Shown here: piece after piece, positions 1-64,000 of the stretch
How positions within the stretch are numbered: position 1 is the first letter of the stretch
How the letters are laid out: every line of letters begins with the position of its first letter
Origin: an uncultured SAR86 cluster bacterium
Lineage (GTDB): Bacteria > Pseudomonadota > Gammaproteobacteria > Magnimaribacterales > Magnimaribacteraceae
DNA length: 64,000 nt
Assembly (NCBI GenBank): GCA_902618945.1
Contig: CACNCK010000001.1
Span: forward strand, 174,160 to 238,159
Direction: 5' to 3'
Notes under the pieces: model-generated
The model's database searches: none
What the model was told of the DNA's origin: nothing
The model's input: only the letters and a program-made list of their open reading frames with translations
Program-made: the position numbers and the translations under genes

Positions 1-684
1 GGGTTTGGAAGTTTTATTTAATATCCAAGTTCCATTGAGGGAAGAGTCAAAGATATAATTTTTAAAATTCTCATGCACTGGACTTTCTTTACTGGAAACA
101 AATCTTGTTCCCATTTGAATTCCTTCAGCTCCTACAGCAAAAGCTGCTGCCATACCAGCACCATCTGCAATTCCGCCTGCCGCTATTATTGGCAAATCTA
201 TTTTTTTTCTGATGGCTTGTATTAAAACGAAAAGGCCAACTTCCTCTGGACTCTTAAATCCTCCTCCTTCAGTTCCTTCCACCACAAGTCCATCAACACC
301 ACAATCTGCTGCTTTTATTGCACCTTCAACACTTGGCACTGCATGATAAACAGTGATGCCTGCATATTTGAGTATGTCTATATATTTAGAGGGATCGCCA
401 GCTGAGGTGGTTACAAATTTCACGCCGTGTTGAACACAAAACTCTACCATGCTCTCATCTCTTAAGAATAGTAGCGGCAGATTGACTCCAAATGGTTGAT
501 CAGTAAGTTCTGACATTTTTTCTATTTCTGCTTTGCAGTTATCAACTTCACCAGAAGAAGTTTCAATTACTCCGAAGCCTCCCGCATTGCAAACCGCTGA
601 AGCTAATTGACTTCTTGCAATCCAACCCATTGGCGCTTGAATTATTGGATATTTTGACCCCGTATGTTCCGTTACTCTGTTCAT
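1..684 (-). CDS. Nitronate monooxygenase / 2-nitropropane dioxygenase family (C-terminus beyond left edge)
   Basis: Minus-strand reading from ATG at 684: MNRVTEHTGSKYPIIQAPMGWIARSQLASAVCNAGGFGVIE...IIAAGGIADGAGMAAAFAVGAEGIQMGTRF; typical NMO FMN-barrel motifs. Not in the ORF track because it runs off the window. Confidence 0.88.
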   Translation of the reverse strand, partial: MNRVTEHTGSKYPIIQAPMGWIARSQLASAVCNAGGFGVIETSSGEVDNCKAEIEKMSELTDQPFGVNLPLLFLRDESMVEFCVQHGVKFVTTSAGDPSKYIDILKYAGITVYHAVPSVEGAIKAADCGVDGLVVEGTEGGGFKSPEEVGLFVLIQAIRKKIDLPIIAAGGIADGAGMAAAFAVGAEGIQMGTRFVSSKESPVHENFKNYIFDSSLNGTWILNKTSKP

Positions 685-1748
685 TAGTTTTCCTTAATAA
701 AGTTGATTAATAATTCTGAAAGTTTTTTTGGTCTTGTCCATTGATAAAAATGACCACCTCCAATTTGAGGAGCGCTTTTTGCATTTGGGCACATTTCCAA
801 TACATCCTTTTCAATTCCATTTGTGACAGGATCATCTCCTGCGAAGACACTAAGAAAAGGTTTATCCCATGAAGAGAAAAACTCTCTCGCTTTTCTTTGC
901 TCCTCTAATGATTCATCAGGAATTGTCGGTACATGACTTGGCATGGCTCTTGGTCCCATTTTATAACTTGGGTCAGGAAAAGGTGCTTCATAGGCCTTGG
1001 CTATGTAAGACTTGAAAGGTGATGCACTATATTTTCCTAATAAGATAAAAATATAATTTAACGCCAGTGCAACTAAAGATCTTTTATCCATTTGCATCGA
1101 TTGTATAAATCCTATTGGTAAATCCTCTGTATCCCAACAAAATTTTTGCCAGTACATAAATTTGAGTCCTGGATGAGTTTTGCCACTATCCATTTGACGT
1201 ATTTGTTTTGACATAGAGAGGGGGTGGAGTTTTATATTACTTTCTCTAAAGGCTTTTATTTCTTCAATAACTTCTTCAGATACTTCAGGATTATAAGGAA
1301 GCCCAGTATTACCCATCGAGACTTTCAAGAATCTATCAGGTTCACGAGCAACTATCCTTAGGCCAATCAAGCCTCCCCAGTCTTGACCAAAAAAAGTTAG
1401 GTTTTGAAAATCATTCGCTTTCAGCCAATCCACCATCCAATCAACTTGATTTTGGTAACTGTAGTCTTCTCTAGCAGCAGGTTTATCAGATTTTCCATAA
1501 CCTGGTAAATCAGGTGCGATAACTCTTATTCCTGCTTCCGTTAAGAAAGGTATCATCTTCGAGTAAAGGTAGCACCAAACTGGTTGACCATGCATCGCCA
1601 ACAAAATAGGTCCATCTCTTGGTCCTTCATCTATATGATGTATTCGCAGATCTGAACCATCGTTAGTTTTTATATCTGTGTAATGGGGTTTGTATGGAAA
1701 ATCAGTTATCTTTTCAAATCTCTCATCGGGAGTTCTTAATATTTTCAT
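684..1748 (-). CDS. Haloalkane dehalogenase-like alpha/beta hydrolase (HLD-I type)
   Basis: HGQPVWCYLYSKMIP, PDLPGYGKSDKP, nucleophile motif GQDWGG with Trp after Asp, acid in SVFAGDDPV, catalytic His in GGGHFYQW. Confidence 0.78.
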   Translation of the reverse strand: MKILRTPDERFEKITDFPYKPHYTDIKTNDGSDLRIHHIDEGPRDGPILLAMHGQPVWCYLYSKMIPFLTEAGIRVIAPDLPGYGKSDKPAAREDYSYQNQVDWMVDWLKANDFQNLTFFGQDWGGLIGLRIVAREPDRFLKVSMGNTGLPYNPEVSEEVIEEIKAFRESNIKLHPLSMSKQIRQMDSGKTHPGLKFMYWQKFCWDTEDLPIGFIQSMQMDKRSLVALALNYIFILLGKYSASPFKSYIAKAYEAPFPDPSYKMGPRAMPSHVPTIPDESLEEQRKAREFFSSWDKPFLSVFAGDDPVTNGIEKDVLEMCPNAKSAPQIGGGHFYQWTRPKKLSELLINFIKEN

Positions 1749-1750
1749 AT

Positions 1751-2815
1751 TTATTTTTCTTTCAATAATAAATTTTCACAGCCTGTTCCCTCAAATAGAT
1801 CTAGTAATCTTTTTTGATCAATCTCAGTTAAAGAATAAAATTCTTGGTTGATCCATTGGAGACACTTGCCTTGATAATTAAAAGTTTTTTGACTCCAGAC
1901 AGATCCGTCTATTTCTGTTTCCCAAGTCTCATTACCATTTTTTAAAGCCTCATTATTTGCTAAAAGTGCAGGCACATATACATGTCCTATTTCTTTTAAT
2001 AAAGACAACATACTTTCTGGAAGTGAGTCAAAAGTCTCCCATGTATTTTTTTCTAGATTTATTCCTGATAGATCTTCCATGCTATTTATCCACGCTACAG
2101 TTCTCAGAGATTCTTCGTGTGCAATTTTTCTAGAAGTTGGATCTAAGCCAATTAACTGAGTGAGTTGACCATATACTGCAAAGTCTGCTGAGCTTGGCCT
2201 TTGTCCAAATAGAAAAGGTAAATTACTGAAATGATTCTCCATGATTCCTAAAAACCGTTTGTAACTGCTCTCTATGATTGGGGCAGTTATATCATTTGAG
2301 CCCACTACCCAAAGCCTTTCTATTTGTCTTGAACCGATTCCTTCTTTAAAGATTTTCCAAAGATCTTCTTTGAGATCCACTTTATGATTCAATGGCAGGA
2401 TAGATGAAGCATTATCAGCATCCTCGTCGAAATGCCAACGGTAATGAAACATGTATTTAGTTACCCACTCATCTCCAAAATCCTCTAGTAGATAATTAAG
2501 GAAACTAAGAGCGGGATCTTCCGGTATAACACTCCTGCCCTCAAATTCTTTTTCAAGTCTTCTGATAATAGGAGTTGAGTCAGTGACAGTCTGAAGATGA
2601 CCTTTTTCATCTCTCATTAGGAAAGTGGGAAGAAGAACAGGCTTGGGAGTGTCTATGCCAAGTTCCTCGAATGCGCCACCGCTTTCTAGAAGTTCTCCAG
2701 GGTTACCCCAGATCATTTCATAAGGTATGTGTCTATATCTTAATAGTGCAAGCATCTTTCTTGTATAAGGAGATGGTGGAGCACCAATAAGGATAACTTT
2801 TTCTTTAGATAACAC
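1751..2815 (-). CDS. Glutathione S-transferase family protein
   Basis: N-terminal thioredoxin-like segment (LIGAPPSPYTRKMLALLRYRHIPYE, TDSTPIIRRLE) and C-terminal GST-like segment (FLFGQRPSSADFAVYGQL). Confidence 0.75.
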   Translation of the reverse strand: MLSKEKVILIGAPPSPYTRKMLALLRYRHIPYEMIWGNPGELLESGGAFEELGIDTPKPVLLPTFLMRDEKGHLQTVTDSTPIIRRLEKEFEGRSVIPEDPALSFLNYLLEDFGDEWVTKYMFHYRWHFDEDADNASSILPLNHKVDLKEDLWKIFKEGIGSRQIERLWVVGSNDITAPIIESSYKRFLGIMENHFSNLPFLFGQRPSSADFAVYGQLTQLIGLDPTSRKIAHEESLRTVAWINSMEDLSGINLEKNTWETFDSLPESMLSLLKEIGHVYVPALLANNEALKNGNETWETEIDGSVWSQKTFNYQGKCLQWINQEFYSLTEIDQKRLLDLFEGTGCENLLLKEK

Positions 2816-2826
2816 CTTAAGATTCC

Positions 2827-3252
2827 TTATATATCCTCTACAGAAGTTTCGATATTTAACTGTCCTTCTAGGCCTGCAATTCTGTGTTGTGCACTTTGTA
2901 TGTAATCAGGATCTGAAATCATTTCCAACATAGCCTTTCTGGATGGGTACATAGCTATGGCTACTTTATCCCATAAATCTTCAACTTCGCCCAGCATTAG
3001 CCTATCAACATTACCTCCAAAAATTGGTTTTCCACCAACTTTAGCTAAGTGCCCAACAACTTCCTCGCCATAAATGGCATATGCCTCTTCACCTGAAAGG
3101 TCTGTTTCTCTTTTATCTGGATATTGCGCTTTTTCTTTAAATTTAAGCAGATTTACCATAAAAATTGGTTTATCTTCTTCTTGATCATTGAACCCTTTAA
3201 GTTGTTCTTCATTGGGCATAACTGCATTTTTAACTTCCATAAACTTCTCCAA
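2827..3252 (-). CDS. DUF1330-like small protein
   Basis: FMVNLLKFK...YAIYGEEVVGHLAKVGGKPIFGG...VAIAMYPSRKAMLEMISDPDY resembles the DUF1330/ABM-like family. Confidence 0.65.
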   Translation of the reverse strand: MEKFMEVKNAVMPNEEQLKGFNDQEEDKPIFMVNLLKFKEKAQYPDKRETDLSGEEAYAIYGEEVVGHLAKVGGKPIFGGNVDRLMLGEVEDLWDKVAIAMYPSRKAMLEMISDPDYIQSAQHRIAGLEGQLNIETSVEDI

Positions 3253-3319
3253 GTTTTACAACATATCTTATGTCATTAGTAAGGTTTTAAATATAAACAA
3301 AATAAGGTAACTTGAACAT

Positions 3320-4315
3320 ATGAAAAATAAACAAGTAATTATCAATAGTCTTCCTGAAGGTAAATTGACTGAGAGTAATTACAGGCTAGTTGAGTCTGAA
3401 ATACCCGAAATTTCTTCTGATCAGGTTTTAGTTAAAACAATATCTTTTGCGATAACTGCTGGCACTCGTGCAGGTCTCCAAGGTAGCGCTAGTTACGCAG
3501 GAGCCCCAACTACAGGAATTGTTATGAACTGCACAGGAATTGGAGAAATTGTAAAGAGTAATTCAGAAGAATATCCAATCGGTAAAAATGTACTTACTCA
3601 AACAGGTTGGCAAGAGTATTCGGCCCAAAATATTCAGTCTTTGACTCTTCTTAGAGATACTGTCGCACCTTCTTTATATTTGGGCCCTTTAGGTATCAAT
3701 GGATTGACTGCATACTTCGGTCTTCTTGAAATCGGACAGCCACAAGAAGGGGAGACTGTTATGATCTCGGCAGCCGCAGGATCTGTTGGACATATGGTGG
3801 GACAAATTGCCAAGATCAAAGGCTGCAGTGTCATTGGAGTTTGTGGAAGTGATGATAAATGTGAAAAACTTATTAATGATTTAGGTTTTGATGCTGCTAT
3901 AAATTATAAAGACGCTAATTTCAGACAAAATTTAAAGGAAGCAACTCCTAACGGAGTAGATGTTTATTTTGATAATACTGGTGGCATGATTTTAGGTTCG
4001 GCATTATTTAGGTTAAATTCGGGTGGCAGAATAGCTTGCTGTGGAGTCGTTTCGCAATATGACACTAGTACTCCAGAACCGGGACCAAGAGGGATACCTG
4101 GGCTACTGGTAAATAAAAGTATCAGAATGCAAGGATTTCTCGTATTCGATTTTGCAGATAAATACGAAGAAGCCACGAATGATTTGATTGGATGGATTGA
4201 TTCGGGTCAACTCAAAGTACTTACTGATGAGCTTGAAGGCTTAGAAAAGGCCCCGCAAGGTTTCGTAGATTTGTTAGCTGGTGGGAATATCGGTACGAGG
4301 ATAGTTAATATTTAA
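3320..4315 (+). CDS. NADP-dependent zinc-free MDR oxidoreductase (CurA/leukotriene B4 dehydrogenase-like)
   Basis: GLTAYFGLLEIGQPQEGETVMISAAAGSVGHMVGQIAKIKGCSVIGVCGSDDK...VDVYFDNTGG. Confidence 0.85.
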   Translation: MKNKQVIINSLPEGKLTESNYRLVESEIPEISSDQVLVKTISFAITAGTRAGLQGSASYAGAPTTGIVMNCTGIGEIVKSNSEEYPIGKNVLTQTGWQEYSAQNIQSLTLLRDTVAPSLYLGPLGINGLTAYFGLLEIGQPQEGETVMISAAAGSVGHMVGQIAKIKGCSVIGVCGSDDKCEKLINDLGFDAAINYKDANFRQNLKEATPNGVDVYFDNTGGMILGSALFRLNSGGRIACCGVVSQYDTSTPEPGPRGIPGLLVNKSIRMQGFLVFDFADKYEEATNDLIGWIDSGQLKVLTDELEGLEKAPQGFVDLLAGGNIGTRIVNI

Positions 4316-4320
4316 AGATT

Positions 4321-5868
4321 ATGAATTCGGCAGATGCTTTATTGAAGACTTTAATTGCTAATGGGCTCGAGGTTGTCTTTGCTAATCCAGGCACTTCAGA
4401 GATGCACTTAGTTGCTGCGATAGACCATCATCCAGAAATAAGACCAGTTTTAGGTCTTTTTGAAGGTGTTGTTTCAGGTGCTGCGGATGGCTATGCAAGG
4501 ATGTCGGGTAAGGCAGCTGCAAATTTACTACATTTAGGCCCCGGATTAGGAAATGCTTTTGCAAATATTCACAATGCAAAGAAAGCCAGAACCCCTATGT
4601 TAAATATTGTTGGAGATCATGCTACCTATCACCTTAAATATGATGCACCTTTGACCTCCGATCTAGATGGTCTTGCTAAAGCCAGTTCAGATTGGGTAGG
4701 TAGAAGTAAGTCTCCAGATGACTTATCAGATCTTGGAGCGCAAGCCTGGCAGGCTGCTCATAAATATCCAGGTCAAATCGCAACTATGCTTGTGCCAGCC
4801 GATTCAGCTTGGGGCGAGACTGAGAAATTAGGTAAAGAACTTGTTAGCGAAGGCCCTTTAGATATAGATAATTCTCTTCTTACCGATGCATATAATGTTT
4901 TGTCTTCAGAAAAAAACACCATGTTGTTTATAGGAGGAGATTGTCTAGATGAGGAATCTGTAACTTTAGCTGGAAAAATTGCTACAAAAACTGGATGTCG
5001 TTTAGCTACAGATACTTTCGTTATAAGACACAGGAGAGGAACCGGATTGACTAAGGTAGAGCCAATTCCTTATTTTGCTGAAATGGCTGAGGAACATTTA
5101 AGAGGTGTTGAATCTATTGTTTTTATAGGAACTAAGCCACCAGTATCTTTTTTTGCTTACCCAGGAAAGAAAAGCTATCTGTCTCCAGAGAATGCTGAAC
5201 TTATAGAATTAGCGACGCCTTATCAAGATGGAAAATCCGCACTTTATCAATTAAGTGAAATGTTAAAGACTGATAAGATTGATAAATCATTAATTCCTGA
5301 CGGAATTATAGATGCACCATCAAATGGTGAGCTGAATGCATCAAACCTTGGCCCTTTATTTGCGAGCTTACTTCCAGAAGATGTCGTTGTTTGTGACGAA
5401 GCAGCGACATCTGGATTTTTTGTTACTCCACATGCCTGGAATTCGAAGCCACTTGATTGGTTGGCTTTAACTGGAGGATCAATAGGGCAAGGACTTCCCT
5501 TGGCAACCGGCGCAGCAATCGCTGTTCCTGAGAGGCCTGTCATTTGTCTCCATGGCGATGGAGGAGCAATGTATACAGTTCAGTCTCTATGGACGCAAGC
5601 AAGAGAAGGACTAAATATTACAAATGTTATTTTTTCAAATAAAGCTTACGCAATTCTTCAGGTTGAGTTAGAAAGAGTAGGTGCATTAGAAACAGGCGAT
5701 AGGGCAAAATCAATGTTCTCTCTTGATAATCCAGAAATTAATTGGGTTTCTTTATCCAAATCTATGGGTGTTCCTGCACTTCGTACGACCACTGTGGAAC
5801 AATTTTCAAAGGCATTTTCAGATGGCTTAAATTCTGAAGGACCAAGCTTAATAGAAGTTATAATTTAA
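4321..5868 (+). CDS. Thiamine diphosphate-dependent enzyme (acetolactate synthase large subunit / benzoylformate decarboxylase-like)
   Basis: FANPGTSEMHLVAAID, GLFEGVVSGAADGYARM, TPP-binding GDGGAMYTVQSLWTQAREGLNITNVIFSN. Confidence 0.85.
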   Translation: MNSADALLKTLIANGLEVVFANPGTSEMHLVAAIDHHPEIRPVLGLFEGVVSGAADGYARMSGKAAANLLHLGPGLGNAFANIHNAKKARTPMLNIVGDHATYHLKYDAPLTSDLDGLAKASSDWVGRSKSPDDLSDLGAQAWQAAHKYPGQIATMLVPADSAWGETEKLGKELVSEGPLDIDNSLLTDAYNVLSSEKNTMLFIGGDCLDEESVTLAGKIATKTGCRLATDTFVIRHRRGTGLTKVEPIPYFAEMAEEHLRGVESIVFIGTKPPVSFFAYPGKKSYLSPENAELIELATPYQDGKSALYQLSEMLKTDKIDKSLIPDGIIDAPSNGELNASNLGPLFASLLPEDVVVCDEAATSGFFVTPHAWNSKPLDWLALTGGSIGQGLPLATGAAIAVPERPVICLHGDGGAMYTVQSLWTQAREGLNITNVIFSNKAYAILQVELERVGALETGDRAKSMFSLDNPEINWVSLSKSMGVPALRTTTVEQFSKAFSDGLNSEGPSLIEVII

Positions 5869-5881
5869 TCTAAGGTAAAGA

Positions 5882-7078
5882 ATGAATCTCAATTTTTCAG
5901 AAGAAGAACTATCATTTCAAGAGGAAGTTAAAGATTTCCTCCGTAAAGAGCTTAAGCCTGAATTAGTTACTACGTCCAGAAAGACATCTGCAGTTTTTAC
6001 TGAAAAGGAAGTTGCTATGGAATGGCAAGCAATACTCGCTAAAAAAGGATGGCTTGTTCCATCTTGGCCGGAAGAATATGGAGGCACCAATTGGACTCAA
6101 GCTCAAAAATATATTTTTTCATCGGAATGTGCAAAAGCTGGGGCTCCCAATTTGATACCAATGGGCTTAGCAATGATTGGACCACTACTATTAGGACGAG
6201 GAACTAAAGAGCAAAAAGACTACTATATTCCCAGAATTATTAATGGAGATGATTACTGGTGTCAGGGTTATAGCGAGCCAGGTGCAGGTTCAGATCTCGC
6301 TAGCTTGCAATGTAAAGCAGTCAGACAAGGTGACAAGTACATCATTAACGGAACAAAAATATGGACTACTCATGCTCACCTTGCAAACAAGATATTTTGT
6401 CTGGTTAGGACTGATAATTCAGGGAAAAATCAAGAAGGAATTACATTTTTGATGATGGATATGCATCAGCCGGGAGTCAAAGTTGAACCTCTCTTAACTA
6501 TGGCTAAGGATCATGATTTCAATCAGGTCGTTTTTACAGATGCTGAAGCTCATGTCAAAGACAGGATAGGAAAAGAAAACGAAGGTTGGGCAGTTGCAAA
6601 ATATTTATTAGAGTTTGAGAGAAGCGGTGGGGTAGGTGGCTCGAAAAGCTTATCTGACATAGAATTTATCAAAAAGTTAGTCCAAAAAATATCTTCCCAA
6701 CATCTAGATGAAAGTTTTTTGGAAATTTACTTAACTAAAATCACTGAGTTAGAAATTAAAGCTAAAGCTATCCAATATACTTCTTTAAGAATATTAAGTT
6801 CTTTAGGGAAGGGAGATAGTCCTGGGCCGGAGTCTTCAATGATGAAAACTTTAGTAACAGATCTTGAACAGGAAATATCTGAGCTAACTCTAGAAGTTAT
6901 AGGGTATTATGGAATTCCTTTTCAAGATACGACTTATGGAAGTAATGAACCACCAATTGGTGATGAGGATTACAGACCTATAGCTGGCAAATATCAGAAT
7001 CTTAGAGCAACAACTATTTATGGTGGTAGTAATGAGATACAGAGAAATATTATGGCTAAGGCAGTTTTAGGCTTGTAG
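5882..7078 (+). CDS. Acyl-CoA dehydrogenase
   Basis: WCQGYSEPGAGSDLASL, GTKIWTTHAHLA, C-terminal TTIYGGSNEIQRNIMAKAVLGL. Confidence 0.92.
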   Translation: MNLNFSEEELSFQEEVKDFLRKELKPELVTTSRKTSAVFTEKEVAMEWQAILAKKGWLVPSWPEEYGGTNWTQAQKYIFSSECAKAGAPNLIPMGLAMIGPLLLGRGTKEQKDYYIPRIINGDDYWCQGYSEPGAGSDLASLQCKAVRQGDKYIINGTKIWTTHAHLANKIFCLVRTDNSGKNQEGITFLMMDMHQPGVKVEPLLTMAKDHDFNQVVFTDAEAHVKDRIGKENEGWAVAKYLLEFERSGGVGGSKSLSDIEFIKKLVQKISSQHLDESFLEIYLTKITELEIKAKAIQYTSLRILSSLGKGDSPGPESSMMKTLVTDLEQEISELTLEVIGYYGIPFQDTTYGSNEPPIGDEDYRPIAGKYQNLRATTIYGGSNEIQRNIMAKAVLGL

Positions 7079-7080
7079 AT

Positions 7081-8139
7081 ATGAAGTTATTAATAAGAGT
7101 GATAATCGCTTCATTAATTCTTGGAATTACCTCTTGGGTGATTATCCAATTACCTTCAGTACAAGATAGATTAATAGTAGTGGCATTCACTGCTCTTGGC
7201 TCAGCATCGAATAATTTACCTAAAGAGGACGCTTTAAGTGCTGCAGTTTGTGGTTCAAGATCACCGTTACCAAGCCCAGGAAGAGCAGAGACATGTATTT
7301 TGATTACCGCTGGAGATGATCTGTTTGTAGTAGATATAGGTGATGGTAGTAACGACAACCTTAGGAGTTGGAATATAAATTTTAGAGATATCGAGGCAGT
7401 TTTAATCACGCATTTACATTCAGATCACATTGCTGACTTGCCTGGCCTCCATCAGAACGCGTGGGTTGTAGGTGAACGCAGCTCAAAGTTAAAAGTTTTT
7501 GGTCCTGAAGGCATTGATCAGTTTACTCAAGGTATAGAAATGGCTTATGCGCATGATTATGTATTTCGTAATGAGCATCACGGTGACCTAATAGCGCCTT
7601 TGCAATTCGCAGGGTTTGACACAAGAGTAATAGACCTCAAGAACCCAGTAATATTTGATAATGGTGAATTGAAAATAACGGCGTTTAAAGTTATTCATGA
7701 ACCTATAGAACCTGCATTAGGCTTTAGATTTGAATACAAAGGAAGATCAATAGTAATCTCGGGAGATACTTCTTACACACAAACTGTCATTGACAATTCA
7801 ATGAATGCTGATGTTTTGTTTCACGAAGCCCAAGCTAATCATATGTTGGCTATTATGGAAGAGTCATTAAGGAGTCGCGGTGCGGACCTATTGGCAACAG
7901 TATTGGATGACATAACAACTTATCACACTACCTTAGTAGAAGCAGCGGAGATAGCTAATGAAGCCAATGTTAAAAAATTATTTTTTTATCATCTAACACC
8001 GGCACCAAGAAATTATATTCAAGAAATTATGTTTGTTAGGGGAGTTGATCAGGTACGAAAAGAGTGGACTCTTGTAGAAGATGGAACCCTAGTAATATTG
8101 CCTGTTGGCTCTGAAGAGATAATCGTGACAAACATGTAG
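7081..8139 (+). CDS. Metallo-beta-lactamase fold hydrolase (RNase Z-like), N-terminally membrane-anchored
   Basis: THLHSDHIADLPG metal motif, ISGDTSYT, LFHEAQANH; hydrophobic N-terminal segment IRVIIASLILGITSWVIIQL. Confidence 0.82.
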   Translation: MKLLIRVIIASLILGITSWVIIQLPSVQDRLIVVAFTALGSASNNLPKEDALSAAVCGSRSPLPSPGRAETCILITAGDDLFVVDIGDGSNDNLRSWNINFRDIEAVLITHLHSDHIADLPGLHQNAWVVGERSSKLKVFGPEGIDQFTQGIEMAYAHDYVFRNEHHGDLIAPLQFAGFDTRVIDLKNPVIFDNGELKITAFKVIHEPIEPALGFRFEYKGRSIVISGDTSYTQTVIDNSMNADVLFHEAQANHMLAIMEESLRSRGADLLATVLDDITTYHTTLVEAAEIANEANVKKLFFYHLTPAPRNYIQEIMFVRGVDQVRKEWTLVEDGTLVILPVGSEEIIVTNM

Positions 8140-8159
8140 TTTGGTAGTTTTAATATAAC

Positions 8160-8188
8160 TTGATTATTGAGTTTCAGTAACCTAACAT
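8160..8188 (+). promoter_or_regulatory. Candidate sigma70-like promoter upstream of the thiolase gene
   Basis: TTGATT (8160-8165), 17-nt spacer, TAACAT (8183-8188); followed by aaaggag before ATG 8222. Confidence 0.4.
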
Positions 8189-8221
8189 CATGTTCCCGGT
8201 TTTTATAAAAAAGGAGAATAT

Positions 8222-9415
8222 ATGCGTAATGCAGTAATTGTTGATAGTGTTAGAACAGGACTTGCTAAGTCATTTCGTGGTGGTTTTAATAACACTCGTG
8301 CAGATAATATGACAGCTCATATTGTGAATGCACTTTTAGAAAGGAATCCTAAGGTTGAAGCTTCTATGGTTGAAGACATCATTTTAGGTTGTGGTAGTCC
8401 AGAGGGAGCGCAAGGTCACAATATAGCTAGAAATGTTGCTGTACTTTCAAACCTTCCTATTGAAACTGGTGGAGTAACTATTAATCGTTATTGTTCTTCA
8501 GGTTTAAATTCAATAGCTATGGCGGCAACTCAAATCCAAAGCGGTTTCTATGATTGCATAATAGCTGGTGGAGTAGAGTCAATAAGCACTACTCAAGGCA
8601 AAGGTAATATGCATATGTATGTAAACGAAAAACTGGCTGAAGAAGTTCCGGGTATTTATCACGCTATGGGCACAACGGCAGAAGCCGTGGCAGACAGATA
8701 TAGTGTCTCTAGAGAAGCACAAGATGAGTATGCTCTGTCTAGTCAACAAAGATGTGCAGCAGCCCAAGATTCTGGACTATATGATGACGAAATTATTCCT
8801 ATGGATACTACGATGATCCTCAAGAATAAAGAGACTGGAGCAGAGAAAGAGGTTGATGTAACTGTTGATAGAGATGATTGCAATAGACCAGAAACAACTC
8901 TTGAAGGCCTTTCAAGTTTAAATCCTGTTTTTAATCCTGAGGGTGGGTCTGTAACTGCAGGAAATTCTTCTCAATTATCTGATGGAGCTTCAGTAACATT
9001 AATAATGAGTGAAGAAAAAGCCAATGAATTGGGTCTTAAGCCTTTAGCTTATTTCAGAGGATTTACTACAGTAGGTTGCCAACCAGATGAGATGGGAATA
9101 GGGCCAGTATTCTCTATCCCTAAATTACTCGATTCTGCAGGACTAACAATTGATGATATTGACCTATGGGAACTCAACGAAGCATTTGCTTCCCAGGTTG
9201 TATACATCAGAGACCAACTAAATCTACCCACCGAAAAACTTAATGTTAATGGCGGCTCTATTGCTATAGGACATCCATTTGGCATGACAGGCTCCAGGCA
9301 GGTGGGACACTTGGCGAGAGAACTGAAACGTAGAGGTGGAAAGTATGGAATTGTCACTATGTGCGTTGGCGGTGGAATGGGGGCTACAGGCTTATTTGAG
9401 TCTATCCCTGATTAA
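8222..9415 (+). CDS. Acetyl-CoA C-acyltransferase (thiolase)
   Basis: INRYCSSGLNSIAMAATQI (catalytic Cys), NVNGGSIAIGHPFGMTGSRQ, MCVGGGMGATGLFE. Confidence 0.93.
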   Translation: MRNAVIVDSVRTGLAKSFRGGFNNTRADNMTAHIVNALLERNPKVEASMVEDIILGCGSPEGAQGHNIARNVAVLSNLPIETGGVTINRYCSSGLNSIAMAATQIQSGFYDCIIAGGVESISTTQGKGNMHMYVNEKLAEEVPGIYHAMGTTAEAVADRYSVSREAQDEYALSSQQRCAAAQDSGLYDDEIIPMDTTMILKNKETGAEKEVDVTVDRDDCNRPETTLEGLSSLNPVFNPEGGSVTAGNSSQLSDGASVTLIMSEEKANELGLKPLAYFRGFTTVGCQPDEMGIGPVFSIPKLLDSAGLTIDDIDLWELNEAFASQVVYIRDQLNLPTEKLNVNGGSIAIGHPFGMTGSRQVGHLARELKRRGGKYGIVTMCVGGGMGATGLFESIPD

Positions 9416-9439
9416 TAAACTATTGTCTAAGGAGTAACC

Positions 9440-10366
9440 TTGGGCGAACATTTATTAATTCAAAAATATTTTTCTAACATTGGCTCGGCCTTTCTGGCCG
9501 AGCACAATGTAGAAATTTCGGTAGGGGATGATGCTTCGGTTATTTCCTCAAAGCAAAATACCCAACAAATTAACTCTTTAGATACTTCAATAGAAGGTGT
9601 TCATTTTTTAAGTTCAATGTCTTCAGCAGATATAGCCTATAGATCATGCGTGATAGCTTTAAGTGATCTGGCTGCTTGCGGGGCTCGACCAAAATGGTAC
9701 TCAATAGCTATTACTTTGCCACAAGTAGAGCATAGCTGGCTAAATAGCTTTTCAGTAGGATTACAAAAATTTTCTGATGAGTACAAGATTCCACTTATTG
9801 GAGGAGACACAACAAAAGGAAAACTTTCAATTACTGTTCAAGTGATGGGCGAAGTTGATTCTAGTAAAGCCATTCTTCGCTCCACTGCCAAAGAAAATCA
9901 ATTGATATTCGTCAGTGGAATCATTGGAAATGCTTATTTAGGTTTAAAAGAACTAAGTGACAATTTAGGTACTGATTCTTTCTCCAAAGCTTATCTAGAA
10001 CCAAAGGCACATATTGATCTTGGCTTGAAACTATCTGATATTGCTAGTGCATGCATAGATATCTCGGATGGTTTATTGCAAGATTTAAATCTAATTTGCC
10101 AATCAAGTAATGTAGGCGCTGAAATTTTTCTAGAGAAAATACCGACATCAATTTCAGAAAAATCTCTAGAACTTATCAATTCAGGCGATGACTATGAATT
10201 ATGTTTTACCGTTGATGAAGATAAGCATGAGGAATTAATGAATGTCTCTAAGATCTTAAATATTCCCATCACATTGATTGGAAAAACAAGTCCTTCAAAA
10301 GACCTTATTCTTTATGATGAAGATAATAATAAAGTTGAATTGAATTCTGGTTATAGTCATTTTTAG
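9440..10366 (+). CDS. thiL: Thiamine-monophosphate kinase
   Basis: VGDDASVI, LIGGDTTKGKLSITVQVMGEV, CIDISDGLLQDL, SGDDYELCFTV; followed by pgpA. Confidence 0.92.
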   Translation: MGEHLLIQKYFSNIGSAFLAEHNVEISVGDDASVISSKQNTQQINSLDTSIEGVHFLSSMSSADIAYRSCVIALSDLAACGARPKWYSIAITLPQVEHSWLNSFSVGLQKFSDEYKIPLIGGDTTKGKLSITVQVMGEVDSSKAILRSTAKENQLIFVSGIIGNAYLGLKELSDNLGTDSFSKAYLEPKAHIDLGLKLSDIASACIDISDGLLQDLNLICQSSNVGAEIFLEKIPTSISEKSLELINSGDDYELCFTVDEDKHEELMNVSKILNIPITLIGKTSPSKDLILYDEDNNKVELNSGYSHF

Positions 10367-10367
10367 T

Positions 10368-10850
10368 ATGAATCTGAGAAACCCTCTTTCATGGCTATCA
10401 TTAGGATTCGGTTCAGGGTTATCACCAATTGCACCAGGGACTATGGGAAGCTTGGTTGCATTGATTTTTTACTATTTTTTCTTCTATAGCTTGGCTGCTT
10501 CCTTAATAAATAGCTTCATCTTTCTTATATTCATAATGAGTAGTTTTTTAATAGGTATCTACATATACCCAAAAACTGTTGAAAAAGATGATGACCCCGG
10601 TAGTTTCGTATGGGATGAATTTGTAGGTATGTGGGTAGCTTGCTTGCCGCTTTCATATATTGAAAGTTCTTTTCTATGGTTACTGATTTCATTCTTTCTA
10701 TTTCGTTTATTTGATATTTGGAAACCTTTAGGTATTAGAACCTTCGATAAAGGACATGGAGCTTTTAATGTAATGATCGATGACGTGATTGCAGGTGTTT
10801 ATTCAGCTGTTTCAATGATTTTTGTATTTACTTTTTTTAATTACATTTAG
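10368..10850 (+). CDS. pgpA: Phosphatidylglycerophosphatase A
   Basis: GFGSGLSPIAPGTMGSL, WDEFVGMWVAC, KGHGAFNVMIDDVIAGVY. Confidence 0.9.
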   Translation: MNLRNPLSWLSLGFGSGLSPIAPGTMGSLVALIFYYFFFYSLAASLINSFIFLIFIMSSFLIGIYIYPKTVEKDDDPGSFVWDEFVGMWVACLPLSYIESSFLWLLISFFLFRLFDIWKPLGIRTFDKGHGAFNVMIDDVIAGVYSAVSMIFVFTFFNYI

Positions 10851-10883
10851 GAATTCTCAAGTAAAATAAATATTCCAAAAATT

Positions 10884-11474
10884 ATGTCTATCGAAAAAAA
10901 AGCTGAAGCCAAACTACCAACTCACTGGGGCGATTTTTCTGTTATTGCTTATGAAGATCCTAAACTAGGAGAAGAGCACTTACTTCTTTATCTAGGAGAG
11001 CTTCAAAATGATTCTCTGCTGAGAATTCATTCTCAGTGTTTGACCGGAGATGCTTTATATAGCTTAAAGTGTGATTGTGGCTCTCAACTTGCTCAAGCTA
11101 TGCAGTCAATCGCAAAAGAAGGACATGGAATGATAATTTATATGGTACAAGAAGGTAGAGGCATTGGTCTTGTGAATAAAATTAGAGCTTATGAACTACA
11201 AGATAAAGGTTTAAATACAATTGAAGCAAATGAAGCCCTAGGATTTGCCGCTGATGAGAGAGATTATTCATATTGCAAAGAGATACTTTCATCCGTTGGA
11301 GTTTCTTCTGTAAAACTAATGACAAACAATCCTGCAAAAATAAAGGGATTAGAGGATGTTGGCATTAAGGTGTCAGAGAGAATATCTATTGAAATTGAAC
11401 CTAATCAACACAATGAAGATTATCTAAAGATTAAAGCAAAATATATGGGCCATATGCTATCTGATTCAGATTAG
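10884..11474 (+). CDS. ribA: GTP cyclohydrolase II
   Basis: LLRIHSQCLTGDALYSLKCDCGSQL, YMVQEGRGIGLVNKIRAYELQD, LMTNNPAKIKGL. Confidence 0.93.
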   Translation: MSIEKKAEAKLPTHWGDFSVIAYEDPKLGEEHLLLYLGELQNDSLLRIHSQCLTGDALYSLKCDCGSQLAQAMQSIAKEGHGMIIYMVQEGRGIGLVNKIRAYELQDKGLNTIEANEALGFAADERDYSYCKEILSSVGVSSVKLMTNNPAKIKGLEDVGIKVSERISIEIEPNQHNEDYLKIKAKYMGHMLSDSD

Positions 11475-13361
11475 TTTCAATTTTTCTTTAATAGACTTTT
11501 CTATTCCATTTGCATCTAATCCATTAAGAATCTTTTGTTGTTCCTGATCTCCATGCTCTATAAATTCATCTGGAAGGCCTAAATTGAGTATTTTTGAACT
11601 GGAATTTAATTTTATGAGATGCTCGTTGACTGCTGAACCAGCTCCCCCAGCCATTACATTGTCTTCGATGGTGACTATAAGTTTATAATTATTATTGATT
11701 TCTTCCAAAAGACTCTCATCTAAAGGTTTAATAAATAGCATATCCACTACTCTTGCGTTAATCCTTTTGCCAGCCTCCATGGCAGATTCGAGCAGACTGC
11801 CGAAAGAAAGAATAATAACTTCTTTCTCATCAGAATTTATTACTGTAGAACTTTTTCCTATTTCTACAGTTTCTTCGTTCTTAGAATAATCTATTCCTCT
11901 ACCAGTTCCTCTCGGATATCTAATTGCGACAGGCCCTGAGTGCTCATAACCAGTGTTAAACATTTTCCATGCTAACGACTCATCAGAAGGAGCCATTATT
12001 ACCATATTTGGAATACATCTCATATAAGACAAATCAAAAGCGCCGTGATGTGTAGCTCCGTCTAATCCAACTAAGCCTGCTCTATCTATAGCGAATAGAA
12101 CATCTAAATTTTGTAACGCTACATCATGTATGAGTTGATCATAAGCTCTTTGTAAGAAAGTGCTATATATTGCAACAACAGGTTTCATTCCTTCGCAAGC
12201 TAGCCCTGCAGCAAAACTCACACTATGTTGCTCAGCTATGGCTACATCATAATATCTATCAGGAAACTCTGTGGAGAATTCAATCATTCCTGACCCTTCG
12301 CCCATAGCAGGAGTAATAGCAACAAGCCTTTTATCTTTGTTTGCTTTAAAAGATAACCATTCTCCAAATATCTTTGAGTAAGAGGGCTTTTTCGATTGTG
12401 CACTTTTATCCTTTACAAGGTCTTCCTGCTTTATTTTATTAATTGCATGAAATCCTATGGGATCATCTTCAGCAGGAGCAAAACCTTTACCTTTAGTTGT
12501 AATGACATGAAGGAATTTTGGTCCATTTATATGTTTTAAATCATCTAATATATTAATTAATCCATCGGTATCATGTCCGTCTACTGGTCCAAAGTATTCG
12601 AAACCTAATTCTTCAAATAATGAACCAGGAGCGATCATTCCTTTCGCATGTATTTCTGCCTTCCTTGCAAATTCTTTTGCGCGAGGCACATAAGTTAATA
12701 CATTTTTACCACCTTCTCTGATTCTATTGTAAGTTTTACTTGCCCATATACGAGCGAGGTAATTTCTTAATCCACCTATGTTTTCTGAAATAGACATTTG
12801 ATTATCATTAAGAATAACTAGCAGATTTTTATCTATAGACCCAGCATGAGCTAAAGCTTCATAAGCCATACCGGCAGTCATTGCCCCATCTCCAATCACC
12901 GCTGTGACATATCTTTTTTCATTTTTCTTTTCCGCTCCTGTAATCATTCCAAGGGCTGCGCTAATTGAAGTACTGGAGTGGCCAACTCCAAAAGTGTCAT
13001 ATTCACTTTCGGATCTTACAGGGAAGGGTGCTAATCCATTATTCTGACGCATGCTTTCCATCGCATCTTTTCTTCCGGTTAATATTTTATGAGGATATGT
13101 TTGATGTCCAACGTCCCAGACAATCCTATCTTCAGGTGTTTCAAATTTGTAATGTAAGGCTAATGTTAATTCAATAACACCAAGTCCTGCACCAAAATGC
13201 CCGCCTGTCTTTCCTACTGTATAAAGGAGGAATTCCCTTAATTCATCTGCTATTTGAGGGATCTGAGATTGATTAAGCTTTCTAAGATCTTTAGGTGAAT
13301 TAATATTTTTTAGCAGCTCTGAAATAGGCTCATCAGTTGGTATGGAATCGAAAATTTTCAC
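11466..13361 (-). CDS. dxs: 1-deoxy-D-xylulose-5-phosphate synthase
   Basis: KTGGHFGAGLGVIELTLALHY, WDVGHQTYPHKILTGR, GDGAMTAGMAYEALAHAG, DRAGLVGLDGATHHGAFD. Confidence 0.96.
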   Translation of the reverse strand: MKIFDSIPTDEPISELLKNINSPKDLRKLNQSQIPQIADELREFLLYTVGKTGGHFGAGLGVIELTLALHYKFETPEDRIVWDVGHQTYPHKILTGRKDAMESMRQNNGLAPFPVRSESEYDTFGVGHSSTSISAALGMITGAEKKNEKRYVTAVIGDGAMTAGMAYEALAHAGSIDKNLLVILNDNQMSISENIGGLRNYLARIWASKTYNRIREGGKNVLTYVPRAKEFARKAEIHAKGMIAPGSLFEELGFEYFGPVDGHDTDGLINILDDLKHINGPKFLHVITTKGKGFAPAEDDPIGFHAINKIKQEDLVKDKSAQSKKPSYSKIFGEWLSFKANKDKRLVAITPAMGEGSGMIEFSTEFPDRYYDVAIAEQHSVSFAAGLACEGMKPVVAIYSTFLQRAYDQLIHDVALQNLDVLFAIDRAGLVGLDGATHHGAFDLSYMRCIPNMVIMAPSDESLAWKMFNTGYEHSGPVAIRYPRGTGRGIDYSKNEETVEIGKSSTVINSDEKEVIILSFGSLLESAMEAGKRINARVVDMLFIKPLDESLLEEINNNYKLIVTIEDNVMAGGAGSAVNEHLIKLNSSSKILNLGLPDEFIEHGDQEQQKILNGLDANGIEKSIKEKLKLI

Positions 13362-13364
13362 AAT

Positions 13365-14234
13365 TTAAGTTTTTCTTGAAACAATATAGTCAGCTAATTT
13401 GCACAGATTATCAGTATTTCTATCTAATAGTTGAAGTTTTTCTTTTGCTTCTTCAGCCAAGTCAAAAGCCCTGACTTTCGAGTTTTCAATACCTACAATA
13501 GATGGATAAGTTAGTTTATCTTTTTCAACATCAGAGCCTTGATCTTTTCCACTTAAAGTCGAAGGGGATTCAATATCAATAATGTCATCTTGAATCTGAA
13601 ATGCTAGACCAATTTTATCCCCATACTCTATGAGAGACTCTATATCTTGCTTTCTCAAGTTAGATAATATTCCAGCAGTCTCAATTGAGGATTGAATTAA
13701 CCGTCCTGTTTTTTGGGAATGCATTATGTCTAAAGATTCAACATCTTTTATATCATCAGAATGAATATCTTTTATCTGCCCACCTACCATGCCTTGATAG
13801 CCACAAGCCTTTGCCAGGCTTTTAATTATGCTTAATTTATCACTATCCGAAATATTTATATTTGTCACTAATTCGAAAGCGAAAGGCTGTAAAGCATCTC
13901 CTGCGAGTATTGCAGTCGCTTCATCATATTTTTTGTGGGTAGTTGGCTTACCTCTTCTTAGATCATCATCATCCATAGACGGTAAATCATCATGAATAAG
14001 TGAGTAACAATGTATCATTTCAACCGATCCAGCTAATATATCCAATGAACCATTTTCGGCATTTCCCAACTCACCTATCAAGTACACTAGTATTGGTCTG
14101 AGCCTTTTTCCACCATCTAAGACTGAATAACGTATAGCTTCTGATAGAATTGAGTCATCAGAAGGCAATAAACTCTCTAATTTGGAATTGATTCTATTTT
14201 GATATGAAGTTAAGAGCTTATCAAATTCAGACAT
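13365..14234 (-). CDS. ispA: Polyprenyl (farnesyl/geranyl) diphosphate synthase
   Basis: GGKRLRPIL, first DDxxxxD motif LIHDDLPSMDDDDLRRGKPTTHKKY, second motif QIQDDIIDIE. Confidence 0.93.
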   Translation of the reverse strand: MSEFDKLLTSYQNRINSKLESLLPSDDSILSEAIRYSVLDGGKRLRPILVYLIGELGNAENGSLDILAGSVEMIHCYSLIHDDLPSMDDDDLRRGKPTTHKKYDEATAILAGDALQPFAFELVTNINISDSDKLSIIKSLAKACGYQGMVGGQIKDIHSDDIKDVESLDIMHSQKTGRLIQSSIETAGILSNLRKQDIESLIEYGDKIGLAFQIQDDIIDIESPSTLSGKDQGSDVEKDKLTYPSIVGIENSKVRAFDLAEEAKEKLQLLDRNTDNLCKLADYIVSRKT

Positions 14235-14457
14235 CTTTTAATGGAGTAGTTTTTAGTTCTCCATCTTCTTCAATCAATTTTTGAACTTGTAACTCAGCTT
14301 GTGACAGCTTCTCTTGACATTGTCTAGCCAGTTTTATTCCTTTCTCAAATGACTTGAGAGAATTCTCTAAACTTAAGTCTCCTGATTCTAAATCTTCGAC
14401 TATAGATTCAAGCTCTTCGAGGGCTTTTTCAAAATTTATATCAATTTTCTTATTCAT
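14227..14457 (-). CDS. xseB: Exodeoxyribonuclease VII small subunit
   Basis: FEKALEELESIVEDLESGDLSLENSLKSFEKGIKLARQCQEKLSQAE; conserved xseB-ispA-dxs order. Confidence 0.92.
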   Translation of the reverse strand: MNKKIDINFEKALEELESIVEDLESGDLSLENSLKSFEKGIKLARQCQEKLSQAELQVQKLIEEDGELKTTPLKDV

Positions 14458-14466
14458 TGTGGCTCT

Positions 14467-16518
14467 TTAAAATGTATATTCTAAACCAATATAGAATTCT
14501 CTTGGCAAACCTGGAAAATATCTATCTCCGCCAAATGCATTAAAGTCAGCTCTCTCAGCATAAGCTTTATCAAATATGTTCTCGACCCTGATGTAAGTTT
14601 TGAAAGTATCATTTATTTTTCTGGTAAATCTAGCATGGTACAGGGTGTGCCCCTCATATTCGTGAAGATTTGCTGCATCAGTATAGTAAGAACTCATATA
14701 CTCAATTTCAAAAGCAAGCGAAGTATCTCTGTTAAAATTTGAATTTAAGATTAAGTTAGCCATCATTTTAGGAGCTGTATCAATCTCATTACCGACTCTT
14801 ATTTTTTCTCTCATTGAAGTATCGGTTTCAAAGTCGTACTTATGATCTCCATATGTAATGTTTGTACTAATAATGGTGTTTGAACTGATGAGCCAATCTA
14901 GGCTCAATTCAATACCTTTATGATCAGTTTTTCCATTATCTACGATAAAATTCTGCGAATCTCTGAAGATAGAGTTTTTCTTTTTACTTTGATAGAGGCT
15001 TAGAGATCCACTCAACGATTGCCAATCATATCTACTGCCTACTTCCAACATAGTTAAAGTTTCCGAGTCGAGATCAGTAACATTCTGTTTTTTTTGTAAT
15101 CTGTATGCTTCATTAATTTGTGGAGGTCTGAACCCTAAACTAATTTGGGCAAAATAATTGACAGATTCGTAGTTTGTTATGATGCCAATCCTGGCACTTA
15201 TCTCATTGAAGTCATCTGTTCTATCTGAGGGTCTATTGTAATAACAACCTCCAAATCCACATTCAGTTCCATCTTCTCTGGTATTGCCACTGATCATATT
15301 ATTTGAGTAGTCATACTCAATAAATTCAGCTCTAGTATCAGCAAATAGGTAAAGATTTTTATTTAGAATGTAGTCCTCTATCCCTGCAAATACTGCAATA
15401 ACAGTTGAATCCACTTCATAGTCATAATGCTTGCCTTGAGGTCTTGTGGCATTATTAAAAGCAGAGCTGGTAGTTAAAGCATCTTTTTGCGTTTCTGTCA
15501 GTTCAACCATAGCAAAATCTAACTGTAAGCCTTGTACAAAAGTAAAAGAGTTGTGCTCTGAAATTCTTTGCAGATTTATCCCGAGACTTTTATGGTTATT
15601 CTCCTCAAGGGGAGTCCCTGGGAGGAAGTGTTGAAAAAACTTCATATCATTACTTCGTATGTATGAGGTAATTGAATTAACAGTATTTTTGTCTTCTTTT
15701 GTTAATCTTAAAGATACTCTTTGTGAATTGGCATCTCGATATGCATCAGGATTAAAATTTCTCCTGCTAAACTCTTCATTTTTATAAGAATCTAAACCAT
15801 TTACATATCCAGCAGTTTCTTGATTTAGATTTGTGAGTGTAGCTTTTAAAGCTGCATCCCATGAAGAGAGTGAAAAAATAGATTGGATTTTAATTTTTTG
15901 TTGATCGTACCCTGATTTATCCCTAAAGCCATCATTATTGGCAAAGTGACCATCAAAGCTCCAATTTTCTTGATTACTTGTTCTGATCTTAAAGTTTTTG
16001 TAGTTATTTGGCCCGACGTTTGTATAGAACTTATTTTCTGAAGTTATAGGTTTTGAGAGTACATTTACAACACCATGCATTGCATTGGCACCATATCTTG
16101 CGCTAGCTGGTCCAGTTATAGTCTCTAAACCTGAAGCCATTTCAAAAAATGTTTCAAATAATCCATTAACATTACAAAATCCAGTTGGCCTTACTGGAAG
16201 ACCATCCTCTAATATAAGGAAAGAGCCACAAGCCCCCGGTCCAGTTAACACAGGAGATCGTATAGCAGTCAAATGTTCTTGACCTGACCCTCTACTGATC
16301 CAGATTCCAGGAGACCTTCTAAAAATTTGTTTAGGATGCTGTGCATCTAGATCATCAAGTTCTTTTTCACTTATTGAAGTGATGGATTGATTATTCGACC
16401 AGCCATTAAGGCTCGATAGCTTCTTTTCTAGAATGACTATCTCTTGAATTTCTTCAGAAAACGTAATTCCTGAAAATAGCGATAATATAAAAGTTATGAG
16501 TGTTAATTTTTTAGCCAT
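14467..16518 (-). CDS. TonB-dependent outer-membrane receptor
   Basis: N-terminal signal peptide, plug domain (IFRRSPGIWISRG...ILEDGLPVRPTG...ITGPASARYGANAMHGVVNVLSK), C-terminal beta-strand FYIGLEYTF. Confidence 0.9.
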   Translation of the reverse strand: MAKKLTLITFILSLFSGITFSEEIQEIVILEKKLSSLNGWSNNQSITSISEKELDDLDAQHPKQIFRRSPGIWISRGSGQEHLTAIRSPVLTGPGACGSFLILEDGLPVRPTGFCNVNGLFETFFEMASGLETITGPASARYGANAMHGVVNVLSKPITSENKFYTNVGPNNYKNFKIRTSNQENWSFDGHFANNDGFRDKSGYDQQKIKIQSIFSLSSWDAALKATLTNLNQETAGYVNGLDSYKNEEFSRRNFNPDAYRDANSQRVSLRLTKEDKNTVNSITSYIRSNDMKFFQHFLPGTPLEENNHKSLGINLQRISEHNSFTFVQGLQLDFAMVELTETQKDALTTSSAFNNATRPQGKHYDYEVDSTVIAVFAGIEDYILNKNLYLFADTRAEFIEYDYSNNMISGNTREDGTECGFGGCYYNRPSDRTDDFNEISARIGIITNYESVNYFAQISLGFRPPQINEAYRLQKKQNVTDLDSETLTMLEVGSRYDWQSLSGSLSLYQSKKKNSIFRDSQNFIVDNGKTDHKGIELSLDWLISSNTIISTNITYGDHKYDFETDTSMREKIRVGNEIDTAPKMMANLILNSNFNRDTSLAFEIEYMSSYYTDAANLHEYEGHTLYHARFTRKINDTFKTYIRVENIFDKAYAERADFNAFGGDRYFPGLPREFYIGLEYTF

Positions 16519-16608
16519 TAATATTCCTTATTTCAAGAATGACTTAGTGTAAGTCCATTTAAGGCGACATAATAACCTAGATCTAGAAAAAGTAAGGTTG
16601 TTTGTTAG

Positions 16609-19600
16609 TTATTTCGTTAACCTTTTAGAGAAATTGAGGGTCAAAAATGGTCTTGTAATTAATCTTATCATTCTTGATGGAAATGCTCTGATAGAATCAG
16701 AAAAGGCAAGAGCACAAGGAGTAACCACAAGTGTCAGGATAGTTGCTACAGTTAATCCAACTACAAGAGATGCGGCCATTTGTTCCCAAAAACTTGTTAT
16801 ATAGGAACCTGATTTAATTGTTCTGTCTATCAGGTCTATGCTGTAACCCAATGCAATGGGCAATAGGCCAGCAATAGTAGTGAATGAAGTTAAAAATACT
16901 GGTCTCAATCTCAAAATTGCACTTCTTAAAGCTAAAGACTTTGTAGTCGAACCAGGGTTATTTCTTTTGAGAAGATTAAAAGTATCAATTAAAACAATAT
17001 TATTGTTAACCACTATGCCTGCCAATGCGACGCAACTTATTCCTGTTTGCAAGGTGCTAAATGATCTATCTAGTATGAGGAGTGAAATGAACACTCCTCC
17101 AAAAGACAAGAGGATGGCAGACAAAACGATATTTGCTTGATAAAAACTATTAAACTGGGCAACCAAAACTATCAGCATAACAAAAAGCATAGTGATAAAG
17201 CCTAGTACAAGAAAATCAGCAGCTTCTTTGTTATATTTATCGAAACCATCAAAATTTACAGTCACGCCCCTACCCAAATCCTCAGCATCCAGCCAATCTT
17301 TAACTTTTTTGATTTGAACTGAAGGTATTGCACCTTCTACGGTATTTGCAGCAATACTATGAACCCTTTTACCACCTTTCCTGGAAATACTTTTTGTTGC
17401 AGGTTGAATATTTGTCTCTACAAAGCTACTTACAGGAACTAAACCTTTCATTGTCTGTACATTTAACTTTTCAAGTTGGTCTATATTTCTTTCAGATTTA
17501 GGAAATCTCACTCTAATATCAACTTCTCTATCTAGATTAAGCGGTCTATATTCTCCTACCTTGATGCCATTAGTTACCATTTGCACGGAAGCGCCAACAT
17601 CACTTAAACCTGCTCCATATTGAGCAGCCTTTGTTCTGTTTATTTCTAATTCCCACTCTATTCCTCTAGTTACTGATGTATCTTCTATATCTTTGAAGCT
17701 TCCCATGCCTTCAAGTTGACTTCTTATTTTTCGAATTGCTGAAATGAGTGCTTGTTCATTATCACCACTAACATTTATTTGAAGAGGTTTGCCTATAGGT
17801 GGACCACCTTTTTCTTCCTCAACTTGAACTATGTAACCAGAAGTATCATTTAATCTTTCACGAAGTAGATCCATAATTTCGAAACCATTTAAATCGGACA
17901 CAGCTTCATCTTCACCATAAAAGTCAATAAACATACCGCCAACTCTATCGGGAGAATTTGAACCACGACCTAGGCCTCTGCTTCCTCCTGAGTTGGACCA
18001 AACAGATAATCTTTCAATTTCTTTCACATCAATTATTTTTTGCTCTGCCTCAATAGCAATATCTCTAATTTCATCTACAGCTAAATTGCCTCTTGCAAGA
18101 ATATCAACTTCAGCGAATTGAGGAGCAACCTGCGGAAAATAAACTATTCCTTTACCATGATGTGACCACAGTCCAATGCATAAAATAATAGCTCCAAGAA
18201 TGATTGAAATAGTTTGTCCAGGTGTATCTAAGTATTTGTTGATCTTTCTAGCATAGATGCCCGAAGCTCCTGATAAACTCAAAGGATCAGAAGACTCTAA
18301 AAGTCTGACATTATTAATTTCTGCTTCAGATTGCTTAGCCAGACCCCCGAACATAGCACCCAAAATAGGAGCAAAAATTAATGAGTAAAGCAGTGATCCT
18401 ACTAGAACACAGAAAACTGTAATTGGCATATCTCTGATGAAAGCACCAAATCCAGGCATAAACATTAGTGGGGTGAATGCAATTAAAGTAGTCGTTGTGG
18501 ATGAAAGAACAGGCCAGAACATTCTAGTAGCTGCTGCGGTGTAAGCTTCAATTCTATTCATACCCTCAGCTAATTTCCGGTCTGCGTACTCTGTTACTAC
18601 TATAGAGCCATCAATCGTCATTCCCATTGAAATCAGCATCCCAAACATGACCATGAAATTGAATTCTTTATCCAAAATCAGAAGCACTAGAAGTGCAAAT
18701 AAATAAGAAAAAGGTATAGCCATTCCAACGAGCATCGAAGTTCTAAAGCCCAAAGCGGCTAATACAACAATCATCACTAAAGCGATTGAAGTCAAAACAT
18801 TGCCTTGAAGTTCAGATATCATTTGGAGAGCAAACTTGGAGTCATCACGTACGAAATTCACATCTACACCTTCAGGAAAAGTCTCTATTTTGTCTTCGAC
18901 CATCTTTCGGATATCGGTAACTGTATCGATAATATTTGTTCCGATTCTTTTTTTAATATCAATAGCAAGAGACTGCTGGCCATTAATTCTTGAATACCCG
19001 CCTCTATCTTTAAAGGTTAGACTTACATCGGCAACATCTTTTAAGGTAACTACAGAAGTTCCTGATACTTTAATTGGTAATGTTTCTATATCTTCTAGGC
19101 TCGAAAATACACTGGGGACATTTACTGCAAATCTTCCTGTCCCAGTATCTTGGAAGCCTGCTGGTATTACACGATTATTATTTGAAACAGCCTGATAAAG
19201 CTGATTCATTGATATGCCGTAAGACTCAAGTTTAGTTTTATCAACTATTGCCTCAATTAAGTCTTCTGGCACTCCGTTTAATTCAGCTTCGAGGACATTA
19301 GGATGTGTTTCGATTAAATCTTGTAGTTCTTGAGTTAGATTTACTAGAACTCTCTGAGGTAGAACTGAACTTGCGACACTTACTGTTAGAACAGGATTAT
19401 CAGTTGAGGTAAATTCTCTTATGGTAGGTTCCCTAGCATCAAGCGGCAATTCAGCTCTAGCTTCGTCGACTTTAACTCGAACATCATAAAGTGCCTCATC
19501 AATATCAACATCTTGATCAAACTCTACAACAACAGCTGCATAGCCAGTTGCTGAAGTTGACCTGATATCTACAACTCCAGATATTGTTCTTAAAGCGTCC

Positions 19601-19806
19601 TCTAGGGGTTTTGCAAGCAATCTTTCGGAGTCTTCAGGAGATACACCTTCAAAGCCAACACCTACGTAAGCACCTGGAAAATTTACTTGAGGTTCTGTTG
19701 CTTTTGGAAGTGCACTGAGAGCAAATAACCCAGAAAGTCCTAATAAAACTAGGATACTAAGTGAAGTTCTGCTTTTTTTTATGGCTCCTGTAATAAAGCT
19801 CTTCAT
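16609..19806 (-). CDS. RND-family efflux transporter permease
   Basis: 1065 aa; AcrB-like topology, MFGMLISMGMTIDGSIVVTEYADRKLAEG, second-half LALRSAILRLRPVFLTSFTTIAGLLPIALG. Confidence 0.92.
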   Translation of the reverse strand: MKSFITGAIKKSRTSLSILVLLGLSGLFALSALPKATEPQVNFPGAYVGVGFEGVSPEDSERLLAKPLEDALRTISGVVDIRSTSATGYAAVVVEFDQDVDIDEALYDVRVKVDEARAELPLDAREPTIREFTSTDNPVLTVSVASSVLPQRVLVNLTQELQDLIETHPNVLEAELNGVPEDLIEAIVDKTKLESYGISMNQLYQAVSNNNRVIPAGFQDTGTGRFAVNVPSVFSSLEDIETLPIKVSGTSVVTLKDVADVSLTFKDRGGYSRINGQQSLAIDIKKRIGTNIIDTVTDIRKMVEDKIETFPEGVDVNFVRDDSKFALQMISELQGNVLTSIALVMIVVLAALGFRTSMLVGMAIPFSYLFALLVLLILDKEFNFMVMFGMLISMGMTIDGSIVVTEYADRKLAEGMNRIEAYTAAATRMFWPVLSSTTTTLIAFTPLMFMPGFGAFIRDMPITVFCVLVGSLLYSLIFAPILGAMFGGLAKQSEAEINNVRLLESSDPLSLSGASGIYARKINKYLDTPGQTISIILGAIILCIGLWSHHGKGIVYFPQVAPQFAEVDILARGNLAVDEIRDIAIEAEQKIIDVKEIERLSVWSNSGGSRGLGRGSNSPDRVGGMFIDFYGEDEAVSDLNGFEIMDLLRERLNDTSGYIVQVEEEKGGPPIGKPLQINVSGDNEQALISAIRKIRSQLEGMGSFKDIEDTSVTRGIEWELEINRTKAAQYGAGLSDVGASVQMVTNGIKVGEYRPLNLDREVDIRVRFPKSERNIDQLEKLNVQTMKGLVPVSSFVETNIQPATKSISRKGGKRVHSIAANTVEGAIPSVQIKKVKDWLDAEDLGRGVTVNFDGFDKYNKEAADFLVLGFITMLFVMLIVLVAQFNSFYQANIVLSAILLSFGGVFISLLILDRSFSTLQTGISCVALAGIVVNNNIVLIDTFNLLKRNNPGSTTKSLALRSAILRLRPVFLTSFTTIAGLLPIALGYSIDLIDRTIKSGSYITSFWEQMAASLVVGLTVATILTLVVTPCALAFSDSIRAFPSRMIRLITRPFLTLNFSKRLTK

Positions 19807-20708
19807 ACATCAGGAGAAAATGATTCCTTAACGTTTACGGTTTGTCCTTGAAAGACATATTCTTGACCTAAAGTAATGATCCTAGCTTCTTCACCTAAAC
19901 CAGAAATCCACATACCTGTATTTGTGTCTTCAAGTATTTTAATTTCTTTAAATTCAACTCTATTTTCGGAGGTAACAGTTCTTACTCCAAGTTTTCCTTG
20001 GTCATTTAGAGATAATATAGCTGGTGATATTTTATGAGCAGGCTCTTCTTTTCCTTTTATAAAGATCTCTGCTGATACACCATCTCTGATGCTTCTGTCA
20101 TTGTTTTCGACACTAATTTCGACTCTGAATGTTCTCGTATTTTTGTCTGCAGACGAAGCTATAAAAGTGACTTGACCCTTAATAAATCTGCCAGAAATTA
20201 ATTTGGCTGTTGCTTCTGAGCCTAATTGAATCTGTGCAATATCTTTTTCTGCTATATCAGCAACTACTAACATTGGATCAGGATCAATCAATGAAGCACA
20301 AACGGCTCCAGTATTTAAAAAATCACCCTCGTCAACTCTTAAACTTTCAAGGTACCCTGAAAAGGGTGCAACTATTTTAGGATAAGCTTCTCTGCCTGCA
20401 ATATATAGTTGGCAGATTAGGTCTCCTTCTTTTACAAAGTCGCCTTGTTGTGCAGGTCGAGCTATTACTCTACCGCTTACTTCAGCCCTGACTTGTACAA
20501 ATTTATCAGCTTCAGTAAATCCACTTGATTTGAGTATTTGAGACTTACTAGTAGCTTTGCTATTGAGAATAGTCACAGAAGATAAAGTATCTAAAGAAGA
20601 GTCTTTTTTTTCAAAAGTCTCCTCTTGTACTAAGCTACCAGAGATCATCCATATGACTAAAAAGGATGCAAGGATCGAAGCGGTCTTGTAAGTTTGTTTG
20701 ATTTTCAT
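19803..20708 (-). CDS. RND efflux periplasmic adaptor (membrane fusion protein)
   Basis: VQVRAEVSGRVIARPAQQGDFVKEGDLICQL, APFSGYLESLRVDEGDFLNTGA; 4-nt overlap with the RND permease. Confidence 0.88.
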   Translation of the reverse strand: MKIKQTYKTASILASFLVIWMISGSLVQEETFEKKDSSLDTLSSVTILNSKATSKSQILKSSGFTEADKFVQVRAEVSGRVIARPAQQGDFVKEGDLICQLYIAGREAYPKIVAPFSGYLESLRVDEGDFLNTGAVCASLIDPDPMLVVADIAEKDIAQIQLGSEATAKLISGRFIKGQVTFIASSADKNTRTFRVEISVENNDRSIRDGVSAEIFIKGKEEPAHKISPAILSLNDQGKLGVRTVTSENRVEFKEIKILEDTNTGMWISGLGEEARIITLGQEYVFQGQTVNVKESFSPDV

Positions 20709-20719
20709 AAGATCTATAG

Positions 20720-20741
20720 GTGTTATACATAACTATAACAC
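20720..20741. promoter_or_regulatory. Perfect 8-bp inverted repeat upstream of RND adaptor (candidate operator)
   Basis: GTGTTATA-cataac-TATAACAC, 12 nt before the adaptor start codon on the minus strand; no T-tract, so not a typical terminator. Confidence 0.5.
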
Positions 20742-20760
20742 TAAAATACCTTATGTAAAA

Positions 20761-21807
20761 CTATATTTTGTGCTTTTCTTTTAGTTTTTTAAAATTTTCC
20801 TGAAGTGTTTCGGCATCTAACTTTTTTGAAGGTTTTGCTGATATGTTATCTTGTATCTCCCAGCTAGATTCGATTCTTTTATCGATTTGTTTGGATAATT
20901 GAGGTATTTGATCTTTATTTGCTCTTTCCCACTTATATTTGACGTGTTGAAGAAATTTGCTATTCCAAGAGTTTAGAGCCTGTCCTGACTCTTTCCAGTA
21001 CATTACGAACTCTAGCTTTGCATTTTCTGCAAATTCTTTTGGGATCTCCGTCATTTCAAGAATGTCAAAGAAATCTGAATTAGGGTTCCAATCTGATGTC
21101 ATAACTGATGGTGAGTTATCGTTTTCTTTAATCTCTTTGAATCTTCCCCATTGCCTTCGTATATGTGCAATAAATTTGCTATTCCAAATGTCAGATTCTT
21201 CCTTACGTTCTGTCCAATAGAGCACAAATTCAGGAACTTCCTTATCAATGAAATCTTCATTTATTCCAGAATTTATCAGTATTTCCTTGGCATCCACATC
21301 CGGAACCCAATTTTTATCGATGGGCTTAGTTTTCAACTTTTTGTTATCTTCAACTTCCTTATGACGCCACTTTTTGATTACAAATCTTAGAAATTTTACT
21401 CCCCAGTTTGTATCCGTCTCATTGCGTTCCTGATTAAGTTGCTTGAAATCATCAATCTGGAGATTTGCAAAATCCTCTGGAATACCATACTCATTAATTT
21501 GATCTATGACATCTTTATCAGGTACCCATTTATCTCTATTGTTAGTTGGAGTTTTTTTATTATGTTTTTTTGATGAAAAATGAGGCACTCCATCAACGAT
21601 CGTCTTGTTGATAAGACCTGTTTTAGTAAGTTGAGTAAGGACTTCCAAGATTCTTTCATCTGACCAAAAAGAAATATCTGAACAAATTTCTTGCAAAGAA
21701 ACTTGGCCCTGAAGCTTCTCTTCCTGTTTTAAATGCTCGAGTAAAACTGCTTCTTCCAAGCCTATTGTGTTGGCGATTTCTTTTGAGAAAGTTATCTTTG
21801 AAGTCAT
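20761..21807 (-). CDS. DnaT-like protein with three tandem DnaT-type ssDNA-binding domain repeats
   Basis: Three 54-aa units, each starting W-[VN]-P and ending W, at a 73-aa period: WVPDKDV...KFLRFVIKKW, WVPDVDA...EFVLYWTE...WNSKFIAHIRRQW, WNPNSDF...EFVMYWKE...WNSKFLQHVKYKW; resembles the E. coli DnaT C-terminal segment (WQPDADF...FIAYW...W). Confidence 0.75.
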   Translation of the reverse strand: MTSKITFSKEIANTIGLEEAVLLEHLKQEEKLQGQVSLQEICSDISFWSDERILEVLTQLTKTGLINKTIVDGVPHFSSKKHNKKTPTNNRDKWVPDKDVIDQINEYGIPEDFANLQIDDFKQLNQERNETDTNWGVKFLRFVIKKWRHKEVEDNKKLKTKPIDKNWVPDVDAKEILINSGINEDFIDKEVPEFVLYWTERKEESDIWNSKFIAHIRRQWGRFKEIKENDNSPSVMTSDWNPNSDFFDILEMTEIPKEFAENAKLEFVMYWKESGQALNSWNSKFLQHVKYKWERANKDQIPQLSKQIDKRIESSWEIQDNISAKPSKKLDAETLQENFKKLKEKHKI

Positions 21808-21861
21808 GAATTACGAATCACTAGATTAATTTATCATCTAGATCTTAACAAGAACAATAGG

Positions 21862-22911
21862 TTAGTTATTTCTAATTCTTACAGAATCAGCCAATTTGTG
21901 AAGACAATCTTTAGTATCTTGCCAGTTGATACATGCATCAGTAATACTTTTTCCATATGTCAGGTTATTTAAATCATCGGCCTTTTGATTTCCTTCCTCT
22001 ATATTGCTCTCTATCATGACTCCAGTAATTCTTGTCTCACCTGACTTTATCTGAGAAGCAATGTTATCGCATACATCTATCTGTTTTTTGTGCTGTTTAC
22101 TGCTGTTTCCATGACTCATATCAACCATGATTGAATCTTCAAGAGAGTTTGATTTTAGAATCTCAGAAGTTTGATCTATAAACTCTTTTTTATAATTCGG
22201 GTCTTTTCCTCCTCTAAGAATAACGTGACAGTCTTTATTACCAGAAGAAGAAAATATCGCTGCTTTACCTTCTTTTGTGACTGATAGAAATTTGTGAGGA
22301 TGTAGGGCAGATCCTATGGCATCAGCAGCTACCTGAATACCACCGTTTGTTGCGTTTTTAAAGCCAATAGGACAGGAAGAACCGGAGGCAAGCTCCCTAT
22401 GGATTTGACTCTCTGTAGTTCTAGCACCTATGGCTCCCCAGGAGATTAAATCAGCTATATATTGGGGCGTTATAACATCTAAAAATTCTGTTCCAGCAGG
22501 CATACCTAAATCATTTATATCTCTTAAAAGTTGCCTTGACACAGATAAACCTTTATCAATGTTGAAAGAATTATCCAGATCCGGATCATTAATAAGGCCT
22601 TTCCAGCCAACAGTTGTTCTTGGTTTCTCGAAATACACTCTCATAATAATCAGAAGTTCTTTTTCTAGAGCTTTCTTTTCTTTGAGTAAAAGGTTTGCAT
22701 ATTCCATAGCGGACTCAGTATCATGGATAGAACATGGCCCAACAACGACTGCTAATCTTTTATCTTTTTTACTGAGTATTTGAGAAAATTCTTTTCTAGA
22801 ATTGAAAACTGTTTGGGAAGAAAAATCTGAAATTGGTTGTTTATCCAATAAAGTGCTTGCAGAAATTACTTCCTGCCTTCCTGAGATTCTTAAATCACTT
22901 GTCTTATGCAT
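21862..22911 (-). CDS. 3-deoxy-7-phosphoheptulonate synthase (DAHP synthase, class I)
   Basis: VVGPCSIHDTESAMEYA, MRVYFEKPRTTVGWKGLINDPDLD, GARTTESQIHRELASG, VDMSHGNSSKQH. Confidence 0.95.
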   Translation of the reverse strand: MHKTSDLRISGRQEVISASTLLDKQPISDFSSQTVFNSRKEFSQILSKKDKRLAVVVGPCSIHDTESAMEYANLLLKEKKALEKELLIIMRVYFEKPRTTVGWKGLINDPDLDNSFNIDKGLSVSRQLLRDINDLGMPAGTEFLDVITPQYIADLISWGAIGARTTESQIHRELASGSSCPIGFKNATNGGIQVAADAIGSALHPHKFLSVTKEGKAAIFSSSGNKDCHVILRGGKDPNYKKEFIDQTSEILKSNSLEDSIMVDMSHGNSSKQHKKQIDVCDNIASQIKSGETRITGVMIESNIEEGNQKADDLNNLTYGKSITDACINWQDTKDCLHKLADSVRIRNN

Positions 22912-23045
22912 GCTTAAAATTTAATCGGAGGTGCATTCTACATCTATTGTCGTCAGAATAAAGCATGAAAGTGTTAAGATACTGGCCAATTACGTACTTT
23001 ATCTACTTAAAAATAACCTGAAAATTAACTAAAAATTTTGAAAAA

Positions 23046-24677
23046 ATGATATCCAAGAAAATTTCTGTAGGCATTATTCAAGAAAATCCCATAGTCGGAG
23101 ATATAGCTGGAAACTTGGAGCTGGCAAAAAACTCTATTTCTAAGCTCTCTAAAGAATCCTCTCCAGATATATTCTTGCTAACGGAGATGTTTATAACTGG
23201 CTATCCCCCCGAAGATCTTATTTTAAGAGAGGATTTACTTGATCAAGCTTATGAAGCAATTAATGAGCTTAGTAATTTTAGACCTGAAAGTTTCGTTGTA
23301 ATTGGTTATCCAAAGAAAGAGGGAGATTCAATTTTTAATTGTGCCGGTGTGCTCAGAAGTAATTCGATTATCACCGAATATAAAAAACAAGAATTACCAA
23401 ATTATGAGGTATTTGACGAAAAAAGATATTTTCAACCAGGTGATAGTCCAGGAATCTTTGAGGTAAATGGTTTCAGAGTAGGCCTTTCTGTATGTGAAGA
23501 TATATGGCATCAAAAGGTAATAACGCAATTACATGAGAAAGAAGCTGACTTAGTCTTAAACATCAATGCTTCTCCATTTCATCTTAATAAAATACTAGAA
23601 AGAAAGAATTTAATTTCAGGTCATGCATCCAAATTCTCAATGCCTATTGTTTATGCTAACCAAGTAGGAGGACAGGATGAATTGGTATTTGATGGCACTT
23701 CGATGGCAATGGATAGTCAAGGCAAGCAAGTGTTGCAACTTGCCAAATTTGAAGAAGATCAAGCAGTAGTAAGTTTTTCATCCCAACATGATGGGAATAT
23801 ATTGAGTGATAAAAATGAAGTTATACCTGAGGATTCAGAGCTTGAAGAGGTTTATAAAGCTTTGGTTTTAGGCGCGAAAGATTATATTAATAAAAATAAA
23901 TTTCCTGGAGTATTGATAGGCTCTTCTGGAGGCATAGATTCCGCTTTAACTGCAGTCATAGCAGCAGATGCAATTGGATCTGAAAATGTAAGAAGTTTTA
24001 TGATGCCCTTCAAGTTTACTTCTGACATGAGTGTTGAAGATGCTAATAGGCTAGCAGAAAACTTAGGGATAAAACATTCTATTATTCCTATAGGAGAAAT
24101 ATATGATTCTTTTCAAAGTAGCCTTGAATGTGAATTTAAAGGACTTGAACCTGATATTACTGAAGAAAATTTACAATCAAGGTGCAGGGGGGTCATCTTG
24201 ATGGCCTTGTCAAATAAATCCGGGGAAATAGTTTTAACTACAGGCAACAAAAGCGAAACAGCTGTCGGATATTCTACACTCTATGGCGACACTGCTGGAG
24301 GTTTTGGGGTTTTGAAAGATGTGCCTAAAACTTTAGTTTATGAACTCGCTAGATATAGAAATACAATTTCTAAAGTTATACCTGAAAGAATTATTGAGAG
24401 GCCACCAAGTGCTGAACTTGCACCAGATCAACAAGATAGCGATAGTCTTCCCGATTATGACACTCTAGATAAAATAATAGAGCTATACGTAGAACAAGAT
24501 AAAAGTAAAAAGGAAATCGAAGAGTCAGGAATTGAAAGAAGTATTTTAAATAAGGTAATAAGATTAATTGATTTTAGTGAATACAAAAGACGGCAGGCAC
24601 CGCTTGGAGTAAAGATAACTTCAAGAGGTTTTGGAAAGGACAGAAGATATCCCATTACTAATAAGTTTTTAAAATAA
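23046..24677 (+). CDS. nadE: Glutamine-dependent NAD+ synthase
   Basis: N-terminal nitrilase-type amidase (LTEMFITGYPPEDL, VCEDIWH) plus synthetase domain (IGSSGGIDSALTAVIA, TTGNKSETAVGYSTLYGD). Confidence 0.95.
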   Translation: MISKKISVGIIQENPIVGDIAGNLELAKNSISKLSKESSPDIFLLTEMFITGYPPEDLILREDLLDQAYEAINELSNFRPESFVVIGYPKKEGDSIFNCAGVLRSNSIITEYKKQELPNYEVFDEKRYFQPGDSPGIFEVNGFRVGLSVCEDIWHQKVITQLHEKEADLVLNINASPFHLNKILERKNLISGHASKFSMPIVYANQVGGQDELVFDGTSMAMDSQGKQVLQLAKFEEDQAVVSFSSQHDGNILSDKNEVIPEDSELEEVYKALVLGAKDYINKNKFPGVLIGSSGGIDSALTAVIAADAIGSENVRSFMMPFKFTSDMSVEDANRLAENLGIKHSIIPIGEIYDSFQSSLECEFKGLEPDITEENLQSRCRGVILMALSNKSGEIVLTTGNKSETAVGYSTLYGDTAGGFGVLKDVPKTLVYELARYRNTISKVIPERIIERPPSAELAPDQQDSDSLPDYDTLDKIIELYVEQDKSKKEIEESGIERSILNKVIRLIDFSEYKRRQAPLGVKITSRGFGKDRRYPITNKFLK

Positions 24678-24742
24678 GGCTTATTTCCTCAAAGGCAGAT
24701 AAGTGGCTATAATATAGGATCAATACATAAGTATTGGAAAAA

Positions 24743-25582
24743 ATGGTTGATACAAAGGCCTTAAATCCTCAAAAAAAAGAGGAAAAACGAGCGCATCCTC
24801 GTCAAGAGGAACTCTTCTTAGCGACTGTAAAAGGCAAAGAAACTAGCCTCCCTGATGATTTATATGTCCCCCCCAATGCCCTAGAGATTCTATTAGACAG
24901 TTTTGCAGGCCCTTTAGATTTTCTTTTATACCTCATAAAGAAACAGAACCTGGATATTTTAGATATAAACGTAGCTAAGATAACTGAACAATATACATCT
25001 TACATAGAATTGATGGATGCAATGCAGGTTGAATTGGCAGGAGATTACCTAGTAATGGCTGCTTATTTGGCTGAATTAAAATCAAGAATGTTGCTGCCTA
25101 GACCTGAAGAGCAAACAGAAGAAGAGGATCCAAGAGCTGAATTAATTAAACGACTTCAAGAGTATCAAAGGTACAAAGAGGCTGCAGAACGAATAGATAA
25201 AATTCCTAGAATAGACAGAGAAATTTTTGCAGCTAATGCAAAATTACCAGAATTTACCACTCAAGCACCTCTCATAGATGTACCTCTAGAAGATTTAACG
25301 ATTGCACTTGCTGAAGTTCTAAGAAGAGCCGAACAATCTCATGCTCATTTAATTAATTTCGAAGAACTCTCAACTAGAGAAAGAATGACCCAAATATTAG
25401 AAAGAATGAGAACTGAATCTTTTATAGAGTTTACTTCTTTATTCAAACCTAAAGAAGGCAAGATAGGCGTGGTGGTAACATTCTTAGCAATCTTAGAGCT
25501 TCTGAAAGACTCATTAATTGAGATTGTGCAATCAGAGGAGTTTGGTCCTATACATATTAAAGGAATTGAAGAGGTACATTAA
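24743..25582 (+). CDS. scpA: Segregation and condensation protein A (ORF track opens at TTG 24734; ATG 24743 more likely)
   Basis: LDSFAGPLDFLLYLIKKQNLDILDINVAKITEQY, AAYLAELKSRMLLP; followed by scpB. Confidence 0.92.
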   Translation: MVDTKALNPQKKEEKRAHPRQEELFLATVKGKETSLPDDLYVPPNALEILLDSFAGPLDFLLYLIKKQNLDILDINVAKITEQYTSYIELMDAMQVELAGDYLVMAAYLAELKSRMLLPRPEEQTEEEDPRAELIKRLQEYQRYKEAAERIDKIPRIDREIFAANAKLPEFTTQAPLIDVPLEDLTIALAEVLRRAEQSHAHLINFEELSTRERMTQILERMRTESFIEFTSLFKPKEGKIGVVVTFLAILELLKDSLIEIVQSEEFGPIHIKGIEEVH

Positions 25583-26172
25583 TGGAGAGGAAATTAAGTG
25601 AAATTCTTGAAGCATTGCTTTTAACAGCATCAAGACCAATAAGCATTGACGATATCGTTAGAGTTTTTGAGGATCCTAAGCCTTCTAAAGATGAGATTAG
25701 AAAAGCCCTGAATCAAATAGATCAGGACTGCCTAACTCGAGGTATTGAATTGAAGAAGATAGCTAGTGGATATCGTTTGCAGGTAAAACAGTCTTTATCT
25801 CAATACATCGCAAAACTTTGGGAAGAAAAACCTCAGAAATTTTCTAAGGCCACTTTGGAGACTCTATCTCTTATTGCATATAAGCAACCTATAACTAGAG
25901 GAGAAATAGAGGCAATAAGAGGAGTAGCTGTTGGAACTCAATTAATTAGAGGGCTTATGGAAAGAGGCTGGGTAAAGATCGTTGGTCAAAGAGATGTGCC
26001 CGGCAGACCTTCTTTATATTCTACTACCAAAGAATTTCTAGATTATTTTGGATTACAACATCTTAGAGAGCTTCCAGAACTCCCTTCCTTGCCTGACCTA
26101 ACATCAATTGAGCACGAACTACCGATAGATGAACCTGATGAGTCTATAAGTAGCTCAAAATCTTTGAATTAA
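25582..26172 (+). CDS. scpB: Segregation and condensation protein B
   Basis: SKATLETLSLIAYKQPITRGEIEAIRGVAVGTQLIRGLMERGWVKIVGQRDVPGRPSLY. Confidence 0.94.
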   Translation: MERKLSEILEALLLTASRPISIDDIVRVFEDPKPSKDEIRKALNQIDQDCLTRGIELKKIASGYRLQVKQSLSQYIAKLWEEKPQKFSKATLETLSLIAYKQPITRGEIEAIRGVAVGTQLIRGLMERGWVKIVGQRDVPGRPSLYSTTKEFLDYFGLQHLRELPELPSLPDLTSIEHELPIDEPDESISSSKSLN

Positions 26173-26175
26173 ATA

Positions 26176-26913
26176 TTGAAGATCAGGATCCATAAGATCC
26201 TCGCAGATCATGGTATTGGATCTAGAAGAGGAATAGAATCATTAATAAGGCAAAAAAAGGTTTTGGTAAATGGTCAGTTGGCCATCATTGGTCAGCTGGT
26301 GTCAGAAAAAGATACATTTGAGGTCGAAGGCAGTACGATAAAGCTTTTAAAGAAAGATCCTACTAAAAGAAGGGTTCTAATTTATAACAAGAAGGTAGGA
26401 GAAATATCCTCTCGTAATGATCCTGACCATAAGAAAACTATTTTCGATTCTCTTCCTAAATTGAGATCAGGCAGATGGGTTTCCGTTGGCAGGTTAGATA
26501 TAAATACTTCTGGATTAATTCTATTCAGTAACGATGGTTCTTTCGCAAATAATTTAATGCATCCTTCCTCTAACATCGAGAGAGAATATGTCGCTAGAGT
26601 ACATGGTCATGTGAGTGAAAAAATAGTGAATAATCTTATTAAAGGAGTCGAATTAAAAGATGGTTTTGCAAAATTTTCTGATGTTCAGGCAGGAAGGAAA
26701 GGAAAAACAAATCAATGGTTTGCAATGGTCATCATGGAGGGTCGTTCTAGAGAAGTCAGAAGACTGTGGGAGAGTCAAGGTTTAGAAATTTCGCGTCTCA
26801 AAAGAGTTCGCTATGGTAACCTTTTTTTACCTGCTACTCTAAAGCAAGGTGCTTTTAAGGAACTCACAAAAAGTGAGATTAATGCGCTTGAGCGTCAATC
26901 GATTGACCGCTAA
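26176..26913 (+). CDS. rluB: 23S rRNA pseudouridine synthase RluB family (TTG start)
   Basis: S4-like KIRIHKILADHGIGSRRGIESLI; VGRLDINTSGLILFSNDG; EGRSREVRRLWESQG; scpA-scpB-rluB order. Confidence 0.9.
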   Translation: MKIRIHKILADHGIGSRRGIESLIRQKKVLVNGQLAIIGQLVSEKDTFEVEGSTIKLLKKDPTKRRVLIYNKKVGEISSRNDPDHKKTIFDSLPKLRSGRWVSVGRLDINTSGLILFSNDGSFANNLMHPSSNIEREYVARVHGHVSEKIVNNLIKGVELKDGFAKFSDVQAGRKGKTNQWFAMVIMEGRSREVRRLWESQGLEISRLKRVRYGNLFLPATLKQGAFKELTKSEINALERQSIDR

Positions 26914-27637
26914 TATCTTTGCTCAGATCACTCATCAAATATAGATAAGGATTCATTATCTCAATAGCAGATGGATTATTCTCTGGATTTTCTGCAGGGT
27001 ATGCCGACTCTCTCATTTTAGTTCTGACAGCTCCAGGATTTATGCAGTTAACTCTAATTGATGTGGTGTTCTGGAGTTCATCAAATAGTATTTGCATCAT
27101 TGCTTCAGTTGCAAATTTACTAATCGAGTAAGCTCCCCAGTAAGCTCTTCCTTTTCTCCCAACTCCAGATGACGTGAAAATTATCGAGCTACTGCTAGAT
27201 TCTCTCAAAAGAGGAATCAAATTTTTTGTTAACAAAAAGCTTGCATCAAGATTGACTTTTAGAACATCTTTCCATACTGAGTAACTATATTGCTCAAGAG
27301 GTTTTTTTTCACCGAGTATCCCTGCATTATTGACCAGTCCATCGATATGAGAATATTCCTCTTTAATTGCTCCAACAATTTCTCGATAATTTTTTTCATC
27401 AGCAGTTTTGTAATCTATAGGCTGGATGATCACACTACCAGAAGTTATTTCATTAATTTCTTCATAAATGGATTCTAGCTTCTCAATATTCTTACTAAGA
27501 AGAATTAAATCTGCACCAAACTCTGCATAGCTCCTAGCTATTTGTCTGCCTATACCTGAACCTGCTCCAGAGATAACGATTGTCTTATCCTCTAAAAGAT
27601 CAGAAGGATAATTGAGTTTTTTGAATTCCATTTTCAT
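26879..27637 (-). CDS. Short-chain dehydrogenase/reductase (YciK-like)
   Basis: VISGAGSGIGRQIARSYAEFGADLILLSKN, GLVNNAGILGE, YWGAYSISKFA; adjacent to mupP-like and ubiG. Confidence 0.9.
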   Translation of the reverse strand: MKMEFKKLNYPSDLLEDKTIVISGAGSGIGRQIARSYAEFGADLILLSKNIEKLESIYEEINEITSGSVIIQPIDYKTADEKNYREIVGAIKEEYSHIDGLVNNAGILGEKKPLEQYSYSVWKDVLKVNLDASFLLTKNLIPLLRESSSSSIIFTSSGVGRKGRAYWGAYSISKFATEAMMQILFDELQNTTSIRVNCINPGAVRTKMRESAYPAENPENNPSAIEIMNPYLYLMSDLSKDISGQSIDAQAH

Positions 27638-28293
27638 TATCTGACTAATGTAATTATTTCATTTGCTTTATCGAATATATGATCTGCTTTCCATTCTTTG
27701 ACATTATCATTGAGAGGAATATATCCATAAGCTGCTGCACCGGTGAGCATATTAGCTCTTTCACCCGCTTTAATATCTATTTGATGATCACCAATGTAAA
27801 TACTATTTTCAGGTTTTGAAACTGATAATGTAAGGGCATGAAGAAGTCCATCTGGTTCAGGTTTTCGGACACCTACGTCATCTGGGCATATTAAAAAAGG
27901 AGGTCTGAACTTACCTAATTTATTTTCCACAATACCTACCGCAAATCTTCTCGGTTTATTAGTAATTATTCCCCACTTAATTTTTTTTTCATTAAGTTCA
28001 TTTAGTACTTCTTCCACTCCATCAAACATTTTGGTGTTTGTTAGGCAGCAGTCTTCGTATATATCTAGTAACTCTTTTCTATGAGATTCAATTATCTGAT
28101 TTGGCTTGCCTTCTAGGTTAAGTGCATATGCAGCAAGGCTTGCCGCTCCTTGTGAAACCCTTGATCGAACTTGCTCATAATCTGCTTCACCAAACTTATA
28201 CTTTTTTCTGAGTAAATTTACTGCATGAAGAAAATCAGGTGCAGTATCAAGAAGAGTTCCATCTAGGTCGAATGCGAAGAGTTCAATTTTCAA
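27637..28293 (-). CDS. mupP: HAD-family phosphatase (phosphoglycolate / MurNAc-6-P phosphatase type)
   Basis: AFDLDGTLLDTAPDF, WGIITNKPRRFA, RKPEPDGLLHAL, YIGDHQIDIKAGERANM; ubiG-mupP-yciK context as in pseudomonads. Confidence 0.8.
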   Translation of the reverse strand: MKIELFAFDLDGTLLDTAPDFLHAVNLLRKKYKFGEADYEQVRSRVSQGAASLAAYALNLEGKPNQIIESHRKELLDIYEDCCLTNTKMFDGVEEVLNELNEKKIKWGIITNKPRRFAVGIVENKLGKFRPPFLICPDDVGVRKPEPDGLLHALTLSVSKPENSIYIGDHQIDIKAGERANMLTGAAAYGYIPLNDNVKEWKADHIFDKANEIITLVR

Positions 28294-29000
28294 ATGCTTT
28301 CCTTTTTTGCATGGACCATATAGTTAACTTGGATATCTTTACCAAGCCAATAGTTATCAGTTATAGGGTTATAACTTAATCCTATTGTCTCTTTAGAGCT
28401 TAGGCCTGCATCTCTAATCCATTTTGCTAACTCGGAAGGTTTTATAAATTTTTCGTAATCATGTGTCCCTTTAGGAAGAAGGTTTAATATATATTCCGCT
28501 CCTATAACAGCAAAAAGGTAGGATCTAGGGTTTCTATTTATTGTTGAAAAAAAAATGTTTCCATCTTCTTTCAAGAGATTGGAGCAGCTCTTTATAATTT
28601 CATAAGGCGAAGGGACATGTTCAAGCATCTCTAAACAAGTAATTACATCAAATCTTTCTTCTGGATATGAAGATATAAAATCCTCAATTGTACTTTGTAT
28701 GTATTTAACATCGCTTCCTATAGATTTAGAGTGAGTTTTTGCAACACCAATAGTATTTTCTGAAGCGTCTATTCCAGTAACGCTGGCGCCCAATTCGTTG
28801 AGAGCTTCAGCAAGAATACCACCGCCACAACCGACATCTAGAACCTTCTTACCTTCCAGTAAGCATCTTTCTTTAATAAAACCTACTCTTAAGGGATTAA
28901 TTTGATGTAGTGGCTTAAATTCACCATTCTTGTCCCACCATTTAGCTGCAAGTTCATCAAATTTATTTACTTCATCATGATCTAAATTTTTTATGTTCAT
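28290..29000 (-). CDS. ubiG: Ubiquinone biosynthesis O-methyltransferase
   Basis: WWDKNGEFKPLHQINPLRVGFI, KVLDVGCGGGILAEALNELGASVTGIDAS, CLEMLEHVPSP, NYMVHAKK. Confidence 0.94.
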   Translation of the reverse strand: MNIKNLDHDEVNKFDELAAKWWDKNGEFKPLHQINPLRVGFIKERCLLEGKKVLDVGCGGGILAEALNELGASVTGIDASENTIGVAKTHSKSIGSDVKYIQSTIEDFISSYPEERFDVITCLEMLEHVPSPYEIIKSCSNLLKEDGNIFFSTINRNPRSYLFAVIGAEYILNLLPKGTHDYEKFIKPSELAKWIRDAGLSSKETIGLSYNPITDNYWLGKDIQVNYMVHAKKESI

Positions 29001-29053
29001 AGTTAACTTTTTTCATTAAACTGTTCTCCGAAAATTCCAATTCAAAAATAATT

Positions 29054-30172
29054 ATGCAAATATTTTTTCCTAAAGAAGAGGATCACGAGACACGTGCCAC
29101 TATTTTACCTGAAGTGGCCAAGAAGTTTACTGATTTGGGCATCGAAGTTCTGATTGAATCTGGGCTAGGAGAAAAAATTTTTGTTTCAGATGAATTATAT
29201 GTTGAAGCAGGTGCTAGTATTTGTAATGAAAAAACCAAAGGGCTTGAATCAGCTGATGTAGTTTGTAAAATAAATAAACCCAATCAGGACGAGATTCAAT
29301 CTCTAAGAAAGAATTCCATATACATTAGCTTTTTAGACCCATTTAACGAAAGACAAATTGTATCTGATTTGGCTGCAGCTGATGTTAGCTCCATAAGCAT
29401 GGAACTTGTTCCAAGAATAACAAGAGCTCAAAAGATGGACGCGCTGAGTTCCCAAGCAAATTTGGCAGGATATGCTGCTGTGATAGAAGCCTCGAGGACT
29501 CTTTCAAAGTCTTTTCCAATGATGATGACGGCAGCAGGAACAATATCTCCTGCCAGAGTATTTGTAGTTGGTGTGGGAGTTGCTGGACTACAAGCTATAG
29601 CTACTGCTAAGAGACTGGGGGCGAGAGTAGAGGCATTTGACACAAGGCCAGTAGTAGAAGAGCAGGTTAAATCTCTAGGAGGAAAATTTGTAAAAATTGA
29701 TATTGGTGATACTGAGGAGACAGATCAAGGCTACGCCAAAGAATTAACTCCTGAGCAAATCAAGATGCAGCAAGATGGTATGAAAAAAATCTGTTCCCAA
29801 TCCGATGTGATCATTACTACAGCTCAAGTATTCGGTCGACAAGCCCCCAGGATAATAACTCAAGACATGGTTGAAGCAATGAATCCTGGCAGTGTAATTG
29901 TGGATATGGCCGTATCTACAGGTGGTAATGTTGAAGGATCAAAGAATGATGAATATGTTTTCTATAATGGAGTGACAATTATTGGAATGTCCAACTTGCC
30001 TGGAGAAGTTGCGAGGGATGCCTCTCAAGTGTTTGGTTCTAATTTATTCAATATGATTGATGAATTTTGGGATAAAGAAAATAAAAATATAAATTTCGAT
30101 TTAGAAGACGAAATACTCAAAGGATGTGTAATTACCCATCAAGGTAGTATTGTTAACGAATCAGTAAAATAA
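29054..30172 (+). CDS. pntAA: NAD(P) transhydrogenase subunit alpha part 1
   Basis: ETRATILPEVAKKFTDLG, RITRAQKMDALSSQANLAGYAAVIEA, VFVVGVGVAGLQAIATAKRLGARVEAFDTR. Confidence 0.94.
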   Translation: MQIFFPKEEDHETRATILPEVAKKFTDLGIEVLIESGLGEKIFVSDELYVEAGASICNEKTKGLESADVVCKINKPNQDEIQSLRKNSIYISFLDPFNERQIVSDLAAADVSSISMELVPRITRAQKMDALSSQANLAGYAAVIEASRTLSKSFPMMMTAAGTISPARVFVVGVGVAGLQAIATAKRLGARVEAFDTRPVVEEQVKSLGGKFVKIDIGDTEETDQGYAKELTPEQIKMQQDGMKKICSQSDVIITTAQVFGRQAPRIITQDMVEAMNPGSVIVDMAVSTGGNVEGSKNDEYVFYNGVTIIGMSNLPGEVARDASQVFGSNLFNMIDEFWDKENKNINFDLEDEILKGCVITHQGSIVNESVK

Positions 30173-30181
30173 AAGTTAAAT

Positions 30182-30460
30182 ATGGAAACACAAATCATAC
30201 TTTTGATATTTGTATTAGTTCTATCAATCTTTTTAGGTGTTGAACTCATTACAAAAGTACCCTCTACTTTGCATACACCTTTGATGTCAGGTGCCAATGC
30301 TATTTCTGGGATAACTTTAGTTGGAGCAATCTTGTCTTCAGGATCTTCTGAGATTGTTACTATTATCCTTGGCACTGCAGCTGTTTTTTTTGCATCTATC
30401 AACGTTATAGGTGGATATCTTGTAACAAACAGAATGCTTGGAATGTTTAAAAAGAAATAA
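30182..30460 (+). CDS. pntAB: NAD(P) transhydrogenase subunit alpha part 2
   Basis: LGVELITKVPSTLHTPLMSGANAISGITLVGAI; GGYLVTNRMLGMFKKK. Confidence 0.93.
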   Translation: METQIILLIFVLVLSIFLGVELITKVPSTLHTPLMSGANAISGITLVGAILSSGSSEIVTIILGTAAVFFASINVIGGYLVTNRMLGMFKKK

Positions 30461-30461
30461 A

Positions 30462-31847
30462 ATGGATACTGCAATACTAGTTAATTTATTCTACATAGCA
30501 TCTTCAATTTTGTTTATTGTCGGACTCAAGATGTTGGGATCTCCCGATACTGCAAGAAGAGGAAATTTCCTATCTTCTTCCGGTATGCTTTTGGCGGTAC
30601 TCATCACCTTACTTGACCAGAATATAATCGATTATAAGTACATAGCTGGTGCACTATTTGCTGGAAGCATAGTGGGGTATTTCGCAGCTACCAAAGTAAA
30701 AATGACCTCAATGCCCGAAATGGTTGCAATTTTCAATGGATTTGGTGGTATTGCTAGTCTTTTAGTTGGTTCGGCTGAATATGTTTCAGGGACCTTCGAT
30801 AATCCTGCTTTTTTAGGAGCTATATTTTTAACAGTTTTAATAGGTGGTCTTACTTTCAGTGGCAGTATTATTGCATATGGAAAGTTATCTGAAGTAATTT
30901 CAGGAAAGCCATATCTTTATAAAGGACAACAATTTGTAAATGGAATTTTATTGATAGCCATTTTCCTTGTTGGAATAAATATGCTTTTCTTTCAAGGTTT
31001 CATCTCCCCCGAAGAATTACTTATTTTGCTAATAGTTCTAGCTTTCATACTTGGTATATTGTTTGTAATACCTATTGGCGGAGCTGATATGCCGGTTGTG
31101 ATTGCCTTGCTCAATAGCTTTTCAGGTTTAGCAGCTTGTGCTGCAGGTTTTGTCATTCTTAATAATGTACTAATTGTGGCGGGTGCCCTAGTTGGGGCAA
31201 GCGGACTGATACTCACAAATATTATGTGTAAGGCAATGAATAGATCATTAGCAAATGTTCTATTTAGCGGTTTTGGAGCTGCTCCCGATGCTACTTCTGA
31301 TTCAACCCAAGAACAAGGTGAAGTAAAACCTATTTCTGCTGAAGATGCTTACTTGATACTAGAAGCTGCCTCATCTGTCTTAATAGTACCTGGTTACGGA
31401 ATGGCAGTTGCTCAAGCACAACATGCGGTTAGGGAATTGGGAGAGTTATTAGAGGATAATGGGGCAGAAGTTAAGTATGCAATTCATCCAGTAGCGGGAA
31501 GAATGCCTGGACATATGAATGTGTTACTTGCTGAGGCAAATGTTTCTTACGATGTTCTTGTAGAACCTGATGATGTTAATCCTGTTATGGAAACTGTTGA
31601 TGTTTGTATTGTAATTGGGGCGAACGACGTAGTTAACCCAGATGCCAAAGATAATGAGGGCAGCCCTATATATGGCATGCCCATAATTGAGGTGGATAAT
31701 GCTAAAACAGTCTTTGTGTCTAAAAGATCAATGGCATCAGGATTTGCAGGTATTCAAAACCCTTTATTCTTTAAACCTAATACAAGAATGTTGTTTGGAG
31801 ATGCTAAAGAAACTGTGTCCACTTTAGTCTCTGAATTTAAGGGTTAA
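30462..31847 (+). CDS. pntB: NAD(P) transhydrogenase subunit beta (ORF track extends to TTG 30438; ATG 30462 preferred)
   Basis: GGLTFSGSIIAYGKLSE, VPGYGMAVAQAQHAVRELGELLEDNGAEVKYAIHPVAGRMPGHMNVLLAEANV. Confidence 0.95.
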   Translation: MDTAILVNLFYIASSILFIVGLKMLGSPDTARRGNFLSSSGMLLAVLITLLDQNIIDYKYIAGALFAGSIVGYFAATKVKMTSMPEMVAIFNGFGGIASLLVGSAEYVSGTFDNPAFLGAIFLTVLIGGLTFSGSIIAYGKLSEVISGKPYLYKGQQFVNGILLIAIFLVGINMLFFQGFISPEELLILLIVLAFILGILFVIPIGGADMPVVIALLNSFSGLAACAAGFVILNNVLIVAGALVGASGLILTNIMCKAMNRSLANVLFSGFGAAPDATSDSTQEQGEVKPISAEDAYLILEAASSVLIVPGYGMAVAQAQHAVRELGELLEDNGAEVKYAIHPVAGRMPGHMNVLLAEANVSYDVLVEPDDVNPVMETVDVCIVIGANDVVNPDAKDNEGSPIYGMPIIEVDNAKTVFVSKRSMASGFAGIQNPLFFKPNTRMLFGDAKETVSTLVSEFKG

Positions 31848-31859
31848 TTACCTTTCTTT

Positions 31860-31884
31860 GGCTTAATTTTAAAGCCATTTTTGT
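31860..31884 (+). terminator. Candidate Rho-independent terminator after pntB
   Basis: GGCTT-aatttta-AAGCC hairpin followed by attttt; short 5-bp stem. Confidence 0.4.
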
Positions 31885-32004
31885 AGTCAATTATGCTAAA
31901 ATTAGCCTAAATTGATACTGCGAAAATCATGCCAAAATATTTCTCTTTCTTTTGAAGGATTTTCCTGTCATGTCAACAAATTTTTTAATTTTTGGATCTA
32001 AATT

Positions 32005-34548
32005 ATGGGTGAAATTGCTGCTAAGGAAATTGTTCCTGTAGACATAGGACAAGAGCTCAAACAATCTTATCTTGATTACGCCATGAGCGTAATTGTTGGC
32101 AGGGCCTTGCCTGATGCAAGAGACGGATTAAAGCCTGTCCATCGCAGAGTCCTTTTTGCAATGCATGTCTTGAATAATGATTTCGGTAGACCGCATAAGA
32201 AGTCAGCTAGAATAGTTGGAGATGTTATTGGTAAATATCATCCCCACGGAGACAGTGCAGCTTACGAAACTATTGTAAGAATGGCTCAATGGTGGTCTCT
32301 AAGATATCCCTTAGTAGACGGGCAAGGAAATTTTGGATCTATGGATGGAGATGGACCGGCCGCTCAAAGATATACAGAAGTAAGAATGGCCAGAATATCT
32401 CAAGAGTTATTGGCAGACCTTGAAAAGGAAACAGTAAACTATGTAGAGAATTACGATGGCACTGAAATGATGCCAGAAGTTTTACCCACTAAGATTCCAA
32501 ATATGCTCGTGAATGGTTCTGCAGGGATCGCTGTGGGAATGGCTACAAATATGGCTCCTCATAACTTGAGTGAGTCTCTATCTGCTTGTTTAGCCTATAT
32601 AGACAATCCAGAAATTTCAGTTCAAGAGTTAATGGAATTCATACCTGGACCAGACTTTCCTACAGGAGCAATCATTAATGGTAAGGCTGGAATCATTAGT
32701 GCTTACGAAACAGGTAGAGGGCGAGTAAAAATAAGAGCTAAAACTGAATTTGAAGATGAAGAAAAGGATAAGGCCAAAATAATTATTACCGAGATGCCCT
32801 ATCAAGTAGTAAAAGCTAGATTGATTGAAAAAATAGCTGAGCTTTCTAGGGATAAAAAGTTGGAAGGAATAAGAGATATAAGGGATGAATCTGATAAGGA
32901 TGGAATTAGGGTGGTCATTGAACTGAAATCAGGACAAATTCCAGATGTTGTTCTCAATAATCTATATTCTCAAACTCAGATGCAAACTGTTTTTGGCATT
33001 AATAACGTTGCATTAATTGATGGAGAGCCAAAGTTACTGAATCTTAAATCAATACTTTCAGTTTTCTTCAGCCATAGAAAAGAAGTTGTTTCTCGAAGAA
33101 CATTTTTCGATTTGAGAAAAGCCAAAGAAAGAGGGCACATCTTAGAAGGCCTCACTATAGCATTGGCTAATATTGATGAGATGATAGACCTTATCAAGAA
33201 ATCAAAAGAAGGATCAGAAGCAAAGAAGAAATTACTCTCAAAAAAATGGAAACCAGGAAAAATAACTGCAATGCTTGAAAAGGCTGGACCAGATGCTTGT
33301 AAAATTGATGTAACTGATAATTCTGTTGGTCTAATCGGAAAGACTTATCAACTATCTGAACAACAAGCTCAAGCTATATTGGACATGAGATTGCAGAGGC
33401 TTACTGGCCTTGAGCAAGATAAGTTAATTAAAGAATATGAAGAAATAATTGATCACATAACATATTTACTAGAAATACTTGGAGACTCCGAAAGATTAAT
33501 CGAGGTTGTTAAAAAAGAACTTTTGGAAGTTCAAGAGAAATATAAGGATGATAGGCGAACTGAAATACAAGATTCAGCAGCAGATTTAACCGAAGCTGAT
33601 CTGATAACTCCAGAGGATAGAGTCGTTACTATTTCTCATGAAGGTTATGCAAAGACTCAACCACTAGAAGAATATAGGGCACAGAGAAGAGGAGGAACTG
33701 GAAAGACTGCCGCATCAGTTAAAGATGAAGATTTTGTAGAACAGCTATTAGTGGCAAATACCCATACAACACTTCTGTGCTTTTCTAACTTAGGACAAGT
33801 TTACTGGTTGAAAGTATATGAGATTCCTTCTGCTGGACGAGCTGCGAAAGGTCGACCTCTAGTCAATCTTATACAACTCAGTGAGGGTGAAAGAATAACA
33901 AGCATGGTGCCCGTTGAGGAATATGATGACCAACATTTCATTTTAATGGCTACTCGCGCTGGGACAGTCAAAAAGACTGTATTAACAGAATTTCAAAATC
34001 AAAGAAAAGGCGGTAAAAGAGCAATTACTTTAGAAGGTGATGACGAGCTTGTTGGGACTACTGTTACTGATGGTAGCAAATTTGTTATGTTGGTTACTAA
34101 CGCCGGGAAGGCAGCCCATTTTTCTGAAACAGAAGTAAGATCTATGGGAAGAACTGCTAAAGGGGTAAGAGGGATCAAGCTGGAAAAAGATCAGCATGTA
34201 ATTTCCTTAATAATTCCAGAGGAAGAGGCTAGTATTTTTACAGTTAGCGAAAACGGATATGGAAAACGTTCAAAATCTATTGATTTCAGAAAAACTAGAC
34301 GTGGAGCTAAAGGAGTTATTGCAATGCAAATTTCTGAAAGAAATGGCCAGTTAATTGGAGCTGCGCAAGTAAATGAAGATGATGAATTAATGCTCATATC
34401 TGATAAAGGTATGTTGGTCAGAACCAGAGTGTCGGAGGTGAATATAATTGGAAGAAATACCCAAGGCGTTACTGTGATTAGATTAAAAGATTCAGAAAAG
34501 TTAATTAGCATCGCTCCTATTAGTGAAGAGTTCATAGGAGATGAATAA
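32005..34548 (+). CDS. gyrA: DNA gyrase subunit A
   Basis: SYLDYAMSVIVGRALPDARDGLKPVHRRVLFAM, QGNFGSMDGDGPAAQRYTE, QRRGGTGKTA C-terminal GyrA box. Confidence 0.97.
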   Translation: MGEIAAKEIVPVDIGQELKQSYLDYAMSVIVGRALPDARDGLKPVHRRVLFAMHVLNNDFGRPHKKSARIVGDVIGKYHPHGDSAAYETIVRMAQWWSLRYPLVDGQGNFGSMDGDGPAAQRYTEVRMARISQELLADLEKETVNYVENYDGTEMMPEVLPTKIPNMLVNGSAGIAVGMATNMAPHNLSESLSACLAYIDNPEISVQELMEFIPGPDFPTGAIINGKAGIISAYETGRGRVKIRAKTEFEDEEKDKAKIIITEMPYQVVKARLIEKIAELSRDKKLEGIRDIRDESDKDGIRVVIELKSGQIPDVVLNNLYSQTQMQTVFGINNVALIDGEPKLLNLKSILSVFFSHRKEVVSRRTFFDLRKAKERGHILEGLTIALANIDEMIDLIKKSKEGSEAKKKLLSKKWKPGKITAMLEKAGPDACKIDVTDNSVGLIGKTYQLSEQQAQAILDMRLQRLTGLEQDKLIKEYEEIIDHITYLLEILGDSERLIEVVKKELLEVQEKYKDDRRTEIQDSAADLTEADLITPEDRVVTISHEGYAKTQPLEEYRAQRRGGTGKTAASVKDEDFVEQLLVANTHTTLLCFSNLGQVYWLKVYEIPSAGRAAKGRPLVNLIQLSEGERITSMVPVEEYDDQHFILMATRAGTVKKTVLTEFQNQRKGGKRAITLEGDDELVGTTVTDGSKFVMLVTNAGKAAHFSETEVRSMGRTAKGVRGIKLEKDQHVISLIIPEEEASIFTVSENGYGKRSKSIDFRKTRRGAKGVIAMQISERNGQLIGAAQVNEDDELMLISDKGMLVRTRVSEVNIIGRNTQGVTVIRLKDSEKLISIAPISEEFIGDE

Positions 34549-35627
34549 TGCCAAGAAAATTTAATTTTGGTGCCGGTCCAGCAACAATGCCGGAATCTGT
34601 TTTAACTGAGGTACAAGAAGAGTTATTAGATTGGAATGGTCTGGGACTGTCTGTAATGGAAATAAGTCATAGAAGTCCTGAGTTCATAGAAATTGCTAAA
34701 CAAGCAGAAAGTGACTTTCGAGATTTATTATCTATTTCCGACGAGTATGCTGTGTTATTCACACATGGTGGAGCAACTATGCAAAATGCTATGGTACCTT
34801 TAAATTTAGCTTCTCCGGAGGGCAATGTTGATTATGTAAATAGCGGACACTGGGCCAAACGTTCCATCAAAGAGGCCGAAAGATATACAAATGTTAATAT
34901 CGCTGCCACCTCTGAAGAAGAAGATTTTAGATACTTTCCCGCTCAAGATTCCTGGAAATTTTCTGATAATTCATCCTATGTGCATTACACCCCTAATGAA
35001 ACAATTGGTGGTTTGTGTTTAAGAACACTTCATAAATGTGAGATACCTGTTGTAGCTGATTATTCTTCAGGTATCCTATCTGAACCTATTGACGTAAGTA
35101 AATTCTCATTAATTTATGGAGGAGCTCAAAAGAATATTGGCCCCTCGGGCCTCGGTTTTGTGATTGTAAAGAAAGATTTATTGGGAAAAGCCCAATCCAT
35201 TACTCCTAATCTTTTAAATTATGCTCTAATTAATGAAGGCGAGTCTATGTCTAATACTCCTCCAACTTTTGCTTGGTATGTTGCTGGTAAAGTATTTAAA
35301 TGGCTAAAATCTTTAGGAGGAGTTGAAGCTATTTCTAGAATAAATAATAGGAAAGCCAACAAGTTATATGACTATATTGATTCTTCAGATTTCTATTCGA
35401 ATAATATAAATGTAGAAAATAGATCGATTATGAATGTTCCCTTTTTGCTAGGGAATGAAGATTTAAATGATAAGTTCCTTGAGGAATCTAAAGAAGCTGG
35501 TTTGTTGGCTTTGAAGGGTCACAGATCTGTTGGAGGAATGAGAGCTAGTATCTATAACGGTCTTCCTGAAGAAGCAGTAGATGCTTTAATTGAATTTATG
35601 GATGTCTTTCAAAAAGAATATAGTTAA
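34548..35627 (+). CDS. serC: Phosphoserine aminotransferase
   Basis: NFGAGPATMPESVL, THGGATMQNAMVPLNL, YGGAQKNIGPSGL, RSVGGMRASIYNG. Confidence 0.96.
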   Translation: MPRKFNFGAGPATMPESVLTEVQEELLDWNGLGLSVMEISHRSPEFIEIAKQAESDFRDLLSISDEYAVLFTHGGATMQNAMVPLNLASPEGNVDYVNSGHWAKRSIKEAERYTNVNIAATSEEEDFRYFPAQDSWKFSDNSSYVHYTPNETIGGLCLRTLHKCEIPVVADYSSGILSEPIDVSKFSLIYGGAQKNIGPSGLGFVIVKKDLLGKAQSITPNLLNYALINEGESMSNTPPTFAWYVAGKVFKWLKSLGGVEAISRINNRKANKLYDYIDSSDFYSNNINVENRSIMNVPFLLGNEDLNDKFLEESKEAGLLALKGHRSVGGMRASIYNGLPEEAVDALIEFMDVFQKEYS

Positions 35628-35633
35628 TTTGGA

Positions 35634-36710
35634 ATGTCTAAAAACAGCGATCTATTTAAAATCAGAGACAAAATTGATTCTCTTGATAACCAAATACTAT
35701 CTTTACTAAATGATCGTGCAGAACTAGCTATTCAGGCTGGTCAGGTTAAGGAAGATTCTATTAAATATAAACCAGCCAGAGAATCTTCAATTTTAAAGAG
35801 GGTAATGGATTTAAATGAAGGGCCTTTAGAGTCGGAACAAGTCAAAAACGTTTTTAATGAAATAATTTCGAGTTGCAGATCAACTGAATCAACTTTCACA
35901 ATATCTTATTTAGGCCCTGAAGGGACATTTTCAGAATCAGCACTTCAAGGACAATTTGGTAAATCAGTGGACAAGATTCCTGAGGAAACCATACGCTCGA
36001 TTTTTGAATCTGTTGATCGGGGAGATTCTGATTTTGGTATTGTGCCAATAGAAAACTCTACTGAAGGATCTGTTAATTCTACTTTAGATTGTCTAGGCGA
36101 GTTCAATCTTAAAATTTGTGGCGAGATAGAAATGGAAATCCATCACAATCTACTGGGACATAATAAACCATTGCCTAAGGATGGGTTTGAGATTCACGCT
36201 CATGAACAAACCCTGGGACAATGCAGAGCATGGTTAGAGTCTTATTGTCCAGAAGTGAAATTAGTTAGTGTAAGTAGCAATGCGCAAGCAGCTTCAAATG
36301 TCACAGAAGATAATTCAGTAATTGCTATCGCAGGTGAACTGGCTGCAGAGAAATATGGTTTAGATATCCTTAGCAAAAATATTGAAGATTATTCGAGCAA
36401 TACAACACGGTTTTTAACTATAGGTAATATAGAATCAGGACAAACTGATTCTGATAAAACATCTATTATGGCTACCACAAAGAATGAAGAGGGTGCTCTC
36501 TATTCTCTACTAGAGCCCTTTAATAAATTAAATGTTAACTTGTCTCACTTGACTTATAGACCTTCAAAAGTAAATAAGTGGCAGTATTCATTCTTTATAG
36601 ATTTTGATGGACACAAAGACGAGGATCTCTTGAAAGAATTATTATCTAGCCTAGCCAGTAAGGAAATTGAAGTGAAGATTCTTGGTTCTTATCCCAAATC
36701 ATTAGGATAA
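35634..36710 (+). CDS. pheA: Bifunctional chorismate mutase / prephenate dehydratase
   Basis: N-terminal AroQ (RDKIDSLDNQILSLLNDRAELA); PDT YLGPEGTFSESAL, VPIENSTEGSVNSTLD; ACT domain ESRP-like segment LTYRPSKVNKWQYSFFIDFDGH. Confidence 0.95.
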   Translation: MSKNSDLFKIRDKIDSLDNQILSLLNDRAELAIQAGQVKEDSIKYKPARESSILKRVMDLNEGPLESEQVKNVFNEIISSCRSTESTFTISYLGPEGTFSESALQGQFGKSVDKIPEETIRSIFESVDRGDSDFGIVPIENSTEGSVNSTLDCLGEFNLKICGEIEMEIHHNLLGHNKPLPKDGFEIHAHEQTLGQCRAWLESYCPEVKLVSVSSNAQAASNVTEDNSVIAIAGELAAEKYGLDILSKNIEDYSSNTTRFLTIGNIESGQTDSDKTSIMATTKNEEGALYSLLEPFNKLNVNLSHLTYRPSKVNKWQYSFFIDFDGHKDEDLLKELLSSLASKEIEVKILGSYPKSLG

Positions 36711-36713
36711 TTT

Positions 36714-37802
36714 ATGGATTTAAAAAAATTAGTTAATAAAGGGATAGATAGTCTCAGTCCTTATGAACCTGGCAAGCCAATTGAAGATCTAGAAAGAGAA
36801 ATTGGAATCAAGAATGCAATTAAACTAGCCAGTAATGAGAATCCTATAGGACCCAGTCCAAAGGTTCTGCAGTCAATAGATGCAATATTAAAAGAAACCC
36901 ATAGATATCCAGATGGGAATGCAACTAGGCTGAAGGACAGCATTGCTAAAAAATTTAATACTTCACCAAATCAAGTGACAATCGGTAATGGATCTAATGA
37001 CATAATCGAGTTTATTGCACGCAGTTTTTTAGGGCCTGATGATAGTGCTATTTATTCTGAACACGCATTCGCTGTCTATCCATTAGTCGTAAAAGCTGTT
37101 GGAGCCAGAGGCATAGAAGTCCCGGCTAAGGACTTTTCTCATGATCTTGAAGCAATGCTCAAGGCAATAGAGGAAAATACAAAATTAATCTTTATTGCTA
37201 ATCCCAATAATCCAACTGGTTCTTTTGTTGAGCTTGATGAGTTACTGGATTTTTTAGAGAAAGTGCCTGAAGACATAATAGTATTATTAGATCAAGCTTA
37301 TTTTGACTACTCTTCGTTTGAAACTAGAGATGCTAATTTTGATATCTTAAGAAAATTTCCAAATCTTGTAATGAGTAGAAGTTTTTCTAAAGCTTACGGC
37401 TTAGCCGGATTTAGAGTTGGCTTCTCTGTTTCATCAGAAGATATAGCTAATTACCTTAATAGAGTTAGACAACCCTTTAATGCTAATTCCCTTGCTCTTT
37501 ATGCTGCAGAGAAAGCTTTGGAAGATGACGAATACATGAATCAATGCCTTCAACTCAACTCTGAGCAAAAGAAAGTAATTTATGAGGGTCTTAATTCACA
37601 AGGATACGAATATCTCCCCAGTAGAGCAAATTTTATATCCTTTGACTGCAAGAAAGATTCAAACTATGCCTTTAACAAATTACTTCACGAAGGAGTGATA
37701 GTTAGATCCTTGGGTGTATATAAGATGCCTAATTTCTTAAGAGTTTCCATAGGCTTGCCGGAAGAAAATCTTCTTTTTCTAGAGAAATTAAAACTAACTT
37801 AG
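36714..37802 (+). CDS. hisC: Histidinol-phosphate aminotransferase family
   Basis: KLASNENPIGPSPKVL, NGSNDIIEFIARSFL, IANPNNPTGSF, SRSFSKAYGLAGFRVGF; position in the aro supraoperon. Confidence 0.93.
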   Translation: MDLKKLVNKGIDSLSPYEPGKPIEDLEREIGIKNAIKLASNENPIGPSPKVLQSIDAILKETHRYPDGNATRLKDSIAKKFNTSPNQVTIGNGSNDIIEFIARSFLGPDDSAIYSEHAFAVYPLVVKAVGARGIEVPAKDFSHDLEAMLKAIEENTKLIFIANPNNPTGSFVELDELLDFLEKVPEDIIVLLDQAYFDYSSFETRDANFDILRKFPNLVMSRSFSKAYGLAGFRVGFSVSSEDIANYLNRVRQPFNANSLALYAAEKALEDDEYMNQCLQLNSEQKKVIYEGLNSQGYEYLPSRANFISFDCKKDSNYAFNKLLHEGVIVRSLGVYKMPNFLRVSIGLPEENLLFLEKLKLT

Positions 37803-37808
37803 AGTTAG

Positions 37809-38690
37809 ATGAGCAACCTAAAAGAATTTGATGATATCTTAATTGTTGGTTTAGGACTAATCGGCGGATCGATTGCAAAGAAAATCAAAGAGATTGATTA
37901 TTCAGCAAATGTATATGGGTTTGATGAAAATCTAGAAATACTCAAAGAAGCAAATTCAAAAGATCTCGTGATCAATGATAAGGAGATTGATCTTAAAAAC
38001 TCTAAAAACCTTTTAGTAATATTTTGTGTTCCAGTCTTATCCTTCAAAAAGGCTTTGAACTCTGTCATAAAACACTTACCTTCACAAAATATAATATTTA
38101 CTGATACTTTGAGTACAAAAACTGAAATTTTCAATACCCTGTCAGATGAGTTTAATGACATTTTAGGTAACTTTGTTTTATCCCATCCAATCGCAGGTTC
38201 TGAAAAAAGCAGTTTATACAATTCTAAGAAAGCTCTATTTGAAAAGAAAGTGGTCGTAATTTCACCTCACGAAAAAAATAATCAGAATCATATCGATAAA
38301 GTCGCTAATTTTTGGAGGTTGCTAGGATCATCCACAAAGATTCTCTCTTACAAAGATCATGACTTTTTGTTCTCTAAAACAAGTCATTTACCACATGTAA
38401 TATCTTACTCTCTGACCGAAAGCTTATTTAAAAATTTAGGTGATAAAACTTTCGATTTCTCTGGTGGAAGTCTGGAGGATTACACTCGTATTGCATCTAG
38501 CGATCCACTTATGTGGAAAGATATTATGATTTCTAACCATCAAAATATTTTGGAATCAATAGAAGATTTTGAAGAGAGTCTTACAAATTTAAAGGGCCTA
38601 ATTAAGAAAAAAGATGAGAAAGCGCTAGTTGATTACTTTAATAGAGTAAAGATCTCGAGAGATAATTCAGTCAAATCCGATGAACTTTAA
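37809..38690 (+). CDS. tyrA: Prephenate dehydrogenase
   Basis: ILIVGLGLIGGSIAKKI, FVLSHPIAGSEKSS, FSKTSHLPHVISYSL. Confidence 0.92.
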   Translation: MSNLKEFDDILIVGLGLIGGSIAKKIKEIDYSANVYGFDENLEILKEANSKDLVINDKEIDLKNSKNLLVIFCVPVLSFKKALNSVIKHLPSQNIIFTDTLSTKTEIFNTLSDEFNDILGNFVLSHPIAGSEKSSLYNSKKALFEKKVVVISPHEKNNQNHIDKVANFWRLLGSSTKILSYKDHDFLFSKTSHLPHVISYSLTESLFKNLGDKTFDFSGGSLEDYTRIASSDPLMWKDIMISNHQNILESIEDFEESLTNLKGLIKKKDEKALVDYFNRVKISRDNSVKSDEL

Positions 38691-40014
38691 AGTTAAGAAA
38701 GGAAAGGGTGTGAGGGGTGATATCACAATTCCTGGAGATAAGTCCATATCTCATAGGTCGATAATGTGTGCATCTCTTGCAGAAGGAAAATCAAAAATTT
38801 ATGGATTCTTGGAAGGAGAAGATTGTTTAGCTACCAAACTCGCCTTTCAAGACATGGGTGTTAATTTCGAAACAAATATAGATGAAATAACAGTCCATGG
38901 TTCAGGTTTATATGGATTGAAGGAACCTAAAAAAGAGATTAATTTGGGCAACTCTGGAACATCTATAAGGTTGCTGAGTGGAATATTATCTGGCCAGAAG
39001 TTTTCTTCAACTCTTAAGGGAGATGAGTCTTTATCATCTAGACCTATGGATAGAATCATTGAACCTCTGTGTCTGATGGGTGCAAATATAAAGTCTCAAA
39101 ACTCTGGACGACCTCCTTTAGAAATTGGTAAGTCAGATATGCTTAATTCAATAAACTATGAACTTCCTGTCGCAAGCGCTCAAGTGAAATCATGTATTTT
39201 ATTTGCAAGCCTTTACTCTGAAGGAAAGACGATTGTTAGAGAGAAGCAAACAACTCGTAATCACACAGAAATAATGTTCAAGCAATTTGGAGTGCCGTTG
39301 AGTATTCGAGATGCTGACTATGGAAGAGATATAGAAATGTATACTCCATCAAGCTTAAAAAGTACGGAAATTGATATTCCAGGAGACTTCTCTTCTGCGG
39401 CTTTCTTTATTTTGGCAGCATTAATAATCCCTAATTCAAATTTAACAATTAAAAATGTAGGTATGAATGAAACTCGCACAGCATTACTAAATGCCTTTCA
39501 GGAAATGGGTGCTGAAATAGACATAACTAATAAAAGGGGAGAATTTGAACCTCGAGCTGATTTAAATGTTAAATTCTCAAAACTAAAAGGTATTAATCTT
39601 GATACTAAGTTGGTACCTAATTTGATTGATGAATTACCGGCCCTCTTTATCGCCGCGGCTATGTCATCTGGTTCAACTGCTGTTAGAGATGCAGAAGAAT
39701 TAAGGCATAAAGAATCTGATAGGCTAGAAGCTATGGGAGATGTCCTTGGATCACTTGGTGTTGATTTTAATATGTTCCAAGATGGAATAAACATTAGTGG
39801 TGTCGATGATAACAAAGCACTTAGTCCTTTCGAAAGAGTAAGAATCAATTCTTTTGGTGATCACAGAATAGCAATGTCTTCAGCAATTGCATGTAGTCTT
39901 CTTGATCAAGACTCACTTGTAATTAACACTGATAATGTAAACACTTCATTTCCTACATTTTTGAAGATTGCAAATCAGGTGGGGTTAGATATTAGTTTGG
40001 AGAAGAGTTCATGA
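38680..40014 (+). CDS. aroA: 3-phosphoshikimate 1-carboxyvinyltransferase (EPSP synthase)
   Basis: ITIPGDKSISHRSIMCASLAEG, LGNSGTSIRLLSGIL, RHKESDRLEAM, FGDHRIAMSSAIA. Confidence 0.96.
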   Translation: MNFKVKKGKGVRGDITIPGDKSISHRSIMCASLAEGKSKIYGFLEGEDCLATKLAFQDMGVNFETNIDEITVHGSGLYGLKEPKKEINLGNSGTSIRLLSGILSGQKFSSTLKGDESLSSRPMDRIIEPLCLMGANIKSQNSGRPPLEIGKSDMLNSINYELPVASAQVKSCILFASLYSEGKTIVREKQTTRNHTEIMFKQFGVPLSIRDADYGRDIEMYTPSSLKSTEIDIPGDFSSAAFFILAALIIPNSNLTIKNVGMNETRTALLNAFQEMGAEIDITNKRGEFEPRADLNVKFSKLKGINLDTKLVPNLIDELPALFIAAAMSSGSTAVRDAEELRHKESDRLEAMGDVLGSLGVDFNMFQDGINISGVDDNKALSPFERVRINSFGDHRIAMSSAIACSLLDQDSLVINTDNVNTSFPTFLKIANQVGLDISLEKSS

Positions 40015-40673
40015 TACCTGTCATAACAATAGATGGTCCTAGCGGTGCTGGAAAAGGAACAATTGCTCAAATGCTGGCTATTGAATTGAACTGGAATATT
40101 TTGGATAGCGGTGCTTTGTATAGAACATTAGCTTATTTCATGAAAGAAAACTCTATCGGCATAGAGAATTTTGAAGAAAATCATAATATGTTAAAAACAA
40201 GATTTAAGGTTTCATTCGATCCAGGCACTCCTGGAGAGCCAGTTAGAGTTTTGTTTGAGAATCAAGATATTACGTCTATTGTAAGAACAGAGAGGATGGC
40301 TCAATTAACATCAGATTTGGCTGCAGAACCGACAATAAGGGAATTTATCAAGCCTTGTCAGAGAGAGTTTATGACTCCTCCAGGCTTGATTGCAGATGGT
40401 AGAGATATGGGTACAGTCATTTTTCCCGATGCGAAACATAAAATCTTCCTAACTGCCTCAGCAGAAGAAAGAGCCAAAAGAAGGCAAACACAGTTGAAAA
40501 GACAGGGTTTGGAGGTTAACATGCGATCTCTTTTACTTGAATTGGAGGAGAGGGACAGAAAGGATACCGATAGAGAACATTCTCCATTGGTCCCTGCTGA
40601 TGACTCAATAACAATTGACACAACTAACCTTGACCCTGAAGGAGTGGTAAGGGAAATAAAAAATAACCTTTAA
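40011..40673 (+). CDS. cmk: Cytidylate kinase
   Basis: VITIDGPSGAGKGTIAQMLA, LDSGALYRTLAYF, IADGRDMGTVIFPDA. Confidence 0.95.
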   Translation: MIPVITIDGPSGAGKGTIAQMLAIELNWNILDSGALYRTLAYFMKENSIGIENFEENHNMLKTRFKVSFDPGTPGEPVRVLFENQDITSIVRTERMAQLTSDLAAEPTIREFIKPCQREFMTPPGLIADGRDMGTVIFPDAKHKIFLTASAEERAKRRQTQLKRQGLEVNMRSLLLELEERDRKDTDREHSPLVPADDSITIDTTNLDPEGVVREIKNNL

Positions 40674-40681
40674 AGAAAACT

Positions 40682-42367
40682 ATGGCAGCAAATTTTGAAC
40701 AATTATTAGATGATAATTTAAGTACTGTAATTATGAAACCGGGCAGCCTAGTGACCGGCATCGTCATTGATATTTTAGATAACCATGTAGTGGTTCATGT
40801 GGGCCTAAAATCTGAGGCAGTTGTTCAGATATCAGAGTTTTACAACGAATCAGGTGAGTTGGAACTTGCAAAAGGTGACGAAGTCCAATTAACACTCGAA
40901 GCCATCGAGGATGGTCATGGAAATACGCGTGTATCTAGAGAGAAGGCCATAAAACAAGAAGTTTGGAAAAGAATAGAAGATTGTTTAGCGCAAGATTCAA
41001 TACTTAAGGGTTTAATTACTGGTTCAGTTAAAGGTGGAATGACAGTTGATGTGCAAGGTATAAAGGCTTTCTTGCCAGGGTCTCTTGCCGAGGTAGTCCC
41101 TACAAAAGATCTCGAACATTTAGTAGGCAATTATGAAGAATTTAAAGTTATTAAACTTGATAAAGATAAAAATAATGTAGTTCTTTCAAGAAAGGCCGTT
41201 CTCCAAGAAGCTAATTCAGAGGAAAGAGAAAAACTTCTCGCTACCCTTGCTGAAGGGCAAGTTGTAAAAGGTGTTGTGAAGAATCTAACTGATTATGGTG
41301 CTTTTGTTGATTTAGGAGGAATAGATGGCCTCTTACATATTACTGATATTTCATGGAGTAGAATCAATCATCCGTCAGAAGCTATTAAGATTGGAGAAAA
41401 GCTCGATGTTAAAATAATTAAGTACCTTGCTGAGGAAAAGAAAGTTTCTCTTGGTATAAAACAATTAGTAGACGATCCATGGGTTGGGATAGAGTCCAAA
41501 TTCCCTCTTAACACATCCGTAATGGCAACTGTCACAAATCTGACAGATTATGGTTTCTTTGCTGAAATAGAAAATGGGGTAGAAGGATTAGTTCATGTTT
41601 CAGAAATTGACTGGACAAATAAAAATATCCATCCCTCTAAAGTAGTCCAACTCAAGGACCAAGTTGAAGTGATGATCCTTGAGGTTGATGAAGAAAAAAG
41701 AAGGATTTCTCTAGGTCTAAAACAACTTAGAGAAAATCCATGGCAAGTTTTTGAACATACACATAACGAGGGCGATAAAGTCACCGGAGCAATCAAATCC
41801 ATCACTGATTTCGGAGTCTTTATTGAATTAGACGGAGGTATTGATGGTTTAGTTCATCTCTCTGATATTTCTTGGGATGAAAGTGAGGAATCCATAAGAT
41901 CCTTGAATAAAGGAGATATGATCGAAGCGCTGGTTTTGTCAATAGAAGCTAACAGAGAAAGGATTTCACTTGGCATTAAACAATTAATTTCTGATTCTTT
42001 CAGTGATTATGCGGATGCAAACAAAAAAGGCACTAGAGTTAAAGCTAAAATTATTGACTCTTCTGAAGATAAAATTAACTTAGAGCTCAGTAAAGATGTT
42101 AAAGGTTACTTACCAATGAAGGATTTCACTAATTCAATGTCGGAAATACCCATAGAAGAAGGTAAGGAGATTGAGGTAGTGATTGCAAATATCAATCGAA
42201 AAGATAGAGAAATAATTCTTTCTTTGAGGGCCCTAGAAAAGCAAGATGAGAAAAGTGCTTTAAAAGACAATGCTTTGAAAAATAAAGAAATTGAAGAAGC
42301 ATCTAAATCAAATATTGGTGATCTAATTAAAGCTGAGATGGAAGAAACCGATAAAGTAGATGAATAA
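40682..42367 (+). CDS. rpsA: 30S ribosomal protein S1
   Basis: Repeated S1 motifs such as GVVKNLTDYGAFVDLGGIDGLLHITDISW, GAIKSITDFGVFIELDGGIDGLVHLSDISWDE. Confidence 0.97.
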   Translation: MAANFEQLLDDNLSTVIMKPGSLVTGIVIDILDNHVVVHVGLKSEAVVQISEFYNESGELELAKGDEVQLTLEAIEDGHGNTRVSREKAIKQEVWKRIEDCLAQDSILKGLITGSVKGGMTVDVQGIKAFLPGSLAEVVPTKDLEHLVGNYEEFKVIKLDKDKNNVVLSRKAVLQEANSEEREKLLATLAEGQVVKGVVKNLTDYGAFVDLGGIDGLLHITDISWSRINHPSEAIKIGEKLDVKIIKYLAEEKKVSLGIKQLVDDPWVGIESKFPLNTSVMATVTNLTDYGFFAEIENGVEGLVHVSEIDWTNKNIHPSKVVQLKDQVEVMILEVDEEKRRISLGLKQLRENPWQVFEHTHNEGDKVTGAIKSITDFGVFIELDGGIDGLVHLSDISWDESEESIRSLNKGDMIEALVLSIEANRERISLGIKQLISDSFSDYADANKKGTRVKAKIIDSSEDKINLELSKDVKGYLPMKDFTNSMSEIPIEEGKEIEVVIANINRKDREIILSLRALEKQDEKSALKDNALKNKEIEEASKSNIGDLIKAEMEETDKVDE

Positions 42368-42638
42368 ATCAGAACTAATACAAAAAATAGCAGATAAAAA
42401 AAATCCTCTTAGTCAAAATGATATTCAGGAATCTGTTAATTCAATATTACAATTTATTTCTGAAAGTTTGCATATGTCTGATAGAGTGGAAATCAGAAAT
42501 TTTGGAACTTTTTCAGTTAGATATAGACCAGAGAGATTATCAAGAAACCCAAAGCTGGGCACAGCTATTTACGTGCAAGCAAAGCGTCATCCTTATTTCA
42601 GAGCTTCGAAATATTTGAAAGAATCTTTAAACATTTAA
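42360..42638 (+). CDS. ihfB: Integration host factor subunit beta
   Basis: MNKSELIQKIADK, VEIRNFGTFSVRYRPERLSRNPKLGTAIYVQAKRHPYFRASK; directly after rpsA. Confidence 0.94.
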   Translation: MNKSELIQKIADKKNPLSQNDIQESVNSILQFISESLHMSDRVEIRNFGTFSVRYRPERLSRNPKLGTAIYVQAKRHPYFRASKYLKESLNI

Positions 42639-42680
42639 AAAAGTAGAAGCTGTATAGTATCCTTAAGATAAGAGGGGTAT

Positions 42681-43007
42681 ATGTCAGAGGATATAAAAAA
42701 TAAGGTAAAACAAACTTTCGAAGATTCAATATCTGCTAAGCAAGAAATAATTGATAATGAATCTTATAAGGTTCAAGTAGATGCAGGAGATGTTATTGCC
42801 AACTCTATTTCAAATGGCGGCAAGTTACTTCTTTGCGGTAATGGAGGATCAGCCGCTGATGCGCAACACTTGGCTGCAGAATTCTTTGTTAGATTGACTT
42901 CAGATGTAAATAGAGAAAGTATCCCTGCTCTTTCTTTAGAACAAGATACATCGACTCTTACTTCAGTTTATCGAAGACCTTTTGTTGGAAAGCGGTTGGT
43001 TAATTAG
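42681..43007 (+). pseudogene. Truncated SIS-domain / phosphoheptose isomerase (GmhA/DiaA-like), N-terminal half only
   Basis: [27 protein letters not shown]...[17 protein letters not shown] then unrelated [11 protein letters not shown] and stop; the usual C-terminal half is absent (108 aa; full family members are roughly 190-200 aa). Confidence 0.7.
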
Positions 43008-43016
43008 AAAATAGAA

Positions 43017-43244
43017 ATGGGTTTTTCTAGCATTCTCCTATTGATATCTATCATTTTGATAGGTGTCTACTCTTTTATATTTCTAGGAATTAATGATGCA
43101 GTAGTCCAATTGGACCTATTATTTTTAGAATTAGACTTTCAGTTAGGCATCTTAATGCTATCATCTTTCTTAGTAGGAATTCTTATCACAATCGTCCTAG
43201 AACTGCTTTTCTTTTTCGCGAAGAGAAAAAATAAGGATGAGTGA
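43017..43244 (+). CDS. lapA: LapA family (DUF1049) inner-membrane protein
   Basis: Two hydrophobic helices, FIFLGINDAVVQLDLLFLELDFQLGILMLSSFLVGILI; downstream of ihfB as in other gammaproteobacteria. Confidence 0.75.
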   Translation: MGFSSILLLISIILIGVYSFIFLGINDAVVQLDLLFLELDFQLGILMLSSFLVGILITIVLELLFFFAKRKNKDE

Positions 43245-44718
43245 TATCAGAAAAAAAATTTGTAATGAACTCTTATTACTTGGTAAGGGTTTAGAAAATA
43301 CTCATCTATCTGAATTACATACCGAACGATATCAAGAGAAGAGAATCATTAAAAATTCACTTCTAAATTTTGATTATTCCAAACAAAGAATTGATGAAAA
43401 AGTTGTCGACTACCTTCTAAAGATCCCCGACCTAATAAATTTAAAGGATTCACTTCAAGCGTTATTTGATGGGAATATAATTAATCCTTCCGAAGGAAGA
43501 ACTGTATCTCATACAATTTACAGAGATAAAAATTCTAATGAAAGATTCAAAATCATCTTTTCAGAAAGAGAAAAAATTAAATCTTTCTTAGAGAAGAATA
43601 TTCTCAAGACTATTAAAAATGTAATTTGCTTGAGCATCGGAGGGTCTAGGTTAGGACCAGAGTTGTTGAGTGAATTTCAATCCTTAGACGGGCCTATAAA
43701 TATCTTCTTTTGTTCTAGTTTTGACCTTTTGGAGTTATGTGATGTTTTAAGAGAATGTAATCAAAACGAAACTATAATTATTGTTTCCTCAAAATCCTTT
43801 GAGACATCTGAGATACTTAAGAATCTTGATCATGCCAAGTCTTGGTTTAGCCAAGATCCTGATATCGAATGTAATGATCATTTGTATGGCATATCTGCCA
43901 ATACCTCAGCAATGACTGCACATGGGATAAAGGATAGTAATCAATTTCAGATTTTAGATTCTTTAGGAGGAAGATTTTCGATATGGTCCTCTATTAGTTT
44001 ACCTGCTTTCATAAATACAAACTTTAACTCTTATCTTGATTTGCTTGAGGGTGCGCGTTTAGCTGATGAGCATACAAGAAAAGCATCATGGGAATCTAAT
44101 ATCCCAGTTGTGATGGCACTTTTAAGCGTGTGGAATGCAAGCTCTCTAAATATAAATAATCATGGCATATTTACTTATAATTTTAGGTTACGTTCGTTAA
44201 CTAAATATATTGCTCAACTATCCATGGAGAGTAATGGAAAATCTATCAACTTCGACTCTCAAGAATCAGTTTTTTGCACTTCTCCCTTGATCTGGGGTGG
44301 CTATGGTATTGAATTACAGCATTCTAAATTTCAATGGCTGATGCAAGGTAAGACAGCAACCTCTTGCGATTTTATTGGATTAAATAATGGTAAAGAAGAG
44401 ACAGTTGATTCTTATGAAATGCTTTTGTCACAGGTTTTGGCGATGACTTATGGAAAAGAAGACAAAGAGTGTCCTTACAAAACAATAAAAGGAAATAATC
44501 CTTGTTCAATTTTGCAGCTCAATTCCATCGATCTAAAAAGCTTAGGGTTTTTATTGGCTATATATGAGCACAAAGCATTTATAGAAGCTTCTATACTAGG
44601 CATAGATCCTTTTGATCAATGGGGTGTTCAGTTAGGTAAAAGTATTGCCTTGAAATCTAAACATGACAAAGAATTTTTAAACGAGAAGTTTTCCAAGAGT
44701 ATTCTCCCTAAATCCTAG
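43237..44718 (+). CDS. pgi: Glucose-6-phosphate isomerase
   Basis: EGRTVSHTIYRD, CLSIGGSRLGPELL, SSKSFETSEILKN, FQWLMQGKTATSCDFIG. Confidence 0.9.
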   Translation: MSDIRKKICNELLLLGKGLENTHLSELHTERYQEKRIIKNSLLNFDYSKQRIDEKVVDYLLKIPDLINLKDSLQALFDGNIINPSEGRTVSHTIYRDKNSNERFKIIFSEREKIKSFLEKNILKTIKNVICLSIGGSRLGPELLSEFQSLDGPINIFFCSSFDLLELCDVLRECNQNETIIIVSSKSFETSEILKNLDHAKSWFSQDPDIECNDHLYGISANTSAMTAHGIKDSNQFQILDSLGGRFSIWSSISLPAFINTNFNSYLDLLEGARLADEHTRKASWESNIPVVMALLSVWNASSLNINNHGIFTYNFRLRSLTKYIAQLSMESNGKSINFDSQESVFCTSPLIWGGYGIELQHSKFQWLMQGKTATSCDFIGLNNGKEETVDSYEMLLSQVLAMTYGKEDKECPYKTIKGNNPCSILQLNSIDLKSLGFLLAIYEHKAFIEASILGIDPFDQWGVQLGKSIALKSKHDKEFLNEKFSKSILPKS

Positions 44719-44732
44719 TTTATAATCTATAT

Positions 44733-45977
44733 ATGGGCTCAAAAAAATTTAGACCAATTATCTTGGCAGGAGGTTCTGGAAAGAGGCTGTGGCCGCTCTC
44801 AACAAAAGAAAGACCTAAGCAGTTCATTCCTTTTTTTGGAGATTTCACTCTTTTTGATTTAACTCTTCAAAGAATAAATAACAGAGATATATTTAAGAAA
44901 CCTATAATAGTAACTTCTGAAGAATACCTGTATTTGGTTGAAAAATCTTTGTCGAAAACAGGCTTAGAAGTTGAAAAGATTTTCTTAGAACCAGAATCGA
45001 AGAATACTTTCTCAGCTTCTGTTTTGCCTGTGCTGGATGCCTTGAAGCGCAATAAAAAAGAAAGATACATGGTTATGCCTTCTGATCACTATATTCCTTT
45101 TAATAAATCTTTTTACGAAACATGCACAATAATTAAAAACCAATTTAGGAAAAAAGCTCTTATATTATTGGGGGTTGTACCAGATAATCCGTCTACAGAA
45201 TATGGTTATATCTCTGTAGATACCTCCAACGAAGAAATTAAACGCGTTAAATCTTTCATAGAAAAACCTGATCTTGAGAAAGCTAAACTCTTAATGAAAC
45301 AACCGGATACTTTATGGAATTCTGGGATGTTTTTCTTCGATGGCAAATGGCTTAGTGATTCTGTTCAATTAAAAAACCGAGAGATGTATTCACTTATGTA
45401 TGATCTTTTACCTACTTCAGAATTAAGTCAAGTATATTTTTATCCTGATAAAAATAAATTTTCAAAGCTTACAAACATCTCCTTCGATAGAGCATTTGTT
45501 GAATCTAATGAAGAAAATCTTGTAGTGTCTTTAGAAGCGGGTTGGACTGATCTTGGTTCATGGCATAGTTTAAGTAATCTTCATAAGGAACCGAAACATG
45601 GACTTACTCTATATTCAGAGGGAGATTATTCTAGAACTGAAAAACCTTGGGGTTACTTCGAGGTATTACTTGAATCAGAGTCTTCAAAAGTTAAAATTCT
45701 TTCTGTAGATCCTGGTCAGAAGCTTTCATTGCAAATGCATGAACATAGATCTGAAACTTGGTATGTGACTCAAGGCATCGCAACAGTTACAAAAGGAAAT
45801 ACAACTTTTAATCTTCAGCCTGGCGAGAGTGTAGAGATTGATCAGAAAGAAAGGCATAGAGTGCAAAACTCTGGTGACGAAATTTTAGAGATAATTGAGA
45901 TCCAAACTGGAACATATTTTGGAGAAGATGACATTATTCGCTTTGAGGATATTTATGGAAGAAAAGATTTTCACTGA
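44733..45977 (+). CDS. manC: Mannose-1-phosphate guanylyltransferase / mannose-6-phosphate isomerase type II (compact)
   Basis: PIILAGGSGKRLWPLSTKERPKQF, MVMPSDHYI, EKPWGYFEVL, LSLQMHEHRSETWYVTQGIATV cupin. Confidence 0.9.
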   Translation: MGSKKFRPIILAGGSGKRLWPLSTKERPKQFIPFFGDFTLFDLTLQRINNRDIFKKPIIVTSEEYLYLVEKSLSKTGLEVEKIFLEPESKNTFSASVLPVLDALKRNKKERYMVMPSDHYIPFNKSFYETCTIIKNQFRKKALILLGVVPDNPSTEYGYISVDTSNEEIKRVKSFIEKPDLEKAKLLMKQPDTLWNSGMFFFDGKWLSDSVQLKNREMYSLMYDLLPTSELSQVYFYPDKNKFSKLTNISFDRAFVESNEENLVVSLEAGWTDLGSWHSLSNLHKEPKHGLTLYSEGDYSRTEKPWGYFEVLLESESSKVKILSVDPGQKLSLQMHEHRSETWYVTQGIATVTKGNTTFNLQPGESVEIDQKERHRVQNSGDEILEIIEIQTGTYFGEDDIIRFEDIYGRKDFH

Positions 45978-47787
45978 ATCTCCTCACGTAATTCCTACTA
46001 CGGCTAAAGAGATTAAGGATTTTATTAGGGAGATTCCAGGATCTCCAGGCGTCTATAAATTTTTAGATAAATTGAAAAGGCCTATCTATATAGGAAAAGC
46101 AAAATCTCTTAACAAAAGACTTGCATCATATTTCCGAGGCTCCTCTAGATCTGAAAAGATTGATAGGTTAGTTGAATCAGCAAAGTTTATTGAATTTTCA
46201 TTAACAAACACTGAACTGGAATCTCTTCTTCATGAACAGTATCTGATTAAAAATTATAAACCTAAATTCAATGTTCAGTTTAAAGACGATAAAGGATATC
46301 CCTGGATAAAAATTGAAACACATAATACTTTTCCTGCAGCTCAATCTTTTTTGGGGAAGAAACAGGATAAAGGGAAATTTTTTGGACCTTTTCCTAATTC
46401 ATATGCTGTCAGAGATGCTCTGAAATTAATACAAAAAACTTTTAAATTAAGAAATTGCTCTGACTCTTATTTCAAAAATAGAAATAGACCTTGCTTACAA
46501 TATGAAATAGGAAGATGTTCTGCTCCATGTGTAGGTTTGATAAGCACTGAAGAATACCAAAATGAGGTAAGGGGTGCAGACCTTTTACTTTCTGGAAAAT
46601 CGGAGGTTTTAGCTAAGGAGTTTTATAGTTTGATGGATAATTTTGCTTTAAAACAGCAATATGAAAAGGCAGCCGTTTATAGAGACAGAATATCTGCTTT
46701 AAGAGATATTCAGAGAAGCCAAAGTGTTGCAGGTTTTAGGAAGAATAGAGATGCCATTTATTTATCTATCTCAAAAGGAAAACGCAAATTAGGTGTAAGC
46801 AGCGTTAAAGGAGGTTGGGTTACTGGACACAAGAATTTCATACTTGAAGAAGGTATTGAAGAGAATGAAACCTTAGAAAGTTTCATAGGTCATCATTATT
46901 TCATCTCCAAGAATTGCCCTTCCACGCTGGTTGTAGGTCAAGAGCTAAAAAACAAGAATCTTATTGAAGAGGCTCTAAGTAAATTTCATGAAAAAAAAAT
47001 CTCTATCATTACTAAACCCTCTAAGAAAGACAAAGGCCTTTTGGAAATATGTAAGGCCAATACAGAGTTTATTTTTAAAAAGGACAAAACTGATCCTGAT
47101 ATTGACTACAAGCTAGAGGAATTAAAGAGAGAATTAAAAATTAATGAGATCGATAAAATTGAGTCTTATGATATAAGTCATCATTCCGGTGACAATGCTG
47201 TAGCCGGTTGCGTAGTTTATGGTAAAGAAGGAAAGGCTAAAAACCTTTATAGAACCTACAACATAAGTAAAAAAAATTCAGGTAACGACATAGGTTCAAT
47301 GCTTGAGTTAATAGAAAGAAGGTTCTCCAACAAAAAAAATAAAATTCCGAGTCTAATAATTATTGATGGTGGCAGAACCCATTTAAAGCAAGTCCAGAAA
47401 AAGATGGAAGAAATAGGAATTTCTTTTGAGAATGTCATTTCTATTTCTAAAGGAATTAGAAGAAAGGCTTCTTTTGATTCAATTCATTTAACACGAGGAG
47501 AATCTAAGTTAGTTAAAGAAGGTTCTATATTTCACAATTTCATTCAAGAAATTAGGGACGAAACACACAGGTATGCAATATCCTCGCAAAAAAGAAAGAG
47601 TATCAAATCTTCCTTAGGATCCTCTTTGGATAATTTAACGGGAGTAGGGGATTCGAGAAAAAAACTTTTATTGAGGTATTTTGGTTCTCTAGAGCAAATA
47701 AAACGAGCAAGTATTGATGATCTGTCTGAAGTTTCCGGCATTGGTATGGTTACGGCGAAGTCAATTTATAAACAATTGCGTAATTAG
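45955..47787 (+). CDS. uvrC: Excinuclease ABC subunit C (ORF track start 45895 lies inside manC; ATG 45955 preferred)
   Basis: [68 protein letters not shown]-terminal HhH. Confidence 0.95.
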
Positions 47788-47792
47788 TTTGG

Positions 47793-48329
47793 ATGGCAAA
47801 TTACCTGACTTTTTCAAGGATATTATTAATATTTCCAGTTCTTATATTGGCTTCACCTGAGTCTAATCCAAATAATTGGGCTGCTCTTGTATTATTTGTG
47901 ATTGCAGGCATTACTGATCACTTAGATGGATACGTTGCAAGAAAAACAGGCTCAACAAGTTCTCTGGGAGCTTTGCTTGATTTGGTAGCAGATAAACTGT
48001 TAATTATCATTACCATTTTTTATTTTATTTCTTATTCGAGTAGTCTTTTATTGATCATACCATCCACAATAATAATTTTTAGAGAAGTAGTTATTTCAGC
48101 TTTTAGGCAGCTTCTGGCTGAAAAAGAAGGAGAGAATCCTGTAAAAGTAACCTTTTTAGCTAAGAGTAAAACCACATTGCAAATTTTTGCCTTGTCTTTT
48201 TTGATTATATCGCCAAATTTTGGTCGGCCTTTCTTCTTTTTGACTGTTTGCTTGTTTTGGCTGGCAGCTTATGTCTCTCTTCATAGCTTGCTCGCATACA
48301 TAAAAAATTATAAATATCTAATTAAATAG
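47793..48329 (+). CDS. pgsA: CDP-diacylglycerol-glycerol-3-phosphate 3-phosphatidyltransferase
   Basis: [45 protein letters not shown] (CDP-alcohol phosphotransferase motif). Confidence 0.92.
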
Positions 48330-48366
48330 CTGGTCTAATAGTTATAGATATTTAGAATACTCCCAA

Positions 48367-48437
48367 GGCTGAGTAGCAAAGTGGTTATGCAGCGGATTGC
48401 AAATCCGTCTACGCCGGTTCGATTCCGACCTCAGCCT
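48367..48437 (+). tRNA. tRNA-Cys (GCA)
   Basis: Acceptor GGCTGAG/CTCAGCC, anticodon loop ttGCAaa, T-loop GGTTCGATTCC; CCA not encoded. Confidence 0.93.
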
Positions 48438-48462
48438 CAATGTAATATAATTAAAAGTGAAT

Positions 48463-48549
48463 GCCCGGGTGGTGGAATTGGTAGACACAAGGGACTTAAA
48501 ATCCCTCGAAGGAAACTTCGTGCCGGTTCGAGTCCGGCCCCGGGCACCA
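48463..48549 (+). tRNA. tRNA-Leu (UAA)
   Basis: Acceptor GCCCGGG/CCCGGGC, anticodon loop ctTAAaa, long variable arm tcgaaggaaacttcg, T-loop GGTTCGAGTCC, CCA encoded. Confidence 0.95.
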
Positions 48550-48554
48550 ACTCA

Positions 48555-50465
48555 ATGAGCTTTAAAAATAGATTATTAAATTCTCCGAGAAAGACTAAAC
48601 AATTTTTAGTTGCTCTGACTGATTTCCTGTCTTTTTCCTTAGCTGTTCTTTTGGCATGTTTAGTAAGTAATCTCAATTTAAAAGATCTTTCATTAATTGA
48701 ACTGGTAAGAATTCTGTGGGTACCTGCTTTTTCTGTTTTTGTATTTTATCTATTTGGAGTTTATAGGTCTGTCCTAAGGTTCATAGATTTTGCCGTTGTA
48801 TACCTTCTGTTTAAGGCAATACTTACAGCATTTATAATTAACTATAGTTTAAGACTATTTTTTTCCTACTATCTACAAGGAATCTTAATTAATGGTGAAT
48901 TTAATTCCTTAATCAATGAGCCAGGTTGGCTAGTAGGATTACTTCTTTCGATAGTTCTAGTTGTTGGTTCTAGAATTTATGCTAATTTTCTACTATCCAG
49001 TAAAAAAGCCGAAAAAAGAGTAGTTATTTATGGTGCAGGTTCTGCAGGGATTCAATTATCTGAAGCTTTGAAGGTTAGCACTGAAATGGAACCAATAGCA
49101 TTTTTTGATTCGAATAAGGCTGTACAAAATACATTTTTGGGTGGAATTAAGATTTTAGATCCTAACAAGTTAGAAAAATTTATTAAAAGGAAAAAGGTAG
49201 ACGAAGTTTTAATTGCAATGCCATCAGTCTCTAAGTCAACTTTGAGTAATCTTTTGGAAGAAATTGAAGGCTATTCAGTAAAGGTGAGAATATTACCTGG
49301 ATTAGCAGCATTAGCCCAAGGTAAAGTATCTGTATCGGAATTGAAAGAAGTTGATATTTCAGATCTTTTAGGTAGAGAAGAGGTTGAATCACATAAATAC
49401 TTAATTAAGAGAAATATAGAAAAAAAATCAGTCCTAATAACTGGCGCTGGAGGTTCGATCGGCTCGGAAATAAGCAGACAAGTAATAAAAAATAATCCTA
49501 ATCAGGTTATCTTATTTGATTCGAACGAATATGCCCTTTATTCAATTAAAAGGGAGATTGAAAGTATCGCAAAAGATATACAAATATATTCTATTCTTGG
49601 AAATGTTCTTAATAAAGAAAGAATGATCGAAGTCTTAAACGCATTCGAAGTTAATACCGTCTATCATGCCGCGGCTTATAAACATGTCTCTTTAGTTGAA
49701 GAAAATCCATTTGAAGCTGTATCTAATAATATATTTGGCACAAAAATAACTGCAGAATCAGCTGTTGAGTCTAAAGTAGAAACGTTTGTTTTAATCTCAA
49801 CCGACAAGGCAGTGAGGCCAACTAATATAATGGGAGCAACTAAAAGATTTGCAGAGCTGATTCTTCAGGCGTTGTCTACAGAAAATACTACAAAAATGAT
49901 TATGGTTAGGTTTGGTAATGTTATTGGTTCTTCTGGATCAGCTATCCCTCTTTTCCAACAACAAATTAGGGAAGGAGGCCCCGTTACAGTAACTCACCCA
50001 GAAGTTATTAGATATTTTATGACAATACCCGAAGCTGCAGAGTTAGTCATACAAGCAGGAGCAATGGGTAAAGGGGGGGAGGTTTTTGTCCTTGATATGG
50101 GAGAACCTGTAAAGATTTTGGACTTGGCTAAGAGACTTATAAACCTTTCTGGCAAGGAGATAAATGACGATAATAACCCCGCAGGAGATATTCAAATTGA
50201 ATTCATGGGCTTAAGACCAGGAGAAAAATTATTCGAGGAGCTTCTAATTGGCGATAATGTAAGTCCTACTGAGCACACAAGAATTTTAAAAGCGCATGAA
50301 GACTTTCTTAGCAAAGAAGTGATACATAATTATCTAAAAAAATTAAAATTAGCAGAAGAAAATGGAGATGTAATTGAACTTAAGGAGATTCTTAAAGCTG
50401 TAGTGGTAGGATTTACTCCAGAGAAAGAAATTACCGATGTGCTTACTCTTCAAAAAGAAAATTAA
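48555..50465 (+). CDS. Polysaccharide biosynthesis nucleoside-diphosphate sugar epimerase/dehydratase (WbpM/CapD/FlaA1-like)
   Basis: N-terminal TM helices, VVIYGAGSAGIQLSEAL, SVLITGAGGSIGSEISRQV, YHAAAYKHVSLVEENPFEA. The ORF-track start 48381 translates through two tRNAs; ATG 48555 is the plausible start. Confidence 0.92.
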   Translation: MSFKNRLLNSPRKTKQFLVALTDFLSFSLAVLLACLVSNLNLKDLSLIELVRILWVPAFSVFVFYLFGVYRSVLRFIDFAVVYLLFKAILTAFIINYSLRLFFSYYLQGILINGEFNSLINEPGWLVGLLLSIVLVVGSRIYANFLLSSKKAEKRVVIYGAGSAGIQLSEALKVSTEMEPIAFFDSNKAVQNTFLGGIKILDPNKLEKFIKRKKVDEVLIAMPSVSKSTLSNLLEEIEGYSVKVRILPGLAALAQGKVSVSELKEVDISDLLGREEVESHKYLIKRNIEKKSVLITGAGGSIGSEISRQVIKNNPNQVILFDSNEYALYSIKREIESIAKDIQIYSILGNVLNKERMIEVLNAFEVNTVYHAAAYKHVSLVEENPFEAVSNNIFGTKITAESAVESKVETFVLISTDKAVRPTNIMGATKRFAELILQALSTENTTKMIMVRFGNVIGSSGSAIPLFQQQIREGGPVTVTHPEVIRYFMTIPEAAELVIQAGAMGKGGEVFVLDMGEPVKILDLAKRLINLSGKEINDDNNPAGDIQIEFMGLRPGEKLFEELLIGDNVSPTEHTRILKAHEDFLSKEVIHNYLKKLKLAEENGDVIELKEILKAVVVGFTPEKEITDVLTLQKEN

Positions 50466-50479
50466 CTTGTAAAAATACC

Positions 50480-51307
50480 TTGTTCACTTTTATTGATTCA
50501 TTAGACGATTTGTCATACTTAAATCAGGAACTTATAAACAAGCCTTATCTGGGCATCGATACTGAATTTAGAAGAACTACTAAAGACAATATGAGACTAG
50601 CCTTATTGCAGGTTAATGACGAAGAAGAGCTGTATTTGATTGATTCTATACTTATAGAAGATCCTGGTGAGCATGTAAGTTTTCTTTTTTCAGATTCTGT
50701 AGTTAAGATCCTTCATTCTTGTAAGGAAGATCTAGAGGCTATCTACTCTTGGACAAGAAAAGAGATGAGAAATATATTTGATACTCAAGTAGCTAACTCT
50801 TTTTTAGATGGAGATTTCACTATTGGTTATCAAGGTCTCGTAGAACAAGAACTAGGTATAACTTTAAATAAGAATGAGACTAGATCAAATTGGATAAGAC
50901 GACCTCTTTCTGATTCCCAACTAAAATATGCAGCCTTAGATGTAGAGTATTTAATCCATCTTTACAAGTTGCAAAAAGAGGAGTTATCCAAAACATCTAA
51001 ACTAGATTGGCTTGATCAGGATATTAAAAGACTGCTAGAACTTACTTTCAAACGGCGTTCTCATTTTGTGGAATTAGAAAGGAATATGAGTAAAGCAAAA
51101 GAGGCAGAAATCCTATATAAGTTTAATAAAGTCATTGATGAGATTTCTGATCGTGAAAAAATAAATAAAACTTTATTTTTTTCAAAAAAAGCTCAAAAAG
51201 ATTTTTTAAGACTAGTACTTTTGAAAGGATTAGATTCAGCTTGTGGTGAAATAACATTATGGAGAAGTCAGTTAATCAAAGATGAAATTTTTAATCTTTT
51301 AAAATAA
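50480..51307 (+). CDS. rnd: Ribonuclease D (TTG start)
   Basis: YLGIDTEFRRT, KILHSCKEDLEAI, FDTQVANSFL, NWIRRPLSDSQLKYAALDVEYLIHLY. Confidence 0.9.
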   Translation: MFTFIDSLDDLSYLNQELINKPYLGIDTEFRRTTKDNMRLALLQVNDEEELYLIDSILIEDPGEHVSFLFSDSVVKILHSCKEDLEAIYSWTRKEMRNIFDTQVANSFLDGDFTIGYQGLVEQELGITLNKNETRSNWIRRPLSDSQLKYAALDVEYLIHLYKLQKEELSKTSKLDWLDQDIKRLLELTFKRRSHFVELERNMSKAKEAEILYKFNKVIDEISDREKINKTLFFSKKAQKDFLRLVLLKGLDSACGEITLWRSQLIKDEIFNLLK

Positions 51308-51311
51308 GCAA

Positions 51312-51602
51312 ATGTTTTGGTTCATTTACTCAATAGCTTCAATTTCAATGAGCATAATGCTTGCGAAAATAAGTAAAAAGTATTTCTTTGAATTTTTTAT
51401 TATATTTACTTTATTATTTCTTACTCCTGCTCAAATAGAAACTTCAACATTAGAGTATGCCCCTTCTTTATTTACCTTTATTTTTAATATTCTTTTCGAA
51501 CAGGACTTTTCGACTAGAGTTCTAAGGCCGCTTTTCTTAACCATTCCTTTAGGCATATTTTTTTTATTTCTTTATTTTATTCTTAAAAGAAGATTCTTTT
51601 AG
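51312..51602 (+). CDS. Hypothetical small membrane protein
   Basis: 96-aa ORF with three hydrophobic segments directly after rnd; no family recognised. Confidence 0.5.
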   Translation: MFWFIYSIASISMSIMLAKISKKYFFEFFIIFTLLFLTPAQIETSTLEYAPSLFTFIFNILFEQDFSTRVLRPLFLTIPLGIFFLFLYFILKRRFF

Positions 51603-52074
51603 TTTTTAAGTTCTTTAAATTTAATATACCAATTGCATTTCTACCTTCATTTAATCCTGCACACTCACCTGGATTAAAAAATAAAACCCCATTTATTATT
51701 TCTTTTCGATATCTATGTGTATGCCCATGAATAACAACATCGATATTCTTATTTTGCATCAAGAAATCATCAATTAAATCGGGTTCATGAAATATTGCTA
51801 GATTTTTATTATCAAGAGTTAACACATTGGGAGGTTCTTGGAAAAGAAAATTATTATTCTCTGCTACTTCTTTTATTCCTATTTCACTCCTATCATTATT
51901 TCCATATACGCCAAAAAGTTTGCAATTTAGTTCAGAAAATTTTTCTAATGATCTTGCACTTGCTATGTCACCAGTGTGAATTACGCTAGAAACCTTTTCC
52001 TCATTGAATAAGCTAATTATCTTATCTATATTTCTCAGGTTATTGTGCGTATCGCTAACAATACCAATTTGCAT
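51583..52074 (-). CDS. YfcE/MJ0936-family metallophosphoesterase
   Basis: IGIVSDTHNNLRNID, VIHTGDIAS, FGVYGNNDR, VVIHGHTHRYRKE, FFNPGECAG. Confidence 0.9.
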   Translation of the reverse strand: MQIGIVSDTHNNLRNIDKIISLFNEEKVSSVIHTGDIASARSLEKFSELNCKLFGVYGNNDRSEIGIKEVAENNNFLFQEPPNVLTLDNKNLAIFHEPDLIDDFLMQNKNIDVVIHGHTHRYRKEIINGVLFFNPGECAGLNEGRNAIGILNLKNLKTKRIFF

Positions 52075-52081
52075 GAGGAAG

Positions 52082-53221
52082 CTAAACTTTTTCTAATATA
52101 TGTATTCCGCAGGCACTTCCTAATCCTATAACATGAGTCATGCCAATTTTTGCATTTTCAACCTGTCTGTCTCCTGCCTCTCCTCTTAAATGAGTACAAA
52201 CTTCATAAATATTAGCTATGCCTGTTGCCCCCAAAGGATGGCCTTTTGATAGAAGACCCCCAGACACATTAACAGGTATTCTTCCTCCTAGTTCAACCTC
52301 ACCTTCATCAATTAATCGTCCTGCTTCTCCATCATCACATAAACCAAGATTTTCATAGTGCAACATCTCAGCAGTGGCAAAGCAGTCATGTAATTCAACA
52401 AGGTCAACATCGCTTGAATCAAGACCTGCCATTTCGTATGCTTCTTTTGCGGCTTTTCTTGTGCATGAATTAACATCTGGCATAACAAGATCCCTTTCTT
52501 GATAAGGATCACTTGTCATGACCGAAGCTTTTATTCTGACTGCTCTTTGCATGCCTAGCTCTTTAGCTTTCTTTTCTGAAACTAAAACTGCAGCTGCAGC
52601 ACCATCTACATTTACTGAACACATTAATTTTGTATTAGGATAAGAAATCATTTCTGCATTCATAACTTCATCAAGAGGAGTCTCAATTTGATATCTAGCC
52701 TTCGGATTCATTGTTGAATGGTGGTGATTTTTTACAGAAATCTTCGCAAATTGTTCAAAAGTAGTGCCATATTGTCTAGCATGTTCCATACCTGCTTCAG
52801 CAAAAACTGCAGGCATAGTGCCTGAACCTAATAATCCTTCTTTTGGAATTCCGGATCCACCCCCAGAACCCCCAAGAAGACCCGTTCCCATTTGCTCCAC
52901 ACCTACAGCGAGCACCACATCATATAAGCCTGCTTTTATAGAAGTCCAAGCTTCTCTAAAGGCTGTAGCCCCTGTGGCACAAGCGTTAGAGCAATTGACA
53001 ACTGGAATACCTGTTTGACCAATTTCTTGAAGAATCCTTTGTCCCACCATAGCATTGGCTTGTCCAAGATTACCACAATAGAAAGCCTCCATATTTCCAA
53101 TATTTAGACCAGCATCATCAAGTGCTAACAATGCAGCTTCGGCACCAAGATCTGGGACCGTTCTGTCTGGAAACCTTCCAAACTTGATCATATCAACCCC
53201 TAAAACGTATACATCACTCAT
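52082..53221 (-). CDS. Thiolase-family protein (SCP-x / acetyl-CoA acetyltransferase-like)
   Basis: VNCSNACATGATAFREAW, VELHDCFATAEMLHYE, NVSGGLLSKGHPLGATGIANI. Confidence 0.9.
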   Translation of the reverse strand: MSDVYVLGVDMIKFGRFPDRTVPDLGAEAALLALDDAGLNIGNMEAFYCGNLGQANAMVGQRILQEIGQTGIPVVNCSNACATGATAFREAWTSIKAGLYDVVLAVGVEQMGTGLLGGSGGGSGIPKEGLLGSGTMPAVFAEAGMEHARQYGTTFEQFAKISVKNHHHSTMNPKARYQIETPLDEVMNAEMISYPNTKLMCSVNVDGAAAAVLVSEKKAKELGMQRAVRIKASVMTSDPYQERDLVMPDVNSCTRKAAKEAYEMAGLDSSDVDLVELHDCFATAEMLHYENLGLCDDGEAGRLIDEGEVELGGRIPVNVSGGLLSKGHPLGATGIANIYEVCTHLRGEAGDRQVENAKIGMTHVIGLGSACGIHILEKV

Positions 53222-53232
53222 AATTTTCTCCC

Positions 53233-53640
53233 TTATGTCATTGGTTTAAAGAAATAACTTATATAACTATTTCCATCTTTATCTTTTCTACCTAAAGCAT
53301 CATCAAATATTACTTCAACTGGCATATCAAAATTTATCTTATCTGGATCTGGTTCACAATCTATAAGGTTACCTTTAACTGTTCCTCCGCCGTCAAGGTC
53401 AACTATAGCAGATATATAGGGTACTTCTATTCCAGGAAAAGATCTAAAAACAATAGAGTAAGAATAAAGTTTTCCAGTATTGCTAAGCTTCATAGATTTC
53501 ATAGAATCTCTTGCAAAACAATTCGAGCAAACTTTCCTTTCCCCTAGGAAGATTGAACCGCACTTACTACATTTATGACCTTCAAGATAAGGTTCTCCAC
53601 CTTCCGGCAGCTTTAGATATTCGACAACAGGTAAACTCAT
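53233..53640 (-). CDS. Zn-ribbon/OB-fold (DUF35) protein
   Basis: CSKCGSIFLGERKVCSNCFARDSM rubredoxin-like zinc ribbon, OB-like C-terminus; next to the thiolase as commonly seen. Confidence 0.85.
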   Translation of the reverse strand: MSLPVVEYLKLPEGGEPYLEGHKCSKCGSIFLGERKVCSNCFARDSMKSMKLSNTGKLYSYSIVFRSFPGIEVPYISAIVDLDGGGTVKGNLIDCEPDPDKINFDMPVEVIFDDALGRKDKDGNSYISYFFKPMT

Positions 53641-53700
53641 TATTCCCCCTATAATTAATTCTAGTTTTATATATATTTATCTGAATTACAATAGCCGAAT

Positions 53701-54432
53701 ATGAGTTTTTGGAAAGCAGGAATAGGTGGGATGATTGGTTTCTCAATCGGCGGACCTATTGGAGGAATACTTGGCGCAATAATTGGATCAAAACTTTCAA
53801 GTAGAGATCAAGCCAAACCATCAATGAAGCAGAGAAATCAAGCTGCTTTTTTTACTGCTCTTTTCGCATGTTTCGCCAAAATTGCAAAAGCTGACGGTAA
53901 AGTGACTCGAGAAGAAGTAGATAAAGTTGATCACTTTATAAAGGAGAGGTTCAGATTTCCATCAGATCAGAGACTATTTGCTATCGAAATATTTAATCAT
54001 GCTAAAGACGACAGCAATACTTTCCATGACTATGCAAATCAACTTACTTCACTTTTATCATCAGATAAATCTGCCTTGATAATGTTTTATGAACTTCTAT
54101 TTGAACTTTCCATGGCAGATGGTCATTTAGATTCTTCAGAAGAAAAACTTTTACTTGAAGCGATTGATATTTTTCAAATTGATTCAGAATTCTTTCAAAT
54201 TAATAAAAAGAAATATGGTGGTACTACATCTGATGCGTATATCATCCTTGGAGTAACTGAAGATATGTCGTTTAAAGATATAAAAGTTGCTTATCAAAGA
54301 AAAAGGAAAGAATTCCATCCTGATACATTGTTATCAAAGGGTTTACCTGAAGAGCTCCTGGAAAAAGCAAAAGAAAAATTTATTGAAATCCAGTCAGCTT
54401 TTGAGGAAATAGAAAAGCACAAAAATAAATAA
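53701..54432 (+). CDS. DjlA-like TerB/DnaJ-domain protein
   Basis: Glycine-rich N-terminal TM (GGMIGFSIGGPIGGILGAIIG), TerB-like FACFAKIAKADGKVTREEV, J-domain AYIILGVTEDMSFKDIKVAYQRKRKEFHPD. Confidence 0.88.
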   Translation: MSFWKAGIGGMIGFSIGGPIGGILGAIIGSKLSSRDQAKPSMKQRNQAAFFTALFACFAKIAKADGKVTREEVDKVDHFIKERFRFPSDQRLFAIEIFNHAKDDSNTFHDYANQLTSLLSSDKSALIMFYELLFELSMADGHLDSSEEKLLLEAIDIFQIDSEFFQINKKKYGGTTSDAYIILGVTEDMSFKDIKVAYQRKRKEFHPDTLLSKGLPEELLEKAKEKFIEIQSAFEEIEKHKNK

Positions 54433-54468
54433 AGATTTCCAATTTTATTTCCCTTATGATCTGTCTAC

Positions 54469-55581
54469 ATGTCAGTAGTAATTTCAGGTACAGGTCTATT
54501 TACTCCTAAAGAGTTTATAACCAATGAAGAACTAGTCAAAAGTTTTAATCAGTTCGTTATAAATTTTAATGAAGAAAATAAGAATCAAATAGATTCTGGT
54601 GCTATTGATGCTTTGGTTCCATCAAGCACCGAGTTTATAAAAAAAGCTTCCGGCATTGAGCGAAGATATGTTCAAGATAAAGAAGGAATACTTGATATAA
54701 CGAGAATGAGACCGAGATTAAAAGAGAGATCAAATTCCGAGGTTTCTATTCTTGCTGAGATGGCAATTAAAGCTGCTGGAGGAGCCATAGAACAATCAGG
54801 AATAGACTCTTCTGATATTGATGCAGTTATCTGCGGTTGTTCAAATCTACAAAGAGCATATCCAGCTGTTGCCATAGAAGTTCAACAAGAACTTGGAATT
54901 TCGGGATATGCATATGATATGAACGTTGCATGTTCATCGGCAACATTTTCTATCCAAAACGCCTATAATGATATTCAATCAGGAATAGCAAATAGGGTTC
55001 TAGTAGTGAATCCAGAGATTTGTTCAGGCCATTTAAATTTCAAAGATAGAGATGCACATTTTATATTTGGAGATGCAGCTACTGCCATTATCCTCGAAAA
55101 AGATGGTAACTCCCGATCTGCTTTTGCAATTCTTGGGACAAGCCTAAAGACACAATTTTCTAATAATATACGAAATAATTTTGGATTTTTGAATTTACCT
55201 GAAAATTCAGATCCCAACTCTCCTGATAAATTATTCATCCAGAAGGGTAGGAGAGTTTTCAAAGAGGTCGTTCCTATGGTCCAGACTCATATTGCCAGTC
55301 ATTTAGATAATCTAGATATTGATATTCAAGACGTAAAAAGATTATGGCTACATCAGGCAAATTTAAGTATGAACCAGCTAATTGCTAAGAAACTCTTAGG
55401 GAGAGATCCTGATGGTCAAGAAATGCCAATTATTTTGAATGATTATGCTAATACAAGTTCAGCTGGCTCTATAATAGCTTTTCATCAAACAAAAGATGAC
55501 TTTGAATCTGATGAAATTGGGGTTATAAGTTCTTTTGGAGCTGGATATTCAGTTGGAAGTGTAGTTTTACAAAAGGTTTGA
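54469..55581 (+). CDS. Beta-ketoacyl-ACP synthase III-like
   Basis: MNVACSSATFSIQNAYNDIQSG (active Cys), LWLHQANLSMNQLIAKK, NDYANTSSAGSIIAFHQ. Confidence 0.88.
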   Translation: MSVVISGTGLFTPKEFITNEELVKSFNQFVINFNEENKNQIDSGAIDALVPSSTEFIKKASGIERRYVQDKEGILDITRMRPRLKERSNSEVSILAEMAIKAAGGAIEQSGIDSSDIDAVICGCSNLQRAYPAVAIEVQQELGISGYAYDMNVACSSATFSIQNAYNDIQSGIANRVLVVNPEICSGHLNFKDRDAHFIFGDAATAIILEKDGNSRSAFAILGTSLKTQFSNNIRNNFGFLNLPENSDPNSPDKLFIQKGRRVFKEVVPMVQTHIASHLDNLDIDIQDVKRLWLHQANLSMNQLIAKKLLGRDPDGQEMPIILNDYANTSSAGSIIAFHQTKDDFESDEIGVISSFGAGYSVGSVVLQKV

Positions 55582-55582
55582 T

Positions 55583-56023
55583 ATGAAATTTTTAATTAGA
55601 ATTCATAATACTTTAAAGGGATTTGAAGCTTTTGAGTTTTTACCTTTATTCCTGATAAGGCTCTATCTTTTTTATGTGCTTTGGTTTGCTGGAATAAATA
55701 AAATAGAATCTTTTAATAAGTTTTCAGGTTATTTGGGCACTCTTGGAGTACCCTTTCCGGATATATTCACTTGGTTAGTTATAATCACAGAATCTGGAGG
55801 CGCAGCATTAATTCTAATAGGTCTATTTGTTAGGTGGTCTTCAATTCCACTTCTGGTTGTTATGTTTTTTGCTGGATATCTTGTACATTGGCAAAATGGA
55901 TGGCCTCATGAAGCAAATGGTATTGAATTTGCTGCTATTTATTCATTGATGCTTCTCACTTTATTGTGTTTTGGTGGAGGAAAATATTTGAGCCTTGATT
56001 ATTGGGTATCAAGTAATAAATAA
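55583..56023 (+). CDS. DoxX-family membrane protein
   Basis: LYLFYVLWFAGINKIESFNKFSGYLGTLGVPFPD; four hydrophobic segments. Confidence 0.8.
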   Translation: MKFLIRIHNTLKGFEAFEFLPLFLIRLYLFYVLWFAGINKIESFNKFSGYLGTLGVPFPDIFTWLVIITESGGAALILIGLFVRWSSIPLLVVMFFAGYLVHWQNGWPHEANGIEFAAIYSLMLLTLLCFGGGKYLSLDYWVSSNK

Positions 56024-56626
56024 ATGGAACTATATAAGGCCTCAGATAATCTTCTTGAACCCTTAAGTAAGGCACATGGTTGGATTCAAGAAGCTCAGCA
56101 AAGTGGGGTTGCTCTGCCACACGCCATGAATGTCTCCTCAATAAATTTTGAGGGCAAACCGTCTTCAAGAATGGTCTTGCTGAAGAGGATAGGCCCAGAT
56201 GGATTTGTCTTCTTTACCGATTATGATGGAAATAAGGGAAAGCAGATAATTGAATCACCTTACGTTGCTTTAAACTTTTGGTGGGCAAAAACAAACAAGC
56301 AAATCAGAATAGAAGGTAAATGTTCTAAGGCAACTGAAGAAGAAAATGATGAATATTTTTCTTCTAGACCCAGAGGTTCACAGATTTCAGCCTCTGTTTC
56401 CATGCAAAGTGAAGAAATAGATACATATGATTCCCTAGTTCAACGGTCTCAAGAATTTGAATCGAGTCATACTGGAAAAGACATCATGAGACCCCAGAGA
56501 TGGGGGGGATTCATTGTGGAGCCAGAATCCATAGAATTCTGGGTAGATCAAAAAAATAGGTTACATACAAGAGAACTGTATTCAAAAAAAGGCACTGAAT
56601 GGGAAAAGGCTCTTTTATCGCCTTAA
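56024..56626 (+). CDS. pdxH: Pyridoxamine 5'-phosphate oxidase
   Basis: PSSRMVLLKRIGPDGFVFFTDYDGNKG, NFWWAKTNKQIRIEG, SRPRGSQISASVSMQS, WGGFIVEPESIEFW. Confidence 0.94.
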   Translation: MELYKASDNLLEPLSKAHGWIQEAQQSGVALPHAMNVSSINFEGKPSSRMVLLKRIGPDGFVFFTDYDGNKGKQIIESPYVALNFWWAKTNKQIRIEGKCSKATEEENDEYFSSRPRGSQISASVSMQSEEIDTYDSLVQRSQEFESSHTGKDIMRPQRWGGFIVEPESIEFWVDQKNRLHTRELYSKKGTEWEKALLSP

Positions 56627-56693
56627 ATCAGAATATCTATTACAATGTGTTTTTTTAATTACAAGTGTCCCTTAGTATAGGCCACCACTGAAT

Positions 56694-58619
56694 ATGCCTC
56701 TTATAAGTCTTCCTGATAATTCCACAAGAAATTTCAAGAATCCTGTCACTATAGATGATATAGCGAAAGACATTGGTGCAGGCCTTGCAAAGGCTGCGGT
56801 AGCAGGAAAAATCGATGGCCAATTAGTTGATGCGTCAGAAATTATTTCTGATGATTGCAATGTAGAAATCATAACAGTAAAAGATGATGAAGGGCTTGAA
56901 ATAGTCAGACACTCATGCGCTCATCTTTTGGCTCATGCCTTGAAGCAATTATATCCAGATGCCCAAATGGCAATAGGCCCAGTAATTAAAGATGGGTTTT
57001 ATTACGACATCAAACTTGATAAAAACCTATCAGATGAAGACTTAGAGGCTATAGAGAAGAGAATGAAAAAGCTTGCTAAGACAAAATACGATGTTAAGAG
57101 AGAAGTCGTATCGCAAAAAAAAGCTATCAAGACTTTCAAAGAGAGAAATGAACCTTATAAAGTAAACATTGCAGAAGAAATACCTGATGATGAAGTAATA
57201 GCGTTATATCATCATGAAGAATATATAGATATGTGCAGAGGACCACATGTTACCAATATGAGACATCTTCAAGCTTTTAAGCTCATGAAAGTATCAGGTG
57301 CTTATTGGAGAGGAGATTCAAAAAATGAAATGCTTCAAAGAATATACGGAACAGCTTGGCCTAATTCAAAAGATTTGGAGAATTATATTCTCCAACAGGA
57401 AGAAGCGGAAAAGAGAGACCATAGGAAATTAGGAAGACAACTAGATTTATTTCATTTTCAAGAAGAAGCACCCGGTATGGTTTTTTGGCATCCAAAGGGG
57501 TGGGCTATTTATTCAGCTCTAAAAACCTTCATACAATCCAAACAAGCCGAATACGATTATCAAGAAATTAATACTCCTCAGATAGTTGATAGAAAGTTGT
57601 GGGAAGCTTCCGGACACTGGGATAAATATCGAGAAAATATGTTTATTACGGAAATCGATGAAGAACACGCTAATGAGAAGAGGACAAATGCCCTTAAACC
57701 AATGAATTGTCCTTGCCATGTTCAGGTATTTAATCAGGGACTGAGGTCCTATAAAGATCTACCAATAAGATATGCCGAGTTTGGCTCATGTCATAGATAT
57801 GAAGCTTCAGGAACACTTCATGGTCTCATGAGAGTCAGAGGGTTTACACAAGATGATGGGCATATATTTTGTACTGAAGATCAGATTCAAGATGAGACTA
57901 AGAAATTTATAGAATTACTAACGGACATATATGCTCAACTAGGATTTGATGAGTTTGATATAAAACTTTCAACTAGGCCTGAGGTTAGGGCTGGTTCAGA
58001 GCAAGTTTGGGATAAAGCGGAACAAGCGTTGGAGAATGCTATAAAAAATCTGAATTTACCTTACGAAGTAGTTGATGGTGACGGTGCTTTCTATGGTCCA
58101 AAGTTAGACTTTGTTCTTATCGACGCTTTAGGCAGGGAATGGCAATGTGGAACTTTTCAACTAGATTTTATCTTGCCAGAGAGACTAGATGCAAAATTTG
58201 TTGACTCTGATAGTGAAAAATATAATCCAGTGTTAATTCACAGAGCCGTTCTAGGTTCTTTCGAGAGATTCTTAGGTGTTTTGATTGAACATTATGGCGG
58301 AGCTTTACCTACTTGGTTGTCACCAATTCAGGTAGAAATTCTCAATATTACTGACAAACAAGCCGAATATTGCTCAAAAATAGGCGATTTATTGAAAAAA
58401 AGTGGATTTAGGGCTCATTCGGACTTGAGGAATGAGAAGATCACTTATAAAATTCGCGACCACTCTATGCAGAAGACACCTTTTCTTTTAATAGCGGGAA
58501 ACAGGGAGATGGATAATAATACGATTTCTGTTCGAGCTAGAGGAGGGGAAGATCTTGGAGAAATGTCGATTGATGACTTCATCCAAAAACTTCAGAAAGT
58601 AGTGGATGAGAAAATATAG
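56694..58619 (+). CDS. thrS: Threonyl-tRNA synthetase
   Basis: TGS domain; [76 protein letters not shown]. Confidence 0.97.
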
Positions 58620-58636
58620 TTAATAGGAGAATCACA

Positions 58637-59178
58637 TAGCTCAAAGAAAATCTTTCAAAAAGTCTGAAAAACGCTTACCCATTAATGGTGAAATTAAGGC
58701 AGATAAAGTCAGACTAATTAGTGAATCGGGAGAACAATTAGGAATATTAAGTCTTTCCGAGGCCCTAAAGAAAGCTGAAGAAGCAGATCTAGATTTAGTT
58801 CAAATGGCCAAGGAGGGGGACCCTTTAGTTTGCAGGCTTCTAAATCATGGCAAACACATTTTTGATGCAAAAAAACAAAAGGCTGCTTCAAAAAAGAAAC
58901 AAAAAAGACAACAAATAAAAGAAATAAAATTTAGACCTGTAACTGAAAAAAATGACTACGAGATAAAAGTAAATAAAATTAAAAGTTTTATAGAAAATGG
59001 TGACAAAGCAAAGATTACATTAAGATTTAGAGGCAGAGAAATGGCCCATCAGCAGATAGGCATGGAGCTTTTAAAACGAGTTGAATCTGATTTAGAGAGT
59101 ATGGCAAGTGTTGAACAATTTCCAACTTTAGAGGGAAGACAACTAGTAATGATGATGACCCCTAACAAAAAAAATTAA
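58637..59178 (+). CDS. infC: Translation initiation factor IF-3 (probable AUA start; ORF track truncates to 58804)
   Basis: Upstream of 58804 the same frame encodes INGEIKADKVRLISESGEQLGILSLSEALKKAEEADLDLVQ, matching the IF-3 N-domain; AGGAG at 58626-58630, 6 nt before ATA 58637. C-domain EIKFRPVTEKNDYEIKVNKIKSFIENGDKAKITLRFRGREMAHQQIGMELL. Frame continuity near 58666-58681 is uncertain (see finding). Confidence 0.85.
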
Positions 59179-59180
59179 TT

Positions 59181-59378
59181 ATGAGTAAATTAAAAGTACA
59201 TAGCGGAGCGAGTAAGAGGTTTAAGAGCACAGGTTCAGGTCTGAAAAGAAAAAAAGCCAACAAGAGTCACATTCTCACCAAAATGAAAACCAAAAGAAAG
59301 AGACAACTTAGAGGCACAACAGAGATAGCTAAAGGCGATCAACAGCTCGTCGATAAGATGTTAAAAATTAAAACTTAA
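59181..59378 (+). CDS. rpmI: 50S ribosomal protein L35
   Basis: SKLKVHSGASKRFKSTGSGLKRKKANKSHILTKMKTKRKRQLRG. Confidence 0.95.
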   Translation: MSKLKVHSGASKRFKSTGSGLKRKKANKSHILTKMKTKRKRQLRGTTEIAKGDQQLVDKMLKIKT

Positions 59379-59387
59379 GAGAAGATA

Positions 59388-59747
59388 ATGGCAAGAGTAA
59401 AAAGAGGGGTACAAGCAAAGGCTAGGCATAAAAAAGTACTTAAGCAAGCTAAGGGCTTCAGAGGTGCTAGGAGCAGAACATATAAGGTTGCTAAACAAGC
59501 TGTTATGCGCGCCGGACAATATGCCTATAGAGACAGAAGGGTCAAGAAGAGAGTATTTCGTTCTTTATGGATAGTAAGAATCAATGCTGCTGCTAGAGAT
59601 AATGGACTTACCTATAGCCAGCTCATAGCTGGATTAAAAAAGGCTAACATAGATTTGGATCGAAAGGTTCTGGCTAGCATTGCTGTCAATGATAAGGAAG
59701 CATTTTCCTTAATAGCTGAACAAGCTAAATCAAATTTAGCTGCTTAA
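59388..59747 (+). CDS. rplT: 50S ribosomal protein L20
   Basis: [50 protein letters not shown]. Confidence 0.97.
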
Positions 59748-59782
59748 TTAAATTCTCTTTATAAGCTCTAACCTAATGTCAG

Positions 59783-59788
59783 TATAAT
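59783..59788 (+). promoter_or_regulatory. Candidate -10 element upstream of pheS
   Basis: Exact TATAAT 21 nt before ATG 59810; no good -35 hexamer found. Confidence 0.3.
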
Positions 59789-59809
59789 GGTCTAAGGTAT
59801 AGTTAGATC

Positions 59810-60805
59810 ATGAATTTAGACTCTCTCAAAAAGAAAATATCTGATTTAGAATCAAACGCTAAGACCGAATTCGGTTCAGCTATTGATAAGTTAGAACTAG
59901 ATGATATTTATCGTTCTTATTTAGGAAAAAAAGGTGAAGTCAATCTTCTTTTGAAGTCCCTAGGATCTTTGCCTCATGAAAAAAGAAAGGCGGCCGGAAA
60001 ACTCCTTAATAATTTAAAAGGTGATCTAGAGCATAATTATGCTCTGACCACTTCTTTGCTCAATGACAAAGCCAATCTAGCAAGATTAGAAAAGGATAAG
60101 CTTGATATTAGTCTTCCTGGAATTAGAAGTAGAAAAGGATCTATCCATCCTGTCACAAGAACTATCCGTGATGTTTGCGATTTTTTTGAACGAATGGGAT
60201 TTGATATTGAGGCTGGACCAGAAGCTGAAATAGACTATTATAATTTTGAAGCTTTAAATGTTCCTGAAGATCATCCTGCAAAAGACATGCATGATACTTT
60301 TTACCTCAACAATGAAGGATTATTAAGAACTCATACTTCTCCAGTTCAAATAAGGACTATGGAAAAGAGTGAGGCTCCACACAGGATAATTTGTCCAGGT
60401 AAAGTTTATAGAAAAGACTCAGATTTAACTCATACTCCCATGTTCCATCAGATAGAAGGTCTTGTAGTTGAAGAGGGAGCATCATTTGCTCAATTGAAAG
60501 GTTTATTGAATGATTTTTTAACAGATTTCTTTGGGGAAGAGGTCGAATTGAGGTTTAGGCCCTCATATTTCCCTTTTACAGAACCCTCAGCTGAGGTGGA
60601 TATAAGATGGAAAAAAAATTGGTTGGAGGTATTAGGATGCGGCTTGGTCCACCCAAATGTCCTAAAGGGTGTTGGTGTTGATACTAATAAATACAGTGGA
60701 TTTGCATTTGGATTAGGCGTTGAGAGAATGACTATGCTGAAATATGACATTCCAGACCTAAGAGCTTTTTTTGAAAATGATATTCGCTTTTTAGATCAAT
60801 TTTAA
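59810..60805 (+). CDS. pheS: Phenylalanyl-tRNA synthetase alpha subunit
   Basis: HPVTRTIRDVCDFFERMGFDIEAGPEAEIDYYNFEALNVPEDHPAKDMHDTFY, RTHTSPVQIRTM, GFAFGLGVERMTML. Confidence 0.97.
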   Translation: MNLDSLKKKISDLESNAKTEFGSAIDKLELDDIYRSYLGKKGEVNLLLKSLGSLPHEKRKAAGKLLNNLKGDLEHNYALTTSLLNDKANLARLEKDKLDISLPGIRSRKGSIHPVTRTIRDVCDFFERMGFDIEAGPEAEIDYYNFEALNVPEDHPAKDMHDTFYLNNEGLLRTHTSPVQIRTMEKSEAPHRIICPGKVYRKDSDLTHTPMFHQIEGLVVEEGASFAQLKGLLNDFLTDFFGEEVELRFRPSYFPFTEPSAEVDIRWKKNWLEVLGCGLVHPNVLKGVGVDTNKYSGFAFGLGVERMTMLKYDIPDLRAFFENDIRFLDQF

Positions 60806-60806
60806 T

Positions 60807-62840
60807 ATGCAGTTTAGTAAGAATTGGTTGAAGGATTTTATTGATATTGATCTATCAACAGAGACAATTTGCTCGCAGCTGACCATGGCCGGACTAGAAG
60901 TTGATGGCTATGAAGATGTAACTTCAAGAATAACCGGCAAAGACTCAATCATTAAGTTGGATATAACTCCAAATCGAGGGGATTGTTTTAGTCTTCTTGG
61001 TGTCGCTCGAGAGTTATCTGTAATAAATAATTTGAAATTAAGCTTGCCAAATATTTCTTCCATTGATGGCACTTTCAAAGACAAGATTAAAGTAAAAGCT
61101 TGCCCAGAGGGTCCCTCTTATTTTGGAAGGACCATAAGAGACATTTCTGTCAATTCTAAGACGTTGCCTTTAATAGCGGAAAGACTCAAATTCAGCGATC
61201 AGAAACTTATTGATCCTGTTGTGGACATCACAAACTATATTCTGCTTGAACTTGGACAACCCTTACATGCATTTGATAGAGATAAACTAAGAGGAAATTT
61301 AACTGTTAGAACCGCATTTAATGAGGAAAATATTAAGCTCTTAGATGATCAAGAAATTGTACTCGATGACTCTTGTCTTGTTATATCTGATGAAGAAAGT
61401 GCATTAGCATTTGCAGGAATCATGGGAGGTAAAGAGTCTGCTGTGTCAGCTTCAACAAATTCAATATTTCTCGAGAGTGCTTTTTTTAAACCTTCCGCAA
61501 TAAGAGGTAAAGCTAGGCGTTATGGGTTTCAAACAGATGCATCTCTTAGATTTGAAAGGGGTGTAGATTATAAAATACAAGAAATTGCTATCGATAGAGC
61601 ATCTATTTTATTGAGAGATACTGTTGGTGGGAGGTTTAGTGAAATCACTTCATCAACTTTAAAGAATCAATTACCAAAAAAAACAAAAATATATTTAGAT
61701 TTAGAAAAATCAAACAATCTTTTAGGAACAAAGATATCTAAACAAGTTGCTTTAAGGTATTTTAAAGGACTAGGTTTAGCACCTCAAAGATCAAAAAATA
61801 GCTCTATATCTGCTATTCCTCCTTCATGGAGATATGATCTAACTATTGAAGCGGACTTGGTTGAAGAGCTAGCTAGGCTAGTGGGTTACGATTCTCTTCC
61901 GCAATTATCGCTAAGCCCTGTGTACAAGAAATCAGAACTAAACTCACAAAGTCATTTAAGTGATCTTTTGTCGGCCAAAGGTTTCAATGAAATTATAAGC
62001 TACTCATTCATCAGTAGAGATGACCATGATCTTTTCGGCGAAGGAGTGGCAGCCCTGGAAGTTAAAAATCCAATCTCTCAGAACATGTCAGTTATGAGAA
62101 CGAATCTTGTTTCTGGTTTAGTGAGTACTTTTCTTCATAATCTCAATCATGGGCAAGATTCTCAGAGACTATTTGAAATTGGAAATACCTTCCATCTAAA
62201 AAATGCTAAAGAGGTAGCTGAAAAAAATACACTTGCCGGTTTAATGAGTGGAAAAGTTAATGAAGATAACTGGAAAGAAAAAGGAAAAGAAATTTCATTT
62301 TATGATTTAAAGGGTGTTGTTCAAGATCTTTTAAGAGAATTCAAAGGACCTTGTGTATTTGAAAATTGTAAAGTAGATTTTTTACATCCTGGCATGTCTA
62401 GTTTAATAAAACAAAATAACAAAATTATTGGGTTTATGGGATGTCTTCAACCAATATACATAGATCGATTAGGCTTAAATGAGGATATCTATATTTTTTC
62501 TATAGAACTGAATGGTCTTCAGAAAAATGTCTCATCCTCTTATAAAGAGTTTTCTAGATTCCCTTCAAGTAAGAGAGATTTATCCTTTATCGTAAATAAA
62601 AGTATTGCATCTTCATCTATTGAGAATGTTATTAAAGCCGCCTCGGGTAAATTCTTTAGAGATATTGAAATATTCGATGTTTATGAAGGGAAAGGCATTG
62701 AAGAAGAGAAAAAAAGTATAGCTATTTCAGTTTCTTGGCAATCCAACAAACAGACACTCAAAGACGCCGATATTGATTCAGCTGTAGAAAGAATAGTAAA
62801 CTCGATGAAAAAAGAATTGGGCGGAGAATTAAGAGTTTAA
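60807..62840 (+). CDS. pheT: Phenylalanyl-tRNA synthetase beta subunit (short form, apparently lacking the N-terminal OB-fold tRNA-binding-type domain)
   Basis: FSKNWLKDFIDIDLSTETICSQLTMAGLEVDGYEDV then directly DSIIKLDITPNRGDCFSLLGVARELSV; C-terminal FDX-ACB SRFPSSKRDLSFIV present. Confidence 0.94.
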   Translation: MQFSKNWLKDFIDIDLSTETICSQLTMAGLEVDGYEDVTSRITGKDSIIKLDITPNRGDCFSLLGVARELSVINNLKLSLPNISSIDGTFKDKIKVKACPEGPSYFGRTIRDISVNSKTLPLIAERLKFSDQKLIDPVVDITNYILLELGQPLHAFDRDKLRGNLTVRTAFNEENIKLLDDQEIVLDDSCLVISDEESALAFAGIMGGKESAVSASTNSIFLESAFFKPSAIRGKARRYGFQTDASLRFERGVDYKIQEIAIDRASILLRDTVGGRFSEITSSTLKNQLPKKTKIYLDLEKSNNLLGTKISKQVALRYFKGLGLAPQRSKNSSISAIPPSWRYDLTIEADLVEELARLVGYDSLPQLSLSPVYKKSELNSQSHLSDLLSAKGFNEIISYSFISRDDHDLFGEGVAALEVKNPISQNMSVMRTNLVSGLVSTFLHNLNHGQDSQRLFEIGNTFHLKNAKEVAEKNTLAGLMSGKVNEDNWKEKGKEISFYDLKGVVQDLLREFKGPCVFENCKVDFLHPGMSSLIKQNNKIIGFMGCLQPIYIDRLGLNEDIYIFSIELNGLQKNVSSSYKEFSRFPSSKRDLSFIVNKSIASSSIENVIKAASGKFFRDIEIFDVYEGKGIEEEKKSIAISVSWQSNKQTLKDADIDSAVERIVNSMKKELGGELRV

Positions 62841-63137
62841 ATGAGTAGAACTATCACTAAAGCAGATATTATCGAGCATCTTCATGATGAGTTGGGATTA
62901 AACAAGAGTGAATGTAAGCAGTTAGTAGAGGACTTTTTTCAAGAAATTAGAGATTCTCTAATCAATAATGAGGCAGTTAAATTGTCCGGTTTCGGCAATT
63001 TCGAATTAATAGATAAAAAAGCAAGACCTGGAAGGAATCCTAAAACGGGTGAAAATGTATTAATTAAAGCTAGAAGGGTAGTTACTTTTAGAGCGGGTAA
63101 TAAATTAAGACAAAAAATAACTTCATTTGATGAGTAA
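62841..63137 (+). CDS. ihfA: Integration host factor subunit alpha
   Basis: [76 protein letters not shown]. Confidence 0.96.
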
Positions 63138-63453
63138 GGCATTTAATCAAGAGAAAAAATATTACTCTATCACTGAAGTTGCTGACCTCTGTAAAGTTAA
63201 AGCTCATACTTTGAGGTTCTGGGAAAAGGAATTTAAGGATTTAAAGCCCATTACTCGTAAAGGTAAACGTAGGTATTACCGAAACGATGATATCGAACTT
63301 ATTAAACAGATACATTCTTTGTTGTACCAAGAGGGTATGACAATTGCAGGTGCAAAAAGGAAAATAAGAGCTTCTTCTAAAGAACAGATTAAGGATGGAC
63401 GAATTCAAAATATGCTAGAAGATCTTGAAAGCCTTCTTGGTGAAATCAAATAA
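63130..63453 (+). CDS. MerR-family transcriptional regulator
   Basis: [69 protein letters not shown]; after pheST-ihfA as in other gammaproteobacteria. Confidence 0.92.
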
Positions 63454-63454
63454 T

Positions 63455-63531
63455 CGGGGCGTGGCGCAGTCTGGTAGCGCACCACACTGGGGGTGTGGTG
63501 GTCGCTGGTTCAAATCCAGCCGTCCCGACCA
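63455..63531 (+). tRNA. tRNA-Pro (GGG)
   Basis: Acceptor CGGGGCG/CGTCCCG, anticodon stem CCACA/TGTGG with loop ctGGGgg, T-loop GGTTCAAATCC, CCA encoded. Confidence 0.95.
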
Positions 63532-63541
63532 TTTTAAACCA

Positions 63542-64000
63542 CTACTGGCTGGATAGGATTACTTTCCCTTCTTTAATCATTTTATTTTGAGTTTCCTCAC
63601 TGATAGCAAGATGATCCAATATTTCTTTGCTATGTTCTCCTAATTTTGGTGCTGGTCTTTTTATTCTGCTTGGCGTACCTTCAAATAAAGCTGCGGGCCT
63701 TGCTTGTCTGACTTCTCCGAATCCTTCATATTTGTCCCTGAGAATTGTTTGATTGGCAATAATCTGCTCGTGCCCCATTAATTCCATTCTGTCTAATAAC
63801 GGAGCACTTGGTACACCTTCTGTTTGAAATCTATCTAATATTTCTTCGCTTTCCCATTTTTTAATCTCATTTCCTGTTATTTTTTTTCTTTCCTCCGAAT
63901 TAATTACTCTAGCTGCTGAGGTGGCAAATCTTTCATCTTCTATCAGATTTTCCATATTGAGTGCACTACACATTCCTTTCCATTCAGCATCGGATACTGC
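63542..64000 (-). CDS. CoA-transferase family III (CaiB/BaiF), N-terminus beyond right edge
   Basis: RFQTEGVPSAPLLDRMELMGHEQIIANQTI...PAPKLGEHSKEILDHLAIS; frame is open to the window edge (AVSDAEWKGMCSALNMENLIEDERFATSAARV). Confidence 0.85.
   Translation of the reverse strand, partial: AVSDAEWKGMCSALNMENLIEDERFATSAARVINSEERKKITGNEIKKWESEEILDRFQTEGVPSAPLLDRMELMGHEQIIANQTILRDKYEGFGEVRQARPAALFEGTPSRIKRPAPKLGEHSKEILDHLAISEETQNKMIKEGKVILSSQ

Follow-up and report, generated by a model that had tools for sequence, protein, structure and literature searches.

Locus and domain organization

The window, a stretch of 64,000 nucleotides from the genome of an uncultured SAR86 bacterium, encodes on its reverse strand a protein with an N-terminal winged helix (WH), three DnaT domains and a helical C-terminal tail (Table 1). 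It belongs to f1, one of the SAR86 families referred to here as f1 to f4. The gene order in SAR86 was conserved, running from DAHP synthase through WH-DnaT and, where present, a phage lambda P-like gene, to the RND adaptor.

Table 1 Features of the WH-DnaT locus, in positions of the window.
Feature	Position	Strand	Basis
WH-(DnaT)3-tail protein gene	20761..21807	-	ORF, 348 aa; Pfam DnaT x3
N-terminal winged helix, residues 5-80	21568..21795	-	AlphaFold2 model; hhalign with phage QH16 protein
DnaT repeat 1, residues 94-147, Tyr-Trp replaced by Leu-Asn	21367..21528	-	Self-comparison, residue mapping
DnaT repeat 2, residues 167-220, Tyr197-Trp198 kept	21148..21309	-	Self-comparison, residue mapping
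DnaT repeat 3, residues 240-293, Tyr270-Trp271 kept	20929..21090	-	Self-comparison, residue mapping
Helix 303-316 with conserved Trp motif RIESSW	20860..20901	-	AlphaFold2 model and loci of relatives
Low-confidence (disordered) linker, residues 315-330	20818..20865	-	pLDDT below 50
Helical tail at the C-terminus (residues 332-348; terminal residues LQENFKKLKEKHKI)	20764..20814	-	P-tail profile 13.7 bits, E=0.0024; helix 332-345 modelled
52-base gap to next gene	20709..20760	.	Site of the P-like gene in f2 and f3
DAHP synthase gene, upstream neighbour	21862..22911	-	Conserved in SAR86 and genome G101
RND membrane-fusion-protein gene, downstream neighbour	19803..20708	-	Conserved in SAR86

The AlphaFold2 model of the full protein had a mean pLDDT of 78.9. 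The region before residue 80, predicted from the sequence to be a separate winged-helix-like domain, was modelled as a winged helix with four helices (9-15, 17-33, 38-44, 50-63) and two strands (66-71, 74-79). This domain is homologous to that of the WH-DnaT protein of Stenotrophomonas phage QH16 (hhalign probability 96.8, E 2.4e-10). A fold search of the PDB with the whole model gave no match under 1e-3, the top ones being mostly winged-helix regulators. Against a viral structure library the whole model gave low-TM matches, with several replication-named proteins lower in the list, and a PHROGs search found no match for the window protein.

The phage QH16 protein (L210, 1246-2112), annotated as a DnaD-like primosome initiator, has a WH, one DnaT domain and a P-type tail, and thus the arrangement of SAR86 f1 save for the single DnaT domain. 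A RusA gene adjoins it, and no P gene lies beside it.

DnaT repeats and ssDNA-binding residues

Three gapless 54-aa repeats, each running from Trp to Trp and separated by 19-aa linkers, had been noticed in the sequence and were borne out at positions 20929-21528, within the gene of the 348-aa protein. Their pairwise identities were 18, 17 and 20 of 54, and the repeat pair scores were reached by none of 20,000 shuffles. The exact 73-aa period held as well, with 43 identities at offset 73 in the self-comparison and at most 18 at other offsets between 60 and 89. Their assignment as DnaT-type domains was supported by Pfam DnaT (PF17948), which matched three times (E=1.1e-54). When the repeat profile was compared with the PDB, a consistent signal came solely from E. 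coli-type DnaT (4ou7, 4ou6, 2ru8, 9zbu, 9zbt, 6aep).

The original prediction called the protein DnaT-like and compared it with E. coli DnaT. It is not an orthologue of the latter, since it lacks the DnaT N-terminal domain and a match to the NCBIfam DnaT whole-protein model, and its genome shows neither PriB nor DnaC. The Gilvimarinus homologue scored 16.8 bits against the NCBIfam model, for which the cut-off is 201 bits. PriA was present in the window's genome.

In E. coli DnaT, the double mutant Y127A/W128A shows nearly no ssDNA binding (PMC4132743). The equivalents of this pair are Y197/W198 in repeat 2, Y270/W271 in repeat 3 and L124/N125 in repeat 1, so that the YW core thought to be common to all repeats is shared by the last two only. 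An equivalent of K143 is retained in all three. The proposal that one chain carries three ssDNA-binding modules and replaces the DnaT trimer therefore keeps its three DnaT domains, but not three equal modules. The Tyr-Trp pair of repeat 1 was lost in 40/40 f1 sequences and kept in 47/48 from Cellvibrionales. Despite this loss, repeat 1 of f1 is still 62% identical inside the family, indicating a constraint of another kind. The first E. coli DnaT domain docks on PriA (PMC13377028), and our guess, by analogy, is that repeat 1 of f1 might do likewise. Repeat 1 decays across SAR86: f2 and f4 have lost it, in some f3 proteins it falls under the detection limit, and in f1 it is without YW.

In a cryo-EM study from 2026, four E. 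coli DnaT C-terminal domains formed a filament in which each domain interface held two nucleotides, the domains working together as an array along the ssDNA of the lagging strand (PMC13377028). The window protein, which we would read as DnaT domains arrayed on one chain, fits this filament.

Distribution and age of the architecture

A DnaT match was found in 55/61 genomes of the order, and nearly all of the proteins held two or three copies. Scanning 84,980 species genomes yielded 342 encoded relatives, of which the best 80 were examined as loci. They came from SAR86 and from Cellvibrionales or other Pseudomonadales, the latter groups including Gilvimarinus, Simiduia, Porticoccus, Halieaceae and Pseudohongiella. 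A WH and three DnaT domains were present in all of the 80 loci. The three-repeat array is not special to this genome, being standard in SAR86 and Cellvibrionales. The class-wide PF17948 survey and the full-length profile picked the same six genomes with the WH-DnaT family.

Nearly all SAR86 proteins had a repeat spacing of 73; in the other lineages it was mostly 72-84. Between f1 and Cellvibrionales, same-position repeats had likenesses of 0.53, 0.51 and 0.35, while different repeats inside f1 had means of 0.29-0.40. Same-position repeats are generally closer between lineages than different repeats within one protein, and the triplication is therefore older than the split of SAR86 and Cellvibrionales. 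A recent tandem duplication was rejected on the same comparison, the case being clear for repeats 2 and 3.

Two further observations concern single loci. Halioglobus sp. NAT121 had a second WH-(DnaT)3 locus (L185), in the same genome bin as L182 and with no P-like gene beside it. An f1-type protein, 68% identical, lay on a contig titled as alphaproteobacterium (L131, PBNH01000001.1, labelled Rhodobiaceae), which is probably mislabelled or from a mixed bin.

A lambda P-like partner gene

A P-like gene came directly after the WH-DnaT gene in 46/48 non-SAR86 loci; one of the exceptions ends inside the P gene, at the contig end. WH-DnaT loci with an adjacent P-like gene were also present in genomes G063 and G101. 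Within SAR86, the profile search detected the P-like gene in 9/9 f2 and 9/9 f3 genomes, and in 0/35 f1 and 0/8 f4 genomes, among them the single-contig f1 genome G005. No P-like sequence was detected in the 52 bases downstream of the window gene.

The P-like proteins match Pfam Phage_lambda_P (PF06992) and were assigned by PHROGs to the P-like helicase loaders. For the AlphaFold model of an f3 P-like protein, the best PDB match was lambda P in the complex with DnaB (9oa1, E=6.4e-4, probability 1.00). The window protein itself had no Pfam match to this loader body domain (PF06992).

Other combinations of these parts were seen elsewhere. Escherichia phage PAS61 encodes an HTH-DnaT protein followed directly by a lambda P gene (L209, 389-1986), an arrangement that is possibly a source type of the chromosomal organiser-loader pair. 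A natural fusion occurs in genome G203, which had no DciA profile match: an ORF starting at 673 on the forward strand (L117, 397 aa) combines a winged helix like that of the WH-DnaT family, a second helical region, the N-terminal half of a P-like loader and a P-like tail.

The C-terminal tail

An extra C-terminal tail, which the original prediction had overlooked along with the P-like neighbour in relatives, was found on the DnaT-like proteins of f1 and f4, exactly the families without a P-like gene. In relatives with a P-like gene, the DnaT-like protein stops at or close to the Trp motif (RIESSW in the window). In f1, the terminal Trp motif is followed by a disordered segment and then by a helix ending L-K/R-x-K-H/Y-x-I. 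In f4 the motif is gone, and the tail helix has the same ending. The P-like proteins of f2 and f3 share this type of ending, as a tail of 15-20 residues. The lambda P terminus RPLNRAQALAKIAEIKAKFGLKGASV and the SAR86 P terminus KPLDKKNQIERLEAIKKKYL were aligned by hhalign.

We built a P-tail profile from Cellvibrionales, f2, f3 and lambda tails and ran it on the 45 C-terminal residues of 746 proteins, with a cut-off of >3 bits. Among DnaT-like C-termini, 37/39 from f1 and 4/5 from f4 were positive, against 0/66 where the lineage has a P gene; in the background set, 1/634 C-termini was positive. The window protein scored 13.7 bits (E=0.0024), a sequence signature of a putative P-type C-terminal helicase-docking helix, and the WH-DnaT protein of phage QH16 scored 17.0 bits. 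A scoring matrix built solely from f2 and f3 tails separated the groups in the same way. With a SAR86-free profile, made from Cellvibrionales and phage tails, 13/39 f1 proteins and no controls were positive at the C-terminus, and the window protein reached just 0.8 bits (E=22). This profile is too weak as sole support for reading the tail as a loader tail. The link of the tail to lambda P runs via the SAR86 P tails, and the tail itself is a short segment rich in Lys and Leu.

In lambda P, a helix that is tentatively ascribed to the C-terminus lies against the linker helix of DnaB (PMC6391071), and the DnaB linker-helix module is a site common to several loaders (PMC9912922). Judged by these sequence comparisons, the pattern suggests that the DnaB-docking tail of the loader moved onto the organiser in the families that lost the P-like gene. 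In f2 genome G047 (L081, 2279-2731), the P-like gene is cut to 151 aa, having lost its second half and kept the C-terminal tail, a plausible intermediate toward such a transfer. The DAHP synthase tree placed f4 beside f2 (97/93) and rejected a single clade of f1 and f4 (p=0.013), separating the two families and pointing to probably two tail transfers; the same clade test on the DnaT-like tree gave p=0.26.

A different origin of the tail would leave the organiser part of this reading intact. The tail could be a chance or convergent amphipathic, basic helix, serving in oligomerisation or in binding DNA, PriA or SSB, as might be expected of a short, Lys-rich segment from AT-rich genomes with a weak score under the SAR86-free profile. 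We consider this rather unlikely, since the tail forms the extreme C-terminus of the f1 and f4 proteins, is confined to families that lack the P-like gene, and was found in none of the relatives with P and in a single background protein. The rejection of the f1 and f4 clade by the DAHP synthase tree, with a swap that probably happened twice, also speaks against it, the DnaT-like tree being the less decisive of the two.

Absence of known helicase loaders

The DciA profile matched 227/276 genomes of the class sample, 0/61 genomes of the order, and 0/6 of the genomes carrying the WH-DnaT family. The chance of the latter is 2e-5 (hypergeometric) with genomes taken as independent, and 0.005 when the order, G063 and G101 count as one lineage each. 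According to an earlier report, Cellvibrionales have neither dna[CI] nor dciA (PMC5109545). PriC was not found in the 61 genomes of the order. PriB was not found in the window's genome, and some relatives had sub-threshold, SSB-sized matches only, which we rejected as true PriB. Among the matches listed, there was no DnaC-length IstB/DnaC-family match over the cut-off; those to PF01695 were not taken as DnaC, their lengths (~450-485 and 800 aa) indicating DnaA and Lon. The window's genome is 82% complete, which makes single absences weak there, though not the family-wide pattern.

Very diverged proteins escape profile searches, and f1 might therefore have an undetected loader, either DciA in a strongly diverged form or a member of a new family, or else a self-loading DnaB, loader-free DnaB being under discussion for some bacteria (review PMC6784150); the window protein would then serve in restart only. 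This seems unlikely to us, given that the DciA profile is matched so widely in the class and nowhere in the order, and that the P profile detects distant P-like homologues elsewhere in the class and none in f1 or f4. Quite improbable is a role confined to PriA-dependent restart, in which a single chain with three DnaT modules for ssDNA binding would take the place of the E. coli DnaT oligomer and have no further part in loading: the three domains, the presence of PriA and the array of E. coli DnaT domains on lagging-strand ssDNA (PMC13377028) would suit it, but the stacking pair is lost from repeat 1 family-wide, the partners PriB and DnaC are absent, the protein is associated with P-like loaders and DciA absence across lineages, and the tail is left unexplained.

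Proposed mode of action

On our reading, the window protein is the SAR86 form of a phage-derived chromosomal replication organiser with a winged helix and three DnaT domains. In Cellvibrionales and SAR86, the pair of organiser and lambda P-like loader would stand in for DciA or DnaC. For the protein of the window, we favour as the probable explanation an initiator that recruits the helicase as a single protein and that arose when the docking tail of the P-like loader was transferred to the WH-DnaT organiser. The three repeats are real yet ordinary for this protein family; what departs from known systems is that the loader is gone, with its tail apparently kept on the organiser.

In such an initiator, the winged helix, PriA or both would guide the organiser to the origin or to an abandoned fork. 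Repeats 2 and 3 would wrap the exposed ssDNA as a ready-made short filament of the DnaT type, by analogy with E. coli DnaT, and the decayed repeat 1 would perhaps be a docking unit. Delivery of DnaB would follow the wrapping of ssDNA. In the ancestor, the P-like protein would have delivered DnaB while its C-terminal helix rested on the linker helix of DnaB, in the way reported for lambda P. In f1, the docking helix would be at the organiser's own end, a single protein both gathering ssDNA and recruiting DnaB. The sequences themselves show the domains and their conservation, the synteny, the lack of known loaders, the lost P-like gene and the tail; from these we infer ssDNA binding, DnaB binding and DnaB loading by the organiser; loading of DnaB by the tail alone is less secure, as the lost P-like body is the ring-opening part in lambda P.

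These results bear on how the DnaB ring is placed on DNA in bacteria without DnaC or DciA. Surface ocean waters hold SAR86 in abundance, and f1 shows none of the known loaders. We tentatively raise the possibility, itself still doubtful, that in a major marine lineage the replicative helicase is loaded by one protein that is no ATPase, consisting of a phage-type initiator head, a DnaT-type ssDNA array and the DnaB-docking helix of a lost lambda P-like loader, and that this arose probably twice within SAR86. If the tail binds DnaB, the minimum kept from a loader would be one docking helix. As a natural covalent DnaT array, the protein may also help in work on the 2026 filament model for E. coli DnaT.

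Comparison with known systems

In 2017, Brezellec et al. reportedly proposed a phage-derived pair, DopC/DopE, as a putative helicase matchmaker for lineages without DciA and DnaC, with DopC said to be derived from lambda O. The WH-DnaT organiser and its P-like partner are likely this pair, as we presume. Both are chromosomal pairs of phage origin with a lambda P-like member, in lineages without DciA and DnaC, and the pair was present in nearly all Cellvibrionales-type loci examined here. They differ in that the organiser here matches DnaT and not Phage_rep_O. PF04492 had no match in the window or Gilvimarinus protein, and lambda O matched it at 5.7e-36. A further difference is that f1 is without a P partner and has the P tail on the organiser; f4 is also without P. 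The DopE loader class is cited in PMC13326638.

With E. coli DnaT, the window protein shares the C-terminal three-helix ssDNA domain (PF17948), with the Tyr-Trp and Lys143 equivalents in repeats 2 and 3, and the dnaT-dnaC neighbourhood recalls the pairing of organiser and loader. E. coli DnaT, however, has one such domain and not three, another N-terminal domain, and PriB and DnaC as partners. The likeness to lambda P (PF06992) and the P-like loaders lies in the C-terminal helix behind a disordered segment; in place of the helicase-opening body, the window protein has a winged helix and three DnaT domains.

Firmicute DnaD resembles the window protein in combining a winged helix with a helical ssDNA domain, and in the likeness of FxxxIxxxW in its repeats to YxxxIxxxW of DnaD (PMC4909229). 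This is a resemblance only. Homology of the repeats to DnaD was rejected, as the repeat profile found no DnaD chain and the fold search one weak chain (E=0.077). The WH-DnaT proteins of Stenotrophomonas and Xanthomonas phages (QH16 and others) share the homologous winged helix, the DnaT domain, the type of C-terminal tail and the lack of an adjacent P gene, but they are phage-encoded and have one DnaT domain instead of three. If loading by a single protein is true, f1 would add to DnaC/DnaI, DciA and lambda P/DopE a further way for bacteria to recruit the helicase, one that needs only one protein.
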